From positions 124,001 to 188,000 of the forward strand of contig JAGAIU010000078.1 of the NCBI GenBank assembly GCA_017626395.1: a DNA stretch of 64,000 bases, written 5' to 3'. The DNA comes from Clostridia bacterium (GTDB lineage: Bacteria; Bacillota; Clostridia; TANB77; CAG-465). Positions 1 through 64,000 of the stretch are shown here, piece by piece (position 1 is the first letter of the stretch; each line of letters starts with the position of its first letter). The notes under the pieces are model-generated. The model made no database searches, was not told the DNA's origin, and saw nothing but the letters and a program-made list of their open reading frames with translations. A program made the position numbers and the translations under genes.

Positions 1-180
1 TATACTGAAGAAGAATTGTCTGGAAAACAAGTTGTTGTCGTAACTAATTTAAAACCTGCAAAACTATGTGGCATAGAATCTAATGGAATGCTACTTGCAG
101 CAGGGGACTATGATGTGGTAAAATTATTAGTGTTAGATAACAACAATGGTACACTAGAAAATGGTGCTAACATACATTAA
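1..180 (+). CDS. metG: C-terminal end of methionyl-tRNA synthetase (partial)
   Basis: The reading frame is open from the window edge and ends at TAA 178-180, giving the last 59 residues. They match the C-terminal tRNA-binding (OB-fold, EMAP/CsaA-like) domain of methionyl-tRNA synthetase: a [20 protein letters not shown] segment and a following LLAAGD are characteristic of that domain. In MetG this domain dimerises the enzyme and helps bind tRNA. A free-standing CsaA/YtpR-like protein would look similar at this end, so full MetG identity is inferred. It lies 41 bases upstream of lepB on the same strand. Confidence 0.75.
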
Positions 181-221
181 TATTGTATGTGTAGATAAGT
201 TATAGGAGGTAAACAAAAGAT

Positions 222-1028
222 ATGAATGAAGAAAACAAGGTTGAATTAGAGAAAAAGCTTCAAGAAACTGAAAATGTTGAAGAAGTTGAAAACAACGTTA
301 ATGTTGAAGAACCTAAAGAAGATGAGCCAGAAAAAGATAGTGAAGAATACTATGATGATATAAACTATCAACAAAAGGAAGAAACTGAAAAAGTTAAAGA
401 AAAAACTAGAAGTGTATTAAGAGAAGCTATAGATTGGGTAATTTGCTTTGTAATAGCTTATGTAATATATTTAAATATTAATTATTTCTTAATATCAGCA
501 CCTGGTGTTAGACAAGAGTCAATGTATCCAACAGTAATGAGTGGAGAAAGAGTACTTGTAATAAGACCATGGCTTGCAGGAGATTTTGAGTATGGAGATA
601 TAGTTACATTTGAAGCACCAATAGATAATAAACTTTACTTAGATTCAGCTGAAGCATTTCCAACAGCTCAATATGAAAATTATACAGGATTAACATTATT
701 CTTATATAAATTTTTAGATGTAAATAAAACAACATATATAAAAAGAGTAATAGGATTACCTGGTGATCATATTGAAATAAAAGATGGTAATGTATATAGA
801 AATGGCGAAATGTTAAACGAACCATATATAAGAGAACCTTTAACAGAAGATCAACAAGAAGAGTATTCAGATGTTGTTGTACCAGAAGATACAGTATATG
901 TAATGGGAGATAATAGAGGCTCAAGTATGGATTCTAGAACATTTGGATGTATACCATATGATAGAGTTAATGGTAAAGTAGTTTGTAGATTATGGCCACT
1001 AAATAAATTAGGAGCTATAGATAAATAA
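222..1028 (+). CDS. lepB: Signal peptidase I
   Basis: Type I signal peptidase, which cleaves signal peptides from exported proteins at the outer face of the membrane. Residues 1-68 form an unusually long, very acidic cytoplasmic tail; one membrane segment spans about 70-91. The catalytic serine is S100 in QESMYPT and the general-base lysine is K174 in YIKRVIGLPGD; box E is GDNRGSSMDSR at 229-239. At 268 residues it is long for a Gram-positive enzyme because of the acidic tail. The start ATG follows AGGAGGT by 11 bases. It sits between metG and holB in a same-strand run. Confidence 0.95.
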   Translation: MNEENKVELEKKLQETENVEEVENNVNVEEPKEDEPEKDSEEYYDDINYQQKEETEKVKEKTRSVLREAIDWVICFVIAYVIYLNINYFLISAPGVRQESMYPTVMSGERVLVIRPWLAGDFEYGDIVTFEAPIDNKLYLDSAEAFPTAQYENYTGLTLFLYKFLDVNKTTYIKRVIGLPGDHIEIKDGNVYRNGEMLNEPYIREPLTEDQQEEYSDVVVPEDTVYVMGDNRGSSMDSRTFGCIPYDRVNGKVVCRLWPLNKLGAIDK

Positions 1029-1054
1029 TATATGAAATTAAAAGGAGAATAGAT

Positions 1055-1897
1055 ATGTTTGGAAATATTGTTGGACACGAAAAGCAAAAAGAAATTTTAA
1101 GCAAAAGTATAGAAAATGGCAATATCTCACATGCATATCTATTTTTTGGCAATAATGGAATAGGAAAATATACACTTGCACGTGAATTTGCTAAAGAAAT
1201 TTTAAAGACAGATAATTTAGATAATCATCCGGACTTTAAAGTAATATCTAAAAGAGAAGATAAAAAAGATATTATAGTTGAGCAAATTAGAGAAGAACTA
1301 ATAGATAGTGTGTATATAGTTCCTGCTGCTGGAGATAGAAAAGTATATATAATAAATGATGCACAATATTTAAATACTGCATCACAAAATACACTATTAA
1401 AAACTTTAGAAGAGCCACCAAAATATATAACAATTATTTTAGTAGCTTCTAATCTAAGTGCATTTTTAACTACAATTTTATCTAGAGTAAATCAAGTACC
1501 TTTTGAAGGAATTTCAAATTCACAATTAAAAGAGTACATGATAGAAAAATATAATATTAATTTTAAGGATAACATACTAGAATATATTGATGGGTCGATA
1601 GGTAAAGCTATTGATATAATTAATAACAAATTATTAGACAAGTTTGATGAAGTAGATAAATTCTATGAGTATATAAATGCTAAAAATACAATAGAAGCAA
1701 TGAAAATATCTAATAACATTGAATTTGATAAAAACGAATTATTAGACTATTTAGAGTTTGTTTTATACAAGAATAACAAATTTAATTGTATAAAAATAAT
1801 AGAAAATGCTAAAAACAGATTAAAATCAAATGGAAATTATGATATAATAATAGACAGCATGTTATTAAAATTAATAGATAACATTAAGGAGGTATAA
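1055..1897 (+). CDS. holB: DNA polymerase III subunit delta'
   Basis: Clamp-loader subunit of the replicative polymerase, a AAA+ protein. The N-terminus GNIVGHEKQKEIL and P-loop GNNGIGKYT (residues 32-40) are typical, as is KTLEEPP at 116-122. The arginine-containing SRC motif of the family reads SRV here (143-145), and I see no four-cysteine zinc module after the P-loop, so this is a reduced form. At 280 residues it is slightly short. The next gene, ricT, starts directly after its stop; holB-ricT (yaaT) adjacency is standard in Firmicutes and supports the call. Confidence 0.9.
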   Translation: MFGNIVGHEKQKEILSKSIENGNISHAYLFFGNNGIGKYTLAREFAKEILKTDNLDNHPDFKVISKREDKKDIIVEQIREELIDSVYIVPAAGDRKVYIINDAQYLNTASQNTLLKTLEEPPKYITIILVASNLSAFLTTILSRVNQVPFEGISNSQLKEYMIEKYNINFKDNILEYIDGSIGKAIDIINNKLLDKFDEVDKFYEYINAKNTIEAMKISNNIEFDKNELLDYLEFVLYKNNKFNCIKIIENAKNRLKSNGNYDIIIDSMLLKLIDNIKEV

Positions 1898-2776
1898 ATG
1901 AAGAAAGTAGGAATAAGATTTAAGAAGACAGGAAAGCTTTCGTATTATATATCAGAAAATGACGACATTAAACTATCAGATAGTGTTGTAGTTGATACAG
2001 ATAAAGGTGAAGAAATTGGTGTTGTTGCTAAAGTTTTAGAATTAGAAGAAAATGAAGAACTAGAAAAAGTCAAAAGAATGGCAACAGAAAAAGATTTTGA
2101 AAACCAAAGAAATATGGATGAAAAAGCTAAAGAAGCTTTGAAATTCTGTAAAGAAGAAGCTAAAAAATTAGAATTAGATATGAAAGTGCTATCTGCTGAA
2201 TATACATTAGATGGTACAAAACTTACTATATACTTTGTATCAGAAGATAGAGTAGACTTTAGAGAACTTGTTAAAATAATAGCTGCTAAATATAGAGCCA
2301 GAATAGAATTAAGACAAATAGGACCAAGAGATGAAGTTAGAGAATATCCTACACTTGGAATGTGTGGAAAAGAAGTTTGCTGTAGAACACATTTACAAAA
2401 CTTTGATCCCGTAACTATCAAAATGGCTAAAGAACAAGGATTACAAATTAATATGTCTAAATTATCTGGAGCATGTGGAAAATTAATGTGCTGCTTAAGA
2501 TATGAAGAAGAACTATATAAAGAAAACTTAAAGAAATTACCTAAAGTAGGAGAAATAGTTAAAGTAAAAGGTGAAAAAGAAAGAGCTAAAGTAACATCAG
2601 TAGATATACTAAATTTAAATGTTAAAGTTAAATTTGGGATAGATAATGAAGAAGAAGAGAGATATGAAACTTATCCAGTAGAAGAACTTAAATGGACACC
2701 AAAACAAAATAAAAAAGAAGAAAAAAATAACAATGATGAAAATCATGAAGATAACGATGAGAATATTGTCGAGTAA
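1898..2776 (+). CDS. ricT: PSP1-domain protein RicT/YaaT
   Basis: Homologue of B. subtilis RicT (YaaT), part of the RicAFT complex that carries [4Fe-4S] clusters and affects RNase Y-dependent mRNA processing, competence and sporulation. The cysteines sit in two near-identical motifs, GMCGKEVCCRTHL (C156, C161, C162) and GACGKLMCCLRYE (C193, C198, C199), as expected for cluster binding. The C-terminus after about residue 265 is low-complexity Lys/Asn/Glu. The start ATG abuts the holB stop with GGAGG just upstream, so the two are co-translated. RicA and RicF are not in the window. Confidence 0.92.
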   Translation: MKKVGIRFKKTGKLSYYISENDDIKLSDSVVVDTDKGEEIGVVAKVLELEENEELEKVKRMATEKDFENQRNMDEKAKEALKFCKEEAKKLELDMKVLSAEYTLDGTKLTIYFVSEDRVDFRELVKIIAAKYRARIELRQIGPRDEVREYPTLGMCGKEVCCRTHLQNFDPVTIKMAKEQGLQINMSKLSGACGKLMCCLRYEEELYKENLKKLPKVGEIVKVKGEKERAKVTSVDILNLNVKVKFGIDNEEEERYETYPVEELKWTPKQNKKEEKNNNDENHEDNDENIVE

Positions 2777-2800
2777 CATTTTTAGGAGGTGAATTTTAAA

Positions 2801-2974
2801 ATGGCATACAGAATATCAGATAAATGTGTAGCTTGTGGAGCTTGCGAAATGAACTGCCCAGTTGGAGCTATATCTATGGGAGATGAAGGTATCTATGTAA
2901 TAGATAAAGATACATGTATTGAATGTGGATCTTGTGCAGCAGTTTGCCCAATGGGAGCACCCGAACAAGAATAA
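2801..2974 (+). CDS. 2[4Fe-4S] ferredoxin
   Basis: Small clostridial-type electron carrier of 57 residues. Two CxxCxxCxxxCP motifs are present: C9-C12-C15-C19 and a second set in DTCIECGSCAAVCP. The start is ATG 2801; a GTG at 2789 lies inside the Shine-Dalgarno sequence AGGAGGTG and cannot be the start. The gene closes the metG-lepB-holB-ricT run and is followed at once by a strong terminator. It indicates low-potential anaerobic electron transfer. Confidence 0.93.
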   Translation: MAYRISDKCVACGACEMNCPVGAISMGDEGIYVIDKDTCIECGSCAAVCPMGAPEQE

Positions 2975-2978
2975 TATT

Positions 2979-3005
2979 AAGATAGCTATAAGCTATCTTT
3001 TTTTA
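2979..3005 (+). terminator. Intrinsic terminator after ferredoxin
   Basis: AAGATAGCT (2979-2987), loop ATA, AGCTATCTT (2991-2999), then a T-run to 3005. It ends the lepB-ferredoxin transcription unit. Confidence 0.9.
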
Positions 3006-3028
3006 TATAAATACACATGAGGTAAAAA

Positions 3029-3343
3029 ATGAAGTATAAAGTATATTGGAAAGAAATAAAATTTTTAGAAATAGAAAAAATAAATGATATGTATCATTCT
3101 GAAATAATTACTGAAAATGTAGATAAAGTAGCTGAACTCGGATATCCAAAGACTTTTATTAATGATATAAAAGAAGTAGATAAAGAATTACCTAAAATAG
3201 TTAGTAATAGATTGCCAGATGTAAATTATCTTAATGAAAAAGGATATGATACAAAAGATATTGAAAAAGCTATAGGCAAATATATAAATGATACAAAATG
3301 TAGAAGAATAACAGATTATATAAGTATAGAAGTAGAGGAATAA
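3029..3343 (+). CDS. Small protein resembling the HipA N-terminal subdomain
   Basis: A 104-residue protein with no confident family name. It shares a pattern with the products at 3680-3949 and 5103-5435: a short beta-rich start, an N-V-x-K-V-x-x-x-G-Y-P-type segment (residues about 30-43), ELPKIVSNRLPD, and an ending CRRITDYISI. The Gly-x-Pro ... LP-x-I/F ... RLP layout recalls the HipA N-terminal subdomain (Couple_hipA), which in split HipBST systems is the separate protein HipS. That match is from memory of the family pattern, not a search. The paralogy with 5103-5435 is visible directly. A likely Shine-Dalgarno (GAGGT) precedes the ATG. Confidence 0.6.
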   Translation: MKYKVYWKEIKFLEIEKINDMYHSEIITENVDKVAELGYPKTFINDIKEVDKELPKIVSNRLPDVNYLNEKGYDTKDIEKAIGKYINDTKCRRITDYISIEVEE

Positions 3344-3389
3344 TCCTCTACTTTTTTGTATTTAAAATAAGGATTAAAGTAATGATAAT

Positions 3390-3418
3390 TTGACATAAAA
3401 CACAGAAAATAGTATAAT
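3390..3418 (+). promoter_or_regulatory. Sigma-A promoter before the small membrane protein
   Basis: Perfect TTGACA (3390-3395), 17-base spacer, TATAAT (3413-3418). Confidence 0.85.
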
Positions 3419-3479
3419 ATAAGTATGAAAATTGTTTTTAAATTATTGAAAAAATTTTCGATAGGAAAGAGGAATTTGA

Positions 3480-3629
3480 ATGAAAGAAAAAATAAAATAT
3501 GGATTTGCTTGTGCAGCTTTATTAGTTGTTTGGATAGGATTAGAAATCTGGGGACTTATCTTAGATTATAATTTCTATTCAGATATAATAGAATGCATAA
3601 AGATGTTCATAGAATCTTTAGCAAGATAA
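3480..3629 (+). CDS. 49-residue membrane microprotein
   Basis: A short gene reading MKEKIKYGFACAAL onward, 49 residues, with one hydrophobic segment at about residues 8-29 (GFACAALLVVWIGLEIWGL) and an amphipathic tail ending in ESLAR. A GAAAGAGGAA Shine-Dalgarno precedes the ATG, a consensus promoter lies 62 bases upstream and a terminator overlaps the stop, so it has its own transcript. Function is unknown. It sits inside the HipA-like gene group but shares no motif with those proteins. Confidence 0.65.
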   Translation: MKEKIKYGFACAALLVVWIGLEIWGLILDYNFYSDIIECIKMFIESLAR

Positions 3630-3651
3630 TCACGAATGTGATTATTTTTCT
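3626..3651 (+). terminator. Intrinsic terminator
   Basis: ATAATCAC (3626-3633), loop GAAT, GTGATTAT (3638-3645), then T-rich. The stem overlaps the stop codon of the microprotein gene. Confidence 0.8.
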
Positions 3652-3679
3652 CTTAAATTAATATTAAAGGGAGGTAGTT

Positions 3680-3949
3680 ATGATGAAAAGGCTTATTTAT
3701 TTGGTAGATTGGAAAGATTACATAGTAGGTCGTGTTTATACTAATGAAAAAGAAGAATACATCTATGAACCAGATTTGGAAAATTGTAGATTGGCTTGTC
3801 GTGAAGGAATGCCTGCATTATTTGTAATGAGACCACAAAGAGAATGGAGTAAAGTATTACCACCATTTATTGCTAGTAGACTAAAAATAAATTCGCAATA
3901 TGACCATAAATTAGTTACAGATTATTTTTCAATAATCGAGCGAAAATAG
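3680..3949 (+). CDS. Small protein resembling the HipA N-terminal subdomain
   Basis: 89 residues, the closest of the three paralogues to HipA N-terminal subdomain style: VDWKDYIVGRVY, then YIYEPDLENCRLACREGMP, then LPPFIASRL (about 62-70), ending TDYFSIIERK. The GMP ... LPPFI ... SRL order parallels the G-x-P ... LP-x-I ... RL order of the proteins at 3029 and 5103. GGGAGGT precedes the first ATG; a second ATG follows immediately and either may be used. Role unknown; by analogy with HipS it could be a regulator of the kinase-like protein encoded downstream. Confidence 0.6.
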   Translation: MMKRLIYLVDWKDYIVGRVYTNEKEEYIYEPDLENCRLACREGMPALFVMRPQREWSKVLPPFIASRLKINSQYDHKLVTDYFSIIERK

Positions 3950-3972
3950 GAGTACTAAGTACTTCTTTTTTT
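3949..3972 (+). terminator. Intrinsic terminator
   Basis: GGAGTACT (3949-3956) pairs with AGTACTTC (3958-3965, one G-U), followed by seven T. It overlaps the stop codon. Confidence 0.75.
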
Positions 3973-4080
3973 GTTGCAAAAATTCTAAAAAAGTAATCGC
4001 AAAAACTGCTAGAAAAATAGGTACTTTTTTATTACCCTGTTTTCTCAAATCTATGTTATATATATAAGCGGGGTGATTAA

Positions 4081-5100
4081 ATGAAAGAAAATATTGAAGA
4101 TTATAGAAAAAATGGTTACATCAATTTAGATGAATACTTAATTAATAATCCAGAAGGATTTACATATCCATATTATATTGATGGATATGATGAAAAGAAT
4201 TTTTGGACTAAAGTTGCAAGTAAAGATAAAGAAAAGTTTATCTACGTTAAGCCAAGAGAAAAAGATTATTTAAATAACGAATATAACGTCTATTCAGAGC
4301 TTTTATATGAAGAACTAATGAAACAAGTCGGGATAAAGAATGTAAGTTTTGATATGGCCCAATATGACGGTTCTATGGCTACTATATCTGAAAATATGTT
4401 AAATGAATATAGTAATAACCAATTTATTATTAATGGTTCTGAACTTTTAGCAAGTAAAACTTATAGAACCGAAGATGAGTATAATATAGAAGATTTATTT
4501 GATTCTATACATGAATATTGCAATGCTGAATATTTAGAAGAAGATGTAGAAGAAAAATGTATAAGTGATATACAAAAAGTATGTATAGCAGATATATTTT
4601 TACTTTCTACTGACCGAAAAGCAACAGATTTTGATTTTATAGCTGGAATAGATAAAAAAGATGAAGAAGATTTAGTGTTAGCACCACTTTGTCATAATAC
4701 TTATGCTTTAGGATCAAATTTCAGTAAAGATGAAATAATAGAAATGTTAGATGACTATGATATGATGTCAGAAAGAATAAATCTTTGCTATTTTGATGCA
4801 GGTATTCCAGAATATAAAAGAGATTATGATTATCCTTATTGGGAAGATTCATTATATTACTTTGTGGATGAAGATGAAAAAAATCTAGATTTTGCTGAAG
4901 AATGTGCAAAGAAATTAAACATAGATGATGCTATAACAAAAGTTGAAAGAAGAATAAATACTAAAATTCCAGAAGAATATAAAGAATTTGTAAGAACTGC
5001 TTTTGATACTAGACTTAGAAATATATGTCAGAGCTTAAATTTAGATTATTACAAAATAATGGATAATAAATATTATGAATATGAAATGGAGGAAATATAG
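4081..5100 (+). CDS. Degenerate HipA/HipT-like kinase
   Basis: 339 residues resembling the kinase core of HipA/CtkA proteins. The N-lobe lysine strand is FIYVKPRE (K57), followed by NEYNVYSELLYEELMKQVGI and SENML, as in CtkA-type kinases. The catalytic-loop region reads STDRKATDFDF (D178 in TDRK) where E. coli HipA has TDGHAKNFSI, and the metal-binding Asp motif reads LAPLCHNTYALG (H205 where HipA has D). The loop Asn is Asp and the metal-ligand Asp is His, so I infer a pseudokinase or altered metal use. Its N-terminus lacks a HipA N-subdomain 1, as in HipT. The HipS-like gene 5103-5435 follows after 2 bases. Confidence 0.6.
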   Translation: MKENIEDYRKNGYINLDEYLINNPEGFTYPYYIDGYDEKNFWTKVASKDKEKFIYVKPREKDYLNNEYNVYSELLYEELMKQVGIKNVSFDMAQYDGSMATISENMLNEYSNNQFIINGSELLASKTYRTEDEYNIEDLFDSIHEYCNAEYLEEDVEEKCISDIQKVCIADIFLLSTDRKATDFDFIAGIDKKDEEDLVLAPLCHNTYALGSNFSKDEIIEMLDDYDMMSERINLCYFDAGIPEYKRDYDYPYWEDSLYYFVDEDEKNLDFAEECAKKLNIDDAITKVERRINTKIPEEYKEFVRTAFDTRLRNICQSLNLDYYKIMDNKYYEYEMEEI

Positions 5101-5102
5101 AT

Positions 5103-5435
5103 ATGGTAATTGAACTGTTATGGGATAATGTAAAAGTTTTAACCATAGAAAAAATGGAAAATTTCTACGTATCAAATGTTTGTAGAGAGAATATAGAAAT
5201 TGCAAGAAGTACTGGCTTTCCAATATTTTTTCTAAAACAGCTAACTGTAATATCAGAAGAACTACCTGCTATTGTAAAACAAAGATTATCTAATGTTAAC
5301 AATATGAAAGGAAAATTAAAGTTTAAAAATGATTATAGCAGTGAAGAATTAGAAGATAATATATACGAATATATTAATCAAACTGAATGTAGAAGACCTA
5401 CAGATAAATTTAGTATAAAGATAGAAATTAAATAA
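5103..5435 (+). CDS. Small HipA N-subdomain-like (HipS-like) protein
   Basis: 110 residues, paralogous to the product of 3029-3343: ENIEIARSTGFPIFFL against ENVDKVAELGYPKTFI, EELPAIVKQRL against KELPKIVSNRL, and ECRRPTDKFSI against KCRRITDYISI. It begins 2 bases after the kinase-like gene, with GGAGG inside the end of that gene, so the pair is translationally coupled. In split HipBST systems the HipS subunit neutralises HipT, which makes an inhibitor role plausible. No HTH (HipB) gene is nearby, so equivalence is inference only. Confidence 0.6.
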   Translation: MVIELLWDNVKVLTIEKMENFYVSNVCRENIEIARSTGFPIFFLKQLTVISEELPAIVKQRLSNVNNMKGKLKFKNDYSSEELEDNIYEYINQTECRRPTDKFSIKIEIK

Positions 5436-5443
5436 GTTACCAC

Positions 5444-5472
5444 TTGAAATTTAAAAATTATTATGTTATACT
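5444..5472 (+). promoter_or_regulatory. Promoter of the valS T-box transcript
   Basis: TTGAAA (5444-5449), 17-base spacer, TATACT (5467-5472). Transcription should start near 5479. Confidence 0.8.
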
Positions 5473-5478
5473 AGTTAC

Positions 5479-5750
5479 ATATTTGAATTAAAAGCAATGA
5501 ACAAGAGGAGTAGAATAGAGGTTATCTGTAGAGAGAAAGACTCAGCGGCTGAAAGGTCTTTTAGAAAAACATATTTGAAGGTAGCTTGGGAGCTGGTATA
5601 CTGAAGTGTGAGCATGTGTAAGTATACTCCGGAACAGTCGGTAAATCTGTAAGTAAGTGCATACAGTAATAAGTATTGTATGAATTAAGGTGGTACCGCG
5701 AATCACAGTCATTCGTCCTTAAATAATTAAGGATTAATGACTGTTTTTTT
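5479..5750 (+). promoter_or_regulatory. Valine T-box riboswitch leader
   Basis: The T-box sequence AAGGTGGTACCGCG is at 5687-5700 and is followed by the competing terminator ACAGTCATT (5705-5713) / AATGACTGT (5736-5744) with a T-run. The Stem I specifier loop, by alignment to the GAA-x-codon-purine pattern of glyQS leaders, reads GAAG-GTA-G with the specifier GTA (Val) at 5581-5583. Uncharged tRNA-Val is expected to pair with GTA and with the T-box, favouring the antiterminator and expression of the two genes downstream. The specifier fits valS as the second of them. Confidence 0.92.
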
Positions 5751-5779
5751 ATACCAAAAAGAAAGGAGAGAAAAGTATT

Positions 5780-5977
5780 ATGCTTAGAGATTTTGGGATA
5801 TTTATAGCACTCGTCTGTCTGCTTCTATCAATAATAGTAGTACTTAATGCAAGATGGATAATACACTGTATGGATAACAGTAAAGATTTAGAAAATAAAA
5901 TGGTTGGTAAAATAAAGGTCGTCTCAACACTTGTGAGCATATTATCTTTATACATATTAGCTATTTTAATTAAATAG
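5780..5977 (+). CDS. 65-residue membrane protein under T-box control
   Basis: Small integral membrane protein with two hydrophobic segments, about residues 5-23 (FGIFIALVCLLLSIIVVL) and 47-64, separated by a charged NSKDLENKMVGKIK loop. AAAGGAGAG precedes the ATG. It lies between the T-box terminator and valS (18 bases before valS), so its expression should respond to valine-tRNA charging. I do not recognise the family. A role linked to amino-acid supply is possible from position only. Confidence 0.7.
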   Translation: MLRDFGIFIALVCLLLSIIVVLNARWIIHCMDNSKDLENKMVGKIKVVSTLVSILSLYILAILIK

Positions 5978-5995
5978 AAAAGGGGAGAATAAATA

Positions 5996-8605
5996 ATGGA
6001 AAATAATTTTAATTACTCAAAAAGAGAACAAGAAATATATAAAAATTGGGAAGAAAGTGGATATTTTAAATGTGAAATTAAAGAAGGAGTAAAACCTTTT
6101 ACAATTTCAATACCACCTCCAAACGTAACAGCAAAATTACATATAGGACATGCACTTGTTAATACTATACAAGACGTATTTATACGTTATCATAGATTAA
6201 AAGGTGAACCTACTTTATGGATACCTGGTACAGACCATGCAAGTATTGCAACAGAAGTTAAAGTAGTTGAAAAACTAAAAAAAGAGGGTAAATCTAAAGC
6301 TGATCTTGGAAGAGAAGGATTCTTAAAAGAAGCTTGGGCATGGAAAGAAAAATACGGCGGAGAAATAACACAACAAATAAGAAAATTAGGATGTTCTTGT
6401 GATTGGTCAAAAGAGAGATTCACAATGGATGAAGGATGCTCAGAAGCTGTTTTAGAAGTATTTGAAAGACTATATAATAAAGGATTAATTTATAAAGGAA
6501 AAAGAATAGTTAACTGGTGCCCTTGTTGTAAAACACCTATTTCAGATACAGAAGTAGAATATGAAGAAAAACCATCATCTTTATGGCATATTAAATATCC
6601 AATTGAAGGAACAGATGAATATTTAATCGTTGCTACAACAAGACCTGAAACTATGCTTGGAGATACAGCAGTAGCTGTTGCTCCAGATGATGAAAGATAT
6701 ACAAAATACGTTGGTAAAAATGTTTATTTACCAATCGTTGGAAAATATATTCCAATTATAGCAGATAGATATGTAGAAAAAGAATTTGGTACTGGTGTTG
6801 TTAAAATGACTCCAGGACATGATCCTAACGATTATAAAGTTGGCGAAAGACACAACCTTGAAATAATAAACATCTTAAATGATGATGCTACATTAAATGA
6901 AAATGCTGGTAAATATCAAGGAATGACTACTTTAGAAGCTAGAGAAAAAATAGTTGAAGAACTAAAAGAAACAGGATATTTAGTAAAAATTGAACCATAT
7001 ACACATAATGTTGGAAGTTGTTACAGATGTCATACTACAATTGAACCATATATTTCAAATCAATGGTTTGTACACATGAAAGAATTAGTTGCTCCAGCTA
7101 TTGAGGCAGTTAGAAAAGATGAAACAATGTTTGTTCCAAAAAGATTTGAAAAAACATATTTCAACTGGATGGAAAATATAGAAGACTGGTGCATATCTCG
7201 TCAATTATGGTGGGGACATAGAATACCTGCATACTATTGTGATAAATGTGATAAAATTACAGTTTCTAAAACACACATTGATACATGTGAATGTGGTGGA
7301 CACTTAACACAAGATGAAGATACTTTAGATACTTGGTTCTCATCTGCATTATGGCCATTCTCAATTTTAGGTTGGCCAAATAAAACTAAAGAGCTTGAAT
7401 ATTTCTATCCAAACTCAATGTTAGTTACAGGTTATGATATCATTACTTTCTGGGTATCAAAAATGATATTTTCAGGAATAGAATATATGGGAGAAGTTCC
7501 ATTTAAACATGTATTTATTAATGGACTTGTTAGAGATGCTAAAGGTAGAAAAATGTCTAAATCTTTAGGTAATGGTGTTGATCCACTAGATGTAATTAGA
7601 GATTTTGGTACAGATGCTTTAAGATTATCTTTAATTCAAAATATAACACCTGGTAATGATGTAAGATATATTCCAGAAAAAGTTGAAGCTTCAAGAAACT
7701 TTGTAAACAAATTATGGAATGCAGCTAAATTTGCTAATATATATTTACCAGATTTAGATATTACAGAGCCAGAATGCTTAATGCCAGAAGATAAATGGAT
7801 ATTAACAAAATTATCTAATACAATTAAAGAAGTGGAACAAAATATAGATAAATTTGAAATTGGTGTAGCAGTTCAATTAATTTATGATTTTATTTGGAAC
7901 GATATTTGTGACTGGTATATCGAAATGATTAAACCAAGATTATATAATAAAGAAAATAAATCATACAAAACAGCTATATGGACTTTAAACTATACATTAA
8001 TAGCTGCAGCTAAAATGTTACATCCATATATGCCATTTATTACTGAAGAAGTATATCTAAACTTAAAGAAAGATAAAGATTCAATAATGTTAGAGTTATG
8101 GCCTGAAGCAAAATATAACTTTGAAGAAGAAAAGAATGTAATAGATAGTGTAAATAACATGATTAGACAAATACGTAATACAAGAGCTAACATGGATATA
8201 ACAAGTTCTAAGAAAACTTCTGCACAAATCGCTATAGACGATGAAAAATTTGAAGCAATATTTAAAGAATCTATAGAATACTTCAAAAAGCTTGCATATA
8301 TTGAAGATATAGAATATATAGCTAATGCAGAATCTGCTAATACTAAATATGTAGCTTTACACGATGAAAAAATAAATGTATTCTTAAATATGTCAGATGC
8401 TATAGATATAGATGCAGAAATTGAGAAACTTGAAAAAGAAAAACAAACAGCAACATCTGAATTAAAAAGAGCACAAGGAATGCTAAATAATGAAAAATTT
8501 GTAAGTAAAGCACCAGAAGCTTTAATAACTGCTGAAAAAGAAAAAGCTCAAAAATATACAGATTTATTAGAAAAAATTGAAAGTAGATTAAAAGAGTTAA
8601 AATAA
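5996..8605 (+). CDS. valS: Valyl-tRNA synthetase
   Basis: Class I synthetase charging tRNA-Val. PPPNVTAKLHIGH holds the HIGH motif (H49-H52) and GRKMSKSLGN holds KMSKS (519-523). The editing domain contains TTRPETMLGDTAV near residues 213-227. Cys pairs in NWCPCCKTP and in the CYRCHTT and YYCDKCDK regions are zinc-knuckle-like. The C-terminus from about residue 800 is the tRNA-binding coiled coil. At 869 residues it is full length. It is controlled by the upstream valine T-box. Confidence 0.97.
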   Translation: MENNFNYSKREQEIYKNWEESGYFKCEIKEGVKPFTISIPPPNVTAKLHIGHALVNTIQDVFIRYHRLKGEPTLWIPGTDHASIATEVKVVEKLKKEGKSKADLGREGFLKEAWAWKEKYGGEITQQIRKLGCSCDWSKERFTMDEGCSEAVLEVFERLYNKGLIYKGKRIVNWCPCCKTPISDTEVEYEEKPSSLWHIKYPIEGTDEYLIVATTRPETMLGDTAVAVAPDDERYTKYVGKNVYLPIVGKYIPIIADRYVEKEFGTGVVKMTPGHDPNDYKVGERHNLEIINILNDDATLNENAGKYQGMTTLEAREKIVEELKETGYLVKIEPYTHNVGSCYRCHTTIEPYISNQWFVHMKELVAPAIEAVRKDETMFVPKRFEKTYFNWMENIEDWCISRQLWWGHRIPAYYCDKCDKITVSKTHIDTCECGGHLTQDEDTLDTWFSSALWPFSILGWPNKTKELEYFYPNSMLVTGYDIITFWVSKMIFSGIEYMGEVPFKHVFINGLVRDAKGRKMSKSLGNGVDPLDVIRDFGTDALRLSLIQNITPGNDVRYIPEKVEASRNFVNKLWNAAKFANIYLPDLDITEPECLMPEDKWILTKLSNTIKEVEQNIDKFEIGVAVQLIYDFIWNDICDWYIEMIKPRLYNKENKSYKTAIWTLNYTLIAAAKMLHPYMPFITEEVYLNLKKDKDSIMLELWPEAKYNFEEEKNVIDSVNNMIRQIRNTRANMDITSSKKTSAQIAIDDEKFEAIFKESIEYFKKLAYIEDIEYIANAESANTKYVALHDEKINVFLNMSDAIDIDAEIEKLEKEKQTATSELKRAQGMLNNEKFVSKAPEALITAEKEKAQKYTDLLEKIESRLKELK

Positions 8606-8621
8606 TATAAAATAAATATAA

Positions 8622-8650
8622 AGGATAGTAGAATTAACTACTATCTTTTA
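8622..8650 (+). terminator. Terminator after valS
   Basis: GATAGTAG (8624-8631), loop AATTAA, CTACTATC (8638-8645), then TTTT. Confidence 0.8.
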
Positions 8651-8660
8651 TGTTGCTTCG

Positions 8661-8689
8661 TTGACTACTTTGTAGCAGTGTGATATAAT
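8661..8689 (+). promoter_or_regulatory. Sigma-A promoter
   Basis: TTGACT (8661-8666), 17-base spacer, TATAAT (8684-8689); drives the lipoprotein-like gene at 8716. Confidence 0.8.
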
Positions 8690-8715
8690 TTTAGATGTAT
8701 TAAGGAGAAAAAATT

Positions 8716-9627
8716 ATGAAGAAAGTATTATATGTTTTTATGATAATAACAACTATACTGTTTTGTGCTTGTAGCAATATTATAGAAGCAATAGTAGTTA
8801 TTCCTAGAGTAGCTATAGCAGCTCCAGACGTTAAAACAGTTGAAGTTGGAGGAACTGTTAGATATACAGTTAATATAAGAAATTCTGCTACTAATGTTAC
8901 TTTGAAAGCTAGTGATGTTAGAATTAATGGTGGAACTGCAAATATCAGTATAGAAGGTAGTGGAACAGAGCAAAGAGTAATTGTATTGAGTAACATACAA
9001 GGTAGTGTGGGCTCAAATGTATATATATCATATATAGCACCTGGTGTTGCTACTAATGAAGCTGGTGGTTCAAAAGCCTTTGAAGGAACTTCTTCTTCAT
9101 TTACAATAGTAGCAACTGTAAATAATGATCCAGGGCCAGAACAATCAGGAGATAATGGTTCTAGTATATTACCACCACATTTAGCTAATGGAGAATATAA
9201 TAATAACAATAGTACTCCTGAACAACCTCAAGAAGAGGAGAAAAAAGATGAAATAGCTCCAACTATGGAAGTAGGAGAATATAATAAAGAAAGCATAGAG
9301 CTAGGTAACAGTATTTCTTTTGAAATAACATACAAAGATGATACGGAAATAGGAGAAATAACTTTAGAAGAAAAGGATATCACATTATATGGCTTTAAAG
9401 CAGATATAAAAATATCGGGAGAAGGTAATACAAGAAAAGTAACTCTTTCTAATGTTCAAGGTCATTTAGGTGGATTAAAATATGTTAAAATAGCTGGAAA
9501 CACAGCTAAAGATAAAGCAGGAAATAGTGTAAAAGACGGAGTTAAAACAAAAATGTTCAAAGTAATAGATAATGACACAAAAGATAAGCCAGATGACTGG
9601 ATAGAAAATCCTAATACTGGAAGATAA
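8716..9627 (+). CDS. Putative exported Ig-like repeat lipoprotein
   Basis: 303 residues with a hydrophobic signal segment (about 4-18) and a cysteine in LFCACSN that could be a lipobox cysteine, though FCAC is imperfect. Two homologous modules follow, at about residues 36-132 and 179-283: compare TVEVGGTVRYTVNIRN / VRINGGTANISIEGSGTEQRV / LSNIQG with SIELGNSISFEITYKD / ITLYGFKADIKISGEGNTRKV / LSNVQG, consistent with tandem Ig-like folds. A Pro/Asn/Glu-rich linker lies between them. The extreme C-terminus is ENPNTGR. Function unknown; likely cell-surface. Confidence 0.65.
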   Translation: MKKVLYVFMIITTILFCACSNIIEAIVVIPRVAIAAPDVKTVEVGGTVRYTVNIRNSATNVTLKASDVRINGGTANISIEGSGTEQRVIVLSNIQGSVGSNVYISYIAPGVATNEAGGSKAFEGTSSSFTIVATVNNDPGPEQSGDNGSSILPPHLANGEYNNNNSTPEQPQEEEKKDEIAPTMEVGEYNKESIELGNSISFEITYKDDTEIGEITLEEKDITLYGFKADIKISGEGNTRKVTLSNVQGHLGGLKYVKIAGNTAKDKAGNSVKDGVKTKMFKVIDNDTKDKPDDWIENPNTGR

Positions 9628-9632
9628 GAATA

Positions 9633-9658
9633 AAACCTCGAAAGAGGTTTATTTTTTT
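9633..9658 (+). terminator. Intrinsic terminator
   Basis: AAACCTC (9633-9639), tetraloop GAAA, GAGGTTT (9644-9650), then A and seven T. Confidence 0.88.
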
Positions 9659-9681
9659 GCCTATATATAATTTACATAAAT

Positions 9682-9710
9682 TTGATTTTTAAAAAACGAT
9701 ATGGTATAAT
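9682..9710 (+). promoter_or_regulatory. Sigma-A promoter
   Basis: TTGATT (9682-9687), 17-base spacer ending TATGG, TATAAT (9705-9710). It leaves a long (~110 nt) 5' leader before the next gene. Confidence 0.8.
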
Positions 9711-9825
9711 ATAAGTATAAAGTATTATCCCACAAGGGGTGTACTTCATAAAAATTTATTATAAAGGTAAGTTTAATAACAGACTTGCTAAAGAAAAAAT
9801 AATTATTAGAAGGGTGGAAAATTTA

Positions 9826-10476
9826 ATGAAAAAATTCTTTTTAGGAATGACTATGGCTGCTGTAGTTTTAGCAGTATTATTTGTAGGAGGTATGAATCAA
9901 GAGCCACAAGCTCCAGTTTATACACCAGAAGAGGCTGTTAAAACAGAAACAGTAGTAGAAGAAAAAGTAGAAGTTGAGAATGTTGAAGAAGAAAAAAATG
10001 TAGTTGTTAGAGACTATTTAGATGATGAAGAAAGAGCAGCTTGTGTTGATACACAAGTAACAAAATCTTCATCTCAAGCAGCTGAAGAAGGATACCAAAA
10101 TTTCGAAGGAAATGAAGTATCTGATTTCCAATCAACTGTACCTCAAACTTCAGAAGAAGCACATCAAGAAAATGCAAAAAAAGCTGAAGAAGAAGGTAAA
10201 GATACAGTTGAAAATATGGAAGGAACAACTATTACAGCTGCAGCTACTACAAAAGTAGTTGAAGAAGAAGAAACTGTTAAAAAGGACGAATCTACAAGAG
10301 TAGAAATCGAACCTGAAGCAGAAGAAATCACTTCAGCACCAGTAGTAGAAGATACAACAACACAAACAACAGAAACTCCAGTAGTAGAAAATACTACTGA
10401 AGCACAAACTTCAACAAATTCAAATGCTTCTAATGAAATTAACGGAAACGTAGATTTCAGTGCATTAGGCTTCTAA
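9826..10476 (+). CDS. Acidic membrane-anchored protein, paralogue A
   Basis: 216 residues from ATG 9826, which has GAAGGGTGG upstream; an in-frame GTG at 9739 would add 29 residues without a good ribosome site. One N-terminal membrane segment (MKKFFLGMTMAAVVLAVLFV) is followed by a long Glu/Val/Thr-rich region. The block CVDTQVTKSSSQAAEEG ... NFEGNEVSDF ... AKKAEEEGKDTVENM ... TRVEIEPEAEEI recurs in the product of the next gene, so the two are paralogues with a shared core. The tail is Thr/Asn-rich. No known family is recognised. Confidence 0.7.
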   Translation: MKKFFLGMTMAAVVLAVLFVGGMNQEPQAPVYTPEEAVKTETVVEEKVEVENVEEEKNVVVRDYLDDEERAACVDTQVTKSSSQAAEEGYQNFEGNEVSDFQSTVPQTSEEAHQENAKKAEEEGKDTVENMEGTTITAAATTKVVEEEETVKKDESTRVEIEPEAEEITSAPVVEDTTTQTTETPVVENTTEAQTSTNSNASNEINGNVDFSALGF

Positions 10477-10486
10477 TGTAAGAGCA

Positions 10487-10522
10487 AAATACCATGTCAC
10501 GATTGTGAGGGTGTTTTTTTTT
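10487..10522 (+). terminator. Weak intrinsic terminator
   Basis: An imperfect hairpin with the CAC/GTG core around GATT is followed by nine T (10514-10522). The stem is poor, so this is tentative. Confidence 0.4.
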
Positions 10523-10562
10523 GCCTATTTTTACAAAATATTATGTAAAATAAAGATACAAA

Positions 10563-10591
10563 TTGATTTTTATGTAAAATAATGGTATAAT
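10563..10591 (+). promoter_or_regulatory. Sigma-A promoter, upstream of two
   Basis: TTGATT (10563-10568), 17-base spacer, TATAAT (10586-10591). A second complete promoter follows 107 bases later. Confidence 0.75.
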
Positions 10592-10674
10592 ATAGACATA
10601 GCACTTGTATTATATTAATTTAATGCAGTTTACTTCGTAAATATTGTGGTATTACCATAATAAAATTACATAAG

Positions 10675-10703
10675 TTGAAACTTGCAAAAAAATATGGTAT
10701 AAT
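10675..10703 (+). promoter_or_regulatory. Sigma-A promoter, downstream of two
   Basis: TTGAAA (10675-10680), 17-base spacer, TATAAT (10698-10703), about 200 bases before the next start codon. Confidence 0.75.
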
Positions 10704-10909
10704 ATAAGTAATAAAATGTGTGGAATTTCAAATAAATTTATTTGAAAGGAGGATTATTAAGAAATATAAAAAAATTCTAGTTATTTTACTAGAATATTTT
10801 GCATTTGTATCTATACGAATGTGATTGTTTTGAACTTCTGCATCATTTTAGCAGGCATGAGTGTTGGCCTTAAAATAATACTAATAAATTAAAGGAAAGA
10901 GGAAAAAAA
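10704..10909 (+). other. Long leader with orphan ribosome site and hairpin
   Basis: This untranslated stretch holds a strong AAAGGAGG (10745-10752) with no ATG, GTG or TTG behind it. A hairpin with arms ATTCTAGT and ACTAGAAT (about 10774-10793) lies downstream. A frame with GTG at 10821 encodes a hydrophobic VIVLNFCIILAGMSVGLKII peptide that stops at 10890-10892. A leader peptide or attenuator is possible; I have no firm call. Confidence 0.3.
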
Positions 10910-12265
10910 ATGAGAAGATTATTAAAAAGTTTAGCAGCAGAAGCTGCACCATTTATGGCAGGAGTATTAACTACTGTCGGAGTGCTTGCGTTAGCACAAT
11001 TAGGTTGTTGGGCATTAGTTATAACATTTATAGCTAGTATGATATGTGCATTAGTTGCATTTAGAATACCAAAAAGCAAAATGTTTAGTCCAAAATTTAA
11101 AAAGACAGCAGTAGTTACAATTATCATAGCTATTTTTGCTATGATGAGCTATGGTGTATACCATAAACTAGCTTGTCATAAAAATGTGGTAGAAGTACCA
11201 CAAGAAGTTTCTGAAATCAAAGAGGATGTAAAAGAGGAAGAACCTCAAACTCCTGTTGAAGAAGAAACAAAAACTGAGGATGAAACTATTGTAGCAAAAA
11301 AACCAGCTAACAATCGTTTAACAGCAGAGAAAAGAAAAGAGTGCATCGACACTCAAGCTACAAAAAGTTCTTCACAAGCAGCAGAGACAGGAAAAGAAAA
11401 ATTCGAAGGAAACGGAGAATCAAATTTTATTTCTAAACCACAAGCTACAGAGCCAACAGAAGAAGAAATAAAAAATGCAATTGAGGAAAATGCTGATAAA
11501 GCTAAAGAAGAAGGTAAAGACAATGTAGAACATTTAGGAGGAACTATTTCAGCAGCAAATACTACTGAGGAAAAAACAGAAGAAAAAGCTGAAAAAGAAC
11601 AACCTAAAAATGAAGCTACAAAAGTTGAAATCGATTCTGAAGCTGAAGAAGTTAAATCATCAGTAAAAGATGAAAAGGAAGAAAAAGAAAACAACACAGA
11701 AGACAAAAAAGAAAATTCTACTATTATCGAAACAAAAGAAACAACTAAAGTTGAACCAGTAACAGACGACAAATTACAAGATTTAGTTGTTAAAACTGAA
11801 AAAGAAGTTGTAGCACCTGTTGATACAACAGTAACAGTTAAAGATATCGAAAAAGTAGAAGAAAAAGCTACATCAAGCATCACAATTGAAAAAGTACAAG
11901 CAACAGAAGAAATTATCGAAAAAATTGAAGATGCTAAAAATGATGAAGCTACACAAGAAAAAATAGAAGAACCAGTTGTTGAAGAAAAACCAGTAATTGA
12001 AAATAAAGTTGAAGAACAAGTTGCTGAACAACCTATAACAGTTGAAGCTGTTGATGGATATTCTGCATATATCAACTCACAAATTCAATTTAGAGTTAAA
12101 GGAGACAACCCAGTTGTTAGTGGACTTGACGGTATAGAATATTCTTTAAACAATGGTATATTAACTATTAACTTAGGAGAAGAAGCTACTGTATTAACAG
12201 TATATGTTTCTAATTCTACAAGTATGGTTAACTTTGACATTACTGTAAATGGTATTGTTGGTTAA
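10910..12265 (+). CDS. Acidic multi-span membrane protein, paralogue B
   Basis: 451 residues. The N-terminus carries three hydrophobic segments (about 14-32, 34-52 and 65-83), followed by a very long Glu/Lys/Val/Thr-rich region. It shares with paralogue A the core CIDTQATKSSSQAAETG ... KFEGNGESNF ... ADKAKEEGKDNVEHL ... TKVEIDSEAEEV. The last 80 residues look like a small beta-sandwich (YSAYINSQIQFRVKGDNP ... LTINLGEEA ... FDITVNGIVG). GGAAAGAGG precedes the ATG. Probably surface-exposed or periplasm-equivalent; function unknown. Confidence 0.7.
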   Translation: MRRLLKSLAAEAAPFMAGVLTTVGVLALAQLGCWALVITFIASMICALVAFRIPKSKMFSPKFKKTAVVTIIIAIFAMMSYGVYHKLACHKNVVEVPQEVSEIKEDVKEEEPQTPVEEETKTEDETIVAKKPANNRLTAEKRKECIDTQATKSSSQAAETGKEKFEGNGESNFISKPQATEPTEEEIKNAIEENADKAKEEGKDNVEHLGGTISAANTTEEKTEEKAEKEQPKNEATKVEIDSEAEEVKSSVKDEKEEKENNTEDKKENSTIIETKETTKVEPVTDDKLQDLVVKTEKEVVAPVDTTVTVKDIEKVEEKATSSITIEKVQATEEIIEKIEDAKNDEATQEKIEEPVVEEKPVIENKVEEQVAEQPITVEAVDGYSAYINSQIQFRVKGDNPVVSGLDGIEYSLNNGILTINLGEEATVLTVYVSNSTSMVNFDITVNGIVG

Positions 12266-12280
12266 TTATAAATAGTTAAT

Positions 12281-12661
12281 ACTAAAATTCTATTATAATT
12301 TTAGTACCATAGGATGTTATGGTGGAGCATTTGAATTGCTAAGTATTAAAATGTAAATTTTAATATGCAATCCAAATGAGAAGTATGGATACAATTAATA
12401 AATAAGGGGGTTTAAATTCGTAAGTTTATCTAGAGAATGTACCTTATGGTATATCGAGAGATAGAGTTTATGAGTAAAATTAATTGTTAATTTGTATTTT
12501 GAACCTAATTTGAAATTAAGGCCTGAATAAATTACTATTTAGATTTCAAATTTTGACATTGGCTTAGTATATTTTAGCTAAAGTTTTATATGTCGCGGTT
12601 CGAATGCCCACTTATATTTTATATGGAACTAAAAGAGAAATTCTTATAGTTTCTTTTTTTT
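12281..12661 (+). ncRNA. Structured non-coding region of unknown class
   Basis: No gene is seen between 12266 and 12894, but this part is rich in helices. Direct pairings are ACTAAAATT/AATTTTAGT (12281-12305); GTACCAT (12304-12310) with ATGGATAC (12385-12392), enclosing a long hairpin CATTTGAATTGC (12328-12339) / GCAATCCAAATG (12367-12378) with a perfect inner TATTAAAA/TTTTAATA; AATTTGAAAT (12507) / ATTTCAAATT (12543); and AGTTTTATAT (12582) / ATATGGAACT (12621). A T-run ends it near 12660. It has no clear promoter of its own and may be the 3' part of the preceding transcript. It fits no tmRNA, RNase P or SRP RNA that I can recognise. Confidence 0.4.
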
Positions 12662-12674
12662 GCCTTTTTTATAT

Positions 12675-12700
12675 AAAAAAAGGCCACCCAAAAGGGTGGC
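12675..12700 (-). terminator. Terminator of the tRNA-like RNA
   Basis: On the minus strand GCCACCC, loop TTTT, GGGTGGC (12683-12700), then C and seven T. It is perfect and GC-rich. Confidence 0.85.
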
Positions 12701-12820
12701 TGAAAAAAAATTATTAAAAAGGATTACCTAAATCTACAGGAGTGTAGATTTAAGCTAAGTAGATCGGATTCGAACCGACTCACCGTCTAAGACGAGCTCT
12801 TCCTTTGAGCTTACTACACT
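12675..12820 (-). ncRNA. tRNA-like small RNA lacking an anticodon loop
   Basis: A minus-strand transcript of about 145 nt with its own consensus promoter and terminator. It contains a D-arm (GCTC-AAAGGAA-GAGC, 12810-12796), then CGTCT-T-AGACG (12794-12784), which is an anticodon-type 5-bp stem with only one loop base instead of seven, then GTGA, then a canonical T-arm GTCGG-TTCGAAT-CCGAT (12779-12763). The 5' AGTGTAG (12820-12814) pairs perfectly with CTACACT (12747-12741) or imperfectly with CTACTTA directly after the T-arm. No CCA end is encoded in place. It cannot decode; it is either a decayed tRNA or a tRNA mimic. Confidence 0.55.
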
Positions 12821-12823
12821 ATT

Positions 12824-12852
12824 ATTATAACATTTAAAAGATTAAAATTCAA
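12824..12852 (-). promoter_or_regulatory. Promoter of the tRNA-like RNA
   Basis: Minus strand TTGAAT (12852-12847), 17-base spacer, TATAAT (12829-12824). The predicted start falls at 12816-12820, where the tRNA-like 5' strand begins. Confidence 0.8.
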
Positions 12853-12894
12853 GTGGTATTGAATAATATGGTATAATTAATTAAGGTGTTAAAA

Positions 12895-13788
12895 ATGTGT
12901 GAATATAAGAATTGTAAATTGTGTCCACGTGAATGTGGAATTGATAGAACTAAAGTAGTAGGTGCTTGCAAGGCAACCAATAAGGTTAAAGTTGCTTTAG
13001 CATCTATTCATAACTTTGAAGAACCTTGTATAAGTGGGGATGAAGGATCTGGGACTGTATTTTTTTCAAACTGTAATTTAAGATGTGTATATTGCCAAAA
13101 TTTTGAAATATCACGTGATGGATTTGGAAAAGAAATAACTATTGAAAGACTTGCAGAAATTTTTCTTGAACAACAAAGTAGAGGAGTAAACAACATAAAT
13201 CTTGTTACACCTACTATGTATGTAGATAGTATAATAGAAGCAATTAAAATAGCTAAAAAGAACGGATTGACTATCCCTATTGTATATAATTCAAGTGGTT
13301 ATGAAAAAGCTGATACCATAAAGAAATTAGAAGGATATATAGATGTATATTTACCAGATTTTAAATATGCAACTAACAGATTATCTTTAAAATATTCTGG
13401 TGTAAATAATTATGTTGAATCTGTAGTGCCTGCAATTCATGAAATGATAAAACAAGTAGGAACTCCAGTATTTAATGATAAAGGCATAATGACTAAAGGT
13501 GTTATTATACGTCATATGATATTACCAAATAATGTTTTAAATACTAAAATGGTGTTAAAGAAAATAAAAGAAGAATTTAAGGAAAAAACATTAATAAGTG
13601 TTATGGCACAATATTTTCCTTCTGGTGATGCTAATAAATATCCTGAAATAAACAGAAAAATAATAGCAGAAGAACTGCAAGAAGTAGAAAATTGTCTTAA
13701 TGAATTAGAGATGGAAAATGGATATATACAAGAGATTGGAGAACATGAAGAAGAATATGTTCCTAACTTTGATTTATCTAATATTTAG
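12895..13788 (+). CDS. PflX-like radical SAM protein
   Basis: Radical SAM protein of the PflX (COG1313) type, related to pyruvate formate-lyase activating enzymes but of unknown substrate. The cluster motif CNLRCVYC gives C60, C64 and C67; an extra cysteine set near the N-terminus (C2, C7, C10, C14) is typical of the family. LVTPTMYVD and LPDFKYA are also characteristic. The start is ATG 12895 with AAGGTG just upstream; a GTG at 12886 overlaps that site. An extended -10 (TGGTATAAT) at about 12868-12877 overlaps the divergent promoter of the tRNA-like RNA. Confidence 0.88.
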   Translation: MCEYKNCKLCPRECGIDRTKVVGACKATNKVKVALASIHNFEEPCISGDEGSGTVFFSNCNLRCVYCQNFEISRDGFGKEITIERLAEIFLEQQSRGVNNINLVTPTMYVDSIIEAIKIAKKNGLTIPIVYNSSGYEKADTIKKLEGYIDVYLPDFKYATNRLSLKYSGVNNYVESVVPAIHEMIKQVGTPVFNDKGIMTKGVIIRHMILPNNVLNTKMVLKKIKEEFKEKTLISVMAQYFPSGDANKYPEINRKIIAEELQEVENCLNELEMENGYIQEIGEHEEEYVPNFDLSNI

Positions 13789-13799
13789 TATAATTTATA

Positions 13800-13838
13800 C
13801 ATCACTTCATATAGTGTAATATGAGGTGATGTTTTTTT
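13800..13838 (+). promoter_or_regulatory. Terminator-like hairpin covering the dapF ribosome site
   Basis: CATCACTTCATAT (13800-13812), loop AGTGTA, ATATGAGGTGATG (13819-13831), a 13-bp stem with one G-U pair, then seven T. The dapF Shine-Dalgarno GAGGTGAT is inside the 3' arm and the TTG start codon lies at the end of the T-run, so the element can both stop transcription after the radical SAM gene and hide the dapF start. Confidence 0.7.
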
Positions 13839-14676
13839 GATACTTTTTACAAAAATGCAAGGTTGCGGTAATGACTATGTATATATAAATAATGATATAG
13901 AAAGAATACAAGATATGTCGGGATTTACTAAGTTTGTATCTAGTAGAAATTTTTGTATTGGCTCGGATGGTTGTATTTTTATCTTTAAAGATGATAATGC
14001 AGATGTTGCATTTAGAATATTTAATCCAGATGGAAGTGAAGCTTCAATGTGTGGAAATGGGATAAGATGTGTAGCTAAATATGTATATGAAAAAGATATT
14101 GTTAAAAAGAAAAGAATGACTATAAATACAAAATCTGGAATAAAGAATGTTGAGCTTTATGTAGAAGATGGTGTGGTAAAAAATGTTAAGGTAAATATGG
14201 GAGTACCTATATTTTCAACTAAAATGTTAGATATAGACTATCCAAAAGATGTATTAATTAATGAACCTTTTGATATAGAAGATGCTAGACTGTATTTAAC
14301 CTGCTTATACGTAGGTAATATTCATACGGTATTGTTTGTAGATAATGTGAATAACATAGATATAGAAAAATATGGAAAAAGTATAGAGAATATGAGTATA
14401 TTTAAAGATAGGACAAATGTTGAATTTGTTGAAATAATAGATAGGGAAAATATAAAGGTACGTGTATGGGAAAGAGGAGTTGGAGAGACGCTTGCTTGCG
14501 GTACAGGAGCTACAGCTTCTGTAATAGCAGGATTTTTGACTGGAGTTACAGAGAATATTTGTAAAGTAAAACTTCGTGGTGGTGAACTAGAAATAGTATA
14601 TAATGAAATGAATAATGAGCTTAGTATGATAGGAACAGCAGAATTTGTATATGAAGGAAAATTATATACAAAATGA
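13837..14676 (+). CDS. dapF: Diaminopimelate epimerase
   Basis: Converts LL- to meso-diaminopimelate for lysine and peptidoglycan synthesis in the cytosol. The two catalytic cysteines are C72 in EASMCGNGIRC and C221 in GETLACGTGA. FTKMQGCGNDY at the N-terminus is the conserved first strand, which requires the TTG start at 13837 (GAGGTGAT 6 bases upstream); starting at the next ATG would remove that strand. 279 residues is normal. Unusual feature: the initiation region is buried in a terminator-like hairpin. Confidence 0.95.
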   Translation: MILFTKMQGCGNDYVYINNDIERIQDMSGFTKFVSSRNFCIGSDGCIFIFKDDNADVAFRIFNPDGSEASMCGNGIRCVAKYVYEKDIVKKKRMTINTKSGIKNVELYVEDGVVKNVKVNMGVPIFSTKMLDIDYPKDVLINEPFDIEDARLYLTCLYVGNIHTVLFVDNVNNIDIEKYGKSIENMSIFKDRTNVEFVEIIDRENIKVRVWERGVGETLACGTGATASVIAGFLTGVTENICKVKLRGGELEIVYNEMNNELSMIGTAEFVYEGKLYTK

Positions 14677-14697
14677 TAGGTTTCTATCATTTTATTT
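14673..14697 (+). terminator. Terminator after dapF
   Basis: ATGATAG (14673-14679), loop GTTT, CTATCAT (14684-14690), then TTTATTTT. The stem includes the dapF TGA stop. Confidence 0.8.
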
Positions 14698-14704
14698 TAC
14701 TTAC

Positions 14705-14733
14705 TTGAGCAAATAAAATATATAGTGTATAAT
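14705..14733 (+). promoter_or_regulatory. Sigma-A promoter
   Basis: TTGAGC (14705-14710), 17-base spacer, TATAAT (14728-14733), in front of the Nudix gene. Confidence 0.75.
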
Positions 14734-14759
14734 ATATGTGAATTTAAGGAGAGATAAAA

Positions 14760-15320
14760 ATGTTAAAGGAACAAATTGAAAAATATATACCAGTAAATGA
14801 ACAAGAGAAAAAAGATAAAGAATTCATGTTAAAAACATTTGAAGATTTTGGTGATGTATTAACTAGAGAAAATGAATATCTACATTTTACATCTTCAGCT
14901 TTTGTTGTAAATAAAAATAGAGACAAAGTTTTAATGATATATCATAATATATATAACTCATGGGGATGGACAGGTGGACATGCTGATGGTGAAGAAGATT
15001 TACTTTCAGTTGCAATTAGAGAAGTAGAAGAAGAAACATCTGTAAAAAACATAAAAGTATTAAATAATAGGGAAATAGTAGCAATAGATACATTACCTGT
15101 TGCAGGACATGTTAAAAGAGGAAAATACGTTGATGCACATATACATTTATCTGTTGCATATGTATTTGAAGCAGATGAAAATGATGAAATTAAAATCAAG
15201 GAAGATGAAAATAGCAATGTGGCATGGCAAGATATAGAAAAAGCTGTGGAATTATCTACAGAGCCACATATGAAACCTGTTTATAGCAAGATTATAGATA
15301 AAGTAAAACAAATGAAATAA
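14760..15320 (+). CDS. Nudix hydrolase
   Basis: 186-residue Nudix-fold pyrophosphohydrolase. The Nudix box runs from G73 to V95: G73, E79, R87-E88, E91-E92, with S94 where glycine is usual. The domain follows a roughly 40-residue N-terminal extension; the order HFTSSAFVVNKNRDKVLMI then GWTGGHADGEE is typical of the MutT/ADP-ribose branch. Substrate cannot be told from sequence. It is a single-gene unit with its own promoter; AAGGAGAG precedes the ATG. Confidence 0.88.
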   Translation: MLKEQIEKYIPVNEQEKKDKEFMLKTFEDFGDVLTRENEYLHFTSSAFVVNKNRDKVLMIYHNIYNSWGWTGGHADGEEDLLSVAIREVEEETSVKNIKVLNNREIVAIDTLPVAGHVKRGKYVDAHIHLSVAYVFEADENDEIKIKEDENSNVAWQDIEKAVELSTEPHMKPVYSKIIDKVKQMK

Positions 15321-15336
15321 TTCTTTTTAAAATTTA

Positions 15337-15365
15337 TTGTTTTTTGTAAAAAAAGATTATATAAT
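15337..15365 (+). promoter_or_regulatory. Sigma-A promoter
   Basis: TTGTTT (15337-15342), 17-base spacer, TATAAT (15360-15365). Confidence 0.65.
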
Positions 15366-15402
15366 AAATGTATTAATAATTTAATTAGGTTGGAGGGAGT
15401 AT

Positions 15403-16080
15403 ATGGAAATAAGAGAAATCTTTGAAACTATTGAGAGTGACCCTAACATGGATAAAGAACTTCAAAATGACATATTAGAGAAGATAACGAATATAGCTAA
15501 AGCAGATGAATTAGTAGATGGCCTAGAAGAGAAAATAGAACAGCATAAAGATGAATTATCTGAAAAAGAGCTAAAATATATAATAAATAAATGTATATCA
15601 TATAAAAGTGTATTTTATAGATTTAGAAATGGTGGAATTGTAGATTACGATCAACTAAATGAAATTACTAGAAGAATATTTGAATTAGAAGAGAGTATTA
15701 GAAAAAATGATTTCCATGTTTGGAAAGAAGAGCTATTGGCATATAGAGGCTCAAAGAAAGATAAAGAAGAAGATAAGATGTTAAAAAACATGCTTATGGT
15801 TGTACCAGAAGAAACTAATGTGGTAGAAAAGATTACTCGTATGTTTAGAAGAACTCTTTGGAAAGTTCAACAAAAAGCTAAACAGAAAAAAGAGGTTCAA
15901 ACAGATAAAGTTATAAATCTTCCACAAAACAATATAGATATTTCACTTCATGACTTTGAAGAAAGAGATAAAGTTCAAGAAGAACAAATTGAAGAAAGAG
16001 AATATGATATCCCAGGATTTGAAGAAGAGATTGAAGTTGAAGATAAAAAAGATAATAATAATGATAACCAGGAGAAGTAG
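15403..16080 (+). CDS. Uncharacterised helical protein
   Basis: 225 residues, highly charged and predicted helical, with no signal peptide or membrane segment. Residues about 1-105 look like a compact helical domain (ILEKITNIAKADELVDGLEE, KELKYIINKCISYKSVFYRF); about 140-165 is basic (KITRMFRRTLWKVQQKAKQK); the tail from about 185 is acidic and ends in Asn/Asp-rich sequence. No family recognised. TGGAGGGAG precedes the ATG and a terminator overlaps the stop, so it is transcribed alone. Confidence 0.65.
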   Translation: MEIREIFETIESDPNMDKELQNDILEKITNIAKADELVDGLEEKIEQHKDELSEKELKYIINKCISYKSVFYRFRNGGIVDYDQLNEITRRIFELEESIRKNDFHVWKEELLAYRGSKKDKEEDKMLKNMLMVVPEETNVVEKITRMFRRTLWKVQQKAKQKKEVQTDKVINLPQNNIDISLHDFEERDKVQEEQIEEREYDIPGFEEEIEVEDKKDNNNDNQEK

Positions 16081-16097
16081 AAATACTTCTCTTTTTT
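16072..16097 (+). terminator. Intrinsic terminator
   Basis: GAGAAGTA (16072-16079), loop GAAA, TACTTCTC (16084-16091), six T. It overlaps the stop codon of the preceding gene. Confidence 0.9.
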
Positions 16098-16116
16098 GAG
16101 CTAAAATTAAAAACAG

Positions 16117-16145
16117 TTGACATATTATGTATACTGTGGTATAAT
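16117..16145 (+). promoter_or_regulatory. Perfect consensus promoter
   Basis: TTGACA (16117-16122), 17-base spacer, TATAAT (16140-16145). It should be very strong. Confidence 0.9.
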
Positions 16146-16244
16146 AATAGCGCATGTTATATATTTAATGTTCAGAAATTAATATTCTGGATAGATTGTT
16201 TTTCTATATAAATGCAAATATCAGTTTAAAGGAGGTCCGTAAGG

Positions 16245-16778
16245 ATGGAAAAAAAATTATTAGAAAATTTGTCTAAAGAAGGACAAAATGAAGTGGCATT
16301 ACAATATGCTACAAAAGGAGTTGGATATATAGAGTATGATCCAAAAGCACCACTTGTTATAAGTGAAAAAAGTAAAATTTTAAGAATATTTGAAAAAGAG
16401 AGAGAGCATTTATTAGAGTTAGAAAGAAATAGTAATGAAGATATAGAATTAAAATATAAAGATTTTAATACTGATGATGAGGATGAAGAGTTTTCTTTGG
16501 AAGAATTAATAAACAGAGAATTCAATCACTATGACGATGTAATGGATGAAGAAGAGGTATCTTATTCAGAAAATGAGTATCGTAAAGTAAGAATTGAATT
16601 TGAAAATAATTCAGAATCAGAAGAAGATGAGAAAGAAAAATCTTTATATGACAAAAAGAATGAAGTTCTATACAGTATAGAGATTTTCACATGCTTGTCT
16701 TTGGATGAAATCGAACAAAGATTACTAAATTGTAATAGTGAAGAAGATATTGAAGCTATACAAGAAGACGACGAATAA
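16245..16778 (+). CDS. Uncharacterised acidic protein
   Basis: 177 residues, strongly acidic and apparently cytosolic. An N-terminal part (residues 1-60, with GVGYIEYDPKAPLVISEKSK) is followed by Glu/Asp-rich sequence; the C-terminus has a helical SLDEIEQRLLNCNSEEDIEAI unit. AAAGGAGGT lies 9 bases before the ATG and a perfect consensus promoter sits about 100 bases upstream, implying high expression. No family recognised. Confidence 0.65.
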   Translation: MEKKLLENLSKEGQNEVALQYATKGVGYIEYDPKAPLVISEKSKILRIFEKEREHLLELERNSNEDIELKYKDFNTDDEDEEFSLEELINREFNHYDDVMDEEEVSYSENEYRKVRIEFENNSESEEDEKEKSLYDKKNEVLYSIEIFTCLSLDEIEQRLLNCNSEEDIEAIQEDDE

Positions 16779-16784
16779 TATAAA

Positions 16785-16813
16785 ACCAGGAATAATATCC
16801 TGGTCTTTTTTTT
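16785..16813 (+). terminator. Intrinsic terminator
   Basis: ACCAGGA (16785-16791), loop ATAATA, TCCTGGT (16798-16804), C and eight T. Confidence 0.9.
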
Positions 16814-16828
16814 ATGTAATTAATGAAG

Positions 16829-16857
16829 TTGAAAAAATGCTGAAAATGTGGTATAAT
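16829..16857 (+). promoter_or_regulatory. Sigma-A promoter
   Basis: TTGAAA (16829-16834), 17-base spacer, TATAAT (16852-16857). Confidence 0.8.
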
Positions 16858-16905
16858 ATAAGTGTATATTATATATATTGAAAAGTTATAAGATAACTTT
16901 AGATA

Positions 16906-17016
16906 ATGCAAAGAAATTTTGGAGCATTTAGTGCTGCAATTCTAGTATTTTCTGAGTTTTTATTTTTAATATATAAATCTAAGGTATACAAAAGAAAGAA
17001 AGAGGTTAACGTATGA
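16906..17016 (+). CDS. 36-residue membrane microprotein overlapping the next gene
   Basis: Short frame MQRNFGAFSAAILVF onward with one hydrophobic segment (about residues 6-25) and a basic tail KSKVYKRKKEVNV. Its TGA stop overlaps the ATG of the next gene in the sequence ATGA, the classic arrangement for translational coupling. No strong ribosome site is visible before its own ATG, which lowers confidence. It lies between a good promoter and the gene at 17013. Confidence 0.4.
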   Translation: MQRNFGAFSAAILVFSEFLFLIYKSKVYKRKKEVNV

Positions 17017-17255
17017 AAAAAATATTTAGAAAAGGAAATGAAGATTTATTAGAAACATTAAGAAATGAGAGCTACGGTTCTAGAAAGTTTGAAAAGGCTG
17101 TCCAAAAAGCTTACATGTCAAATTCTTTTGACAAGTATTTAGTTGGAACAAATTTAGTATTCGAACAAGGTGCTAATCGTAGAGTTTCAATACCAGCAGA
17201 TATCGTTGAAGATATTATAGGTGTTGAACTTCAAGTTTCAAGAAGAGCAGCATAG
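17013..17255 (+). CDS. Uncharacterised 80-residue protein
   Basis: Small soluble, mildly basic protein with no recognised family. The sequence MKKIFRKGNEDLLETLRNES begins a helical part; the second half has VEDIIGVELQVSRRAA. AAAGAGG lies upstream of the ATG, which overlaps the TGA of the preceding microprotein frame. Terminator directly downstream. Confidence 0.65.
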   Translation: MKKIFRKGNEDLLETLRNESYGSRKFEKAVQKAYMSNSFDKYLVGTNLVFEQGANRRVSIPADIVEDIIGVELQVSRRAA

Positions 17256-17261
17256 ATTTTA

Positions 17262-17290
17262 AAGAAGTAGATTATATCTGCTTCTTTTTT
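17262..17290 (+). terminator. Intrinsic terminator
   Basis: AAGAAGTAG (17262-17270), loop ATTATAT, CTGCTTCTT (17278-17286), one G-U pair, then T. Confidence 0.85.
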
Positions 17291-17321
17291 ATGCATTAAT
17301 AAACTAAATATAAAATAACGT

Positions 17322-17350
17322 TTGACATAATACGTCAAAAGTGTTATAAT
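17322..17350 (+). promoter_or_regulatory. Consensus promoter with overlapping inverted repeat
   Basis: TTGACA (17322-17327), 17-base spacer, TATAAT (17345-17350). The -35 begins an inverted repeat TTGAC-ATAATAC-GTCAA (17322-17338), a possible operator. Confidence 0.8.
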
Positions 17351-17412
17351 AGTTATGTAAACATTATATTAAAACAGAAGAAAAAAATAATTATTTTAAA
17401 GGAGGAAAGATT

Positions 17413-17808
17413 ATGTGTAATAACATAAGAATCAATTCATTAAGTAGAAGACAGGAGGTTCCAGTTGTAAAGGATAAGATTAGCGACTGGCAAGAGGAGA
17501 GAAGAACATTAAGAATTAACGTTATAGCTAAGGCTTCAAGAAAATTAGAGGATGGTAAAATCACATATGCAAAAAGAAAACAATTACATTTACACAATAA
17601 AACAAGAATCTATGAAATATGTGAGGAAGAACATCCAAACAGATTATTTAAAACAATAGCAGTTAAATTTGCAAATTATCAATCACAAAAAGTTCAAACT
17701 TTTAGAATAAGAAGATATGCTGCAGATGTGTTAACAGATGTTGAAAAATTTCTAGAACATTCGCAATCTATAGCTCAATTAAGAAATATAGATTTGGACT
17801 GGAAGTAG
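17413..17808 (+). CDS. Uncharacterised basic protein
   Basis: 131 residues rich in Arg and Lys, with no membrane segment: DKISDWQEERRTLRINVIAK, KRKQLHLHNKTRIYEICEE, KVQTFRIRRYAADVLTDVEK. Composition suggests nucleic-acid binding, but no motif proves it. AAAGGAGGAAAG precedes the ATG. It is transcribed alone from a consensus promoter that carries an inverted repeat, so self-regulation is conceivable. Confidence 0.6.
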   Translation: MCNNIRINSLSRRQEVPVVKDKISDWQEERRTLRINVIAKASRKLEDGKITYAKRKQLHLHNKTRIYEICEEEHPNRLFKTIAVKFANYQSQKVQTFRIRRYAADVLTDVEKFLEHSQSIAQLRNIDLDWK

Positions 17809-17815
17809 ATATATG

Positions 17816-17840
17816 AAAACAGGATAATATCCTGTTTTTT
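17816..17840 (+). terminator. Intrinsic terminator
   Basis: AAAACAGGAT (17816-17825), loop AAT, ATCCTGTTTT (17829-17838), further T. Confidence 0.9.
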
Positions 17841-17993
17841 CTTTTTAAATACTGTGATATAATATAAATGATTTAAATGACAAAATAAAAAGATTTAAAA
17901 ATAGATAAAGTAATTTATTAAAAAGAATATAAAAACTAAAATAAAAGCTAATATGAGCTTTTTAGATATATTTAAAATGAAAGTGAGATTAAA

Positions 17994-18824
17994 ATGGAAA
18001 GATATCAAGAAATTGAAAAAAGTATAATAACCAAATATAGAAATAGTATATATAAGAGATTTAGAAACTCTATAGATGAATATAACCTTATAAATGAAGG
18101 AGACAAAATATGTGTTTGTATATCTGGTGGAAAAGATTCTATGTTACTTGCTAAATGTCTACAAGAATATCAAAGACATGGAGATAAGAAATTTAAATTA
18201 GAGTTTATAGCAATGGATCCAGGATATAGTGAAGCTAATAGAAAAAAGATAGAAGAAAATGCTAATATTTTAAATATACCAATTAAAATAATAAATAAAA
18301 ATATATTTGATGTAGTAGATAAACAAACTTGGGGTTCACCTTGTTTTTTATGTGCAAAAATGAGAAGAGGATGCTTATATAATATAGCTGAAGATTTAGG
18401 CTGTAATAAAATAGCACTTGGACATCACTATGATGATGTATTAGAAACAATGTTACTTAATATTTTTTATGCAGGTGAAGTCAAAACAATGATGCCTAAA
18501 ATCCATAGCGATAATTTCAACCTAGAACTAATTCGTCCATTATATCTAGTAAAAGAGCCAGATATAATTTCTTGGAGAGATTATAATAAGTTAGAATTTT
18601 TAGATTGTGCTTGTAAAGTAACTCAAAAAATTAAGCAAGAAGATGAGAAAGCATCTAAAAGAAAAGCTATGAAAAATTTAATAGCTAAATTTAGACAGGA
18701 AAGTGAATATATAGATAAGAGCATCTTTCATAGTATGTCTAATGTTAATTTAAATTCTATGCTTGGATGGAAAAAAGATGGAAAAGAATATAATTTTTTA
18801 GATGAATATGACAACGAAAATTAA
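17994..18824 (+). CDS. TtcA-like tRNA thiolation protein
   Basis: PP-loop ATP pyrophosphatase of the TtcA/TtuA group, which activates a tRNA base and inserts sulfur. The PP-loop is SGGKDS (44-49). C117 and C120 (PCFLC) match the TtcA cluster cysteines, with a further C205/C207 in DCACK. GHHYDDVLETMLLNIFYAG is a strong family signature. 276 residues. The exact target base (cytidine 32 in TtcA) is not proven here. A short AAAGCT/AGCTTT hairpin with T-run lies in its leader near 17944-17965. Confidence 0.85.
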   Translation: MERYQEIEKSIITKYRNSIYKRFRNSIDEYNLINEGDKICVCISGGKDSMLLAKCLQEYQRHGDKKFKLEFIAMDPGYSEANRKKIEENANILNIPIKIINKNIFDVVDKQTWGSPCFLCAKMRRGCLYNIAEDLGCNKIALGHHYDDVLETMLLNIFYAGEVKTMMPKIHSDNFNLELIRPLYLVKEPDIISWRDYNKLEFLDCACKVTQKIKQEDEKASKRKAMKNLIAKFRQESEYIDKSIFHSMSNVNLNSMLGWKKDGKEYNFLDEYDNEN

Positions 18825-18870
18825 AAATAAAACAATTTTCAACAATTATTAAAAAAATATCGAAAAAAAC

Positions 18871-18899
18871 TTGTAAATCTATATTTACTGTGATATAAT
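18871..18899 (+). promoter_or_regulatory. Sigma-A promoter
   Basis: TTGTAA (18871-18876), 17-base spacer, TATAAT (18894-18899). Confidence 0.7.
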
Positions 18900-18927
18900 A
18901 ATCTCCTTTTTGATAGGAGGCATTAGG

Positions 18928-19791
18928 GTGAATTTAGAGATAATAACAACACCTAGCGGAGCTGAACTTACTAGTATAAAGTATAATTCGAAAGAATTTT
19001 TACATCAAGGTGATAAAGTATTAGACAAAGAAGGAAAAGTATACTGGAAAAGACATGCACCTATTCTTTTTCCAATAGTAGGAAGTTTGAAAAATAACAC
19101 AACTATTATAAATGGTAAAAAATATGAAATGTCACAACATGGATTTGCGCGCGACATGAAGTTTGACATCGTGAATATATCAGAAAGGGAACATACATAC
19201 GTATTAAAATATAATGAAGAAACATTGAAAATGTATCCGTTTAAATTTGAACTTTATATTAGTTACTTAATTGATAATAATAAACTTACAATTAAATATA
19301 AAGTGAAAAATTTGGATAAAAAAGAAATGTTTTTCGGGATTGGCGGTCATCCTGCATTTATTATTGATTTAAAAAATAATAAATACAGAGTTGAGTTTGA
19401 AAATTTAGAGGAAAATATAAGGTTTTATCAGTTAGATGCTGGACTTGTTTCCTATAAGAATAACTATGTAAATGAGTCTTTGCTTTCTAATAAAAAATGT
19501 ATTGAAATAAGAAAAGATACATTTTCGCACGATGCGATCATAATGAGTGGGTTGAATTCTAAAAAATTAAGGTTGATTGAAAATAATAAGGATAAGTTAG
19601 AATTTGATTTTTCTGGCTTTAAGTATCTGGCTTTATGGTCAAAAAGGAATGCACCTTTTGTTTGTATAGAGCCATGGCTTACGACCGCAGATTACACTGA
19701 TTCTAATCAAGTGTTTGAAGCAAAAAAAGATAATATAAGACTGGAAGTAGGAGAAGAATTTGAATGTGACTATTCTATCACGTTTAAATAG
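18928..19791 (+). CDS. Aldose 1-epimerase-like (mutarotase) family protein
   Basis: Galactose-mutarotase-fold protein of the LacX/YeaD type, acting on a hexose or hexose phosphate; substrate unknown. Family marks are HAPILFPIVGSL, SQHGFARDM, FFGIGGHPAF and CIEPWL. GTG 18928 is the likely start: TAGGAGG lies 8 bases upstream, whereas the TTG at 18910 precedes that site. 287 residues. Single gene, convergent with metK. Confidence 0.82.
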   Translation: MNLEIITTPSGAELTSIKYNSKEFLHQGDKVLDKEGKVYWKRHAPILFPIVGSLKNNTTIINGKKYEMSQHGFARDMKFDIVNISEREHTYVLKYNEETLKMYPFKFELYISYLIDNNKLTIKYKVKNLDKKEMFFGIGGHPAFIIDLKNNKYRVEFENLEENIRFYQLDAGLVSYKNNYVNESLLSNKKCIEIRKDTFSHDAIIMSGLNSKKLRLIENNKDKLEFDFSGFKYLALWSKRNAPFVCIEPWLTTADYTDSNQVFEAKKDNIRLEVGEEFECDYSITFK

Positions 19792-19812
19792 TAACTTATA
19801 AAAATCCATAAA

Positions 19813-19840
19813 AAAGACAGAGGTAACTCTGTCTTTTTTT
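19813..19840. terminator. Bidirectional terminator
   Basis: AAAGACAGAG (19813-19822), loop GTAA, CTCTGTCTTT (19827-19836) with A-tract before and T-tract after; serves the mutarotase gene and metK. Confidence 0.9.
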
Positions 19841-19859
19841 ATAGCTAATTTTAAATAAA

Positions 19860-21029
19860 TTATTTTAATCTTTCGACAATTTCAAGAAGCTCATCAACTT
19901 TATCTGTTTTTTCAAAAGACACATTAAGTTCTTCACGTCCTAAATGTCCATAGTGTGCAAGTTCACTGTAGATTGGTGTTCTTAAATTTAAAGTAGAAAT
20001 TATACCTTGTGGTGTAAAATCAAAAACTTCGTTTACAGCTTTTAGTATAATATCATTATCTACAATATTAGTTTCAAAAGTATTAAGATAAATAGATACT
20101 GGTTTTGAAACACCTATTGCATAAGATAGCTGTATTTCACATTTTTTAGCAAGGCCTGCTTTAACAATGTTTTTAGCAGCATATCTAGCCATATAAGCAG
20201 CACTTCTATCAACTTTAGTAGGATCTTTTCCACTAAATGCACCGCCACCATGACGAGCATATCCACCATAAGTATCTACAATTATTTTTCTACCTGTAAG
20301 ACCGCTATCACTTTCAGGTCCACCAATTACAAATCTACCTGTTGGATTAATATAAATTTTAGTATTTTCATCTAATAAATTATTTGGCACAGTTGGTAAA
20401 ATTATAGTATTGTATACATCTTCTCTTAAAGTTTTAATATCAACAGTATCTTTATGTTGAGTAGATACAACGATTGCATCTATTCTTTTTGGCATTTCAT
20501 TTTCATACTCAATTGTTACTTGAGTTTTTCCATCTGGCATTAAATAATTTAATGTTCCAGCTTTTCTAACTTCCTCTAATTTCTTTGCTAATTTGTGTGC
20601 AAGTGAAATTGCAAGAGGCATAAGCTCTTTAGTTTCATCACATGCATATCCAAACATAATCCCCTGATCGCCTGCTCCTAGAGTTTCTTCATTATCATAA
20701 GAAGAGTTAACTCCCATAGCTATATCGCTTGATTGTTTTTGAATTCCAATAATTACTTTACAATTTTCAACGTCAAAGCCACTTCCTTTTGTAGAGTAAC
20801 CAATTTCTCTTAAAGCGTTTTTAGCTATTTTTTCATAATCTAAATTAGCATTAGATGTTATTTCTCCAAAGATAAATAATGTATCTTTAGAAATAGATGT
20901 TTCGCATGCTACTCTTGAGTTTTTATCTTCTTTTAAAGCAGCATCTAAAATTGAATCAGATATAAAATCACATACTTTGTCTGGGTGACCACTTGTAACT
21001 GATTCAGAAGTGAATAAATAATTTGTCAT
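19860..21029 (-). CDS. metK: S-adenosylmethionine synthetase
   Basis: Makes SAM from methionine and [12 protein letters not shown] near the N-terminus, [12 protein letters not shown] and the phosphate-binding [19 protein letters not shown] are all present. ATG 21029 is chosen because TTAGGGGGA lies just upstream; an in-frame ATG at 21047 precedes that site. 389 residues, full length. It is controlled by the SAM-I riboswitch directly upstream. Confidence 0.97.
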
Positions 21030-21066
21030 AAAAATTCCCCCTAACATAGTATTAAAATATCGGCAT

Positions 21067-21198
21067 AAAAAATGACTAGCTACGGCAAGCTAGTCAATAA
21101 ATACTTATCTTCCGGTTATGCCGCAGGAATTAGCACCTTACCATAAAGCAGGTTGCTGGACTTCATAGGGCCTGTCCCTCAGTCACTCTGGATAAGAT
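21067..21198 (-). promoter_or_regulatory. SAM-I (S-box) riboswitch with terminator
   Basis: On the minus strand the leader runs CTTATCCAGAGTGACTGAGG, then GGCCCTATGAAG and GCAACC, to GATAAG, the standard S-box order; P1 is 21196-21191 with 21109-21104. The terminator is TGACTAGCT/AGCTAGTCA (21096-21073) followed by six T. SAM binding should favour the terminator and turn off metK. Confidence 0.95.
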
Positions 21199-21216
21199 AT
21201 ATTTTAATGTACCACT

Positions 21217-21245
21217 ATTCTAGCACGTGAGTAGATATAAGTCAA
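21217..21245 (-). promoter_or_regulatory. Promoter of the metK transcript
   Basis: Minus strand TTGACT (21245-21240), 17-base spacer, TAGAAT (21222-21217). Confidence 0.75.
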
Positions 21246-21252
21246 TATTCAC

Positions 21253-21281
21253 TTGAAAAAAAAGATGAAATAATATATAAT
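21253..21281 (+). promoter_or_regulatory. Promoter of the exonuclease gene
   Basis: TTGAAA (21253-21258), 17-base spacer, TATAAT (21276-21281), divergent from the metK promoter. Confidence 0.7.
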
Positions 21282-21308
21282 TTATATGCTAAAGACAGGA
21301 GAGTTAAT

Positions 21309-21827
21309 ATGTTTGAAGATAGTTTTGTTATAGTGGATTTAGAAACAACAGGATTGAGTCCACAAAATAGTGAAATAATAGAAATTGGTGCTATAAAAGT
21401 AGTAGATAATAAGGTGGTAGATGCAATGGATGTATTTGTAAGACCATCAAAACCATTATCTCCATTTACAACTAGACTTACTGGTATTACTAATGAAATG
21501 GTAGATGAGGGGTTAAATATTAGACAAGCTTTAAAAGTTTTTGATGAGTTTTCAAGTGGTATGAGACTTATGGCTCACAATGCTAAATTTGATATGGGAT
21601 TTTTAGATACGTATATGAGAAAAAATATTGGAAAAGGTGCACCAACTAATACATTAGATACATTAGCTTTATCTAGAGCAATTGTAAAAGACGTTCCAAA
21701 CTATAAATTAGGAACACTTGCAAATTATTTTGATATAGATTATAGTGGGGCACATAGATCTTTAAGAGACTGTGAAATAACACTAGAGGTATATAATAAT
21801 ATAAGAAAAATTTATGAAGGAAGATAG
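21309..21827 (+). CDS. DnaQ-like 3'-5' exonuclease
   Basis: DEDDh exonuclease of the DNA polymerase III epsilon/PolC type, free-standing and 172 residues. Exo I is VDLETTGL (D10, E12); Exo II is AHNAKFDMGFL; Exo III is AHRSLRDCE (His and Asp). ACAGGAGAG precedes the ATG. It probably proofreads or processes DNA or RNA ends; no polymerase domain is attached. Confidence 0.88.
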   Translation: MFEDSFVIVDLETTGLSPQNSEIIEIGAIKVVDNKVVDAMDVFVRPSKPLSPFTTRLTGITNEMVDEGLNIRQALKVFDEFSSGMRLMAHNAKFDMGFLDTYMRKNIGKGAPTNTLDTLALSRAIVKDVPNYKLGTLANYFDIDYSGAHRSLRDCEITLEVYNNIRKIYEGR

Positions 21828-22376
21828 GTGAATAGTGTGGATAATTTAGGCTTAAGAAAGGGGATTGTAGAACTTTTCGATTATGATAACGATTATACTA
21901 GAATATATCTTGAAGAGAAGAAAAACTTGGAAAGATTATTAAAAGATAAGTATATAAGAATTGAGCATGTAGGAAGTACAGCAATTAAAAATATTAAGTC
22001 TAAACCTATCATAGACATACTTGTTACGTGTAAAGATTTACTAGAGTTTCAAAAGTTTGTAAAGGAAAATGTAGAAAGTGAAACTTATACTTTAAAAGAA
22101 TTACAAGAAGGAGCTCAAGACTTTTTAATTAGAAAAGAAGAGGATGGAAAAGTAAAAGCTTTTATACATGTTGTTCTTGATGATAGTAAAGTAGCAAAAG
22201 ACTATATCTTATTTAGAGATTTTTTAAATAATTATCCAGAAGAAGCTAAAAAATATGAAGAACTAAAAGTAGAGTTGCTAAAAAAATACAAAGATGATAG
22301 ACCTAAATATACAGAAGGAAAGAATGAGTATATCAAAAATATTATAAAAAAAGCTGAACAAGAAAAAAGAATATAG
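21828..22376 (+). CDS. GrpB/UPF0157 nucleotidyltransferase-like protein
   Basis: 182 residues matching the GrpB family (nucleotidyltransferase fold, function unknown). The signature is RIEHVGSTAIKNIKSKPIID, with downstream RDFLNNYPEEAKKYEELK. The start is GTG 21828 directly after the exonuclease stop, or GTG 21837 with AGGTG upstream; the two differ by three residues. Operon with the exonuclease. Confidence 0.85.
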   Translation: MNSVDNLGLRKGIVELFDYDNDYTRIYLEEKKNLERLLKDKYIRIEHVGSTAIKNIKSKPIIDILVTCKDLLEFQKFVKENVESETYTLKELQEGAQDFLIRKEEDGKVKAFIHVVLDDSKVAKDYILFRDFLNNYPEEAKKYEELKVELLKKYKDDRPKYTEGKNEYIKNIIKKAEQEKRI

Positions 22377-22397
22377 ATTAATCTATATTCTTTTTTT
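22369..22397 (+). terminator. Intrinsic terminator
   Basis: GAATATAGAT (22369-22378), loop TA, ATCTATATTC (22381-22390), seven T. The stem contains the TAG stop. Confidence 0.85.
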
Positions 22398-22530
22398 AGT
22401 TGTTGCAACAAAATAAAAAGAAAAATAATACTAAAAGTAAAACTAGTATTAAATTGCCATTGCAAAATAGATTAGTTAGGCAATTATTTGAATTATTATT
22501 TTGATTATTCCAACAGCAACATTCATTCAT
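22396..22530 (-). CDS. 44-residue Cys/Asn-rich membrane microprotein
   Basis: Short frame beginning MNECCCWNNQNNNSNNC, with a C-terminal hydrophobic segment (NLILVLLLVLFFFLF) and ending CCNN: seven cysteines in 44 residues. The ATG is 1 base after the peroxiredoxin stop, with AAGGAGA inside the end of that gene, so the two are almost certainly co-translated. Pairing with a thiol peroxidase suggests a redox or spore-coat role, which is inference. It resembles no family I can name. Confidence 0.65.
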   Translation of the reverse strand: MNECCCWNNQNNNSNNCLTNLFCNGNLILVLLLVLFFFLFCCNN

Positions 22531-22531
22531 A

Positions 22532-23200
22532 TTACCATCTCCTTAATTCATTATTTTCTTTGTTAAAACATAAATACCAATCCATACAATTTTTGTTATT
22601 ATTCATTTTAATACTATCCATTAAGTCATTATAATTTTGGGGTGAAGGAACAATAGTAGCCATACCAGGAACCCAATTTGCAGGTGTAGATACATTTTCA
22701 TTGTCAGTCATTTGTAGGGCATCTACCATTCTTAAAATTTCAGATATATTTCTACCATTTTCCATAGGATAGATAAGAATGCATCTTATCATTTGGTTAG
22801 GATCAATAACAAATACATTTCTAACTGTTTGAGTTCCTTCAGAATTTTCGGGTATCATACCATACATATTAGATACATTTCTATCTGAATCAGAAATTAT
22901 TGGGAAAGGTACATGTATTCCAGAATTTTTTTCTATATCTTTAACCCAGGCTAAATGTGAAGGAGAACTATCTACAGATAAACCTAATAGTTCACAATTT
23001 CTTTTTTTAAATTCTTCGTTAAATTTTGAAAATGAAATTATCTCAGTTGTACATACTGAGGTAAAACTTGCGGGATGGCTAAATAAAATAACCCATTTCC
23101 CTATGTAATCTGTGATTTTTAAAGGTCCAAATGTCGAATTAGCAACAAATCTTGGAGCTATAGAACCTATCATTGGCATATTATTTCTATTTTCATTCAT
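22532..23200 (-). CDS. Peroxiredoxin (AhpC/TSA, Prx6-like)
   Basis: Thiol peroxidase reducing H2O2 and organic peroxides. The peroxidatic cysteine is C50 in HPASFTSVCTTE. The layout and C-terminal arm (PANWVPGMATIVPSP) fit the 1-Cys/Prx6 group, although further cysteines occur at C69, C139, C205 and C210. 222 residues. AAGGAGGAAA precedes the ATG. The Cys-rich microprotein gene follows after 1 base. Confidence 0.92.
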   Translation of the reverse strand: MNENRNNMPMIGSIAPRFVANSTFGPLKITDYIGKWVILFSHPASFTSVCTTEIISFSKFNEEFKKRNCELLGLSVDSSPSHLAWVKDIEKNSGIHVPFPIISDSDRNVSNMYGMIPENSEGTQTVRNVFVIDPNQMIRCILIYPMENGRNISEILRMVDALQMTDNENVSTPANWVPGMATIVPSPQNYNDLMDSIKMNNNKNCMDWYLCFNKENNELRRW

Positions 23201-23363
23201 TTTCTTATTTCCTCCTTGCTATATGTTATGAAATATATTAAAAATTGTGATAACAAAATGTATATTAAAGAGTAATAAATGTTTAAAAATATAAAATAAA
23301 GACTAAAAAAGTGGAATAAAATCGATTATCTAAATTTTCTCGAAAAAAGTTGTATAATAGCCA

Positions 23364-23547
23364 TGTATTTAATTGACTTAAAAATAATAAATATGAAAAC
23401 TAAATAAATAATAGTCTATCCAATAAAGCAAAGCAATTATTTTTAAGTCGGATAATAAAAGAAAATAATAAAGGAGAGTGAGAAGTAGCAGATATATCAT
23501 AAATAAGACGAAAAAAAGAATATAGATATCTATATTCTTTTTTTATA
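23364..23547 (+). ncRNA. Possible small RNA in a gene-free stretch
   Basis: No gene is seen in 23201-23573. A TATAAT at 23353-23358 (no clear -35) precedes a sequence whose GACTTAAAAATAAT pairs perfectly with ATTATTTTTAAGTC about 60 bases later, and a perfect terminator AGAATATAGAT/ATCTATATTCT with T-run closes it. The terminator may instead serve only the minus-strand gene at 23574. Tentative. Confidence 0.3.
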
Positions 23548-23573
23548 TAATATTAATAAGAAATTTGTATAAT

Positions 23574-24254
23574 TTAGTCTCTTATGGTTATGTTATTGTA
23601 AAAGAAACTTAAAGTTTCATCGTCAAAATGTGTATCATAAAATACATCAATCGCACTATTTGCAGGAATGTTGTTTCTTCTTTCTCTTTGTCTTAAAACA
23701 GCTCCAGAAGAAAATACCATATCAAAGCATACGATGCAAAGTAACACTAATGTAAGATTTTTTCCTATTGTATTAGGTATTTTTTCAATTAATTTAGATA
23801 AGAATGGATAAAGAAATCTTACCCATACAACTCCTAATATTCCCCAGAATAAACAATAAATTAAGCTAGTTCTATTACCTAAAATACCCAAAGCTTTTTC
23901 GCTGTAGTTCCATGATACAGTACCAAAAACAAATTCTTGAAATAAGCTGCAAGCAACTTCAAATAGTCCACCTATCACAAAAGAACTAATAAATAAGAGG
24001 ATATTAGTCAGTCCTGTTAATTTTGAAAAGCATAATGTTAGTAAAACTGCACCTACACCATAAACTGGATTTAATGGCTCGAGTATCATTGCTGTTCTAT
24101 ATTCAAAATATCCATTTTTACATATACACCAAATAATCTCAATTACTACTCCTATAAAACATCCTATATAGAATATCCAGAACAATTTATATAAATTAAG
24201 ACCTTCGGCAAATGATTTTTCTTTATTTTCATTTTTAGTTTTTTCTTTTTCCAT
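23574..24254 (-). CDS. CmpB-type putative ABC transporter permease
   Basis: Multi-span membrane protein of the family named putative ABC-transporter type IV (ABC_trans_CmpB), about 226 residues with five or six membrane segments. Signatures are GCFIGVVIEIIWC, EPLNPVYGVGA, GGLFEVACSLFQE and GNRTSLIYCLFWGILGVVWV. No ATPase partner is adjacent, so a transport role is unproven. ATG 24254 has AAGGTG upstream; the earlier in-frame ATG at 24305 does not. Confidence 0.8.
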   Translation of the reverse strand: MEKEKTKNENKEKSFAEGLNLYKLFWIFYIGCFIGVVIEIIWCICKNGYFEYRTAMILEPLNPVYGVGAVLLTLCFSKLTGLTNILLFISSFVIGGLFEVACSLFQEFVFGTVSWNYSEKALGILGNRTSLIYCLFWGILGVVWVRFLYPFLSKLIEKIPNTIGKNLTLVLLCIVCFDMVFSSGAVLRQRERRNNIPANSAIDVFYDTHFDDETLSFFYNNITIRD

Positions 24255-24303
24255 ATTAAACACCTTACAATATAGTATAAAATATTCATAATTTTTTTTC
24301 AAC

Positions 24304-24334
24304 AAAAAAAGACATAATTTTACTATGTCCTTTT
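24304..24334 (-). terminator. Intrinsic terminator
   Basis: Minus strand GGACATA/TATGTCT with loop GTAAAAT (24330-24310), then a T-run. Confidence 0.8.
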
Positions 24335-24343
24335 AAGATTATT

Positions 24344-24769
24344 TTATTCACTACGTTTAAAATAGTATCTAAGTAATATACCAATTCCCGCAGCAATTGT
24401 ACCTATTATGACAATGTAATCAAATAATGTCATTCTAAGTAGATGAATTGAAGTATTCATTATAATTCCTGCAACTATAAATATAGCTCCAACAGCAGTT
24501 AGTATTTTTGCACCAATAGATTTTGGATTATAAAAAATCCAAATAAGGCCAAATATTAATGGAAATACTAATAAGCCAGAAGTTAGATTATAGCCAAAAA
24601 AGCTAAAAGCGGCAAATCCAGTTGTAACTACTACTTTTCTACTTAAGAAAAATATACCTACTATTAAAAGTAGTGCACCTATAACAAAATCCATAGGATT
24701 TTTTACTCTTTTAGAATCAGTTTTTACTGAATCTACTATTTTTTGAATGTTATCCTTTTCTTCTTTCAT
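24344..24769 (-). CDS. Uncharacterised four-span membrane protein
   Basis: 141 residues; a charged 25-residue N-terminus is followed by four hydrophobic segments at about 27-43, 50-80, 87-104 and 115-133, with a short basic end (RYYFKRSE). No family recognised. It has its own terminator; the gene upstream on the same strand is separated by about 130 bases. Confidence 0.65.
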   Translation of the reverse strand: MKEEKDNIQKIVDSVKTDSKRVKNPMDFVIGALLLIVGIFFLSRKVVVTTGFAAFSFFGYNLTSGLLVFPLIFGLIWIFYNPKSIGAKILTAVGAIFIVAGIIMNTSIHLLRMTLFDYIVIIGTIAAGIGILLRYYFKRSE

Positions 24770-24855
24770 ATTTTACACCTCATTCAAACATATATAACTA
24801 TTATATCCTAAAACTTAATTCTAGTAAATAGTTTTAAATATCAAAAGAAAGATAA

Positions 24856-24890
24856 AATAAAAGTAATTAGAAATTTTCTAATTACTTTTT
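24856..24890. terminator. Hairpin terminator
   Basis: AAAAGTAATTAG (24859-24870) with CTAATTACTTTT (24878-24889), flanked by A and T runs on both sides; serves the minus-strand gene that ends at 24897. Confidence 0.75.
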
Positions 24891-24896
24891 ATCATA

Positions 24897-25175
24897 TTAG
24901 CTAATATCTGTTACGATACTTAGATTTTCTGTTACATATGCATCAAAAGTTATTTCTTTTTGTACATTAAAGAGTTTAACTTCTTCTTCATTAGTAGTGA
25001 TATAAATGAATGTATCCTTATATCCTTGTAGCGAAAATCTTACTACAGTTTTTCCTTTCTCATTACTGGTATAAATTTTAGATATTGTGCCACACACAGT
25101 AGATATTGTGTTATATTGAGCTGGATAGCTCTTTTCTTGGGCTCTTTTTATATAAGCCATTCTTCCTCTACACAT
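24897..25175 (-). CDS. Small OB-fold-like protein, paralogue 1
   Basis: 92 residues. A basic N-terminus (MCRGRMAYIKRAQEKS) is followed by a beta-rich part CGTISKIYTSNEKGK, RFSLQGYKDTFIYITTN, FNVQKEITFDAY. This pattern (G-x-I-x-x-I ... KGK ... F-x-LQ ... FIY ... EE ... F) recurs in the product of 28724-29071, which I read as a paralogue with an OB-like fold; the fold is inferred. Both genes also share AAAAGGAGGT and similar upstream sequence. Nucleic-acid binding is possible. Confidence 0.55.
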   Translation of the reverse strand: MCRGRMAYIKRAQEKSYPAQYNTISTVCGTISKIYTSNEKGKTVVRFSLQGYKDTFIYITTNEEEVKLFNVQKEITFDAYVTENLSIVTDIS

Positions 25176-25349
25176 AGTAAAGACCTCCTTTTAATATTAA
25201 TTTCAAGGTGTAAATTAAATCTGCTTTATTATTATAACATAAAAAGTATGAAAATAAAAGAATATAGATAATTAATTTTACATAATCTTAAATAAATATT
25301 AAAAAACGAGTTAAAAAAGTAAAAATAATTTAAATATCGAGAAAATAAG

Positions 25350-25388
25350 CAAAAAATAGAGTAATTAGATAAAATTCTAATTACTCTA
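25350..25388 (-). terminator. Intrinsic terminator
   Basis: Minus strand TAGAGTAATTAGA / TCTAATTACTCTA (25388-25357) then six T. Confidence 0.85.
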
Positions 25389-25404
25389 TTAATATCATTA
25401 AGTA

Positions 25405-25872
25405 TTATTCTTTTACTAATTCTATAAATTTAACTAATGTTCCATCATGTAATACAAAATTAGTTCCATTTTTAGTATCAAGTGTATAAGTAACTCCGTA
25501 TGTTATAATGTCTGCTTCTGTTGCAGGCCCCGCACTAATTACATCATTTAGTAAGTTTTGTAGTTGAGTGCATTCTTCATCAGTTAATTTCTTTGTATAA
25601 AGTAGTTTTCCTTGGTATTTATATCCTTTAAGTCCTACATATTTATCTTCACGTTTAGAAACAGTCTTTTTTTCTAAATCAATTTCGTAATAAGAGTTTA
25701 TATGAGAACCACCATCATCTGCATAAGTATAAGTTTTTTCATCTGTAGTAACTAAAAACTTCATATCAGTATCTAAATTGAATTCATGCTTAGTATTAAT
25801 TAAAATAATACTAATAATTATTACTATAGCTAAAACAATACCAGCTATTATTAATATCTTCTTTTTATCCAT
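25405..25872 (-). CDS. Membrane-anchored exported protein, unknown
   Basis: 155 residues from ATG 25872 (GCGAGGTG upstream; the upstream ATG at 25902 lacks one). One N-terminal anchor (about residues 5-25) and an extracellular part of about 130 residues with a beta-rich start (MKFLVTTDEKTYTYADDGGS) and KKLTDEECTQLQNLLNDVIS. No family recognised. Directly downstream of the CYTH gene on the same strand (69 bases), so possibly co-transcribed. Confidence 0.65.
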   Translation of the reverse strand: MDKKKILIIAGIVLAIVIIISIILINTKHEFNLDTDMKFLVTTDEKTYTYADDGGSHINSYYEIDLEKKTVSKREDKYVGLKGYKYQGKLLYTKKLTDEECTQLQNLLNDVISAGPATEADIITYGVTYTLDTKNGTNFVLHDGTLVKFIELVKE

Positions 25873-25941
25873 ATATTTCACCTCGCAATTAGTATAGCAC
25901 ATTTAATATTTTTTCTCAATTATAAAATGAGTTTTGGTATT

Positions 25942-26577
25942 TTATTTTAGGTATTCGAAAAAAGTAGATGGAATACCAAATCTTGCAAGATATCCATTTT
26001 TATATTCTATATCATTTGTAACATCTTTAATTACCCAATCTGGTGTTTCAAAGTTATTAGCTTGCTCTTCATTTTCAAATTCTATTTCTAAATAAGCTAA
26101 CCCCTCTAAATCATTTGAAAATATATCTATTGCTAATAAATTATTGCCATCGAAAAGTTGATATCTAGTTTTATATATTGTATTTCCCTCTTTTTTTGTA
26201 ATTAAATTATTGTATTCTTCTTCAGTAATCTGATTTTCTAGTTCATCTCTTATCATACCATCAGAAGTCATATTAGTCTTTACAGCAAAAGTGTAATCTT
26301 CACCATTATTAATTTTTCTTACCCTTATTTCAGGAGAAAAACTTATATATGTTTGTTCTATATATAAAACTTCTGCTTTAAATAAATCATAAGGAATATT
26401 TTCTTTATCTATTAGCCATTTCTTTTCTATTTCTAAAGAATCAGCCATAATATCATTAACCTTGTTATTATATGAAATAGTGTATACTAATTTTTTTATA
26501 CCAATAATAAAGAAGATAATTATAGAGATTATTAGGATTATTTCTAATATAAGTATAGCTATTTTTTTCTTTTTCAT
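25942..26577 (-). CDS. Membrane-anchored CYTH-domain protein
   Basis: 211 residues. An N-terminal membrane segment (about 6-30) is followed by a CYTH/triphosphate-tunnel domain: the ExExK motif is EIEKK (E49, E51, K53), then VLYIEQTYISFSPEIRVRK and DYTFAVKT, RDELENQI, LAIDIF and LAYLEIEFENEEQANNF. CYTH enzymes act on organic or inorganic triphosphates or make cAMP. An extracytoplasmic membrane-tethered copy is unusual. ATG 26577 has GGAGG upstream, rather than the ATG at 26589. Confidence 0.8.
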   Translation of the reverse strand: MKKKKIAILILEIILIISIIIFFIIGIKKLVYTISYNNKVNDIMADSLEIEKKWLIDKENIPYDLFKAEVLYIEQTYISFSPEIRVRKINNGEDYTFAVKTNMTSDGMIRDELENQITEEEYNNLITKKEGNTIYKTRYQLFDGNNLLAIDIFSNDLEGLAYLEIEFENEEQANNFETPDWVIKDVTNDIEYKNGYLARFGIPSTFFEYLK

Positions 26578-26653
26578 AAATACCTCCATTAATTTTATTT
26601 ATTAACAAATATATCATATATGCAATAAAAAAGGCAAGCTGCATTTTAGCAAC

Positions 26654-26680
26654 AAAAAAATCAACCGTTATGGTTGATTT
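26654..26680 (-). terminator. Terminator after tRNA-Leu
   Basis: Minus strand AAATCAACC, loop ATAAC, GGTTGATTT (26680-26658), then T. Confidence 0.85.
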
Positions 26681-26684
26681 CTAT

Positions 26685-26773
26685 TGGTGGGAATGATCGG
26701 AATCGAACCGATACGAGGTTTAACCCTCGCAGGATTTTAAGTCCTGTGCGTCTGCCAGTTCCGCCACACTCCC
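26685..26773 (-). tRNA. tRNA-Leu (anticodon TAA), copy 1
   Basis: Acceptor GGGAGTG/CATTCCC with encoded CCA (26687-26685), anticodon loop CTTAAAA, a class II variable arm CGAGG-GTTAAA-CCTCG and T-arm CGG-TTCGATT-CCG. Identical to the gene at 31044-31132. Confidence 0.95.
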
Positions 26774-26844
26774 GATGGTTGTTATTTTATCACTTTACAA
26801 TTTCTATGTCAAGTTATAAATCAAAATAACTATAATTTTTTTTG

Positions 26845-26873
26845 TTGACAATTAAACTTTTAAAAGATATACT
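26845..26873 (+). promoter_or_regulatory. Sigma-A promoter
   Basis: TTGACA (26845-26850), 17-base spacer, TATACT (26868-26873); drives the AIM24 gene. Confidence 0.85.
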
Positions 26874-26894
26874 ATTTTTAGGGGGTAATGAAAG

Positions 26895-27713
26895 ATGTAT
26901 GAAGTTAGAAATTTTTTAGATAATGACGATGTAAGAGTGGCTCAACAAAAAGGCAGTGTTAGAATTATAGAGTATACAAAAGATTTAAGTGTAAATCCTT
27001 CTACTTGTATTACACAATACTATGCTGCACAAATGAATGTTAGAAAAAAACAAGCACTTATTGAGCTAAATAATAGCTCTTGGGTTACAAGTGCTGGTGC
27101 AATGCAATGGACTTTAGGAAATGTTCAAGCTACAACAGATGTTAAAGGTGTTGGAGATTTCTTAGGAAAAGCACTTAAAGGTTCAGTAACAAAAGAATCA
27201 ACTGTTAAGCCTAAATATCAAGGAACTGGATTATTAATGCTTGAACCAACATATAAACATTTATTAATTGAGGATGTTTCAACTTGGGGTTCAGGTATGG
27301 TACTAGATGATGGAATGTTCTTAGCATGTGATGCTAATGTTAAATATGACGTTGTAATGCGTTCAAATTTATCATCTGCTGTATTAGGTAATCAAGGATT
27401 ATTTAGTTTAAAACTATCAGGTTCAGGATTAGCTGTTTTAGAAAGTCCAGTACCTAGAGAGGAATTAATTGAAATTGAAATAAAAAATGATACTTTAAAA
27501 ATAGATGGTAACTTTGCTGTAGCTTGGTCAGATACTTTAGAATTTACTGTTGAAAGATCAGGTAAAAGCTTGTTAGGATCAGCAGTTTCAGCTGAAGGTT
27601 TTGTTAATGTATATAGAGGAACAGGTAAAATATTAATTGCACCTGTATTAGCTTCTACTGGATACACTACATCAACTTTAGGTGCAACTTATGCTCGTCC
27701 TACAGGAAGATAA
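26895..27713 (+). CDS. AIM24-family protein
   Basis: 272 residues of the AIM24 (TIGR00266-like) beta-helical family, whose bacterial role is unknown. Signatures are GAMQWTLGNVQ, YQGTGLLMLEPTYKH, LDDGMFLACDANV, LFSLKLSGSGLAVLESP and LEFTVERSGKSLLG. No signal peptide. GGGGGT precedes the ATG. The extreme C-terminus is ARPTGR, which resembles the ends of two other proteins in the window. Confidence 0.88.
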   Translation: MYEVRNFLDNDDVRVAQQKGSVRIIEYTKDLSVNPSTCITQYYAAQMNVRKKQALIELNNSSWVTSAGAMQWTLGNVQATTDVKGVGDFLGKALKGSVTKESTVKPKYQGTGLLMLEPTYKHLLIEDVSTWGSGMVLDDGMFLACDANVKYDVVMRSNLSSAVLGNQGLFSLKLSGSGLAVLESPVPREELIEIEIKNDTLKIDGNFAVAWSDTLEFTVERSGKSLLGSAVSAEGFVNVYRGTGKILIAPVLASTGYTTSTLGATYARPTGR

Positions 27714-27726
27714 AAATTCAATCAAG

Positions 27727-27759
27727 AAGAATTCAGTTTAACTGGATTCTTTTTTTTTA
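27727..27759 (+). terminator. Intrinsic terminator
   Basis: AAGAATTCAG (27727-27736), loop TTTAA, CTGGATTCTT (27742-27751), one G-U pair, T-run. Confidence 0.85.
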
Positions 27760-27818
27760 CTTTAATGAAAAATGTATAATTATAGTATATAATATATTTG
27801 AGAGGTTAAGTGATAGTT

Positions 27819-28685
27819 ATGATTGAATATATTGGCGTAGATATTGGTGGTACAAATATTAGAGTAGGATATATAGATGAAAATGAAAAGATGTATTTAG
27901 TACATAAAGAATCTACTTTAGAAAATGTATTAACTAGTGAAGACTTATATAATAAAATAAAAGAATTAATAAAGAAGGTTCCACATTATGAAGAAGCTAA
28001 AGCAATTGGTATTGGAATACCTGGGGCAATAAAAAACTTAAAAGAAATAATGACATCCAGGAATTTACCATTATTACTTAATTTTCCATTAGTTGAAAGA
28101 TTGGAAGCCGAATTTAATAAAAAAGTCTATATTGAAAATGATGCAAAAGTAGCTACACTTGCAGAAGCGGTAAAAGGAGCAGGTAAAAAAAGTGAAATTG
28201 TATGTTACGTTACAATAAGTACTGGACTTGGTGGAGGAATAGCTATAAATAAACATATATATTATGGTGCAAATGGAGTAGGTGGATATTTTTCAAGAAT
28301 GATACTAGATGGTGAAAATATGAGTGAACATGTTATTAGTGGTACTTCGTTAATTAATAAAGTACAGGATAAAGGATTAGAGAATATAACATGTGCAGCT
28401 GAAATATTTGAATCTAGCAATAACATAGCTGTTGAAATTGTTAAAGAATTTAAAAGAAATTTAACCAATCTATTACTAAATATTTCTATAACGATAAATC
28501 CACATGTTGTTGTACTAGGTGGAGGAGTAATGAAATCTAAAAAATATTTTTTAGAAGATGTAAATAGTATGTTTAAAGAAAAAGTTCATAGTTTTGCCAA
28601 GGATATGGAAATTAAAGTAGCTGAACTTGAAGAACCTGGAGTACTAGGGGCAGCACTTATTGCTAAAGATATGAATAATAAATAA
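27819..28685 (+). CDS. ROK-family sugar kinase, atypical
   Basis: ROK fold protein, probably a sugar kinase such as glucokinase. The phosphate loop is GVDIGGTNIRVG, followed by GIGIPGAI, ENDAKVATLAEA and STGLGGGIAIN. The usual GHM and zinc-binding CxCGxxGC segments are missing: the sequence reads GVGGYFSRMILDG instead, so the ROK His and the Zn site are absent. It may be a divergent kinase or a non-catalytic sugar sensor. The start is taken as ATG 27819; GTG 27810 is also in frame. Confidence 0.8.
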   Translation: MIEYIGVDIGGTNIRVGYIDENEKMYLVHKESTLENVLTSEDLYNKIKELIKKVPHYEEAKAIGIGIPGAIKNLKEIMTSRNLPLLLNFPLVERLEAEFNKKVYIENDAKVATLAEAVKGAGKKSEIVCYVTISTGLGGGIAINKHIYYGANGVGGYFSRMILDGENMSEHVISGTSLINKVQDKGLENITCAAEIFESSNNIAVEIVKEFKRNLTNLLLNISITINPHVVVLGGGVMKSKKYFLEDVNSMFKEKVHSFAKDMEIKVAELEEPGVLGAALIAKDMNNK

Positions 28686-28687
28686 CA

Positions 28688-28720
28688 AAAAAATACACAT
28701 GACTTGCATGTGTATTTTTT
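28688..28720. terminator. Bidirectional terminator
   Basis: AAAAAATACACATG (28688-28701), loop ACTTG, CATGTGTATTTTTT (28707-28720). Confidence 0.9.
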
Positions 28721-28723
28721 GAG

Positions 28724-29071
28724 TTAATTTTCAAATTTAGCTTTTAGAACAATATTTTCTACATGGTAAGAATTTTCTTTTTTAAATACATCTGCAGAAA
28801 TAATATTCCCAATCTTAAATATTTCTTCTTCGTCTTCTGACTTAATATAGTAAATGAATAGTTTTTTACTATCTTGTAGGTTAAAGCAGTATATAAGTTT
28901 TCCCTTATCAATGCAAGAACAACATTGTGAAATTATTCCTGTTACAGAACCTTTATTTCCGGTTAAGCTATTAACTGCTTTTCTTTTTAATTCTTTGAGA
29001 ACTTTTTCTTGTTCTTCAAGATTTAAGCTATTATAATACTTTTGAAATTTAGCTAAATCACTATTTTTCAT
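28724..29071 (-). CDS. Small OB-fold-like protein, paralogue 2
   Basis: 115 residues: a helical N-terminus (KFQKYYNSLNLEEQEKVLKE) and a beta-rich C-terminal part GSVTGIISQ ... CFNLQDSKKLFIYYI ... EEIFKIGNIISADVF that parallels the product of 24897-25175. Start choice is uncertain: ATG 29071 has no near ribosome site, but AAGGAGA lies 6 bases before an in-frame ATT at 29086, which would add five residues. A 15-codon upstream frame overlaps this point. Function unknown. Confidence 0.55.
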   Translation of the reverse strand: MKNSDLAKFQKYYNSLNLEEQEKVLKELKRKAVNSLTGNKGSVTGIISQCCSCIDKGKLIYCFNLQDSKKLFIYYIKSEDEEEIFKIGNIISADVFKKENSYHVENIVLKAKFEN

Positions 29072-29081
29072 GTTTTCAATA

Positions 29082-29129
29082 TTAATTCCGTTCTCCTTTT
29101 TTACTATTTAAAAAATAAAAATCAAACAT
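29082..29129 (-). CDS. Upstream leader peptide
   Basis: MFDFYFLNSKKGERN, 15 codons, with a near-perfect AAAAGGAGGT (29147-29138) 8 bases before its ATG, the best ribosome site in the region. Its TAA overlaps the possible ATT start of the next gene. It could control that gene by translational coupling. Confidence 0.45.
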   Translation of the reverse strand: MFDFYFLNSKKGERN

Positions 29130-29236
29130 AATAATGTACCTCCTTTTAAATATTAATCGTAAAGTTGATGATACGTATTGTAGGCATAATTATAACATAT
29201 AAATTTTGAAAATAAAAGAGAAAGAGTAAAAATGCC

Positions 29237-29264
29237 AAAAAAGAAGTATACATAAGTATACTTC
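29237..29264 (-). terminator. Terminator after ABC-F gene
   Basis: Minus strand GAAGTATAC, loop TTAT, GTATACTTC (29264-29243), six T. Confidence 0.88.
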
Positions 29265-29271
29265 TAGAAAG

Positions 29272-30912
29272 TTATTTTAATCTATTTTTATATTCTTTAT
29301 AATCATCATAATTTCCTACATATGTTGAAACTTTACCATCTTTAAATTCGACAGTTTTATCTGCAAATTTATTGATAAAATATCTATCATGACTTACAAA
29401 GATTAATGTTCCATCAAAATCTTCTAAAGCTTCTTCTAAAACTTCTTTTGTAGGAATGTCTATGTGGTTGGTAGGTTCATCAAATATTAATGTGTTTATT
29501 TTAAGTTGTAAAAGTTCTGCTAGTTTAATACGCATTCTTTCACCACCTGATAAGTTCATTACTCTTTTATTAACGTCTTCTTTGTAAAATTGGAAATTAG
29601 ATAGTATTTGTCTTGCACGTTGTTCATTTATTCCAACTGCATTTTTAAAGTATTCAAGTAGTTGTTGATTTCCATCAGGAAAAGTAATAATTTGAGGTAA
29701 ATAACCTATTATAACACTTGGTCCAATCATTACATCACCTTTTACAGTTAGTTCTTGTTCATTTAAAATTGTCTTTATAAAAGTAGATTTACCACTTCCA
29801 TTTGCACCAATAAATGCAACACGTTCTCTTGCACAAATATCTAAGCTAATATTATCTAAAATTTTTCTTCCTTCTGGAGTAGTTACAGTTAAATTTTCTG
29901 CAACTATTACTTTTTTACTAGACTTACGTTCTTCTGAAAATTCAACATTTAATTTCTTTTGTTCTTTTGGTCGTGCTATAGATATTTTCTTTAATTTATC
30001 TATTTGTGTTTGTAAAGCATGAGCTCTATCACAAAGAGTAGAACTATTAGTTGCCATACCACGTTCAGCAAAATATTTTTTCTGTTCTTCAAGTCTTTTT
30101 ATTGTAGCTTGTTGTTCTTTATAATCTGCCATTTGCTTTTCAAAATCACGTTGTTTTTCTATTAAATACCCAGAATAATTAGTTGAATAAACTTTACCTA
30201 TTCCATTATCTAAGGCAAGAATTTTATTAGACATTTTATCTAAAAAATATCTATCGTGAGATACTATAACAGAAGCACCTCTAAAAGATTTAATATATCC
30301 TTCAAGCCATTCAATTCTATCTATATCTAAGTGGTTTGTGGGTTCGTCAAGTAAAATTAATTCGGGTTTGATAAGAAGTGCTTTAGCTAGTTGTACCAAA
30401 GTTTTTTCGCCACCGCTCAAATCATTGTAACTTTGTGTTAGTAGTTCTTTATTAATTTTTAATCCTTCAACAACGGTACTAATATTTACTTCTATATCAT
30501 ATCCACCTGCTAGTGAAAATCTTTCCATTAAATTGCAATATTTTTCTAGTACTGTATTATATTCAGTTTCATTTAAGTTTGAATTCATTTTTTCTTGTAG
30601 ATTATTTAGACGCTTTTCCATTTCGTTAAGTTCACCAAAAGCATCTTTTAATACACTATACACTGGTCTTTCATCTATTATACTTGATCCTGTTTGATCT
30701 AAATATGCTACTTTAGCACCTTTTTTTATACTAACTGAACCTGTATCTATTTTTTCGAGTCCAGCAATCATTTTTAATAATGTAGATTTTCCGCAACCAT
30801 TTGGCCCAACTATAGAGATAGATTCACCTTCGTTTAGTGAAAATGAAACATCTTCAAAAAGTTGACCATATCCAAAATTTTTTTCTAATTTATTAACATC
30901 TAAAATTATCAT
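29272..30912 (-). CDS. ABC-F family ATPase
   Basis: 546 residues with two ABC domains and no membrane part, hence ABC-F, a ribosome-acting class including translation factors and antibiotic-resistance proteins. Walker A motifs are GPNGCGKST (about 36-44) and GANGSGKST; signature motifs are LSGGE in both halves; Walker B segments are LILLDEPTNHLD and TLIFDEPTNHID. The linker between domains (about 235-320) is charged and helical, as expected for the P-site tRNA interaction motif. Subfamily is not assigned. Confidence 0.92.
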   Translation of the reverse strand: MIILDVNKLEKNFGYGQLFEDVSFSLNEGESISIVGPNGCGKSTLLKMIAGLEKIDTGSVSIKKGAKVAYLDQTGSSIIDERPVYSVLKDAFGELNEMEKRLNNLQEKMNSNLNETEYNTVLEKYCNLMERFSLAGGYDIEVNISTVVEGLKINKELLTQSYNDLSGGEKTLVQLAKALLIKPELILLDEPTNHLDIDRIEWLEGYIKSFRGASVIVSHDRYFLDKMSNKILALDNGIGKVYSTNYSGYLIEKQRDFEKQMADYKEQQATIKRLEEQKKYFAERGMATNSSTLCDRAHALQTQIDKLKKISIARPKEQKKLNVEFSEERKSSKKVIVAENLTVTTPEGRKILDNISLDICARERVAFIGANGSGKSTFIKTILNEQELTVKGDVMIGPSVIIGYLPQIITFPDGNQQLLEYFKNAVGINEQRARQILSNFQFYKEDVNKRVMNLSGGERMRIKLAELLQLKINTLIFDEPTNHIDIPTKEVLEEALEDFDGTLIFVSHDRYFINKFADKTVEFKDGKVSTYVGNYDDYKEYKNRLK

Positions 30913-31002
30913 ATTGTAACTCCTATATTTTTAGCCATTATTTTTAAATATAATATCATTTCTAATTTAATACGTCAAGATTAGCTTAAATTAGAAATGA
31001 TA

Positions 31003-31034
31003 TAAAAAAAACGTCACACTTTACAGTGCAACGT
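31003..31034 (-). terminator. Terminator after tRNA-Leu copy 2
   Basis: Minus strand ACGTTGCACT, loop GTAA, AGTGTGACGT (31034-31011), then eight T. Confidence 0.85.
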
Positions 31035-31043
31035 AATTATTCT

Positions 31044-31132
31044 TGGTGGGAATGATCGGAATCGAACCGATACGAGGTTTAACCCTCGCAGGATTTTAAG
31101 TCCTGTGCGTCTGCCAGTTCCGCCACACTCCC
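31044..31132 (-). tRNA. tRNA-Leu (anticodon TAA), copy 2
   Basis: Same sequence as the gene at 26685-26773, with CCA encoded at 31046-31044 and anticodon TAA, but with different flanks and a different terminator. Confidence 0.95.
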
Positions 31133-31185
31133 GCTTGAACAGTATTTATTTTAACACCTTTATTGTTAAATGTCAATACCTTTTT

Positions 31186-31737
31186 TTACAAATATTGCTT
31201 CTTTGATAAAAAATTCGATTTTGCTATCTTGGAAGTGAGTGGCTCAAATGTTTCATTAGTAGAACAATATTTATCTACAAATGTAACTACAAGACTTTCT
31301 CTATACTTAGGAACTTTTCTAAAAGTAAGTGGCCACATGTGTTTTACAATTATATCTTTTTCTATATCGTTTAAGTCAAAATATTTTATTGCATTATCTA
31401 ATGCTGTTTGTGGATGAGTAAATCCGTGTTTTTCAAATAGTGGCTTTTTTTCCATGACTTTATGCCAATCATATAAGAAAAGGTCATGAAGTAGGGCAGC
31501 TCTAGCTGTAGATTTTGCATCCAATTTTAAATATTTAGCTATTTTATAGCTTGTATAAGAAACACTTACACAATGATCGTAACATGTTGTATTTCCATGT
31601 TGTATATATTCTTTCATTGATGTTACAACAGGATTGTTTAATATATCTGCTACAAATTCATTATATTCATTATCATAAGTTGATATGGTATTATCTGAAA
31701 GTATTTTATATATTTCTTTTTTATCTTCTAATCTCAT
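31186..31737 (-). CDS. HD-domain phosphohydrolase
   Basis: 183 residues with an HD fold: YDHCVSVSYTSYKIAKYL (first His), ARAALLHDLFLYDWH (HD pair), and a later HP and D. HD proteins of this size are metal-dependent phosphohydrolases, often on nucleotides; the substrate is not evident. It ends about 50 bases before tRNA-Leu copy 2 on the same strand. Confidence 0.82.
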   Translation of the reverse strand: MRLEDKKEIYKILSDNTISTYDNEYNEFVADILNNPVVTSMKEYIQHGNTTCYDHCVSVSYTSYKIAKYLKLDAKSTARAALLHDLFLYDWHKVMEKKPLFEKHGFTHPQTALDNAIKYFDLNDIEKDIIVKHMWPLTFRKVPKYRESLVVTFVDKYCSTNETFEPLTSKIAKSNFLSKKQYL

Positions 31738-31790
31738 AGAACACCTCTAACTATTATTATACCATATTTTTATATTACTTAGCAAATTAA

Positions 31791-32042
31791 CTATTTTGCT
31801 AGCAAGTTAGTAAGTGCAACACTTCCAATTATAACTCCATTTACTATTAACATCACTGTTGAATTGTTAACATTTGAAAATTTTTCTTGAGCATATTCAC
31901 GGATTTTACCAACAGTATTTACAGCATTTCTTCTAATTGTATCAAAATCCATTGCAAATTCATATTCAACAGGAGTATATGCATAAATTACTATTTGTGG
32001 AATTCCATCACGTATTTCATATCTGTGTGTTAATCTAATCAT
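31791..32042 (-). CDS. Small tail-anchored protein, unknown
   Basis: 83 residues from ATG 32042 (TAGGTGAT upstream; the in-frame GTG at 32051 is inside that site). The soluble part MIRLTHRY ... YTPVEYEFAMDFDTIRR is followed by a C-terminal hydrophobic segment (STVMLIVNGVIIGSVALTNL), so it may be tail-anchored. No family recognised. Confidence 0.65.
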   Translation of the reverse strand: MIRLTHRYEIRDGIPQIVIYAYTPVEYEFAMDFDTIRRNAVNTVGKIREYAQEKFSNVNNSTVMLIVNGVIIGSVALTNLLAK

Positions 32043-32125
32043 AATAATCACCTATAAGTATTTTTAGTAAAAAATAGTTATTTATTCACTTGTAATAATT
32101 TTTTTTTTGAGGTATATATATTAGT

Positions 32126-33277
32126 ATGAATAAGATAAAGAAAATTATATGTATATGTTTAATGTTTTTTAGTATATTTTTTACTAGAGCTTATGCTGTA
32201 AATAGTTTGGACTTGCAGTCAAAATATGTAGGGATATATAATGCAGAAAATATGGAATTATTATATGGTAAGAATCAAGATCAAACTATTCAGATTGCAA
32301 GTATGACAAAAATTATGACAGCTATTATTAGTGTAGAAAATATACCAGATTTAAATGAGAAAATAACAATAGATTATGATATTATTGCTAGTAATTTAGA
32401 TAGCGATTTAGCAGTATGTGGAATAGAGAATGGACAAACTTTAACATACTATGATTTAGTAGCTACAACTTTAATTCCTTCTGGTGCGGATAGTGCATTA
32501 TATTTAGCTTATACTGTATTTAATGATTATAGTACTTTTATTACTAAAATGAATGATAAAGCTTATGAGCTAGGGCTTGAAAATACTCATTTTGATAATC
32601 CGGTTGGGCTAGATTCAAATAATAATTACTCTACAATTAGTGATGTAGCTAAATTATTAGATTATGCACTTGAAAATGATACTTTAAAAGAGATTATGAG
32701 TATGTCTACTTATACTACATCAGATGGAAATATAACTGTTTCACATACAATAAATAAAACTGCAAATAGAAATGGGATTAATATAACTCATATCCTTGGT
32801 GGTAAAACAGGAACAACAGGAGATGCAGGAATATGTCTTGCTAGTTACTCAAATGATGATGGTGTTGAACTCATCTCTGTTGTGGCAGGGGCATCAATGT
32901 ATTCTACAAAACCACATAATATAATAGACACAGAAAATTTATATGAGTATATAAAAAGTAATTATGATAAAAGGGATATAGTTTCACAAGGCGAAAACGT
33001 ATTAAACTTAACAAATACAGCATGTGAAGATACAATGAGTTTCTATGTAGATAAAAGTATAACAAGATATACAAGTAGTATTGATAAATCTAAATTAGAT
33101 TTTAAATATATTAGAACAAATGATATGTCAAATCTTATGATAAAAGACAGTAAAGTAGGGGAAGTAGAGGTATATTATAACGGAGAATACCTTGAAAAAG
33201 TAGATTTAAAATTAAGTGAGAATATAGATTTTGAAATAATTGATTGGGCAAAGAAGAACCTCTTAGGAATTTCCTAA
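32126..33277 (+). CDS. D-alanyl-D-alanine carboxypeptidase (S11)
   Basis: Penicillin-binding carboxypeptidase of the DacA/DacF type that trims peptidoglycan stem peptides. It has a signal peptide (about 1-24, RAYA end), SxxK at S59-K62 (SMTK), and KTG in LGGKTGTTGDAG. The SxN motif reads PSGADSALYLA, with Ala in place of Asn. After the catalytic domain there is a beta-rich tail but no obvious C-terminal amphipathic anchor. GAGGT precedes the ATG. 383 residues. Confidence 0.92.
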   Translation: MNKIKKIICICLMFFSIFFTRAYAVNSLDLQSKYVGIYNAENMELLYGKNQDQTIQIASMTKIMTAIISVENIPDLNEKITIDYDIIASNLDSDLAVCGIENGQTLTYYDLVATTLIPSGADSALYLAYTVFNDYSTFITKMNDKAYELGLENTHFDNPVGLDSNNNYSTISDVAKLLDYALENDTLKEIMSMSTYTTSDGNITVSHTINKTANRNGINITHILGGKTGTTGDAGICLASYSNDDGVELISVVAGASMYSTKPHNIIDTENLYEYIKSNYDKRDIVSQGENVLNLTNTACEDTMSFYVDKSITRYTSSIDKSKLDFKYIRTNDMSNLMIKDSKVGEVEVYYNGEYLEKVDLKLSENIDFEIIDWAKKNLLGIS

Positions 33278-33290
33278 GAGGTTTAATTTT
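33257..33290. terminator. Bidirectional terminator
   Basis: AACCTCTTAGGAA (33257-33269) with TTCCTAAGAGGTT (33271-33283). The stem spans the stop codon; T-rich on both flanks. Confidence 0.82.
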
Positions 33291-34008
33291 ATTCAAATAT
33301 TACTGCACTACTAAATGTATCAGTTGTATCATTGTATAAATATACAATGTGTTTATTATCTTTAAATTCATAATAACAACTAACTTCATCTTTGTAGTTT
33401 AATTCTTTTTTATATATTATAGATAGATTATTGAATTTAGTACCAATAATATCTTCTGGTAATACTTCTGTAGCAATTTCAAGAAATACATTATTATTTG
33501 CATGATGATTTGCATCTAAATCTCTTTTCATTATTGTATAACTTAATGTTTTTTCTAAATTATCTGGGAGCTTAATTCTATCGTTAAAAGGAGTTTCAAA
33601 AACATTATTTTCAACATTTTCATAAAGAGCAATTAACTCATCAGATAATTTTAAAATTGAATGATTTTTAGCATCTACATATACCCATTTTGAATCTGCT
33701 TTGGCAATAAGTTTATCTTCATAGTATACTTCAAAGCATCTATTAGAATAGATTTTTTTAGAGAATGAAGCCCAAGTTTTAATGCTTAGTTCACCATTAT
33801 ATGGAACCCTATCATAAACTTGAAGTCTCCAATATAATAATACCCATGTTGTACCAGTTGATTCTATATCACTAACACCATGACCTACTTGGCTACTAGC
33901 ATTATTCGCTACTTCCTGTAAAATACGTAAGATTCCTTTGTTTGAAAGTAAAAAATTTTCTCCAATATCTAAAAGTGTTACTTTTTCTGTACATGTAAAT
34001 ATTCCCAT
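33289..34008 (-). CDS. Acyl-ACP thioesterase (FatA/B type)
   Basis: 239 residues with a double hot-dog fold; releases fatty acids from acyl carrier protein. Signatures are TWVLLYWRLQVYDRVPYNGE, IKTWASFSKK, the substrate-specific helix region and RDLDANHHANN near residue 178, which carries the catalytic Asn/His of the family. AGGGGAGG precedes the ATG. In anaerobes such enzymes supply free or short fatty acids or limit chain length. Confidence 0.92.
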   Translation of the reverse strand: MGIFTCTEKVTLLDIGENFLLSNKGILRILQEVANNASSQVGHGVSDIESTGTTWVLLYWRLQVYDRVPYNGELSIKTWASFSKKIYSNRCFEVYYEDKLIAKADSKWVYVDAKNHSILKLSDELIALYENVENNVFETPFNDRIKLPDNLEKTLSYTIMKRDLDANHHANNNVFLEIATEVLPEDIIGTKFNNLSIIYKKELNYKDEVSCYYEFKDNKHIVYLYNDTTDTFSSAVIFE

Positions 34009-34024
34009 AAAACCTCCCCTTAAT

Positions 34025-34053
34025 ATAAAAATAAGCAGACATATTTGTCTGCT
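34025..34053 (-). terminator. Terminator after tRNA-Glu
   Basis: Minus strand AGCAGACA, loop AATA, TGTCTGCT (34053-34034), followed by TATTTTTA. Confidence 0.8.
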
Positions 34054-34059
34054 CCCAGC

Positions 34060-34134
34060 TGGTGACCCCTACGGGAATCGAACCCATGATTCGACCTTGA
34101 GAGGGTCGCGTCTTAACCGCTTGACCAAGGGGCC
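34060..34134 (-). tRNA. tRNA-Glu (anticodon CTC)
   Basis: Acceptor GGCCCCT/AGGGGTC with encoded CCA (34062-34060); anticodon stem CGACC/GGTCG with loop CTCTCAA, so the anticodon is CTC reading GAG; T-arm GGG-TTCGATT-CCC. In an AT-rich genome this GAG-specific isoacceptor is a minor species. Confidence 0.93.
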
Positions 34135-34203
34135 ATCACAGTTAGTATTATAGCATAAATAATTTTAGGAGTAAAGTTTTTTACTCCTAAAAATTAAAAT
34201 TTA

Positions 34204-34878
34204 TTATATTATGTATAATGTCACAGATAAGAAGTGACATATAGAACCACCTAAAACAAATAAATGCCAAATTGAGTGGAAGTATCTTAAGTTTAAATTG
34301 TGTAGAGCATAAAATATTACTCCAACTGTATATGCTATACCACCAGCTACAAGTAAATACAGACCAGGCATAGCATTATTTATTTCAAAGTAGCTAATTA
34401 CTTCTGGTAATGCAATTAGTACAACCCATCCCATAACTATATATGAAACTACATTTAAAATTTTAAACTTATTTTTAAATACTAAATAGAATATAGTTCC
34501 CAATATTGCAATACCCCAAACAATTCCAAATATTATCCATGCCTTTGTAGGGTCGATACTCCTTAGTGCTACAAGTGTATAAGGTGTATAAGTACCTGCA
34601 ATAAGTAGATAAATTGTGCAATGATCAAATAGTCTAAGTATTTTCTTTGCTTTCTTATTTGTAATAGCATGATATAGTGTTGACATTGTGTAAAGTATTA
34701 TTAAACTTGCACCAAATATTGTAGATGTAACAACACCTATTGTATTATGATGCATAGCAGCTACCACTACCATTATTACTAAAGCTGCTATTGATAGTAA
34801 AGAACCAATTCCATGTGTAATAGAATTGGTTATTTCTTCACCTAAAGTATATAGTTTTTTCATTTTTTCTTTAGCCAT
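34204..34878 (-). CDS. Hemolysin III / PAQR-type membrane protein
   Basis: Seven-span protein of the hemolysin III (YqfA, PAQR-like) family. NSITHGIGSLLS, STLYHA, FDHCTIYLLIAGTYTPY and SIWHLFVLGGSICHF carry the conserved Ser, His and Asp residues of the presumed metal-dependent hydrolase site. ATG 34878 (AGGTGA upstream) overlaps the tyrS stop by 8 bases, so it is coupled to tyrS. Function in bacteria is uncertain. Confidence 0.9.
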   Translation of the reverse strand: MAKEKMKKLYTLGEEITNSITHGIGSLLSIAALVIMVVVAAMHHNTIGVVTSTIFGASLIILYTMSTLYHAITNKKAKKILRLFDHCTIYLLIAGTYTPYTLVALRSIDPTKAWIIFGIVWGIAILGTIFYLVFKNKFKILNVVSYIVMGWVVLIALPEVISYFEINNAMPGLYLLVAGGIAYTVGVIFYALHNLNLRYFHSIWHLFVLGGSICHFLSVTLYII

Positions 34879-36115
34879 TAATAAATTCACCTAGGAAATA
34901 TTTTTTCTTTCCTTTACGAACTACAACATATTTATCTTCTAAAGCTACATCTTTGTTTATAACAAGTTCGAGATCTGTAACTTTTTCACCATTGATATAA
35001 ATACTTCCGTTGTTTAGGAATTCTCTAGCTTCTCTTTTACTAGAGCAAATTTTGTTGTTAGCAAGGAAATCTACAATATTTTCTTCAGTAGATACTACAA
35101 TGTGGTCAACATTTGCAAATATTTTACCAATTAAGTTTGTTGGTATTTTTTTGATATCTCCACTAAATAGTGCTCTACTAATTTCAACTGCTTTTTGGTA
35201 TTCTTCTTCACCATGGATATCACGAATAACTTCATGAGCTAAAGCTTCTTGAGCAATTCTTTTTTCTGGTGCTTCTAAGTGTTGTTTCATTATTTCTTCA
35301 ATTTCTGATTTAGATAAGAAAGTAAATCTTTTTAAGTATGCTTCCATCATTGAATCTTCTAAATTGAATAAATATTGATATAATTCATAAGCAGAAGTTT
35401 TATCTATATCTAACCATACAGCATTTCCTTCGGATTTTCCCATTTTCTTACCTTGAGAATCTGTAGCTAGAGGTATAGAGAATGCATAAACTTCTTCACC
35501 AGTTAATTTACGTATTATTTCAATACCAGTTGTTAAGTTACCCCATTGGTCAGAACCACCAATTTGTAATGTAACACCATAAGTATCATGTAGATGTTTG
35601 AAGTCAACGCCTTGAATTAACATGTATGAAAATTCAGCATAAGATATACCAATTTCAAGTTGTCTTCTTACTAAATCTTTGTTAATCATGTAATTTACAT
35701 TTATGTATTTACCATAGTCTCTTAAGAAATCTATATAATTAACATCTTTGAACCAATCATAGTTATTTACACATTTGATATCAAATAATCTTTCAACTTG
35801 TGCTTTTAATTTAGTATAGTTACTTTCAATAACTTTAGCATCAGCTTTTTCTCTTTCTCCAGTTCCTCTAGGATCACCTACAAGACCAGTAGCTCCACCA
35901 ACAAGAAGTATAGGATTGTGTCCTGCTTTTTGTAGTCTTTTAGCAACTAGGAATGTAGAATAATGTCCTATATGTAAGCTATCTGCAGTTGGATCAGTTC
36001 CAAGATAGAATGTTATCTTTCCATTATTAAGTTTTTCAATTAAATCTTCACTACTAATATCTTTTATTAAGCCTCTCCATTGTAAGTCTTCATAAACAGT
36101 CATTTCTTTTTCCAT
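34871..36115 (-). CDS. tyrS: Tyrosyl-tRNA synthetase
   Basis: Class I synthetase for tRNA-Tyr. HIGH at 48-51 (SLHIGH), KMSKS as KMGKS at 224-228, a tyrosine-binding GGSDQWGN at 187-194, and a C-terminal S4 RNA-binding domain (about 345-410). 414 residues, full length. AGGTGGG precedes the ATG. No T-box is visible in the roughly 150 bases upstream, unlike valS. Confidence 0.96.
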   Translation of the reverse strand: MEKEMTVYEDLQWRGLIKDISSEDLIEKLNNGKITFYLGTDPTADSLHIGHYSTFLVAKRLQKAGHNPILLVGGATGLVGDPRGTGEREKADAKVIESNYTKLKAQVERLFDIKCVNNYDWFKDVNYIDFLRDYGKYINVNYMINKDLVRRQLEIGISYAEFSYMLIQGVDFKHLHDTYGVTLQIGGSDQWGNLTTGIEIIRKLTGEEVYAFSIPLATDSQGKKMGKSEGNAVWLDIDKTSAYELYQYLFNLEDSMMEAYLKRFTFLSKSEIEEIMKQHLEAPEKRIAQEALAHEVIRDIHGEEEYQKAVEISRALFSGDIKKIPTNLIGKIFANVDHIVVSTEENIVDFLANNKICSSKREAREFLNNGSIYINGEKVTDLELVINKDVALEDKYVVVRKGKKKYFLGEFING

Positions 36116-36285
36116 TAATATCCCACCTTTATTTTTCTCAATATGTCATCTAGTATACCATATTTAAAATTAAATTTAAAGTATTAAAATAAACAATAAG
36201 TCAAATTTTTAGTAAAAAAAATAATTTTATTGCAAAATGGACATAAATATAGTAATATATAGCTATAATGTTGGGGGCAATTGAT

Positions 36286-36867
36286 ATGGAAAACAAAGGA
36301 AATAATGAAATAATTGGAGAAAAGAAGAAAGTGAAGAAATCTATACTTAAAAACTTTTATCCTGAATATACTTTTGAAAAGGTAGAAGATATACCTTTAG
36401 AACTATTACATAAGGAAGGAATTAAATTAGTACTTATGGATATGGATAATACTTTAATTGATTGTAAAGGAAATTATTCAAAGGATTTAAGAAAATGGAT
36501 AAAAAATGCAAAAGCAAAAGGAATAAAATTTTATATATTAAGTAATTCTTTTTCAGAAAAAACTGTAAAAAGAATATCTAAAGAACTTGGAGTTCAGTAT
36601 TTTTATAAAGCATCTAAACCATCAAGAAAAGGATTTAGAAAAGTATGTGATAATTTTCCAGAGATAAATAAATGTGAAATACTTATGATTGGTGATCAGT
36701 TATTTACAGATATTTGGGGTGGAAATAGATTTGGAATTAGAACTTTACTTGTTAAAAGAATTAATAAAAAAGAAGTTATAGTTAGCAAAATAAAAAGACC
36801 TGTTGAGAGAATAATTCTAAATCACTATTATAAAAAAGAGGAAAATGTTGAAAAATGCAAAGTTTAA
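36286..36867 (+). CDS. YqeG-family HAD phosphatase
   Basis: HAD superfamily IIIA phosphatase, 193 residues. Motif I is DMDNTL (52-57), motif II LSNS, motif III KPSRKGF and motif IV GDQLFTDIWGGN, as in B. subtilis YqeG, which is related to phosphatidylglycerophosphatase Gep4. ATG 36286 has TTGGGGGC upstream; the ATG at 36268 precedes that site. The prepilin peptidase gene overlaps its end by 13 bases. Confidence 0.88.
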   Translation: MENKGNNEIIGEKKKVKKSILKNFYPEYTFEKVEDIPLELLHKEGIKLVLMDMDNTLIDCKGNYSKDLRKWIKNAKAKGIKFYILSNSFSEKTVKRISKELGVQYFYKASKPSRKGFRKVCDNFPEINKCEILMIGDQLFTDIWGGNRFGIRTLLVKRINKKEVIVSKIKRPVERIILNHYYKKEENVEKCKV

Positions 36868-37571
36868 TTATATTTTTAGGGATAGCATTAATATTTAGTG
36901 CTATCCTATCTAATTTTTTAGAGCTAGCAAAGAATAATAAAGGGAATGATTTTAAAATTAAAGATTATATAAAAAACTTTAAGATAAAGAATATAGATAT
37001 AAAGTATGTATTTATATTTGTTATTTTATTTGAGGTATTATTAAAATTTGTACCTATGCCAAATTTAATATTTTATATTCCAGTAGTACTTGCTTTGATT
37101 CTAGCTTTTTGCTTAGATATAAAGTATATGATTATTCCAGATACTTCTAGTATAATAATTGTTATATCTGCTATTTTAAAATTGATAATGAATTTCTCAA
37201 TAGATAATTGTATTAATTCAATAATAGGATTACTAGTTGGAGGACTGTTTTTCTATATAATCAATATAATCTTTGAATTTTTTACTAAAAAGGTAGGATT
37301 TGGATTTGGAGATATAAAGCTATTAGCAAGTATTGGTTTATTTTTAGGATATAAAGATGTATTTGTAATTATAATAATGAGTATATTTTTATCTGCTGCA
37401 TTTAGCATAATATTTTTAATAATAAATTATTTAAGAAAAGTAAAGAAAGAATATCTACCTTTTGGACCATTTATAGTAATTAGTACACTAATTATTTTTA
37501 TAGTTCCAGGAGCTAGAATAATTAATTCATATGTTTATCTTGTGGATAGTTTAATAGATAAGCTTATATAA
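36855..37571 (+). CDS. Prepilin peptidase (A24), short form
   Basis: Integral membrane aspartyl protease with about seven hydrophobic segments. The catalytic aspartates are in LDIKYMIIPD (first Asp) and FGFGDIKLLASIG (the GxGD Asp). The N-terminal methyltransferase domain with its cysteines is absent, so it may only cleave and not N-methylate. No type IV pilin or ComG genes are in the window. It overlaps the YqeG gene and is presumably co-translated. A GTAGTAAT/ATTACTAC hairpin follows (37585-37625). Confidence 0.85.
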   Translation: MQSLIIFLGIALIFSAILSNFLELAKNNKGNDFKIKDYIKNFKIKNIDIKYVFIFVILFEVLLKFVPMPNLIFYIPVVLALILAFCLDIKYMIIPDTSSIIIVISAILKLIMNFSIDNCINSIIGLLVGGLFFYIINIIFEFFTKKVGFGFGDIKLLASIGLFLGYKDVFVIIIMSIFLSAAFSIIFLIINYLRKVKKEYLPFGPFIVISTLIIFIVPGARIINSYVYLVDSLIDKLI

Positions 37572-37697
37572 CATAAATTTAATAAAAGTAGTAATGTGCC
37601 AAAATTTAAGGTATATTACTACTTTCTTCATTTATTTGTAACATAATAAATGTTTACTTTTAAGGCTAATTAGTGTATAATCTGTATAGGTGAAATT

Positions 37698-38561
37698 ATG
37701 ATTAAATTTGGTGTGGCAGGTGGAACAGATGACTTTCGAAATGAGTATAAAAATTCATATCAAATGCCTGAATATTTAAAGAAATTCGGACTTGATGCAT
37801 ATGAATATCAATGCTCAAGAGGTGTAAAGGTATCAGATGAGCTTGCAGAAAGAATAAAAGATGAAGCTATAAAACATAATATTAAACTTAGTATACATGC
37901 ACCATATTACATATCTTTATCTACACAAGAACAAGATAAAAAGATTAAGACTAAAAAGTATATACTTGATACTATGACAGTTGCTAAAAAGATGGGAGCA
38001 GATAGAATTGTAGTTCATGCAGGTGCTTTACTTGGACTTGAGAGAAGTTTTGCAGTAGAATCTGCTTGTAAAATTTTAAAAGAAGTAATTCAAGAAGCAG
38101 ATGAGAAAGGACTTGGAGATATAATAATATGTCCTGAAACTATGGGTAAAATTAATCAACTAGGTGATAGTAAAGAAATAATTCAAATGTGCAAAGTAGA
38201 TAAAAGACTAATACCGACTATAGATTTTGGGCATTTATATGCAAGAAGTATTGGTACTTTAAACACATATGAACTATGGATGAAGGAGCTAAGTATGTAT
38301 ATAGAAGAATTAGGCTATGACAGAATGAAAAATTTTCATGCACATTTTTCACATATGGAATATACTCCAAATGGTGGAGAAAAAAATCATGTTAAATTTT
38401 CAGATGAAGGTTATGGACCGGATTTTAATAATGTATGTAGAGCTTTAATAGATTTAAAATTAGAACCGAGAATTATTTGTGAGTCAGCTGGAACACAAGA
38501 TGTTGATTCAAAGATGATGAAGGATATATATTTAGAAATGGAAGGTAAAAATTATGAGTAA
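37698..38561 (+). CDS. Endonuclease IV-type TIM-barrel protein
   Basis: 287-residue AP endonuclease family 2 (Nfo) protein for base-excision repair. Metal ligands are visible in SIHAPYYISL, IVVHAGAL, CPETMG, TIDFGHLYAR and HAHFSHMEY; ICESAGTQ near the end carries the last conserved Glu. The N-terminus begins FGVAGG rather than the usual Nfo start, so a divergent role is possible. The U32 gene overlaps its end by 8 bases. Confidence 0.85.
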   Translation: MIKFGVAGGTDDFRNEYKNSYQMPEYLKKFGLDAYEYQCSRGVKVSDELAERIKDEAIKHNIKLSIHAPYYISLSTQEQDKKIKTKKYILDTMTVAKKMGADRIVVHAGALLGLERSFAVESACKILKEVIQEADEKGLGDIIICPETMGKINQLGDSKEIIQMCKVDKRLIPTIDFGHLYARSIGTLNTYELWMKELSMYIEELGYDRMKNFHAHFSHMEYTPNGGEKNHVKFSDEGYGPDFNNVCRALIDLKLEPRIICESAGTQDVDSKMMKDIYLEMEGKNYE

Positions 38562-39801
38562 GACTGAATTATTAGCTCCAGCAGGGAGCTTAGAAAAAGC
38601 AAAAATTGCATTTATGTATGGAGCAGATGCTGTATATGCTGGTACTGCAAAACTATCTTTAAGATCTAGAGCAGAATTAAATGATGATTCTCTAGAAGAT
38701 ACAATTAAATATGCACATAGTATTGGTAAAAAAGTATATGTTGCTTTAAATATATATGCAAATGATACAGATTATGAAGAAATAGAAAAACAAGTTAAAA
38801 TATTAAAAGATGTAAAAGCAGATGGAATTATTGCAAGTGATCCTGGTGTAATTATGAAGATAAAAGAAATAGCACCAGAAATAGATATACATATTAGTAC
38901 ACAAGCTAATACTGTAAGTTTACATGCTGCTGAATTTTGGAGAAGCTTTGGTGCAAAAAGAGTAGTTATATCTCGTGAATTAAGTAAAGAAAGAATAGAA
39001 TACATTATGAAGAATAAACCAAAAGATTTAGAAGTTGAAATGTTTATTCATGGAGCTATTTGCTATGCTTATTCTGGAAGATGTTACTTAAGCAAATATC
39101 TAGCTAATAGATGTGCTAACCAAGGAGATTGTGCACAACCATGCAGATGGCAATACAATGTAACTGCATCAGAAGTAAATAATCCAGATAGCAAAATAAA
39201 TATAGATTTTGATGAAAAAGGAACATATTTATTTTCATCAAAAGATATGTGCTTAATTCGTCAAATCCCTACTATATTAGATATGGGAGTAGAAAGCTTA
39301 AAAATTGAAGGAAGATTAAAAACAGATTATTATCTTGCAACAGTTGTTAGAGCATATAGAAATGCTATAGATGATTATGAAAAATTAAAAGCTGAAGGCA
39401 GAGAAAGTGAATATGATGCTTCTAAATACCTAGTAGAACTTGAAAAAGTTAAAACAAGAGGATTATCTGAATTCTATTTTTCAGATACTAAAAATCAAGA
39501 TATTCATGATTTTGATGGTAAAAGTGAAAATCTTGAATATGAATATGGTGCAAGAGTTGTTGAAAAATTAGAAGATAACATCTATGTAGCAGAAATAAAA
39601 AATAAATTATCTTTAGGTGATAGACTTGAAATATTATTACCAAATTCTATAGAAGAATGTAGTTTTAATATTGAAGAGCTATATGATATTAAAAATGGTC
39701 AAAGTATTGATACTATTAATCCTGGTATTAAAGGACAACAAGTTAAAATTAAGATTCCTTATGATTTAGTACCTGGAACAATAATAAGAAGAAAAAGATA
39801 A
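38554..39801 (+). CDS. U32 family protein (YegQ/TrhP-like)
   Basis: Peptidase-U32-type TIM-barrel protein, 415 residues. Members such as TrhP/YegQ and RlhA are now linked to RNA hydroxylation rather than proteolysis. ELLAPAGSLEKAKIAFMYGADAVY is split here as ELLAPAGSLEK and YGADAVYAG; the Fe-S-type cysteines are in MFIHGAICYAYSGRCYLS and NQGDCAQPCRW. C-terminal beta-barrel from about residue 320. It overlaps the endonuclease IV gene and is co-translated. Confidence 0.9.
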   Translation: MSKTELLAPAGSLEKAKIAFMYGADAVYAGTAKLSLRSRAELNDDSLEDTIKYAHSIGKKVYVALNIYANDTDYEEIEKQVKILKDVKADGIIASDPGVIMKIKEIAPEIDIHISTQANTVSLHAAEFWRSFGAKRVVISRELSKERIEYIMKNKPKDLEVEMFIHGAICYAYSGRCYLSKYLANRCANQGDCAQPCRWQYNVTASEVNNPDSKINIDFDEKGTYLFSSKDMCLIRQIPTILDMGVESLKIEGRLKTDYYLATVVRAYRNAIDDYEKLKAEGRESEYDASKYLVELEKVKTRGLSEFYFSDTKNQDIHDFDGKSENLEYEYGARVVEKLEDNIYVAEIKNKLSLGDRLEILLPNSIEECSFNIEELYDIKNGQSIDTINPGIKGQQVKIKIPYDLVPGTIIRRKR

Positions 39802-39820
39802 TTGAAAATGAGGTGGTATT

Positions 39821-41404
39821 TTGAAAAGTAAGAAGGTTGGAATAACATTATTTGTATCCTTGATAATAGCATTTTTTATAGTGCTAGTTGCTGCAGTAAA
39901 TAATATAAACGGGGAACTTAGTGTACAAACTATAAAAATAATATCAAGTACAGATAACCAAGATTTAGAGAGAGTACTTGTAAAGTATGGTGAAGAAAAT
40001 GATATTAATGTAGTCATAGACTATGCTGGAACTCTTGAAATAATGGAAAGATTAAATGCCGGTGAAGAATACGATGCAGTATGGGCTTCTAACTCTATGT
40101 GGTTATATATGTTAGATAGCTCTATAAAAAAATCAGATTCTAAAATTATCAATATGAATCCTGTTGTATTTGGTATTCGTAAGTCAAAAGCAGAAGAGTT
40201 GGGATTTGTAGATAAATCAGTAAAATTACAAGATATTCTAAATGCTATTAATGAAGGAAAGCTAAAATTTGCAATGACATCTGCTACTCAAACTAATACA
40301 GGAGCTTGTGCATATTTAGGATTTTTAACAACACTTTCTGGAAATCCTGAAATATTAACAGAAGAACATTTGCAAAATGAAGATACAAAGACTAATCTAA
40401 TAAATCTTTTTAAAGGTGTAAAGAGAACATCTGGTAGTGAAGAATTTTTAGAAGAGATGTATATTGATGGTGAATGTGATGCAATAGTTACATATGAAAC
40501 ATCAATAATAAATATAAATCAAAATATTGATGATGAAGATGATACAATTTATGCAATATATACAGAAGATGGTGTATCTATGAGTGATTCTGTATTTGCA
40601 TATTTAGGTAAAACTAATACTTTAAAAGAGGATGCATTCTTAAAACTACAATCATATTTACTATCTGATGAAGGACAACAAGAATTAATGAAAACAGGTA
40701 GAAGAGTATGGTATGGTGGAATAAAAGAAGATGTAGATAAAACAATATTTAATCCTGAATGGGGAATAGATACAACAAAATATATTACACCAATTAAATT
40801 CCCTTCAACAGATATAGTGAAAAAAGCTTTAGGATTATATCAATCTGAACTTAGAAAACCAACACATATTCTATTTGCACTAGATTATTCTGGAAGTATG
40901 AGTGGTGAAGGAATAGAAGAATTAACAGCTGCAATGGATTATATATTGACAGAAGAAAAAGCAGCAGAAAATTATTTACAATTTTCTGAAAAAGATAAAA
41001 TAAGTATAATAGCATTTAATAGTATAGTCTCTGAACCAATAACTGTTGAAAATGGACTTGATACAGAAGAATTATTAGAAACAATAAATGAAGGAATACC
41101 TAGAGGTGGTACTAATATATATGACACAGTTTCTGAAGCTATTGAGTATTTAGATTCAGAAGATATGGACACATATAACGTGTCAATCGTTCTTATGACA
41201 GATGGTGTAGGAAATAACGGAAGTTATAGAGAAATGGTAAGTACAATTAATAATGCTGAAAATAAAATACCTGTATATTCAATAATGTTTGGATCAGCAG
41301 ATGATGAACAATTGCAAGATATAGCAAGTTTAACAAGCGGAAAAGTATTTGATGGAAAAACAAATTTACTAGAAGCATTTAAATCTGTTAGAGGATATAA
41401 TTAG
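39821..41404 (+). CDS. Solute-binding domain fused to a VWA domain, membrane-anchored
   Basis: 527 residues: one N-terminal membrane segment (about 6-26), a periplasmic-binding-protein-like module (about 36-320, with KIISSTDNQDLERVLVKYG and VWASNSMWLYML) and a C-terminal von Willebrand A domain with a full MIDAS (DYSGSMS at 355-361, then GGTNIYDTV and MTDGVG). The start is TTG 39821 with GAGGTGG upstream. First gene of a four-gene operon with XpaC, another solute-binding protein and TelA. No ABC permease or ATPase is nearby, so it probably senses rather than imports. Confidence 0.82.
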   Translation: MKSKKVGITLFVSLIIAFFIVLVAAVNNINGELSVQTIKIISSTDNQDLERVLVKYGEENDINVVIDYAGTLEIMERLNAGEEYDAVWASNSMWLYMLDSSIKKSDSKIINMNPVVFGIRKSKAEELGFVDKSVKLQDILNAINEGKLKFAMTSATQTNTGACAYLGFLTTLSGNPEILTEEHLQNEDTKTNLINLFKGVKRTSGSEEFLEEMYIDGECDAIVTYETSIININQNIDDEDDTIYAIYTEDGVSMSDSVFAYLGKTNTLKEDAFLKLQSYLLSDEGQQELMKTGRRVWYGGIKEDVDKTIFNPEWGIDTTKYITPIKFPSTDIVKKALGLYQSELRKPTHILFALDYSGSMSGEGIEELTAAMDYILTEEKAAENYLQFSEKDKISIIAFNSIVSEPITVENGLDTEELLETINEGIPRGGTNIYDTVSEAIEYLDSEDMDTYNVSIVLMTDGVGNNGSYREMVSTINNAENKIPVYSIMFGSADDEQLQDIASLTSGKVFDGKTNLLEAFKSVRGYN

Positions 41405-41415
41405 GAGGTGAGGGA

Positions 41416-42051
41416 ATGAAATTATCGTATTTATTATCAATAATTGTTGGTATTTCATCTTTTTGCCTGCTATATTTAGGACTGGATTTAAATATTATAT
41501 TTAGTATTGTTGTATCGTTAGTAGCATATTATGCTGCAACTATGATATTTAAGGAAAAGAGCGAATACCAACTAGAAATTAATCAAGATTTAGTTCAGTA
41601 TGAAAAATTAATAACAGATGCTAGAGCTAATATAAGAAGATTAGAATTATTAAAAGAAAAAATAGAAAATGTAAGTTTAAGAGCAGACATTACAGATGTT
41701 TGCGATATATCAGACAAAATTTTAACAAGCTTAAAAGAAAATCATAAAAAGACAGGACAAGTAAGAAAGTTTATAGATTATTATTTACCATTTACTTTAA
41801 ATATTTTAACTCAATATAATAAAATTGAAGATCAAGAATTAACATCATATGAAAGCAAAGAATTTATGTATAAAGTTGAAACTATGATTAAAAGAGTTAA
41901 AGAGGCATGCGAAGTACAATTAAATAACATGTATGAAACAGATTTATTAAATACTAATGCAGATATAAAAGTTTTTGAGACAATGTTAAAAACTGATGGA
42001 TTAGTAGATGATAATATGAATATTAAAGTAGAAAAGAAAGTGGGTGAATAA
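41416..42051 (+). CDS. XpaC-like protein
   Basis: 211 residues with two N-terminal hydrophobic segments (about 4-44) and a helical, coiled-coil cytoplasmic part. VRKFIDYYLPFTLNILTQYNKIE is the hallmark of the XpaC (5-bromo-4-chloroindolyl phosphate hydrolysis protein) family, split here as VRKFIDYYLPFTL and NILTQYNKIE. XpaC genes typically neighbour telA, as here. AGGAGGTGAGGG precedes the ATG. Molecular function is unknown. Confidence 0.85.
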   Translation: MKLSYLLSIIVGISSFCLLYLGLDLNIIFSIVVSLVAYYAATMIFKEKSEYQLEINQDLVQYEKLITDARANIRRLELLKEKIENVSLRADITDVCDISDKILTSLKENHKKTGQVRKFIDYYLPFTLNILTQYNKIEDQELTSYESKEFMYKVETMIKRVKEACEVQLNNMYETDLLNTNADIKVFETMLKTDGLVDDNMNIKVEKKVGE

Positions 42052-42052
42052 T

Positions 42053-43207
42053 TTGTCTGGAGTAATTGTTGATGAAACTAGAAAAAAGCCTAATCAAAGA
42101 GTGATAGGTGTTCTAATATTAATATTTTTAGTAATATTAGTTTGTGTTGTAGTAGCACTAAGAAATTCAAATGGTGCTGCAAATAAAGATGCTACTCAAA
42201 TTTATGGAGCAGTAGGTGGAGGAAAAGAAAATCTACTAGACGACGAACAGTTTAAAAGTATCTTAAATGAAAGATATGGAATTAATGTTGTTAATGATTC
42301 TTGGAGTAACGGTAAATTAGTCGTAAATCCTGTAGTAAGAGAAAATGGTGACGGATATGATTTTATATTCTTCTCAGATCAAAGATTCTATGATTATTAT
42401 AAATTAGCAGCAGATCCTACCAAAGGTGAAGCTGAAAGAGAAAGAGTTTTAAAAGGTAACCTAACTTTAAATACTCCTATTGTAATATACAGTTGGGATA
42501 CTGTTGTAGATGCATTGATTAATGAAAATATAGTAACATTGAAAGATGGTGTTTATTATATAACAGATATGGATAAACTGTTACAATATATTTTAGAAGG
42601 AAAAACATGGAAAGAAATAGGTGTTGAAAACTTATACGGAAAAATAAATATAAATTCAACTGACCCAGTTACTTCATCACCAGGTGCAACATATTATGGA
42701 CTATTATTATCTATATTATGCGGTGGAGAAGTAACAGAAGCTAATATAGAACAAAATTTACCAAAATTAAAAGAGTTCTATGAAAAATCTGGATATATGA
42801 ATAATACACCTGCCGATTTATTTGACATATATTTAAAAACTGGTGTTGGAGCACAACCAATGATTGTAGACTACGAAAAAAGTATAATAGACTTTGCAAA
42901 CTCTAACCCTGATGGATATGCTCAAGTAAAAGATAAAATGAGAATATTATATCCTGTTCCAACAATATGGAATTCACACTGTATAGCAACACTAACAGAA
43001 GATGGAAATAAATATTATGAAGCATTCAATGATCAAGAAATACAACAATTAGCTTGGTCTAAATATGGATTCAGAACTGGTATAACTGGTGGAAGTTACG
43101 ACGTTACTAAAGTTGGTGTAACTGGAATTCCACAAACAATAGATACTACAGTATCTGGACTTAGAATAAATATCTATAATAGATTAATAGAATATTTAAG
43201 CGAGTAA
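42053..43207 (+). CDS. Membrane-anchored solute-binding-like protein
   Basis: About 384 residues: a short basic start, one membrane segment (about 18-37) and an extracellular periplasmic-binding-protein-like module with VNDSWSNGKLVVNP, YDFIFFSDQRFYDYY, STDPVTSSPGATYYG and QPMIVDYEKSII. The start is probably TTG 42053 (GGGTGA 5 bases upstream) or GTG 42044, which overlaps the XpaC gene. It is the second binding-protein-like product in this operon and has no transporter partner. Confidence 0.75.
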   Translation: MSGVIVDETRKKPNQRVIGVLILIFLVILVCVVVALRNSNGAANKDATQIYGAVGGGKENLLDDEQFKSILNERYGINVVNDSWSNGKLVVNPVVRENGDGYDFIFFSDQRFYDYYKLAADPTKGEAERERVLKGNLTLNTPIVIYSWDTVVDALINENIVTLKDGVYYITDMDKLLQYILEGKTWKEIGVENLYGKININSTDPVTSSPGATYYGLLLSILCGGEVTEANIEQNLPKLKEFYEKSGYMNNTPADLFDIYLKTGVGAQPMIVDYEKSIIDFANSNPDGYAQVKDKMRILYPVPTIWNSHCIATLTEDGNKYYEAFNDQEIQQLAWSKYGFRTGITGGSYDVTKVGVTGIPQTIDTTVSGLRINIYNRLIEYLSE

Positions 43208-43226
43208 AATTTTTGGAGGTAAAAAT

Positions 43227-44390
43227 ATGGAAAAAGAAAATTTAGTTTTAGAAGTAAAACCTGAAATCTCAACTAAAGAGATAGAAAATGAACTTATTGA
43301 AAATAAAGTGGTAACTGAAGAAAAAATAGAGGATTCTTTAAATTATGATAAATTATCAACAGCAGAAAAAGAAGCTATAGATAATTTTTTAGTAAAATTA
43401 GATCTTACAGACACTACAAATATCTTATCTTATGGTGCTAGTGCACAACAAGAAATTGCAAAATTTTCAGATGATGTATTACAAAATGTTAGAACTAAAA
43501 ATGCTGGAGATGTTGGAGAACTTCTTACAGATTTAGTTGTAGAAATAAAAGATTTTGATAGTGCAACAAATGTTAATGAACCAAAAGGATTCTTTGCAAT
43601 GTTTACATCATTAAAGAAAAGAGTTCAAAAATTATTATCTAAATATGATAAAGTAAATAATAACATAGATAAAATAGAAAAAAGACTTGAAAATCATAAA
43701 ATGCAAATGTTAAAAGATATTGCAATATTTGATGAAATGTATGAAAAAAATATGGATTCATTTAAAAATATATCTTTATACATTATCGCTGGAGATAAAA
43801 AAATAAAAGAATTAAAAGAAGTAGAATTACCAAAACTACAACAACTTGCTCAAGAGAGTGGAGAACAACTTGATGCTCAAAAAGTAAATGATTTAATGGC
43901 AGTTATTTCTAGATTTGAAAAGAAAATCTATGATTTAAAAACTACTAGAATTATATCTATCCAAATGGCTCCACAAATTAGAATGATTCAAAATAATGAT
44001 AGTGAATTAGTAGAAAAAATCCAATCTTCTATTATTAATACAATTCCTTTATGGAAAAACCAAGTAGTTATTGCTTTAGGTCTTGCAAATGCTAAAAGTG
44101 CTTTAAATACACAACAAGCTGTAAGTGAAATAACTAACGAAATGTTAAAGAAAAATAGTGAAAATTTAAAACAAGGAACAATAGAAATTGCAGCTGAATC
44201 TGAAAAAGCTATTGTTGATGTTGAGACACTTCAAAAAACAAATAGTGATTTAATTGCAACATTAGATGCTTTAATTCAAATACATGATGAAGGAACTAAA
44301 AAACGTTCTGCAGCTGAAATTGAATTACAAAAAATTGAACATGAACTTAAAGAAAAATTACTTGCAGTTAAAAATGAGCAACAACAATAA
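43227..44390 (+). CDS. telA: TelA toxic-anion/tellurite resistance family protein
   Basis: 387 residues of the TelA/KlaA (YceH) family: helical throughout, with SYGASAQQEIAKFSDDVL, GDVGELLTDLV, MLKDIAIFDEMYEKN, QMAPQIRMIQNND and TIPLWKNQVVIALGL, all family signatures. TelA proteins are linked to tellurite and envelope-stress resistance and are often encoded with XpaC and VWA proteins. TGGAGGT precedes the ATG. Last gene of the operon before a strong terminator. Confidence 0.92.
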   Translation: MEKENLVLEVKPEISTKEIENELIENKVVTEEKIEDSLNYDKLSTAEKEAIDNFLVKLDLTDTTNILSYGASAQQEIAKFSDDVLQNVRTKNAGDVGELLTDLVVEIKDFDSATNVNEPKGFFAMFTSLKKRVQKLLSKYDKVNNNIDKIEKRLENHKMQMLKDIAIFDEMYEKNMDSFKNISLYIIAGDKKIKELKEVELPKLQQLAQESGEQLDAQKVNDLMAVISRFEKKIYDLKTTRIISIQMAPQIRMIQNNDSELVEKIQSSIINTIPLWKNQVVIALGLANAKSALNTQQAVSEITNEMLKKNSENLKQGTIEIAAESEKAIVDVETLQKTNSDLIATLDALIQIHDEGTKKRSAAEIELQKIEHELKEKLLAVKNEQQQ

Positions 44391-44420
44391 TTAATATAAA
44401 GAAATAAAACTAAAAATATA

Positions 44421-44450
44421 AAAAAGATAGTTCTAAGAACTATCTTTTTT
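44421..44450. terminator. Bidirectional terminator
   Basis: AAAAGATAGTTCT with AGAACTATCTTTT around a one-base centre (44422-44448), A-run and T-run on the flanks. Confidence 0.9.
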
Positions 44451-45471
44451 AGTTATATTCATCTGATATATTACCTAGTATTTCTTCTATTGCATCCTCT
44501 AAAGTAATAAGTCCAACCGTTCTGTTTCCATTTTTTACAATAGCCATTGCATGTTTAGATTGTTGCATTTCTTTAAATACTTCATCTACTTTATCATCGT
44601 GATTTACGAAATATGCTTCACGAACAAGTTTTTTGATATCAAATTTAGATTCTCTAGAATATTGCATTATTAAATCTTTAACTACTAGTATACCAACAAT
44701 ATTATCTAATTTATCTTTATATACTGGTATTCTAGAATATTTACATGTTTTAATTACATTTAATAGTGCTTTTTCACTTATATATGTATCAACAGCAATC
44801 ATTTTTTCTCGAATAGTCATTACTTTTTCGGCAGTGGTATCATCAAACTTAAATATATTTAGTAACATTGTTTTTTCCGTACTGTCAATTATTCCTTCTT
44901 CTTTTCCTTTTGAGATAATTGAAATAATTTCTTTTTCTGTTAGTTTTTCTTCATTATCTATTTGAATCTTGAATATTTTACAAATAAAACTTGTAGATTT
45001 TGTAAGTAGCCATACAAATGGATATAATATTTTTTCAAGTATATAGATTATATTTACTACTAGGTATGAGATTTTTTCGGGATAAGCTAAAGCTATTCTT
45101 TTGGGTAATAGTTCACCTAGTACTAGTGTGAAAAATGATAGTACAAGTGTTACTAAAATTATTGTTACTGTTTCTAGTATAGATGCTGAAATTGTTATGT
45201 ATGGTGAAATTACCGTTACTATATCTTCAGCGATAGTTTCAGCTGCAAAAGCACTAGATAAAAATCCTGCTAAAGTTATACAAATTTGAATCGTTGCAAG
45301 AAAACCACTAGAATTATCTAACAATTTCTTTATTCTTTTAGCTTTCTTATTTTCTTTTTTTATATTATCTTCTAGTTCTAGCTTGTTTATTGATACAAAA
45401 GCCATTTCAGAAGCAGAAAAAATTCCGTTTAAAATTATGAGTAATAAAAGTATTAAAATCTTTATTAACAT
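44449..45471 (-). CDS. CorC/MpfA-type DUF21-CBS membrane protein, short
   Basis: 340 residues: a DUF21/CNNM transmembrane domain (about 1-165, with GIFSASEMAFVSINK and GELLPKRIAL) and a CBS pair (about 190-335, with KYSRIPVYKDKLDNIVGI and AMAIVKNGNRTVGLITLEDA). The usual C-terminal CorC_HlyC domain is missing; the protein ends right after the second CBS. Relatives such as MpfA export magnesium. GGAGG precedes the ATG. It lies about 4 kb from the OLE RNA/oapA locus. Confidence 0.9.
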   Translation of the reverse strand: MLIKILILLLLIILNGIFSASEMAFVSINKLELEDNIKKENKKAKRIKKLLDNSSGFLATIQICITLAGFLSSAFAAETIAEDIVTVISPYITISASILETVTIILVTLVLSFFTLVLGELLPKRIALAYPEKISYLVVNIIYILEKILYPFVWLLTKSTSFICKIFKIQIDNEEKLTEKEIISIISKGKEEGIIDSTEKTMLLNIFKFDDTTAEKVMTIREKMIAVDTYISEKALLNVIKTCKYSRIPVYKDKLDNIVGILVVKDLIMQYSRESKFDIKKLVREAYFVNHDDKVDEVFKEMQQSKHAMAIVKNGNRTVGLITLEDAIEEILGNISDEYN

Positions 45472-45557
45472 GAGCTAAACCTCCTAAAATTTATAATAAC
45501 ATATTTTAGGTAGAAAATGCAAATAACTAATAAAAGAAGATAATTTATATAAATTTA

Positions 45558-45672
45558 TTGATTTTTAGTAAAAAATATTGTATAATACTGGTGTATAAGA
45601 ACGACATAAATTTTTAAAAAATAAACAACCTCTACGGAAAAGATGCATCTTTCGATGCATCTTTGTTTTTTT
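45558..45672 (+). ncRNA. Putative 80-nt small RNA with promoter and terminator
   Basis: TTGATT (45558-45563), 17-base spacer and TATAAT (45581-45586) are followed by about 50 non-coding bases (AACAACCTCTACGG near the middle) and a perfect terminator AAAGATGCATC, loop TTTC, GATGCATCTTT (45639-45664) with seven T. The T-run is on the plus side, so the hairpin fits this transcript better than the convergent M23 gene. No peptide with a ribosome site is seen. Confidence 0.5.
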
Positions 45673-46411
45673 ATTTGATTAATAGAACTGGATTAAGAGT
45701 ACTATTATTTTTCATTTCTTTTCTAACTTCAAAATGTACGTGATGACCATCTGGTTCCATAAGAGAAGCAGCTTTTTCTGGATTACCACCTTCAAGTGCT
45801 ATGTTTTGACCTTGAGTTACATATTGATTATTAGTAACATTAACTACAGATAAGTTTCCATAGAAAGTATAAAGTATCATTCCATTAATTTCATGTTTTA
45901 TCATAATTTCGTTGTCATATTTTTCACTATGTCCTATATAACATACATAGCCATCAGCTGCAGCTAAAACACTATCTTGATAAGTGTAGCATGCTATATC
46001 TATTCCTTGATGAGATAAATCATAACGATAAGTAATATCTCCATTTGCGGGTGTAATTAATGTATCTTTACAGTTTTTATAATAATTTATACCAGTCATA
46101 TAAATTATTGAATCTACAATTCCTAAATCACTAGAAAAAGTAGGGCTAGAATAATTTTGAGCATAATATTCTCTTTTTTCATCTAATTTATTTCTTAAAA
46201 ATGTTATTGGTTTTAAAATGTATAGCAAGCAAATAACTAATATAAATAAAATAACTTTTTTATTTAATAAACTATTCTTTGTATTTGATATAAATTTTGA
46301 AACGTCTATATTGTGTTTTCGTGTTTTGAATTTTTTCTTTTTTGGCTTGTTTTCTTTGGAGCTAATTTCTGGTTCATTTGTTATTCCAAGATAAGTGATA
46401 TCGTTTCCCAT
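45671..46411 (-). CDS. Membrane-anchored M23 peptidase (SpoIIQ-like)
   Basis: 246 residues: a basic cytoplasmic N-terminus (about 1-50), one membrane segment (about 52-67) and an extracellular LytM/M23 domain. Zinc ligands are H134 and D138 (HQGID) and H226 in HHVHFEV. The usual YGHLS reads YGNLS. Topology and size match SpoIIQ, the engulfment and channel protein of sporulation, and sigK is nearby, but a general cell-wall hydrolase is equally possible. Its ATG overlaps the stop of the pentapeptide-repeat gene (TAATG). Confidence 0.82.
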   Translation of the reverse strand: MGNDITYLGITNEPEISSKENKPKKKKFKTRKHNIDVSKFISNTKNSLLNKKVILFILVICLLYILKPITFLRNKLDEKREYYAQNYSSPTFSSDLGIVDSIIYMTGINYYKNCKDTLITPANGDITYRYDLSHQGIDIACYTYQDSVLAAADGYVCYIGHSEKYDNEIMIKHEINGMILYTFYGNLSVVNVTNNQYVTQGQNIALEGGNPEKAASLMEPDGHHVHFEVRKEMKNNSTLNPVLLIK

Positions 46412-47043
46412 TAATCTATAATTGTTATTCCTAATAACTTAATAAAAGCTAAGCTTTGATCTCTAGTAAGAATAACTCCCCTTATATCATTAGCATATGT
46501 TATAATTCCAGAAATATCACAAGTTCTCAAGTCAATTCCACTTAAAGAAGTGTTAGTAAAATTAGTTTCACACAAATTACAATACTCAAAATCTGTATTT
46601 TTAAGTACAAGATTAGAAAATGATGATTCTTTTAAATTTGAATTTTTAAAAGCAATATTTGAAAAACTACTATCATTGAAAATAGCTCCAAATATAAAGC
46701 AATTATCAAAAGTAACATTTTCAAAGTAAGTATTGTTAAGCATAGTACCTGCAAATTTACAATCAATAAATTTAACTCTTTTTAAAGTAGACTTTTCAAA
46801 ATTTACAGAAGTAAAATCACAATTTTCAAATATTGCATCATTAAAATATGCTTTTGGAAGAGTTGAACCTTCAAAAGTTACATTCTTTAATTTTGAGTTA
46901 GATATTATTAGCTCATCTAATGTAAAATTTTTTAATATATCATCGTGTATTTGACATCCTTTGATACTATCGTTAAATTCTAAAAAGTCATATAAACGAT
47001 ACAAAATATCCAAGGATTCAGATATTTTAGGCTGTGAAATCAT
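46411..47043 (-). CDS. Pentapeptide-repeat protein
   Basis: 210 residues with about 24 A(D/N)LxX-type pentapeptides from about residue 32 to 195 (for example NAIFENCDFTSVNF-style runs: FENCDFTSVNFEKSTLKRV), predicting a quadrilateral beta-helix. Some members mimic DNA and protect gyrase; others are structural. The function here is unknown. ATG 47043 has AAAGGAGTG upstream; the ATG at 47097 does not. Translationally coupled to the M23 gene. Confidence 0.85.
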   Translation of the reverse strand: MISQPKISESLDILYRLYDFLEFNDSIKGCQIHDDILKNFTLDELIISNSKLKNVTFEGSTLPKAYFNDAIFENCDFTSVNFEKSTLKRVKFIDCKFAGTMLNNTYFENVTFDNCFIFGAIFNDSSFSNIAFKNSNLKESSFSNLVLKNTDFEYCNLCETNFTNTSLSGIDLRTCDISGIITYANDIRGVILTRDQSLAFIKLLGITIID

Positions 47044-47187
47044 AAACGTCACTCCTTTAACAGTATTAAGTATATAGATTTTTTTTGGGTTTGTCAAATT
47101 TTATAAAATAATTGTTAAAAAAAGTAGAATTTCGTTATTTTTTATAGTATAATCTTTACAAAAGTAATCATATTTTAGGGGGAGAAT

Positions 47188-48090
47188 ATGGAACTTAACA
47201 AGGTGATAGAGAAAAAGCTTACAGCAGAGCAAAAAAATGAATTTGAGCGTGACGATGGTAAGTTTAAATTGTTGAAAAACATAATCATCTTACCAATTGT
47301 AACAGCTATATTAGGAATTTATTTAGAATCTATTTTAATAGTTACAATAAGTGTACTATTTATAATTGCATTTTTAGTAATTAGTGTATATGCTTCAAGT
47401 AGAAAAAACAAAATATATGAGAATGTTATAATTCCATATGTACTTGAAGAAAAATTTGATAATGTAGAGTATGTAAAATCTGATGTATCTTTAAAAGAAG
47501 AATTTATAAACTCTAGACTTGCACCAGAATGCGATAAAATAGAATGTAGTAATTATTTTAGATTAATAGAGGATAAATATTTTGTTGAAATTTGCAAAGT
47601 TGTAACAAATAAATTAGATGTTGAAGAAAATGATGGAGTAATAGACAAAAATTTAGAACAAAATTTTTCAGGGGTATTTGCGCGCGTTAAACTACCTAAT
47701 AAATTTAATGTAAATTTTAAAGCTATAAAAAACATTAAAGATTATGGAAATATAAATGTAGATAAAAGTAGTACAGAGCAATTAAAAATGAATAATTTAG
47801 AATTTGACATGAATTATGATATTTTTTCAATGGAGCCTGTATCTTTAAAAAGGAGTTTATCTCCAGGAGTACTAGCAAGAATACTAGAAATAAATAGAAA
47901 ACTAGATAATGTTATTAGTTTTTCTGTTTATGATAATGTATTATATGTAACACTAGAATATGAAAAATTTTTAGAATTTAAAGGAAATGGAAAAAATTAT
48001 GTAGATGAAGAATTAGCGGTTCAAAATCTAGAAGTTTTAGAATATATAAATTACTTTATACGATATTTTGTTAATATGACAGTAGTATAA
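47188..48090 (+). CDS. DUF3137-family membrane protein
   Basis: 300 residues with two N-terminal hydrophobic segments (about 28-47 and 50-68) and a soluble C-terminal part. EEFINSRLAPECDKIECSNYF, FSGVFARVKLPNKF and DNVISFSVYDNVLYVTL fit the DUF3137 pattern (a family of uncharacterised membrane proteins). GGGGGAGA precedes the ATG. Function unknown. Confidence 0.72.
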   Translation: MELNKVIEKKLTAEQKNEFERDDGKFKLLKNIIILPIVTAILGIYLESILIVTISVLFIIAFLVISVYASSRKNKIYENVIIPYVLEEKFDNVEYVKSDVSLKEEFINSRLAPECDKIECSNYFRLIEDKYFVEICKVVTNKLDVEENDGVIDKNLEQNFSGVFARVKLPNKFNVNFKAIKNIKDYGNINVDKSSTEQLKMNNLEFDMNYDIFSMEPVSLKRSLSPGVLARILEINRKLDNVISFSVYDNVLYVTLEYEKFLEFKGNGKNYVDEELAVQNLEVLEYINYFIRYFVNMTVV

Positions 48091-48126
48091 AAAAGCTATT
48101 AGAATAAATTTTCTAATAGCTTTTTG
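48091..48126. terminator. Bidirectional terminator
   Basis: AAAAGCTATTAGAA (48091-48104) with TTCTAATAGCTTTT (48111-48124); serves the DUF3137 gene and oapA. Confidence 0.9.
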
Positions 48127-48130
48127 TTTT

Positions 48131-48709
48131 TTACTTTTTATCACTTTTTTTATTTTTCTTAATAGTAAATATATTTAAAATTCCTGTGAATTTATCTACT
48201 ATTTGTGTACTATATTTTTGTGCTGTCACCTTGAAGTTGGCTTTACCACCAATTGTAAGAGCTGCGATTATAGCACTAATTATAACTTGTAAATCAAAAT
48301 TTAAGTTATAATATGTTGTTATTTTCATAGCTACTATTGCACCAATACCACCACTAAGAATACCACATACGTCACCAATAACGTCGGCACATATACTTGA
48401 TACTTTAGGAGCATTACGTATTAATTTTATTGATGTTTTAGCACCATCAAGTTTTCTACTTGCTTTTGCATGGAAATCCTTTTCCTCTGCAACTGTAACT
48501 GCCATAGATATCATATCAAAAATAATACCCATAGCTATAACTAAAAGTAGTATTAGTATAGCAATAGGAATTGGTAGACTATTAACAGTTAATGTAGTAA
48601 TGAAAGTAAAGATTATTGAGAGTGAAAAAGATAACAGAGAAACTGTTATCACCCATTTACTCGACGAGTCTTTTTCTTTATCATTACTTTTTGAATCTTT
48701 CGATTTCAT
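48131..48709 (-). CDS. oapA: OLE-associated membrane protein OapA
   Basis: 192 residues with four hydrophobic segments (about 19-42, 46-72, 107-130 and 138-158) and the conserved middle part GIIFDMISMAVTVAEEKDFH / AKASRKLDGAK / IRNAPKVSSICADVIGDVCG, which I recognise as OapA, the membrane protein that binds OLE RNA. ATG 48709 has GTGAGGG upstream; a TTG at 48739 is also in frame. The 600 bases upstream are non-coding and highly structured, exactly where OLE RNA is encoded in other Firmicutes. The protein-RNA complex localises to the membrane and affects Mg2+, alcohol and cold stress in Bacillus halodurans. Confidence 0.85.
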   Translation of the reverse strand: MKSKDSKSNDKEKDSSSKWVITVSLLSFSLSIIFTFITTLTVNSLPIPIAILILLLVIAMGIIFDMISMAVTVAEEKDFHAKASRKLDGAKTSIKLIRNAPKVSSICADVIGDVCGILSGGIGAIVAMKITTYYNLNFDLQVIISAIIAALTIGGKANFKVTAQKYSTQIVDKFTGILNIFTIKKNKKSDKK

Positions 48710-48739
48710 TATTTTTAATTCCCTCACTTTATTAAACAA

Positions 48740-49342
48740 TATAATAAAGATGGTGATTTTTTAAGTAAATACTATGGTTTAGGTCTAGTAGAATTTCTCT
48801 ATTTTCTACTAAATATTACTATTTAGCCGTTTCCGTTTAAAGAAAACACTCCACAGTCGCCTGTAAGAGAACTAGATCGCCACTTAAGTCCATACTTTAA
48901 TCCTTAAAAAATCTCATTCCTCAATTAGAATAAACATTCTAGAAGTTTTCCTTTGGTGTGCACTTGTACAATTATTAGTCTCTTTTGCAACGATAATTTC
49001 ATTACCAGATAAAAAATACATATGGCCATACACATTTTTCATCTTTTTAACGGGTAAATCCCAATATCCTCACTCAAGACAGGCTACACTACATATTGTG
49101 TCTTGGCACGCAATGTAGGTTATACTAAAAGACTCTAGCATTATATTTAGAATCAGTTAGCCTCCACGAAAATAGGAGAAGTAATTATATGCCGTTATAA
49201 TCATTCCTAAATTCTTTACTCCCTGAAAACACGCAAGACTGGGCGTTTCGCGCATTGACAAGAAACTTCATCGGTATGCCTTTTAGTGGATTTTTAGCCC
49301 CACCCTCATAAAAGTTAGCGCAACTAGAATAATGCACCATCA
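48740..49342 (-). ncRNA. ole: OLE (ornate, large, extremophilic) RNA
   Basis: About 600 nt, matching the roughly 610-nt length of OLE RNA, starting just downstream of a strong minus-strand promoter and ending at oapA. It is GC-richer than neighbouring intergenic DNA and has no open frame. Blocks that look conserved are AGGGTGGGGCTAAAAATCC with CACTAAAAGGC (about 49308-49280), AATGCGCGAAACGCC (about 49255) and paired segments such as TTTAGTAGAAAATAG / CTACTAGACC near the 3' end. Identification rests on size, position upstream of oapA, strand and promoter; sequence match is from memory. The 3' end is approximate. Confidence 0.8.
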
Positions 49343-49348
49343 ACGAAT

Positions 49349-49377
49349 ATTATAACATAACGTTTTTGAAAAAGCAA
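49349..49377 (-). promoter_or_regulatory. Promoter of the OLE RNA-oapA transcript
   Basis: Minus strand TTGCTT (49377-49372), 17-base spacer, TATAAT (49354-49349); transcription should start near 49342. Confidence 0.85.
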
Positions 49378-49503
49378 GTTTTTAGAGATGAAATTAGTTT
49401 ACGTAAGAAAAAAGCCATCTACAATATTTTATTAAAATTTTAAAAAAATATTCTTTAAATTTTTACATTATGGTATAATGTGTTTGTAATTAGAGGTGGT
49501 TAT

Positions 49504-50484
49504 ATGGCAAGAAGGAAAAAAATTAAAAACAATTCAACAGTACAAGTAATAATAGGGATAATAGCTTTTATCTTTATTATGATAATTGGAAATAATCATG
49601 ATTTAGATTTACTGGAATCATTAAAACAAGCAACTGAAGTAGATTCACTAGAAAAGGTTGAAAATGTGGATAATACAGATAAACAAACTACAACTTCAGT
49701 AAATGGAAATTTAATAATAGATTATATAGATGTTGGACAAGGAGATAGCATATTAATTCGTCAAGGAGAAGCGACAATGCTAATTGATGGTGGAACAAGC
49801 GAATGTAAAGATGATTTATTAGATTTTTTAGAAGCAGAAAAAGTAGATAAATTTGAATACATTATTGGTACACATCCACATGAAGATCATATAGGAAGTT
49901 TAGATGATGTTGTAAATTCTTATGATTTTGACACTATACTTTTTCCTAAAGTAACATCAACAACAAAAACTTTTGAAAATTTAGTTTTAGCAGTACAAAA
50001 TAAAGAGAAAAAATTTACTACACCAGTAGTTGGAACAGAGTATTCTTTAGGTGAAGCAAAATTTGAAATTTTAGCACCTAATAGTAGTAAATATACTTCT
50101 ACAAATGATTATTCTATAGTTATAAAATTAACTTATGGAAAAAATACTTTCTTATTCACAGGTGATGCAGAATCGTTATCCGAATCAGAAATGTTAGATA
50201 AAAATATAGATGTTTCAGCAGATGTTTTAAAACTTGGACATCATGGCTCAACTACTTCTACATCTATGAATTTTTTAGAAGCGGTATCTCCAAAATATGC
50301 TGTAATATCTGTTGGTAAAGATAACTCATACAAACATCCAACTAAAACAACAATGAACAAATTGGAAGATATGGAAGTACCTGTGTATAGAACAGATGAA
50401 CAAGGAACAATAGAATGTATAAGTGATGGTTTAAATATTACATTTAATGTTGAACCTGGAACTTATGCATATATGAATGAGTAG
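49504..50484 (+). CDS. ComEC/Rec2-like metallo-beta-lactamase-fold hydrolase
   Basis: 326 residues, one N-terminal membrane segment (about 13-29) and an extracellular metallo-beta-lactamase domain of the ComEC C-terminal type: DVGQGDSILI, HPHEDHIG (124-131), FTGDAE and LKLGHHGS. Free-standing versions are probably secreted nucleases or phosphodiesterases. ATG 49504 has AGAGGTGG upstream; the GTG at 49480 does not. A TATAAT at 49474-49479 precedes it. The DUF3006 gene follows. Confidence 0.88.
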   Translation: MARRKKIKNNSTVQVIIGIIAFIFIMIIGNNHDLDLLESLKQATEVDSLEKVENVDNTDKQTTTSVNGNLIIDYIDVGQGDSILIRQGEATMLIDGGTSECKDDLLDFLEAEKVDKFEYIIGTHPHEDHIGSLDDVVNSYDFDTILFPKVTSTTKTFENLVLAVQNKEKKFTTPVVGTEYSLGEAKFEILAPNSSKYTSTNDYSIVIKLTYGKNTFLFTGDAESLSESEMLDKNIDVSADVLKLGHHGSTTSTSMNFLEAVSPKYAVISVGKDNSYKHPTKTTMNKLEDMEVPVYRTDEQGTIECISDGLNITFNVEPGTYAYMNE

Positions 50485-50493
50485 GTGATTTTT

Positions 50494-50718
50494 ATGAAAG
50501 GCATTGTAGATAGATTTGAAGGAAATATAATAGTAATTGAAGCAAATGAAAAAATGTATAATGTAGATATAAACATTACAGATGGAACTTTAAAAGAGGG
50601 CGATGTAGTGGAACTAATTATGCAAGATGATAAAGTGATTTCAGTAAAGAAAAATGAAGAGGAGACACAATCAAGAGAAGAATATATAAATAATCTTGTA
50701 AAGGATATGTGGGAATAA
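50494..50718 (+). CDS. DUF3006 small protein
   Basis: 74 residues: KGIVDRFEGNIIVIEANEK, then GDVVELIMQDDKVISVKK, typical of DUF3006, a small beta-barrel-like family often encoded beside ComEC-type hydrolases, as here. ATG 50494 has TAGGTGAT upstream; the GTG at 50485 is inside that site. It may bind or regulate the hydrolase. Role unproven. Confidence 0.82.
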   Translation: MKGIVDRFEGNIIVIEANEKMYNVDINITDGTLKEGDVVELIMQDDKVISVKKNEEETQSREEYINNLVKDMWE

Positions 50719-50762
50719 TATTTGACAAATAAAAACATAAATATACATTAGGAGGTATATTT

Positions 50763-51452
50763 ATGTTTTTTTCTTTTATAATAGAAATAATATCAAAGTT
50801 TTTTGGACTTTTTGGATATATATCTAATGATAAGCTTTATCCAGAGCCACTTAGTAAAACAGAAGAAGAATATTATTTAAGAAAATACTTTGAAGGAGAT
50901 AAAAATGCACGTGATGTATTGATAGAACATAACTTAAGATTGGTAGTGCATATTGCTAAAAAATATACTGCTAACGAGCAAGAATTAGAAGATTACACTT
51001 CAATAGGAACTATAGGATTAATAAAAGCTATAGATAGTTTTAAAGATAATAAAGGATTTAAAATAAGTACATATGCTTCAAGATGTATTGAAAACGAAAT
51101 ATTAATGCATATAAGAAGCTCTAAAAAACAAAAGGCAGAAGTATCCATGCATCAAGTTATAGGAACAGATAAAGACGGAAATGATATGGAATTAATAGAT
51201 ACTTTAGTTTTACAAGAAAAAGATACAATAGAGGACATTTATGATAAAACGATATTAAATCAAGTGTTGGAATTTATTAATAATAATTTAAATAAAAGGG
51301 AAAAGTACATTATGAATAGAAGATATGGTTTAGATGGAAAAAAATCTAAAACACAGCAAGAACTTGCAGATGAACTCGGAATATCGCGTTCATATGTATC
51401 TAGGATAGAAACTAAAGTACAAAAAATGTTAAAGAAGAATATAAAAGAATAA
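50763..51452 (+). CDS. sigK: Sporulation sigma factor SigK
   Basis: 229 residues. A hydrophobic N-terminal pro-sequence (FFSFIIEIISKFFGLFGYI) precedes PEPLSKTEEEYYL; region 2 has IEHNLRLVVHIAKKY, SIGTIGLIKAIDSF and YASRCIENEILMHIR; region 4 has QQELADELGISRSYVSRIE. These match sigma-K, the late mother-cell sigma factor, which is processed from a pro-form. The gene is intact with no skin-type interruption. AGGAGGT precedes the ATG. Strong evidence that the organism belongs to a spore-forming lineage. Confidence 0.93.
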   Translation: MFFSFIIEIISKFFGLFGYISNDKLYPEPLSKTEEEYYLRKYFEGDKNARDVLIEHNLRLVVHIAKKYTANEQELEDYTSIGTIGLIKAIDSFKDNKGFKISTYASRCIENEILMHIRSSKKQKAEVSMHQVIGTDKDGNDMELIDTLVLQEKDTIEDIYDKTILNQVLEFINNNLNKREKYIMNRRYGLDGKKSKTQQELADELGISRSYVSRIETKVQKMLKKNIKE

Positions 51453-51461
51453 AAGAACTAA

Positions 51462-51493
51462 AAGGAGTGTAAATTTCATTATGCTCTTTTTTT
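51462..51493 (+). terminator. Intrinsic terminator
   Basis: GAGTGTAA (51465-51472) with TTATGCTC (51479-51486), two G-U pairs, then seven T. Confidence 0.7.
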
Positions 51494-51568
51494 GATATAT
51501 TTTGTAAAAAATAATTGTAATTATGTGTACTGTATGCTAAAATATACAAGGAAAAAAGAGGTAGAAAA

Positions 51569-52570
51569 ATGAATGAAAAATTATTAAACAAGATAAAAAA
51601 TATGCCTAAAGTAGAATTACATCTACATTTAGATGGATCATTAAATACCAAGGATATTCAAACTAAATATGGATTAACAAATGAACAAATTAAGGATAAG
51701 ATGATTGCAGATGAAAAGTGTAAAGATTTAAATGATTATCTAAAAAAATTCGATTATCCTATATCAATTATGCAAACAAAAGATTCTATACAAAATATAG
51801 TAATAGCATTATTAACATATTTAAAATCTCAAAATGTTATTTATGTTGAGATTAGATTTGCACCTCAATTTCATACTAGAAGAGGACTAACACAAGACGA
51901 GGTAGTAAATTTTGTTGTAAATGCTGCAAAGAAAGTAGATATTAAATGTAATTTTATATTATGTTTAATGCGTGGAGAAAATAACAATAATGAAAATTAT
52001 GAAACTGTAAGAGTTGCTAAAAAATATCTTGGACGTGGTGTTTGTGCAGTAGATCTTGCAGGTGCCGAAGCAATATTTAAAACAAAAGAATATGAAGAAA
52101 TATTTGAATATGTAAAAGAAGAAGAGATACCATTTACAATACATGCAGGTGAAGCAGATGGACCAGAAAGTATAAAAAGTGCAATTTCTTTTGGTACTAA
52201 GCGTATTGGACATGGTGTAAGAGCGATAGAAGATGAAGGACTAGTGGAAAAAATAATAAAAAAAGGCATAACTTTAGAAGTTTGTCCTACTAGTAATATT
52301 CAAACTTGTATTTGTAATGACTATGCATCACATCCAATAGTTAAGTTGTATAAAGCAGGTGTAAAAACTACTATAAATACAGATAACATGACTGTTTCTA
52401 ATACTACTTTAGAAAAAGAATATACTAGTCTTATTGAAAGTACAGATTTAAAATATGAAGATTTAGTAGAAATGAACATTAATTCTGTAAATGCAGCTTT
52501 TATTACTGCAGAAGAGAAAAATGTATTAATTAATAAAATTAAACAAGGAGGAATTACTCTTGAAGACTAA
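51569..52570 (+). CDS. add: Adenosine deaminase
   Basis: Converts adenosine to inosine in purine salvage. Zinc and catalytic motifs are all present: ELHLHLDGSL (H18, H20), FTIHAGEADGPES, RIGHGVRA and TINTDNMTVS. 333 residues, full length. AAAAGAGG precedes the ATG. The next gene overlaps its end by 11 bases. Confidence 0.95.
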   Translation: MNEKLLNKIKNMPKVELHLHLDGSLNTKDIQTKYGLTNEQIKDKMIADEKCKDLNDYLKKFDYPISIMQTKDSIQNIVIALLTYLKSQNVIYVEIRFAPQFHTRRGLTQDEVVNFVVNAAKKVDIKCNFILCLMRGENNNNENYETVRVAKKYLGRGVCAVDLAGAEAIFKTKEYEEIFEYVKEEEIPFTIHAGEADGPESIKSAISFGTKRIGHGVRAIEDEGLVEKIIKKGITLEVCPTSNIQTCICNDYASHPIVKLYKAGVKTTINTDNMTVSNTTLEKEYTSLIESTDLKYEDLVEMNINSVNAAFITAEEKNVLINKIKQGGITLED

Positions 52571-53168
52571 TAATTATTTAGGAAGACATGATGAAAATAG
52601 AGGTATTATAATTTTCTTCATTATTTTAACAATAGTACTTGTAATTATTGGAGGAATAACTCTTTTAAATAAGGCAAAAGAAGACAAAGAAAACGAGGGA
52701 ATAACTTCAATAGATCAAATGGTGTCAATGCTTGAAAAGGATATTTGTGATATAGATAAATTTGAAATTAATGAAAATAGATTAATTCTTGAAGGTGCAT
52801 TGCAAAATCAACTAGATAACTCTATATTAAGCAAACTTAAAGGAATTCAAATAGTTCTAAAAAATAAAGATGGAGATAAATATGAGTATGACACAGATTA
52901 TTATATCTCAACAGATAAAGTAGAATTTTCTTCTATAAAAGAAGGAAGTGAAATTAGCGAGATAGACTTAGATGCAATAGAAAAAGGTGAATACTATGTA
53001 TTTTTAAGATTAAAATACGAAAGTTCAAAATCTGAAACTGGATACAAATATAGATATTACACTTTAAGAAGTAATACAGAATCTAAATATATTGAATATA
53101 ACACAATGAAAATTTCTTTTGGAAATTCTAAAAAAGTATCAGATTATTTAACAATTATAAATGAATAA
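52560..53168 (+). CDS. Membrane-anchored protein, unknown
   Basis: 202 residues: a short cytoplasmic start, one membrane segment (about 16-37) and an extracellular part of about 165 residues with alternating charged and beta-like stretches (FEINENRLILEGALQNQ, YYVFLRLKYESS). The TTG start at 52560 is 8 bases after AAGGAGG, and the gene overlaps add by 11 bases, so they are co-translated. No family recognised. Confidence 0.68.
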   Translation: MKTNNYLGRHDENRGIIIFFIILTIVLVIIGGITLLNKAKEDKENEGITSIDQMVSMLEKDICDIDKFEINENRLILEGALQNQLDNSILSKLKGIQIVLKNKDGDKYEYDTDYYISTDKVEFSSIKEGSEISEIDLDAIEKGEYYVFLRLKYESSKSETGYKYRYYTLRSNTESKYIEYNTMKISFGNSKKVSDYLTIINE

Positions 53169-53184
53169 ATATAAAGTGATAAAA

Positions 53185-53214
53185 AATAAAAGTGACTTAG
53201 GTCACTTTTATTTT
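53185..53214. terminator. Bidirectional terminator
   Basis: AATAAAAGTGAC (53185-53196), loop TTAG, GTCACTTTTATT (53201-53212). Confidence 0.88.
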
Positions 53215-53639
53215 ACGTCTCTTAAATAATAGTATTTTTTTGCTCTTGATTTTACTGATGTAATAGCTCTTTTACAAGTATTAAGATATTCTTTATTATC
53301 CCATTTACCATCTTTATATGTAGCTACTTTTTTTAGAATAACTTTTTCGTTTTCTATATCAATTTTTAATGTTTCAAAAATTTCTACAGTAGTTCCTTCT
53401 ATATCTACTCTTGATTGTATAAATAAGCAATTCGGTTCTATTCTTGCAAGATTTCTTAATTTAGTATAGTTAGATAAAGTAACAGCGATTTTTGTTAATT
53501 TTCCGTCTGGATAACATACAATACTAGAATATCCACATCTTGCTGCATTAATAGATGTATATCTATTGGTATATGTCCAAATTGCATTTTTTCTTGTTCT
53601 TGTTAGCTTAAGTGCTTTTTCTAATATATCTTCATTCAT
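53208..53639 (-). CDS. Uncharacterised 143-residue protein
   Basis: Soluble protein from ATG 53639 (AAGGAAGG upstream; earlier in-frame starts would add an AT-rich hydrophobic stretch without a ribosome site). Notable parts are ALKLTRTRKNAIWTYTNRY, SINAARCGYSSIVCYPDGKL and a basic C-terminus TCKRAITSVKSRAKKYYYL. No family recognised; the basic ends would allow nucleic-acid binding. Confidence 0.62.
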   Translation of the reverse strand: MNEDILEKALKLTRTRKNAIWTYTNRYTSINAARCGYSSIVCYPDGKLTKIAVTLSNYTKLRNLARIEPNCLFIQSRVDIEGTTVEIFETLKIDIENEKVILKKVATYKDGKWDNKEYLNTCKRAITSVKSRAKKYYYLRDVK

Positions 53640-53793
53640 AACAATTACCTTCCTTGATAGAAAAATTATAACATATAGTAAATGTAAAGTCAAAAAAATA
53701 TTTTTAAGAAATTTGTAAAAAAATCTATACATATAATTTTTTTTTTGTTATAATTTTATTTGAACTCATTTATTTATTTTTTGGAGGTAGAAT

Positions 53794-54237
53794 ATGCAAC
53801 TTATGAAAGGCTTTACCGAAGATATCGAGAGAATATGTAGAGCGGCTGATGATTTTGTTGTAGAAGGAAATACTAAAGAGGCATATAGAAAGTATAAAGA
53901 AGCATTAGATATTATTCCAGAGCCTAAGACAGCATATGAAACTGCTACTTGGATATTTGTATCTATTGGTGATTTATATTTTAAAAAAGGCCAATATGAT
54001 AAAGCAAGAGATTATTTCTTTGAAGCAAAGAATTGTCCTAACGGTGTAAGTAATCCATACGTACTATTTAGACTAGGACAAACATTGGTAGAAACAGAAG
54101 ATAACAATCAAGCAAAAGAATTCTTATTAAGAGCATATATGCTTGTTGGTGATGATATTTTTTGGGATGAAGATGAAAAGTATTATAATGTAATAAGAGA
54201 TTTAGTAAAAACTGAAGATAGTAGCGATATTTATTGA
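53794..54237 (+). CDS. Tetratricopeptide-repeat protein
   Basis: 147 residues made of TPR-like helical pairs: VVEGNTKEAYRKYKEALDII (about 22-41), FVSIGDLYFKKGQYDKARDY (about 50-69) and VLFRLGQTLVETEDNNQAKE, the classic G-x-Y ... A spacing. A protein-binding scaffold; partner unknown. TTGGAGGT precedes the ATG. Single gene. Confidence 0.8.
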   Translation: MQLMKGFTEDIERICRAADDFVVEGNTKEAYRKYKEALDIIPEPKTAYETATWIFVSIGDLYFKKGQYDKARDYFFEAKNCPNGVSNPYVLFRLGQTLVETEDNNQAKEFLLRAYMLVGDDIFWDEDEKYYNVIRDLVKTEDSSDIY

Positions 54238-54270
54238 TTTTAAATAATAAATATGCTACTATTTTTTTGT
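54228..54270 (+). terminator. Intrinsic terminator
   Basis: ATAGTAGCGATATTTATT (from 54228) pairs with AATAAATATGCTACTAT apart from one bulged base, then seven T. It overlaps the stop codon. Confidence 0.82.
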
Positions 54271-54318
54271 ATAAAATTTATATAATTAAAAATTAATATT
54301 TTTAAGGAGGGGATAGTC

Positions 54319-54589
54319 ATGACTATAATAGTTGCTATTTTGATATATTGTTTGTTGATAGTAATAAAAAGAATTTTTCAGCCAAGGATAGTTAAAAGAA
54401 TGCATGAATACGATGTAGAAGTCAATACTTGGTTTATAATTATATCTTTGGTGTATGTAGCATATATGATGATTGTTAAAGATTTTACTTTGCCAGAATT
54501 ACGGAGCTTTTCTTTATGCGGAAATGAATAATTTTATTTTTGGAATAATATGTGCAGCTTTAATGATTTGCTTTATGTTTTTTACATGA
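54319..54589 (+). pseudogene. Small three-span membrane protein with a frameshift
   Basis: The first frame (54319-54531, 70 residues) has two hydrophobic segments (about 2-18 and 37-54) and then stops in a polar tail LRSFSLCGNE. Skipping one base at 54496 continues as TLPNYGAFLYAEMNN and then a third hydrophobic segment FIFGIICAALMICFMFF, ending at TGA 54587-54589. That continuation has natural codon use and no ribosome site of its own, so I infer a one-base insertion or a sequencing error. AAGGAGGGG precedes the ATG. Function unknown. Confidence 0.6.
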
Positions 54590-54597
54590 TAAAAATA

Positions 54598-54632
54598 AAA
54601 GTAGTATTAAAAAATACTACTTTCTTTTTTAG
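54598..54632. terminator. Intrinsic terminator
   Basis: AAAGTAGTATT (54598-54608), loop AAAA, AATACTACTTT (54613-54623), then T-rich. Confidence 0.82.
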
Positions 54633-54844
54633 CCACCATAATATTGTTTTCTGATTGGAAGAAGATTCTTTTCTTTGCAATGTTTGCATTCAAAATAATT
54701 CTTTCCAAGTTCTATATCTTCCAGCATAATTCTTCCTGAATTTTCTGTGTTACATTTTTGACAATTAAATGTGAATTTAGGTGTTTTACCAATTAAGGTA
54801 AAAAGTGAGAATGAACTCATTTTAAAGTTTTGTGCTCTTAGCAT
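54629..54844 (-). CDS. Small zinc-ribbon protein
   Basis: 71 residues with two CxxC pairs, FNCQKCNTEN and FECKHCKEKN, forming a zinc ribbon. The N-terminus LRAQNFKMSSFSLFTLIGKT is not membrane-like. AAAGGAGTGG precedes the ATG. Function unknown. Confidence 0.75.
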   Translation of the reverse strand: MLRAQNFKMSSFSLFTLIGKTPKFTFNCQKCNTENSGRIMLEDIELGKNYFECKHCKEKNLLPIRKQYYGG

Positions 54845-55020
54845 AAGACCACTCCTTTCATATATATAATCAATATATGTGTAAAAATTTAATGTGCAAT
54901 AATTATATAGTAGTTTTTAAGTTATGTCAATAACTGTTGCTTTTTTAAAGGAAAAATGATATAATCTTTCTACAGCTTAAGATAGAGAATACCATAAAAA
55001 ATTTTGAGGAGGGATATAAT

Positions 55021-55314
55021 ATGCTAATTTGGATATTAGAATTAATTTTTATCGTGGTACTAATGAAATGCATAGAAGATATGGGATTTGTTAAATCATG
55101 TGTAACCTTTGGAGTTATATATGCTGTAGTACAATTATTTACTGCTTTTAGCTTGTTCCTTATACTATCTTCATTCATTTCAGGGCTAATAATGGGAGCG
55201 GTCGCATTCGTGTGTGCAAAAATATTTTTATTTTTAATTGATGTACTAGGAGCATTAGGAAAGTTTTTAGTAGGATTAATCTTAATATTAGCTTTGCTTG
55301 CCATAATATTTTAA
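55021..55314 (+). CDS. Small hydrophobic membrane protein
   Basis: 97 residues, nearly all hydrophobic, with three likely membrane segments (about 2-16, 28-53 and 55-95, the last probably double) and a Gly-rich FISGLIMGAVAFVCAK middle. GAGGAGGG precedes the ATG. A terminator overlaps its end. No family recognised. Confidence 0.68.
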   Translation: MLIWILELIFIVVLMKCIEDMGFVKSCVTFGVIYAVVQLFTAFSLFLILSSFISGLIMGAVAFVCAKIFLFLIDVLGALGKFLVGLILILALLAIIF

Positions 55315-55339
55315 GAAGGAGAAATCTCCTTCTTTTTTC
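55313..55339 (+). terminator. Intrinsic terminator
   Basis: AAGAAGGAGA (55313-55322), AA, TCTCCTTCTT (55325-55334), further T. Confidence 0.82.
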
Positions 55340-55364
55340 GACATAAAAATGAGGATAAAATAAT

Positions 55365-55393
55365 TTGACTATCAAAAATTTTTTTATTATAAT
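55365..55393 (+). promoter_or_regulatory. Promoter of the sortase operon
   Basis: TTGACT (55365-55370), 17-base spacer, TATAAT (55388-55393). Confidence 0.8.
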
Positions 55394-55425
55394 AGGCTTG
55401 CCTGAAGGAGGTGAGTATAAAATAC

Positions 55426-55944
55426 ATGTTAAAATATTTCCTTTTTATCATCGTATTTCTTAACTTATTTTATATAAAAGAAGTTGATGATATTTCTCCA
55501 ATCAATTTAAATCAAAATAATTTTAATTTGTATAAATCAGAAAAAGTTTTTATTCATAATGAAGATGAATGGTATTTAACAATACCAAAAGTCAATCTAA
55601 ATAATATCCCAATAAAAGATGGTATAGAAAATGATATATTAGAAAACTATATAGGACATTTCCCTTTTAGTTCCTTTTTAGAAGGTAATGTTTGTTTAGC
55701 AGCTCATAATAATGGTTATAAAAATAATTATTTTAAAAATATTAATATGTTAGAAGTCGGCGATGAAATATATTACCATTATTTTAATATAGAAAAAATT
55801 TATATTGTAAAAGATAAATACATAATCGATGAAAAAGATTTCCTTTCTTTAGAAGAAGATAACAACCAAAAATTAACTTTAATAACATGTATAGATAACT
55901 CACCTCATGAAAGGCTTTGTATTCAAGCTATTAGTAAGGAGTGA
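55426..55944 (+). CDS. Sortase (class D-like)
   Basis: Membrane-anchored transpeptidase that links surface proteins to the cell wall or to each other. One N-terminal membrane segment (about 3-16). The catalytic residues are H94 (LAAHNNGYKNNYF), C155 (LTLITCID) and R163 (HERLCIQA); TLxTC fits classes C and D and the small size fits D. GAAGGAGGTG lies upstream; ATG 55426 is preferred to the GTG 55411 that is part of it. The adhesin gene follows 4 bases after its stop. Confidence 0.9.
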   Translation: MLKYFLFIIVFLNLFYIKEVDDISPINLNQNNFNLYKSEKVFIHNEDEWYLTIPKVNLNNIPIKDGIENDILENYIGHFPFSSFLEGNVCLAAHNNGYKNNYFKNINMLEVGDEIYYHYFNIEKIYIVKDKYIIDEKDFLSLEEDNNQKLTLITCIDNSPHERLCIQAISKE

Positions 55945-55948
55945 AAAA

Positions 55949-57475
55949 ATGGGAAAAATATATAAATATACCAATATAGTTTTGGAAACAATACAAAGAA
56001 ATAATAGAAAAATTAATGCAATAATTAGAAGAAGCCAAATTAGAAGAATTAAAGTATATATAATGCTACTAGGTATAATCATTTCAGTAATAAATCCAAT
56101 ATATGCTATAGATGAAAAAGAATGTAGAGTATTTTGCAGAATAGATGATAAAGTATACGTAAAATATGCTGGCAATCCGCAACCTAATTATGAGTATTAT
56201 TATAATATAGATAATAGAGAATTACCGATATATTGTGTAAATCTTGGAATGAAAGGTGCAGAAGCAGAAAAAGATGGATATGTGGTAAATGTAAAAAATA
56301 GCATTGCAGATGAAAAATTAAAAGAAATTATTTTTCAATGCTATCCGTACCAATCACTAGAAAAACTAGGAGTAGACACTATTGAACAAGCAAAATTTGC
56401 TTCTCAATTTGCAATTTGGATATATACTGCAAATTTAAATCCTGAACTTTTAGAACCAATGTATCCTGAATATAAAAATGTTGTAGAAGCAATAAAAAAT
56501 ATATATTATTTTGGTATGAATAGTAATAACAGAATATTTAATTTAACTGTAAGTGAACAAAGAATTGAAAATATAAATGGCGAGAGTTTTTATATTAGAG
56601 AAATTGAGCCAACAGATAAATATTATATGGATTACATGAAAGTAATAGCCCCTCAAGAAAGTTCTAGCATAATAAAAAATAAAGATGGATATAAAATATG
56701 TGTACCTGTTGATACTGTGGATGAAGGTTATCAAATAGATATAGATATTGAATTTGCGAATAAGGTTGCACTATATGGGGAATCTACAAAAGAAGGATTT
56801 CAAGATGTAATAATTACTGTAAAAGAAGAAGTAGCTTTAAGAGAAACATATATTATTCCTTTTGAAAATATGAAAAGTAAAGTTACAATAGTAAAGAAGG
56901 ATAAGGACACAAATACTGCAATAGAAGGGATAAAATATGAAATTCGAGACGAAAACCATAAAGTAATAGGTGAGTATAAAACAGATGATAATGGTAAAAT
57001 TGAATTAGAAGTATTAAATACAAAAAATATTTTTGTAAAAGAAATAGAAGCAGCGGATGAGTATGTTTTAGATAACAACACATATAATTTCAGTTTAAAT
57101 ACTACATTTGAAAATATTTTTGAATTATATAATGTAAAAAAGACGGGGAATATAAAAATAATTAAAAAGACAAAAGAGTACAATGAGTTAACTGGCTTAA
57201 AAGAAAATATGCCTCTACAAAATGTTTCTTTTTATATTTATGATCAAAATATGAATTTAATAGATGATGTTACAACGGATGAATTTGGTTGTGCAATTAC
57301 TAAAAGAATTCCTGTTGGTAAGTATTATATAAAAGAGTATAAAACAAATGAACATTATCAACTATTAGATGAACTAATAGAAGCTGAAATTATAGAAAAT
57401 GATGATATAACAAACATTGAAATATTAAATAACAATGTGGATATTCCTAAAAAATTACCAGTAACTGGAAGATAA
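55949..57475 (+). CDS. Thioester/Cna_B surface protein ending LPVTGR
   Basis: 508 residues and the apparent substrate of the sortase next door. An N-terminal export segment (about 37-54) follows a long basic start. LPIYCVNLG and FASQFAIWIYTAN look like the Cys and Gln of an internal thioester domain that can bond covalently to host targets. Two prealbumin-like Cna_B/SpaA modules follow (about 315-400 and 402-495). The protein ends KKLPVTGR-stop: the sorting pentapeptide is present but the usual hydrophobic anchor and positive tail are absent, and no frameshift restores them. ATG 55949 has AAGGAG upstream. Confidence 0.85.
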   Translation: MGKIYKYTNIVLETIQRNNRKINAIIRRSQIRRIKVYIMLLGIIISVINPIYAIDEKECRVFCRIDDKVYVKYAGNPQPNYEYYYNIDNRELPIYCVNLGMKGAEAEKDGYVVNVKNSIADEKLKEIIFQCYPYQSLEKLGVDTIEQAKFASQFAIWIYTANLNPELLEPMYPEYKNVVEAIKNIYYFGMNSNNRIFNLTVSEQRIENINGESFYIREIEPTDKYYMDYMKVIAPQESSSIIKNKDGYKICVPVDTVDEGYQIDIDIEFANKVALYGESTKEGFQDVIITVKEEVALRETYIIPFENMKSKVTIVKKDKDTNTAIEGIKYEIRDENHKVIGEYKTDDNGKIELEVLNTKNIFVKEIEAADEYVLDNNTYNFSLNTTFENIFELYNVKKTGNIKIIKKTKEYNELTGLKENMPLQNVSFYIYDQNMNLIDDVTTDEFGCAITKRIPVGKYYIKEYKTNEHYQLLDELIEAEIIENDDITNIEILNNNVDIPKKLPVTGR

Positions 57476-57555
57476 CATTATATTATATAAATTGTGCAAA
57501 AAATGTTGTTTTTAAAAGTTTTATATTATATAATTTGTCTTGGAGGATGATGTTT

Positions 57556-58620
57556 ATGCCGAAAACGTGGTATAAAGTTGTAATAGCTATTGTCGCAGTT
57601 ATTGCTACTATATTATTTATAGGGTTTGCAACATTAGTTTTATCTGAATATTTCCCTGAGGAAGAAGAAACATTAACAGTTGAAGGAAGTTCTGTAAAAG
57701 AGATAAAAGCAGGCGATGAAATAGATATTATTACGTACAATTTAGGGTATTTATCTTTAGATAATACACAAGATTTCTTTATGGATGGAGGAAAAAGTGT
57801 TAGACCTAAAACAGCTTCAAATGTTACTAAAAACTTAGCAGCAGTTAAAAATTTTATGCAAAATCAAGATGCAGATATGTATCTATTCCAAGAAGTAGAT
57901 ATAAATGCTAAGAGATCATATGAAATTAATGAATATAAAGGACTAACAGAAGAATTTGAAGGTACAACAACTTTTGCATATATGTTTAATTCACTATATA
58001 TTCCATATCCAATATTTGATAGTGTTGGACATGTAGAAAGTGGTCTTGCTACTCTTAGTAAATTAGACACTATTGAATCAACAAGAATTGCATTACCTAG
58101 TGCATATAGTTGGCCTATGAGAGCTGTTATGTATAAAAATTGCCTAGTAGAACATAGAATAAATATAAGAGAAAATGAAAAAGAATTAGTAGTGTACAAT
58201 ATTCATTTAGATGCTTATGGAAAAGAAGAAGGTAAGACAGAGCAACTGGATAAATTAGTGGCTATTATGCAAGAAGAATATGAAAAAGGAAATTATGTTA
58301 TTGCAGGTGGAGATTTTAACCAAACATTTCCAGGTGTAGATACAGAAAAATTCCCTATTATTAGCACTGAAAATTACGTTCCTAATCAATTACCGGAAGA
58401 TTACTTACCAGAAGGATGGAAATTTGCGGTAGATGTAGATAGTCCTACTACAAGATTATTAAATGAAGAATATAGTGGTAATTATGAAAATACACAATTA
58501 TATGTGGTTGATGGATATATAATATCTCCAAATATAGAATGCAAATCTGTAGAAACTATAGAAAATAATTTCTCATATAGTGATCATCATCCGGTAAAAA
58601 TAAGAATAAAATTAAAATAA
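57556..58620 (+). CDS. Membrane-anchored endonuclease/exonuclease/phosphatase-family protein
   Basis: 354 residues: an N-terminal membrane segment (about 6-30) and an EEP domain with DIITYNLGYL, YLFQEVD, VYNIHLDA, IAGGDFNQTF and SDHHPVKI, giving the full Asn/Glu/His/Asp/Asn/Asp/His active site. Possible substrates are nucleic acids, phospholipids or phosphoinositides; secreted members are sometimes virulence factors. TTGGAGG lies 9 bases before ATG 57556. Confidence 0.85.
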   Translation: MPKTWYKVVIAIVAVIATILFIGFATLVLSEYFPEEEETLTVEGSSVKEIKAGDEIDIITYNLGYLSLDNTQDFFMDGGKSVRPKTASNVTKNLAAVKNFMQNQDADMYLFQEVDINAKRSYEINEYKGLTEEFEGTTTFAYMFNSLYIPYPIFDSVGHVESGLATLSKLDTIESTRIALPSAYSWPMRAVMYKNCLVEHRINIRENEKELVVYNIHLDAYGKEEGKTEQLDKLVAIMQEEYEKGNYVIAGGDFNQTFPGVDTEKFPIISTENYVPNQLPEDYLPEGWKFAVDVDSPTTRLLNEEYSGNYENTQLYVVDGYIISPNIECKSVETIENNFSYSDHHPVKIRIKLK

Positions 58621-58636
58621 GGAAGGAATATAATCT

Positions 58637-59818
58637 ATGGAAATAAAAAACAATGTATATTATGTTGGTGTTTTAGATAAGGATTTAAAAGTATTTGATG
58701 TTGTAATGAAACTAAAATATGGTACTTCATACAATTCTTATTTAATTAAAGGAAAAAAATATACAGCAATAGTAGATACTGTAAAGAGTGAATTTGTTGA
58801 GCAGTATATAAAAAACATAGAGCAATATATAGATATAAAAGATGTTAATTACTTAATAGTTAATCATAGTGAACCTGATCATGCAGGTTGTATAGAAAAA
58901 TTGTTAGAAATTAATCCAAACATAGAAGTATGTGGCACTAAAATGGCAATAGATTTTATTAGAAATATTCTAAATTTTGACTTTAAATCAAGTGTACTAA
59001 CCGCAAACGATAGTATAGATTTAGGGGAAAAAGAATTAAAATTCTTTGCTTTCCCAATGTTGCATTGGCCAGATTCTATGTATACTTATTTAAAAGAAGA
59101 TAAAATGTTATTTACATGTGATTCATTTGGTGTACATTATGCTAGTGAAAAGTTATATAATGATTTAGAAAAAGATATAGCAGATGAATATAAATATTAT
59201 TTTGATAATATTCTAGGACCATTTAAAAAACCATTTTTAGAAAATGCACTAAAAAAGATTTCTTTAATACCAATAGAATATATTTGTCCTGGACATGGAC
59301 TAATTATTAGGAAAAATCCTGAAAAACATATTGAACAATATAAAAAATGGTGTGAAGAAGAAGAATTTTGTCAAAATAAAATAACTATATGTTATATGTC
59401 TTCTTATGGTTATACCAAAAAGATTGCTAAAGCATTAATTGAAGGATTAAATAGATGTGATGTGGTAGTAAAAGAATATGACTTACAAATAGATGATATT
59501 GAGGAGGCTAAAAAAGATTTAGCAACTTCTGAGGGAATAATACTTGGATCACCTACAATATTATCTGATTCGTTACCAGAAGTATATCAAGTAATGACAG
59601 CTTTAAATCCTATTATAAATAAAGGGATGTCAGCTTTATCTTTCGGGTCTTATGCTTGGAGTGGAGAGGCGGCAATTAATATTAATCAATGTTTTAGAAT
59701 GCTAAGATTTAATATTCCATTTGAACCAATAAGAATAAAATTGAATCCTTCAGAATACGACTTAGAACAAATAAGAAATATTGGTGAAGAATTTGCTAAA
59801 ACTATAATTAAAGACTAA
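58637..59818 (+). CDS. fprA: Flavodiiron protein (A-type flavoprotein)
   Basis: Reduces O2 to water or NO to N2O in anaerobes. The N-terminal diiron beta-lactamase-fold domain has HSEPDH (77-82), LHWPDSM, CDSFG and CPGHG; the C-terminal flavodoxin domain begins near residue 253 (ICYMSSYGYTKKIAKALIEG). 393 residues, no rubredoxin fusion. AAGGAAGG precedes the ATG. It marks an oxygen-detoxifying anaerobe. Confidence 0.95.
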   Translation: MEIKNNVYYVGVLDKDLKVFDVVMKLKYGTSYNSYLIKGKKYTAIVDTVKSEFVEQYIKNIEQYIDIKDVNYLIVNHSEPDHAGCIEKLLEINPNIEVCGTKMAIDFIRNILNFDFKSSVLTANDSIDLGEKELKFFAFPMLHWPDSMYTYLKEDKMLFTCDSFGVHYASEKLYNDLEKDIADEYKYYFDNILGPFKKPFLENALKKISLIPIEYICPGHGLIIRKNPEKHIEQYKKWCEEEEFCQNKITICYMSSYGYTKKIAKALIEGLNRCDVVVKEYDLQIDDIEEAKKDLATSEGIILGSPTILSDSLPEVYQVMTALNPIINKGMSALSFGSYAWSGEAAININQCFRMLRFNIPFEPIRIKLNPSEYDLEQIRNIGEEFAKTIIKD

Positions 59819-59845
59819 AAAAGTGCAGAGTAATCTGCATTTTTC
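59819..59845 (+). terminator. Intrinsic terminator
   Basis: AAGTGCAGA (59821-59829), loop GTAA, TCTGCATTTTT (59834-59844). Confidence 0.75.
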
Positions 59846-59892
59846 TTGTCTTATTTACGCTAATATATTATAATTTGAATAGGTGAAAATAA

Positions 59893-60744
59893 ATGTTAGA
59901 AATAATTGGAATTTCTATAATAGCACTTTTTATAGTGTTTATTATTTTGGTATATATAAGTACAAATATAATAAAAATAAAAAGATACACTGTCAATAAT
60001 TCTAAATTACCTAAAGAATTTGATGGATTAAAAATTGTTCATATAAGTGATGTTCATAGTAAAATATTTGGTGAAAATAATAGTGGTATAGTAAATAGAG
60101 TATTAAAAATAAATCCAGATATAGTTATTATGAGCGGAGATATAATAGACAAACGTGAAAAAGATATGGAAAAATTTGTTTCTATGTATAAAACAATATA
60201 TGAAAAATATCCTACATATTATTCAATTGGAAATCATGAAAGAAATTTAGGATGGAAAAAATATAAGAAATATCTGAAAATGTTGCAAAGTTGTGGAGTT
60301 CATGTTATTATTAACGGCAGCGAAAAATTAATTAAGAATGATAATCACATTGCAATAAACGCTTTAAAGTTTAGAGAAAATATGCAACCAAAGGTTTTAA
60401 CTAGAGAAAAAGAAGAAGAATTTGTTAGCTATATGAGAAATAAATTAAGAAATCTAAATACAAATGATTTCAATATCTTAATAGCTCACGATCCTGAAAA
60501 TTTTAAGATGTATAAAAAACTTGGTGTTGACTTGGTATTTTCAGGACATGTTCATGGTGGTTTAATAAGAATTGGAAAAATTTGCTTATTATCACCTAGA
60601 AGAACATTTTTCCCTAAATATTCATATGGGAAAACGACAGAAGAAAATACAACAATAATTACTAGTTCTGGTATGGGTAAAGCAACTTTACCTATTAGGC
60701 TTTTTAATAGACCAGAAATAGTTGTAGTAACTTTAAAAAAGTAG
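59893..60744 (+). CDS. Membrane-anchored metallophosphoesterase (YkuE-like)
   Basis: 283 residues: one N-terminal membrane segment (about 4-24) and a calcineurin-type phosphoesterase domain: ISDVHS (D53, H55), MSGDIID, IGNHE, ILIAHDPE and SGHVHGG, all metal ligands present. Similar YkuE/YaeI proteins act on lipid or wall intermediates. The start has AGGTGAA upstream. Substrate not evident. Confidence 0.9.
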   Translation: MLEIIGISIIALFIVFIILVYISTNIIKIKRYTVNNSKLPKEFDGLKIVHISDVHSKIFGENNSGIVNRVLKINPDIVIMSGDIIDKREKDMEKFVSMYKTIYEKYPTYYSIGNHERNLGWKKYKKYLKMLQSCGVHVIINGSEKLIKNDNHIAINALKFRENMQPKVLTREKEEEFVSYMRNKLRNLNTNDFNILIAHDPENFKMYKKLGVDLVFSGHVHGGLIRIGKICLLSPRRTFFPKYSYGKTTEENTTIITSSGMGKATLPIRLFNRPEIVVVTLKK

Positions 60745-60752
60745 AAAAAGTG

Positions 60753-60782
60753 TTATCTTAACTTGTTAAGATAATATTTTTT
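60753..60782 (+). terminator. Intrinsic terminator
   Basis: TTATCTTAAC (60753-60762), TT, GTTAAGATAA (60765-60774), then T. Confidence 0.85.
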
Positions 60783-60803
60783 TGATAAAATATATCGATA
60801 AAG

Positions 60804-60832
60804 TTGCAAAATTATGTAATGTGTGCTATAAT
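60804..60832 (+). promoter_or_regulatory. Promoter of the polysaccharide-control operon
   Basis: TTGCAA (60804-60809), 17-base spacer, TATAAT (60827-60832). Confidence 0.75.
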
Positions 60833-60861
60833 TAAATTACGTGTTTTATGGGGAGGAAAAA

Positions 60862-61593
60862 ATGGAAGAGTTAGATATAATCGAACTATTATATGCTCTA
60901 AAGAAAAGAATAAAATATATAGTAATAGCTGTAGTTGTATTTGCAATAATTGGGTTAGTATATTCTAAATTTTTAGTAACACCTATGTACAAATCAAGCA
61001 CTACATTTGTTCTTTCAAAATCAACTGAAAATAATGTTCAAGTAGAAAATGCAAGTAGCGAAGCTATAACACAAAATGATATAACTTTAAACTCAAAACT
61101 TGTATCTACATATAGTGAAATAATTAAAAGTAAAACAATTGCTAAAGAAGTTATAAATTCTTTAGGATTAGATATGACTGTAGAAGAGTTCAAATCAAAT
61201 GTTACAGTTACTTCAAAGGACGACACAGAATTAATAGAGATAACTGTATCAAATGAAAACGGAAAAATTGCTGCAGACATAGCAAATTCTTTAGCAGAAG
61301 TATTTAGAGAAAAAGTTTATGAAGTATATAAAATAGATAACTTATCAATTATAGATATTGCAGAAGAAGCAATTGAGCCATACAATATAGGAACTGTAAA
61401 AAATATAGTTCTATTTGCAATGGTTGGACTTGTTTTATCTTGTGGTGTAATATTCTTAATTGTTTATTTTGATGATACTATCAAAGATGAAAAAGATATT
61501 GAAGCTTTACTTAATATACCAGTTATTGCTTCTATACCTAAATTAGAAGATAATGATGAAGGAGGATTTTTTAAATGGAAAAAAGTGAAATAA
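60862..61593 (+). CDS. Wzz/CpsC-type chain-length and kinase-activator protein
   Basis: 243 residues with two membrane segments (about 19-38 and 176-198) flanking an extracellular domain (TPMYKSSTTFVLSK and ITVSNENGKIAADIANSLAE). In Gram-positives this protein controls capsule or exopolysaccharide chain length and activates the tyrosine kinase encoded next. The cytoplasmic tail ends GGFFKWKKVK. ATG 60862 has GGGGAGG upstream. It overlaps the kinase gene by 19 bases. Confidence 0.9.
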   Translation: MEELDIIELLYALKKRIKYIVIAVVVFAIIGLVYSKFLVTPMYKSSTTFVLSKSTENNVQVENASSEAITQNDITLNSKLVSTYSEIIKSKTIAKEVINSLGLDMTVEEFKSNVTVTSKDDTELIEITVSNENGKIAADIANSLAEVFREKVYEVYKIDNLSIIDIAEEAIEPYNIGTVKNIVLFAMVGLVLSCGVIFLIVYFDDTIKDEKDIEALLNIPVIASIPKLEDNDEGGFFKWKKVK

Positions 61594-62297
61594 TTGTTAA
61601 TGATTTCCCACGTTCACCTGTATCAGAATCTTTTAGATTATTTAGAACAAACTTATTTTATTTATTTGATAATGAAGAAAGTAAAACAATATGTTTAACT
61701 AGTTCTAATGCTAGTGAAGGTAAAAGTTGGGTTACAGCCAACCTTGCAATTTCTTGTGCTCAATATGGTAAAAAAGTATTAATAATTGATGCTGACTTAA
61801 GAAAGGGTAGACAACATAGAATATTTAAAAAATCTAATAGAACAGGTTTATCAGATTTATTAAAAAATCTTAGAGGAACTGTAAAAGAAGATGAAGTTCA
61901 AAAAATAGAAGAAGAACTTACAGTAAAAATTCAAGATACAGAAATTAATAATGTATATCTATTAACTTCTGGTCCAGTACCTTTTAATCCTTCTGAATTA
62001 TTAGGAACTGCCAATATCGAATTCTTATTAAATCTTTTAAAGAAAGAATTTGATTTAATAATAATAGATACTCCACCAGCTTCTATAATAACAGATGCTC
62101 TATTATTTGCTACAAAAGTAGATTATATGTTTATAGTTGCATCTTCAAGAAAAACTAAAAAAGAACTACTTTTAAGTACTAAGAAAGCTATAGAATCTGT
62201 AGGCGGAAAAATACCAGGTATTATCTTAAATGAAATATCTACTGAAAGAAGAAAAGAATATTCAAAATCATATCAAAAATATGTTATTGAAAAATAG
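61575..62297 (+). CDS. CpsD/CapB-type BY-kinase
   Basis: 240 residues, a bacterial tyrosine autokinase. Walker A is SSNASEGKS (43-51), Walker A' is LIIDADLRKG (69-78), and LIIIDTPPAS is Walker B. The C-terminus RRKEYSKSYQKYVIEK carries three tyrosines in the spacing of the autophosphorylation cluster. GGAGG lies in the end of the preceding gene, so the two are coupled. Confidence 0.92.
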   Translation: MEKSEIIVNDFPRSPVSESFRLFRTNLFYLFDNEESKTICLTSSNASEGKSWVTANLAISCAQYGKKVLIIDADLRKGRQHRIFKKSNRTGLSDLLKNLRGTVKEDEVQKIEEELTVKIQDTEINNVYLLTSGPVPFNPSELLGTANIEFLLNLLKKEFDLIIIDTPPASIITDALLFATKVDYMFIVASSRKTKKELLLSTKKAIESVGGKIPGIILNEISTERRKEYSKSYQKYVIEK

Positions 62298-62310
62298 TAA
62301 TAAAATTTTA

Positions 62311-62344
62311 ATAAAGTAAATAGCAATATTTACTTTATTTTTTT
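62311..62344 (+). terminator. Intrinsic terminator inside the exopolysaccharide module
   Basis: ATAAAGTAAATA (62311-62322), loop GCAA, TATTTACTTTAT (62327-62338), then T. It separates the kinase from the phosphatase gene. Confidence 0.8.
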
Positions 62345-62361
62345 GAAAGGAGGAGTTGTAA

Positions 62362-63108
62362 ATGATAGATATGCATTGTCATATAGTACCATATACAGAT
62401 GATGGTGCAAAAGATACACAAACATCAATAGAGATGGGAAGAAAAGCTGAAAGTTTAGGATATAAATCTATTCTTGCAACTTCTCATTATATTGTTCATG
62501 ACAATGAGTTAGTAAATAGAGAATTTGTTTCTAATATAGATAAATTAAATGAATTGTATGAAATAGAAAAAATAGATTTAAAGGTATATCCTGCCAATGA
62601 AGTCTTTTTTACTAATGATATTGTTGAACTTATACAAAATAAAAAAGTTTGTACTTTAGCTAATTCAAGATATGTATTAATAGAGTTACCATTATTCAAT
62701 AAAATAATCCCTATGAATGTATATGATGAATTTAATAAATTACAAGATGCAGGATACATTCCTGTACTTGCACATCCAGAAAGATACGATTTTGTAACCG
62801 AAAATATAGAAACTCTTGTTACACTTATTGAATCAGGGGTTTTACTACAAGCTAACATCGCTAGTATAAGTGGAAAATATGGAAGTCAAGCTAAAAAAAA
62901 CTTAAAGAAAATGTTAAAACGTAATATGGTACATTTTTTAGGTACAGATTCACATACTACATCTGTGTATGAAATATACGAAAAATGTATGAAAAAAATA
63001 AAGAAATTAGTTAATGATGAAGAAAGATTTGAAAAGATTTTAATTGAAAATCCAAATCATGTAGTTAATGATGAAAAAATAGATATTTGGTATCCAAAAT
63101 ATAAATAA
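62362..63108 (+). CDS. CpsB/YwqE-type PHP tyrosine phosphatase
   Basis: 248 residues, a metal-dependent PHP-domain phosphatase that dephosphorylates the BY-kinase. IDMHCHIVPYTDDGAKD (H5, H7), LATSHYI, LAHPERYD and LGTDSHTTS carry the metal ligands. AAAGGAGGAG precedes the ATG. Completes the Wzz-kinase-phosphatase set; no glycosyltransferase genes lie in the window. Confidence 0.93.
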   Translation: MIDMHCHIVPYTDDGAKDTQTSIEMGRKAESLGYKSILATSHYIVHDNELVNREFVSNIDKLNELYEIEKIDLKVYPANEVFFTNDIVELIQNKKVCTLANSRYVLIELPLFNKIIPMNVYDEFNKLQDAGYIPVLAHPERYDFVTENIETLVTLIESGVLLQANIASISGKYGSQAKKNLKKMLKRNMVHFLGTDSHTTSVYEIYEKCMKKIKKLVNDEERFEKILIENPNHVVNDEKIDIWYPKYK

Positions 63109-63138
63109 ATCTCGAAGTTTGTACATCGAGATTTTTTT
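63108..63138 (+). terminator. Intrinsic terminator
   Basis: AATCTCGA (63108-63115), loop of ten, TCGAGATT (63126-63133), then T-run. Confidence 0.8.
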
Positions 63139-63184
63139 ATTTATTTTTTTTATTTTGTATGTTATAATCTGTTTAGGTGATAAT

Positions 63185-64000
63185 ATGAATGATAAAAAAG
63201 AAAGAGCTTTAATAGTAGGTGTAAATGTAGATTATCAAGAAAATTTTACTAAATTAATGGACGAACTTGAAAATTTAGCACTTGCTTGTGACATAGAAGT
63301 TGCAGGAAGAGAAACTCAAAATTTAATAGAGATAAATAAACCTTTGTATTTAGGCAAAGGTAAAGCTGAAGAAATAGCGGTACTTGCAAAAGAATTAAAT
63401 GTTGATGTAGTAATTTTTAATAATGAATTATCACATACTCAACTTAGAAATTTACAAAAAATAATAGAATGTCCTATATTAGATAGAACATCATTAATAT
63501 TAGATATATTTTCAAGAAGAGCTAGAACTAAAGAAGCTAAATTACAAGTTGAAGTTGCAAGACTTGAATATATGTTACCAAGACTTGTAGGACTACATTC
63601 ATCTCTTGGAAGACAAGGTGGAGGATCTGGACTTAGTAATAAAGGTTCTGGTGAAAAGAAACTAGAGTTAGATAGAAGAAGAATAGAAGATAAACTTTCA
63701 GACTTAAGAAAAGAATTAGAAGAGCTTTCAAAAGATAGAGAAATACAAAGAAAACAAAGAGAAGAATCAGATATTCCACTTGTATCATTAGTTGGTTATA
63801 CCAATGCTGGAAAATCTAGTTTAATGAACTATATGATAGACAGATTTGTAAAAGATGATGATAAAAAAGTTCTTGAAGAAGATATGCTATTTGCTACACT
63901 TGAAACGTCTGTTAGAAAAATAGAATTAGAAGATAATAGAAAATTTTTATTATCTGATACAGTAGGATTTATAAGTGAATTACCACATGATCTTATAAAA
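63185..64000 (+). CDS. hflX: GTPase HflX (partial, runs off the window)
   Basis: 272 codons to the window end without a stop. ALIVGVNVDYQENF, YLGKGKAEEIA, LDRTSLILDIFSRRARTKE and HSSLGRQGGGSG form the HflX N-terminal domain; the G domain begins with P-loop GYTNAGKSSLMN and G3 DTVGF. HflX splits stalled or hibernating ribosomes. AGGTGAT lies 5 bases before the ATG; a TATAAT is at about 63163. Confidence 0.95.
   Translation, partial: MNDKKERALIVGVNVDYQENFTKLMDELENLALACDIEVAGRETQNLIEINKPLYLGKGKAEEIAVLAKELNVDVVIFNNELSHTQLRNLQKIIECPILDRTSLILDIFSRRARTKEAKLQVEVARLEYMLPRLVGLHSSLGRQGGGSGLSNKGSGEKKLELDRRRIEDKLSDLRKELEELSKDREIQRKQREESDIPLVSLVGYTNAGKSSLMNYMIDRFVKDDDKKVLEEDMLFATLETSVRKIELEDNRKFLLSDTVGFISELPHDLIK

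Follow-up and report, generated by a model that had tools for sequence, protein, structure and literature searches.

The locus at positions 3029–5435 of the window (the whole stretch of 64,000 nt analysed, positions 124,001 to 188,000 of contig JAGAIU010000078.1 in the 1.99-Mb draft genome GCA_017626395.1) is probably what remains of two tandem kinase-HipS units of the hipJS or PDC-M03 type. One of these would have lost its kinase gene, kin1, leaving the HipS-like genes HS_A1 and HS_B as orphans, and the other, kin2-HS_A2, has become fixed in the clade and probably forms a HipS-capped, non-catalytic module. The four ORFs of the initial annotation were recovered at the same coordinates, each with a plausible ribosome-binding site, and the locus was bordered by ricT and a ferredoxin gene upstream and by a T-box leader, then a small ORF and valS, downstream. 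The following features were found:

Terminator-like hairpin, 2979..2999, + strand: between the ferredoxin gene and HS_A1, with the HS_A1 start 30 bp on
HS_A1, 3029..3343, + strand: HipS-like protein of 104 aa, putative orphan of a lost kin1 unit; in the A1 clade (98/92)
Terminator-like hairpin, 3328..3355, + strand: at the HS_A1 end
HS_B, 3680..3949 (alternative start 3683), + strand: second, shorter HipS-like protein of 89 aa; in clade B (7 rows, 97/94)
Terminator-like hairpin, 3948..3966, + strand: 3′ of HS_B
kin2, 4081..5100, + strand: HipA/CtkA-fold protein of 339 aa, predicted pseudokinase; lineage support 100/100
D178 codon, 4612..4614, + strand: equivalent of the catalytic Asp, kept in the window
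D183-F184-D185 codons, 4627..4635, + strand: loop Asn replaced by Asp at 183 and an Asp gained at 185
H205 codon, 4693..4695, + strand: position of the Mg-binding Asp (YDN motif) in relatives
HS_A2, 5103..5435, + strand: HipS-like protein of 110 aa, partner of kin2, starting 2 bp after it; in the A2 group (92/91)
T-box leader, 5488..5723, + strand: RF00230 (123 bits, E 1.7e-27), preceding the small ORF and valS

Four terminator-like hairpins were found, against 0.6 expected (both strands). The region from the ferredoxin gene to the T-box contained no apparent HTH-type ORF, in agreement with the initial annotation, which had recorded the lack of a HipB gene, and the only other gene-sized ORF on the + strand of this region was one of 49 aa (3480–3629). 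This hydrophobic ORF lies between HS_A1 and HS_B, has a perfect consensus sigma-70 promoter upstream (TTGACA-17-TATAAT at 3390–3418) and showed no significant homologue in the collected loci.

The three small proteins had been described as HipS-like paralogues, and both parts of this description were borne out. The 3029 and 5103 proteins are clearly paralogous (37% identity across 110 aligned columns, E 5e-23), and the 3680 protein was more distant from the other two (pairwise BLASTP E 5e-4 to 2e-3); an iterated profile seeded with the three proteins scored the 3680 protein at E 8.9e-24 and recovered 49 more small ORFs in relatives. The AlphaFold2 model of the 5103 protein (mean pLDDT 89.7) had HipS of E. 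coli and Legionella as its best PDB matches (VIA-align Z 6.7–7.1 over 95–96 residues), with the HipA N-subdomain ranking after HipS and the first unrelated chain at Z 2.5; the Foldseek E-values were weak (0.025). Searched against PDB sequences, the small-protein profile found no convincing relative, and the HipS assignment therefore rests on the fold, which was modelled for the 5103 protein, the 3029 and 3680 proteins being tied to it by profile. A separate protein of about 100 aa with the HipS/N-subdomain fold is thus present. Each of the three window proteins fell within its own HipS group, and the A2 type was found once per kin2 gene. Trp65 of E. coli HipS is not conserved across all HipS (PMC10627512).

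For the 339-aa protein, earlier read as a HipA/CtkA kinase core without the N-subdomain, the model (mean pLDDT 85.4) gave the same picture. It matched CtkA (Z 23.8, 279 residues aligned), HipA (Z 17.7) and HipT (Z 17.5), which places it within the HipA/HipT/CtkA superfamily fold, and it contained no N-subdomain; an unrelated fold was seen neither for this protein nor for the 5103 protein. By sequence, the kinase profile found CtkA (E 5.8e-9) and Legionella HipT, and the PADLOC model PDC-M03A matched the window kinase with E 1.6e-15. HipA_C was detected in 20 of 31 family members, the window protein not being among these. Run on their own against Pfam, NCBIfam and PHROGs, the window proteins yielded no confident family; their assignment came solely from PADLOC M03A, the profiles and the fold comparisons. 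Besides, a match to SMI1/KNR4 at the kinase C-terminus (E 0.007, below the cut-off) was discounted, that region being spanned by the CtkA and HipA structures.

The kin2 lineage was found to be monophyletic (100/100), with a long stem (1.56 changes per site) and mostly short tips, and three residues are replaced in all 14 of its proteins: the Mg-binding Asp (by His or Ser), the loop Asn (by Asp) and the loop His. Residues were counted in 13 aligned kin2 rows and in 26 other kinases, the fourteenth kin2 protein (G006) being read from a contig end. Column 205, aligned by the profile with the Asp that binds Mg in CtkA and HipT, contained His in 12 and Ser in one of the 13 kin2 rows and His in G006, compared to Asp in 25 of the 26 other kinases. 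At position 183, Asp was present in all 13 rows and G006, and Asn in 26/26 of the others; at position 185 the same 13 rows and G006 showed Asp, where other kinases have S, G or A. The His at position 180 was absent from every kin2 protein (13 aligned and G006) and present in 25/26 of the others. The catalytic D178 was kept in 10 of the 13 rows and lost from three (Ala in L049, Asn in L050 and L051), and Lys57 was kept in all kin2 proteins. The residues of an active HipA-family kinase (DRHxxN ... YD) are thus incomplete in the window protein, which keeps D178 and shows Asp for N183 and His for D205.

Loss of the Mg-binding Asp of a kinase usually abolishes Mg-ATP phosphotransfer. Since kin2 has kept the fold and not the canonical active site, it probably transfers no phosphate in the usual way, and the replacement of Mg-binding and catalytic-loop residues across the whole lineage speaks against a working kinase toxin at 4081–5100. 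D183 and D185 are invariant and may form a different metal site, so that the term pseudokinase is to be read as a prediction. The most likely reading of kin2 is a domesticated pseudokinase bound by HipS, or else a kinase with a rebuilt metal site, and not the active toxin of a split HipA system.

A kinase of this family was found in 28 of the 191 genomes searched. kin2 was present in 14/14 genomes with a RicT at least 80% identical to that of the window genome (14 species, one clade) and in 0/14 genus members with a RicT identity of at most 65%. Wherever the contig permitted a check, it was located downstream of the ferredoxin gene, either alone or behind kin1 and the HipS genes of kin1. The kin2 frame was open in 13 of the 14 genomes, the draft genome G020 having one stop, and the closest pairs showed dN/dS values of 0.08 (L044/L047) and 0.12 (L050/L051); two close pairs of A2 genes showed 0.09 and 0.13. 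Most other pairwise dS values were saturated, and a tree-wide omega of 0.02–0.03 was set aside because the trees were saturated. The possibility that kin2 is a decaying pseudogene was rejected in view of the open frames together with the close-pair dN/dS of about 0.1. Given its universal presence at one site, the open frames and the low dN/dS, kin2-HS_A2 is therefore a vertically inherited core gene pair of the clade, unlike toxin-antitoxin systems, which are typically patchy. The kin2 lineage could stem from an acquired copy rather than from a duplication. In other loci, PADLOC and Pfam showed neighbouring defence-like genes (AbiD, AbiQ/ToxN) mixed with housekeeping genes, and the defence-island context is thus not decisive.

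Judging from fold and gene order, HS_A2 most likely behaves towards kin2 as HipS does towards HipT and caps the kin2 N-lobe in trans; together the two would form a regulator or binding module that is non-catalytic and possibly responds to nucleotides. More specifically, and more tentatively, a toxin-antitoxin kinase may have been domesticated, so that a core gene of the whole clade, fixed at one chromosomal site, would now encode a pseudokinase capped by HipS, in which D183-x-D185 and H205 would make up a rebuilt metal or nucleotide site and whose role would be regulatory and non-toxic. The retention of kin2 with its partner in every close relative, in spite of the lost catalytic residues, suggests a toxin system turned housekeeping regulator. 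It is unlikely that kin2 is instead an active toxin kinase in which D183 and D185 replace the lost Asp, with HS_A2 as the antitoxin of a functional hipJS-type pair. Such a pair would agree with the invariance of both Asp residues in kin2 and their absence from other members, with the invariant Lys57 and the D178 of 10/13 rows, and with the tight coupling of kin2 to its HipS gene (mostly 0–2 bp spacing or a short overlap), but the three kin2 proteins without the catalytic Asp still keep D183 and D185, so that the conserved feature would not be phosphotransfer by the usual route. Moreover, all other aligned homologues except L065 keep the D/N/D residues, and the patchy inheritance of toxin-antitoxin systems contrasts with the vertical retention of kin2 in the whole clade at one site.

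The origin of HS_A1 and HS_B is indicated by the gene order in relatives. A HipS-like gene was found downstream of 40/40 kinase ORFs in the collected loci, most within 100 bp, and none of these 40 family kinases lacked HipS. In the genus, the unit consists of a kinase gene followed by HipS-A and often then by a shorter HipS-B, and two kinase lineages were present, kin1, with intact catalytic residues, and the kin2 of the window. Both were found in a tandem array in G003, G005, G014, G020, and G025, with kin1 first, HipS A1 directly after it, and kin2 with A2 last; in four of these five the array was flanked by the ferredoxin gene on one side and by valS or neighbours of valS on the other, the G020 contig beginning inside kin1. 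kin1 was also located directly upstream of HS_A1 in G004 and G010, there away from the ferredoxin-valS site, and members of the A1 clade directly downstream of an intact-motif kin1 were found in L039, L040, L044, L046, L047, L059, and L060. The HS_B type in relatives follows kin1-HS_A1 or a single intact kinase unit, and in G011 and G008 the ferredoxin-valS site was occupied by one intact unit that includes both an A and a B HipS gene. The window showed the order A1, B, kin2, A2 without kin1; no kin1 fragment was seen in the window, and the distance from the ferredoxin gene to A1 was about 55 bp, hairpin included. kin2-only loci mostly contained a single HipS gene.

With kin1 gone here and present in relatives, the 3029 and 3680 genes would be orphan antitoxin-like genes, and these gene orders are most easily explained if HS_A1 and HS_B are remnants of a second unit that has lost its kinase. 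The initial annotation was right that these genes stand alone with terminator-like hairpins and that the kinase is coupled to a HipS gene; its assignment of the two to a single system as extra HipS genes does not agree with the relatives, which place them in the kin1 unit. It had missed both this probable origin and the absence of canonical catalytic residues from kin2.

Kinase-less HipS-like genes were found at the window site and in L089–L093. L091 and L092 contained HipS only, at a site where L061, L063, L064, L067, L068, and L071 have a kinase plus HipS; their flanking genes correspond to those of the kinase-bearing loci (BLASTP), and at most about 50 bp were left at the position of the kinase. 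This polarity of loss would be expected with HipS as the antidote to a toxic kinase, the counts being small and the orphans coming from one genus. Thus, the repeated survival of HipS without a kinase offers comparative support for HipS as the antidote in units without HipB.

As leftovers, HS_A1 and HS_B may still be useful as antidotes. A broader role, in which HS_A1, HS_B and the pseudokinase would form an immunity or anti-addiction store that neutralises or buffers related active kinases, either incoming or encoded elsewhere, appears rather improbable. The repeated persistence of HipS-like genes without a kinase (L091 and L092 compared to six kinase-bearing genomes) is consistent with it, and so is the presence of another family kinase, with D/N/D intact where the motifs were readable, in 13 of the 14 kin2 genomes, but kin2 is the only kinase of the family in the window genome, which otherwise has just a CtkA-like one, and the search for recent transfer gave no phage match and one weak plasmid match. 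The orphans may also just be decaying, no promoter-like site having been found between the 2979–2999 hairpin and HS_A1. The CtkA-like protein of the source genome, which contains HipA_C, is encoded at L094 4258–5100 (contig C4); its DRHGGN and APIYD motifs are intact, and no HipS-like gene was detected next to it.

That the locus represents a new split HipA system, with one active kinase controlled by three HipS proteins, is hardly credible. The folds and the gene order fit, but the kinase is degenerate, the relatives place HS_A1 and HS_B in a unit other than that of kin2, only one HipS gene is present in most kin2-only loci, and kinase-HipS units without HipB have already been described (PMC8262856).

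The order of kinase and HipS without HipB, put forward in the initial annotation as a new arrangement, corresponds to the published hipJS (Gerdes et al., 2021, PMC8262856) and resembles the PADLOC candidate pair PDC-M03A/B. As in hipJS, the window pair (4081–5100 and 5103–5435) comprises a short HipA-family kinase without N-subdomain-1 and a downstream HipS-like protein, with no HipB. In contrast, HipJ is described as having its four core kinase motifs intact (PMC8262856), and kin2 lacks the Mg-binding and catalytic-loop residues; kin1 and nearly all other homologues do contain the D/N/D part of these motifs. PDC-M03 is a candidate phage defence pair of PADLOC-DB 2.0.0, a catalogue entry for which no tested function was found. 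Its M03A models matched 31/31 kinases tested and its M03B models a few of the small proteins in relatives (E down to 7.9e-5), whereas the small proteins of the window matched no M03B model and the window kinase has a degenerate active site.

HipBST of E. coli O127 and Legionella pneumophila similarly has a separate HipS-fold protein and a HipT-like kinase without the N-subdomain, with a structure-based sequence identity to the window proteins of about 9–13%. It differs from the window in its upstream HTH protein HipB, in its order B-S-T, the window HipS being downstream of the kinase, and in its active site, which is degenerate in kin2. CtkA of Helicobacter pylori is the closest solved fold to kin2 but keeps the DRHxxN and APxFD residues, both of which kin2 has lost. 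hipIN modules combine a kinase with a HipS-HIRAN protein (PMC8262856) and so share the order of a kinase followed by a HipS-like domain. Similar pairs, likened to hipIN by layout, were found in other Clostridia (L101–L103), where the partner of about 230–250 aa has a C-terminal extension absent from the window proteins and the kinase motifs are intact.

Pseudokinases are well known in eukaryotes, but in the literature searched none was found described for the HipA/HipT toxin family. As far as this literature shows, the novelty lies in a clade-wide degenerate kinase kept with its HipS, and not in the kinase-HipS arrangement itself. A fixed vertical pair in 14 species, with intact paralogues in some of the same genomes, provides a natural comparison that bears on how a kinase toxin and its antitoxin lose toxicity and yet stay under selection.

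Some further observations were made on individual loci. Another kinase-HipS pair with lost motif residues (NSNRDSTN, YANG) was found at L065 4163–5487 (G009); it possibly represents an independent degeneration, its position in the tree being unsure, on a very long branch. At L049 6107–7440 (G004), where the catalytic Asp of kin2 is replaced by Ala, the HipS partner was by far the most divergent A2 protein (branch 2.37), which gives the impression of a joint drift of the two. A thioredoxin-like gene, absent from the window locus, was located directly 3′ of kin2-HipS in L040 (2696–3043), L044 (3624–3971), L046 (2973–3320), L047 (5237–5584), and L074 (468–821).

Follow-up and report, generated by a model that had tools for sequence, protein, structure and literature searches.

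The membrane-bound OLE RNA is one of the largest structured RNAs of bacteria among those without an assigned biochemical function. A criterion for its partner protein, OapA, is binding to OLE RNA in a ratio of at least 2:1; that OapA binds OLE and anchors it at the membrane has been shown in Halalkalibacterium halodurans and in E. coli as a surrogate. OLE has been catalogued in 2,822 Bacillota genomes, including variants from two uncultured gut clades, TANB77 and RF39, in which OapB and OapC are mostly missing, and OLE variant 1 is common in the TANB77 clade (PMC11332333). In H. halodurans, OapB binds the P12.2/P13 region of the RNA (PMC9723947, PMC12265935), and bS21 is also reported to bind OLE (PMC12054373). 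Across Bacillota, OLE anticorrelates with MpfA, a protein with CNNM, CBS and CorC domains (PMC11332333).

The OLE RNA and its oapA gene

The window, a 64,000-nt stretch of DNA from a Clostridia assembly, carries an OLE RNA gene and an oapA gene on its minus strand, preceded by a promoter:

48734..49356, minus strand: OLE noncoding RNA, matching the full RF01071 model (1-616), with covariation
48131..48709, minus strand: oapA, 192 aa from the ATG at 48709; membrane protein with a CNNM-like fold and a DxxxD motif (D109-D113)
49349..49377, minus strand: ole promoter; −35-like TTGCTT (49377-49372), 17-nt spacer, −10 TATAAT (49354-49349)

The RNA was originally predicted from a gap of about 600 nt without an open frame, and this gap proves to hold a full-length OLE RNA. 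A search of the minus strand with Rfam RF01071 matches model positions 1-616 at 379.1 bits (E 7.7e-108), far above the gathering threshold of 50. The start of the model lies a few bases 5′ of the likely transcript start near 49342. OLE is present as a single copy in the genome (a 1.99-Mb assembly in 78 contigs, 98% complete).

The RNA retains the conserved loops and helices of the model, with standard pairs at 140 of the 154 aligned model pairs. We collected 25 OLE sequences, drawn from the family of the window organism and from related gut Clostridia, aligned them with MAFFT rather than with the model and transferred the Rfam structure onto the alignment. Standard pairs fill 87.1% of the 3717 cells, versus 73.6% in shuffled alignments and 41-46% with slid partners. 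Changes on both sides occur in 101 of the 154 model pairs, the double-changed cells number 528 versus 176 in shuffles, and the covariation score of the alignment is 0.424 versus 0.188. Judged from the aligned sequences, the OLE structure is under selection here.

oapA lies directly downstream of ole on the same strand. As predicted, its product has long hydrophobic helical segments and the hallmarks of OapA. Specifically, AlphaFold2 predicts bundled long helices with a mean pLDDT of 74.5 (residues 10-44, 47-82, 91-134 and 140-165, with a C-terminal helix at 167-189), matching the four transmembrane spans and about 190 residues expected of OapA; hydropathy shows strong peaks for two helices and weaker ones for the others. 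The motif D109-V-I-G-D113 is invariant across a 38-sequence OapA alignment, and DxxxD sets OapA apart and does not occur in CNNM domains (PMC11332333). The best PDB matches of the model are to the archaeal CNNM protein MtCorB (7m1t/7m1u), with probability 0.9-1.0, E 0.05-0.18 and a modest TM score of about 0.4; the same match is reported for H. halodurans OapA (PMC11332333). The CNNM profile is reached at E<=1 by 25 of the 38 OapA members, with a best value of 2.7e-5. Searches of the window OapA against curated Pfam and NCBIfam models and, by sequence, against solved structures gave no significant match and no match, respectively.

The Pfam and NCBIfam copies used contain no curated OapA profile, and a profile was built from our own 38-sequence alignment. 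Among the 36 genomes of the family, this profile finds OapA exactly in those that bear OLE: the two occur together in 24 and neither occurs in 12 (Fisher p 8e-10, relatedness ignored). Eighty OapA relatives come from genome assemblies of Clostridia, for the most part uncultured and in many cases of animal-gut origin by record title, and all 12 relatives scanned for RNA families have a full OLE upstream of oapA. By the profile, the DxxxD motif, the CNNM-like fold and the exact co-occurrence with OLE, the window product is OapA. Together with the RNA match, this confirms the locus as a genuine OLE RNA-OapA gene pair in a gut Clostridia lineage.

The locus shares with full-length OLE (RF01071; H. 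halodurans, Clostridium acetobutylicum) complete model coverage, the helices, an upstream promoter and oapA directly downstream, but differs in its very A+T-rich stems, its score of 379 bits and a genome without OapB and OapC. It shares with OLE variant 1 its occurrence in gut Clostridia assemblies, the missing OapB and OapC and a score within 310-390, a range obtained with a different model and thus indicative only. Unlike variant 1, which often lacks the nucleotides of the OapB site, it has retained both hairpins, P12.2 and P13, and their GNRA-type loops. The likeness to MpfA and CorB (CNNM-CBS-CorC Mg2+ exporters) lies in the CNNM-like fold of OapA and in a CNNM-CBS gene near ole-oapA, whereas OapA lacks CBS domains and has DxxxD, and the neighbouring CNNM-CBS protein lacks CorC/HlyC. 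The original prediction implied that OLE in a mesophilic gut organism is a surprise; earlier work has already reported OLE from gut anaerobes that are not extremophiles (PMC11332333). The window organism resembles the TANB77/RF39 gut clades, and the locus is an ordinary member of the published OLE class.

OapB, OapC, bS21 and their binding regions

The description of the locus as part of a complete OLE ribonucleoprotein holds for the OLE RNA and OapA, but not for OapB and OapC, neither of which is detected in the genome or the family. For OapC, an L7Ae/YbxF family search puts no protein over the cut-off in any of the 36 family genomes, the window genome included, while the same search detects the B. 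subtilis protein. For OapB, the only KOW proteins of the window genome are ribosomal L24 and NusG. As we doubted the KOW Pfam family as a detector, we built a dedicated OapB profile from genes in the map-infA interval of three class members, one of which matches the PDB OapB structure 7k9b at E 3.2e-9. This profile finds nothing in the window genome and only weak matches among the 36 family genomes (E 0.003 or worse), mostly in long or broken frames.

The hairpin loop at the OapB-binding region is nevertheless kept: the P13 loop is GNRA-type, and RNA positions G538, A540 and A541 are invariant in the 25 sequences although OapB is absent. P12.2 is shorter by 12 nt in three of the aligned loci (L098, L099, L103) and altered in five (L008-L012). 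If the P13 loop makes a tertiary contact or serves a different binder, its retention without OapB would be accounted for. Another reading is that the searches overlooked OapB and OapC and that the complex has the full H. halodurans composition; in favour of it are the conserved loop, the fast divergence of small proteins and an assembly that, at 98%, is not closed. We consider this highly improbable: no convincing OapB appears in 36 family genomes with a profile whose source protein is recognized as PDB OapB, the L7Ae family is absent from all 36, and both proteins are also mostly missing from the gut clades TANB77 and RF39 described earlier (PMC11332333).

bS21, in contrast to OapB and OapC, is encoded in the window genome (G000:C21:157886-158044), and it is found in 35 of the 36 family genomes, whether or not they carry OLE. 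In P6, the pair at alignment columns 155-187 is G-C in all 25 OLE sequences and that at columns 154-188 in 20 of them; these are probably the G-C pairs that bS21 needs in H. halodurans.

The same contig, C21, carries the ribosomal spc operon (locus L175), which is interrupted behind secY: the continuation seen in other class members (L176, L177), with adk, map, the OapB slot and infA, is missing there.

Proposed transcription and function

The original prediction placed a near-consensus promoter at the 5′ end of ole. Its −10 hexamer is indeed perfect and is kept in place in nearly all of the 25 aligned relatives, but the −35-like element has only 3 of 6 consensus matches. Because the −35 is poor, the pair is missing from the list of a stricter generic promoter scan. 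Two hairpins lie further along:

48090..48125, plus strand: hairpin resembling an intrinsic terminator, located where oapA and the DUF3137 gene converge, with A/T flanks on both sides
48630..48650, minus strand: hairpin and T-run (TTTTT) in the 5′ part of oapA, in the closest relatives only

The first hairpin is predicted to be usable as a terminator in both directions, since it is A/T-flanked on both sides, and a hairpin at this place is also found in relatives and in sites that lack ole-oapA. The second is found in 4 of 62 relatives tested; its position is common to L002, L086 and, with other sequence, L006/L007. It might conceivably act as an attenuator that separates ole from oapA, or simply reflect the conserved sequence coding for ITVSLLS.

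In our interpretation, the locus very probably makes a functional OLE ribonucleoprotein of a reduced, gut-lineage type. A single transcript started at the ole promoter would give the OLE RNA of about 600 nt, followed directly by the OapA mRNA. OapA, as a CNNM-like membrane protein, would bind the RNA and anchor it at the membrane, and the resulting particle would help the cell through stress, probably via the handling of divalent metals. The particle of this lineage would work without the accessory proteins OapB and OapC. bS21, whose P6 G-C contacts are apparently kept, may supply the conformational switching that is otherwise shared with OapC.

The position of ole on the same strand immediately upstream of oapA and the strict co-occurrence of the two are also what one would expect if the RNA were only a long structured 5′ leader controlling oapA in cis, and not part of a free-standing ribonucleoprotein; the early hairpin and T-run in oapA could then attenuate in the closest relatives. 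However, that hairpin is confined to few of the relatives, the window RNA retains the model helices and conserved loops, and in H. halodurans the OLE RNA is abundant, has OapA, OapB, OapC and bS21 as binding partners and acts as a ribonucleoprotein (PMC12265935, PMC9723947, PMC12054373), making a cis leader highly improbable. A lineage that does without OapB and OapC indicates the minimum of components with which the OLE RNA is still retained.

Presence and absence of the ole-oapA cassette in relatives

Three neighbouring genes frame the comparison with related genomes:

47188..48090, plus strand: DUF3137 protein (PF11335); left border of the ole-oapA cassette, collinear in relatives
49504..50484, plus strand: MBL-fold, ComEC C-terminal-like hydrolase (PF00753, partial TIGR00361); right border of the cassette, collinear in relatives
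44449..45471, minus strand: CNNM and CBS protein, MpfA-like without the CorC/HlyC domain; the genome has no other strong CNNM gene

The closest relatives keep the order SigK, small protein, ComEC-like hydrolase, ole-oapA, DUF3137, pentapeptide protein, M23 peptidase and CNNM-CBS. In this comparison, loci L002-L007 are the same records as genomes G020, G025, G016, G006, G014 and G001, each being seen twice. Genomes G008, G009 and G013 have clean empty sites, in which the flanking genes are collinear and ole-oapA is gone as one unit. The gap between the DUF3137 and hydrolase genes is 104-112 bp in these three, with a terminator hairpin and the hydrolase promoter, versus 1363-1444 bp in most of the relatives with OLE, two of which have a gap of about 3 kb instead. 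Loss in assembly is ruled out as the cause of the empty sites because the gaps lie within contigs.

In a tree of NusG, L11 and L1, G009 and G013 fall inside OLE-bearing species (support 0.93), and G007, G011 and G012 each fall beside an OLE-bearing species (0.93, 0.98 and 0.93). The simplest reading of these placements would be repeated loss of the cassette in relatives, and regain of ole-oapA by transfer is a possible alternative; ole and oapA would be gained or lost as one cassette. The absence of the cassette from several relatives shows that life in at least some gut habitats does not require the ole-oapA particle, and near relatives with a clean presence or absence of ole-oapA are natural knockouts for comparative genomics. 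It is highly improbable that the window locus is itself a decaying relic heading for loss: the relatives without ole-oapA, empty sites included, and the absence of OapB and OapC would fit, but the RNA is full-length with compensatory changes throughout, oapA is intact with invariant motifs and the −10 element is conserved.

A candidate for a decaying ole in G010 was rejected; the fragment is ended by the contig end (54,022 bases), and the oapA of that genome is intact.

The CNNM-CBS gene lies 2.7 kb downstream of the oapA end and is syntenic in close relatives. Its product has no match to the CorC/HlyC domain and so falls outside the definition of MpfA as CNNM, tandem CBS and CorC/HlyC. A compensating rise of CNNM-CBS genes in OLE-free genomes is not seen: the genus means are 1.18 in OLE-bearing and 1.27 in OLE-free genomes (p 0.55, relatedness uncorrected), and the three genomes with empty sites keep a single copy, that of G009 being cut by a contig end. 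No CNNM-CBS compensation is visible within the genus, the genes counted not being MpfA by the published definition. As far as our searches reached, the empty sites and the lack of genus-level CNNM compensation are additions to the published picture rather than new biology.

OLE-OapA in this gut genus may be a minimal two-gene particle that needs neither OapB nor OapC, in which the conserved P13 loop does something other than bind OapB and which has been lost repeatedly as a cassette without extra MpfA-like genes; if so, MpfA substitution would not be a general price of OLE loss. We put this combined proposal forward tentatively, with slightly more doubt than confidence.

Several other features were recorded in the window. 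A plus-strand run of four genes (39821-44390) encodes a VWA/solute-binding protein, a Halogen_Hydrol (XpaC-like) protein, an unknown 387-aa protein and a TelA family protein; parts of this run adjoin the ole locus in L004 and G024. A T-box leader (5488-5723, plus strand) and a SAM riboswitch (21102-21198, minus strand) both score above their Rfam gathering scores. The tRNA-Leu(TAA) gene is present in two copies (26677-26774 and 31036-31133), 97% identical over 98 nt and 4.4 kb apart. On the plus strand at 55411-57475, a sortase gene is followed by one whose product is a surface protein carrying SpaA and thioester (TED) domains, possibly a covalently anchored adhesin pair.
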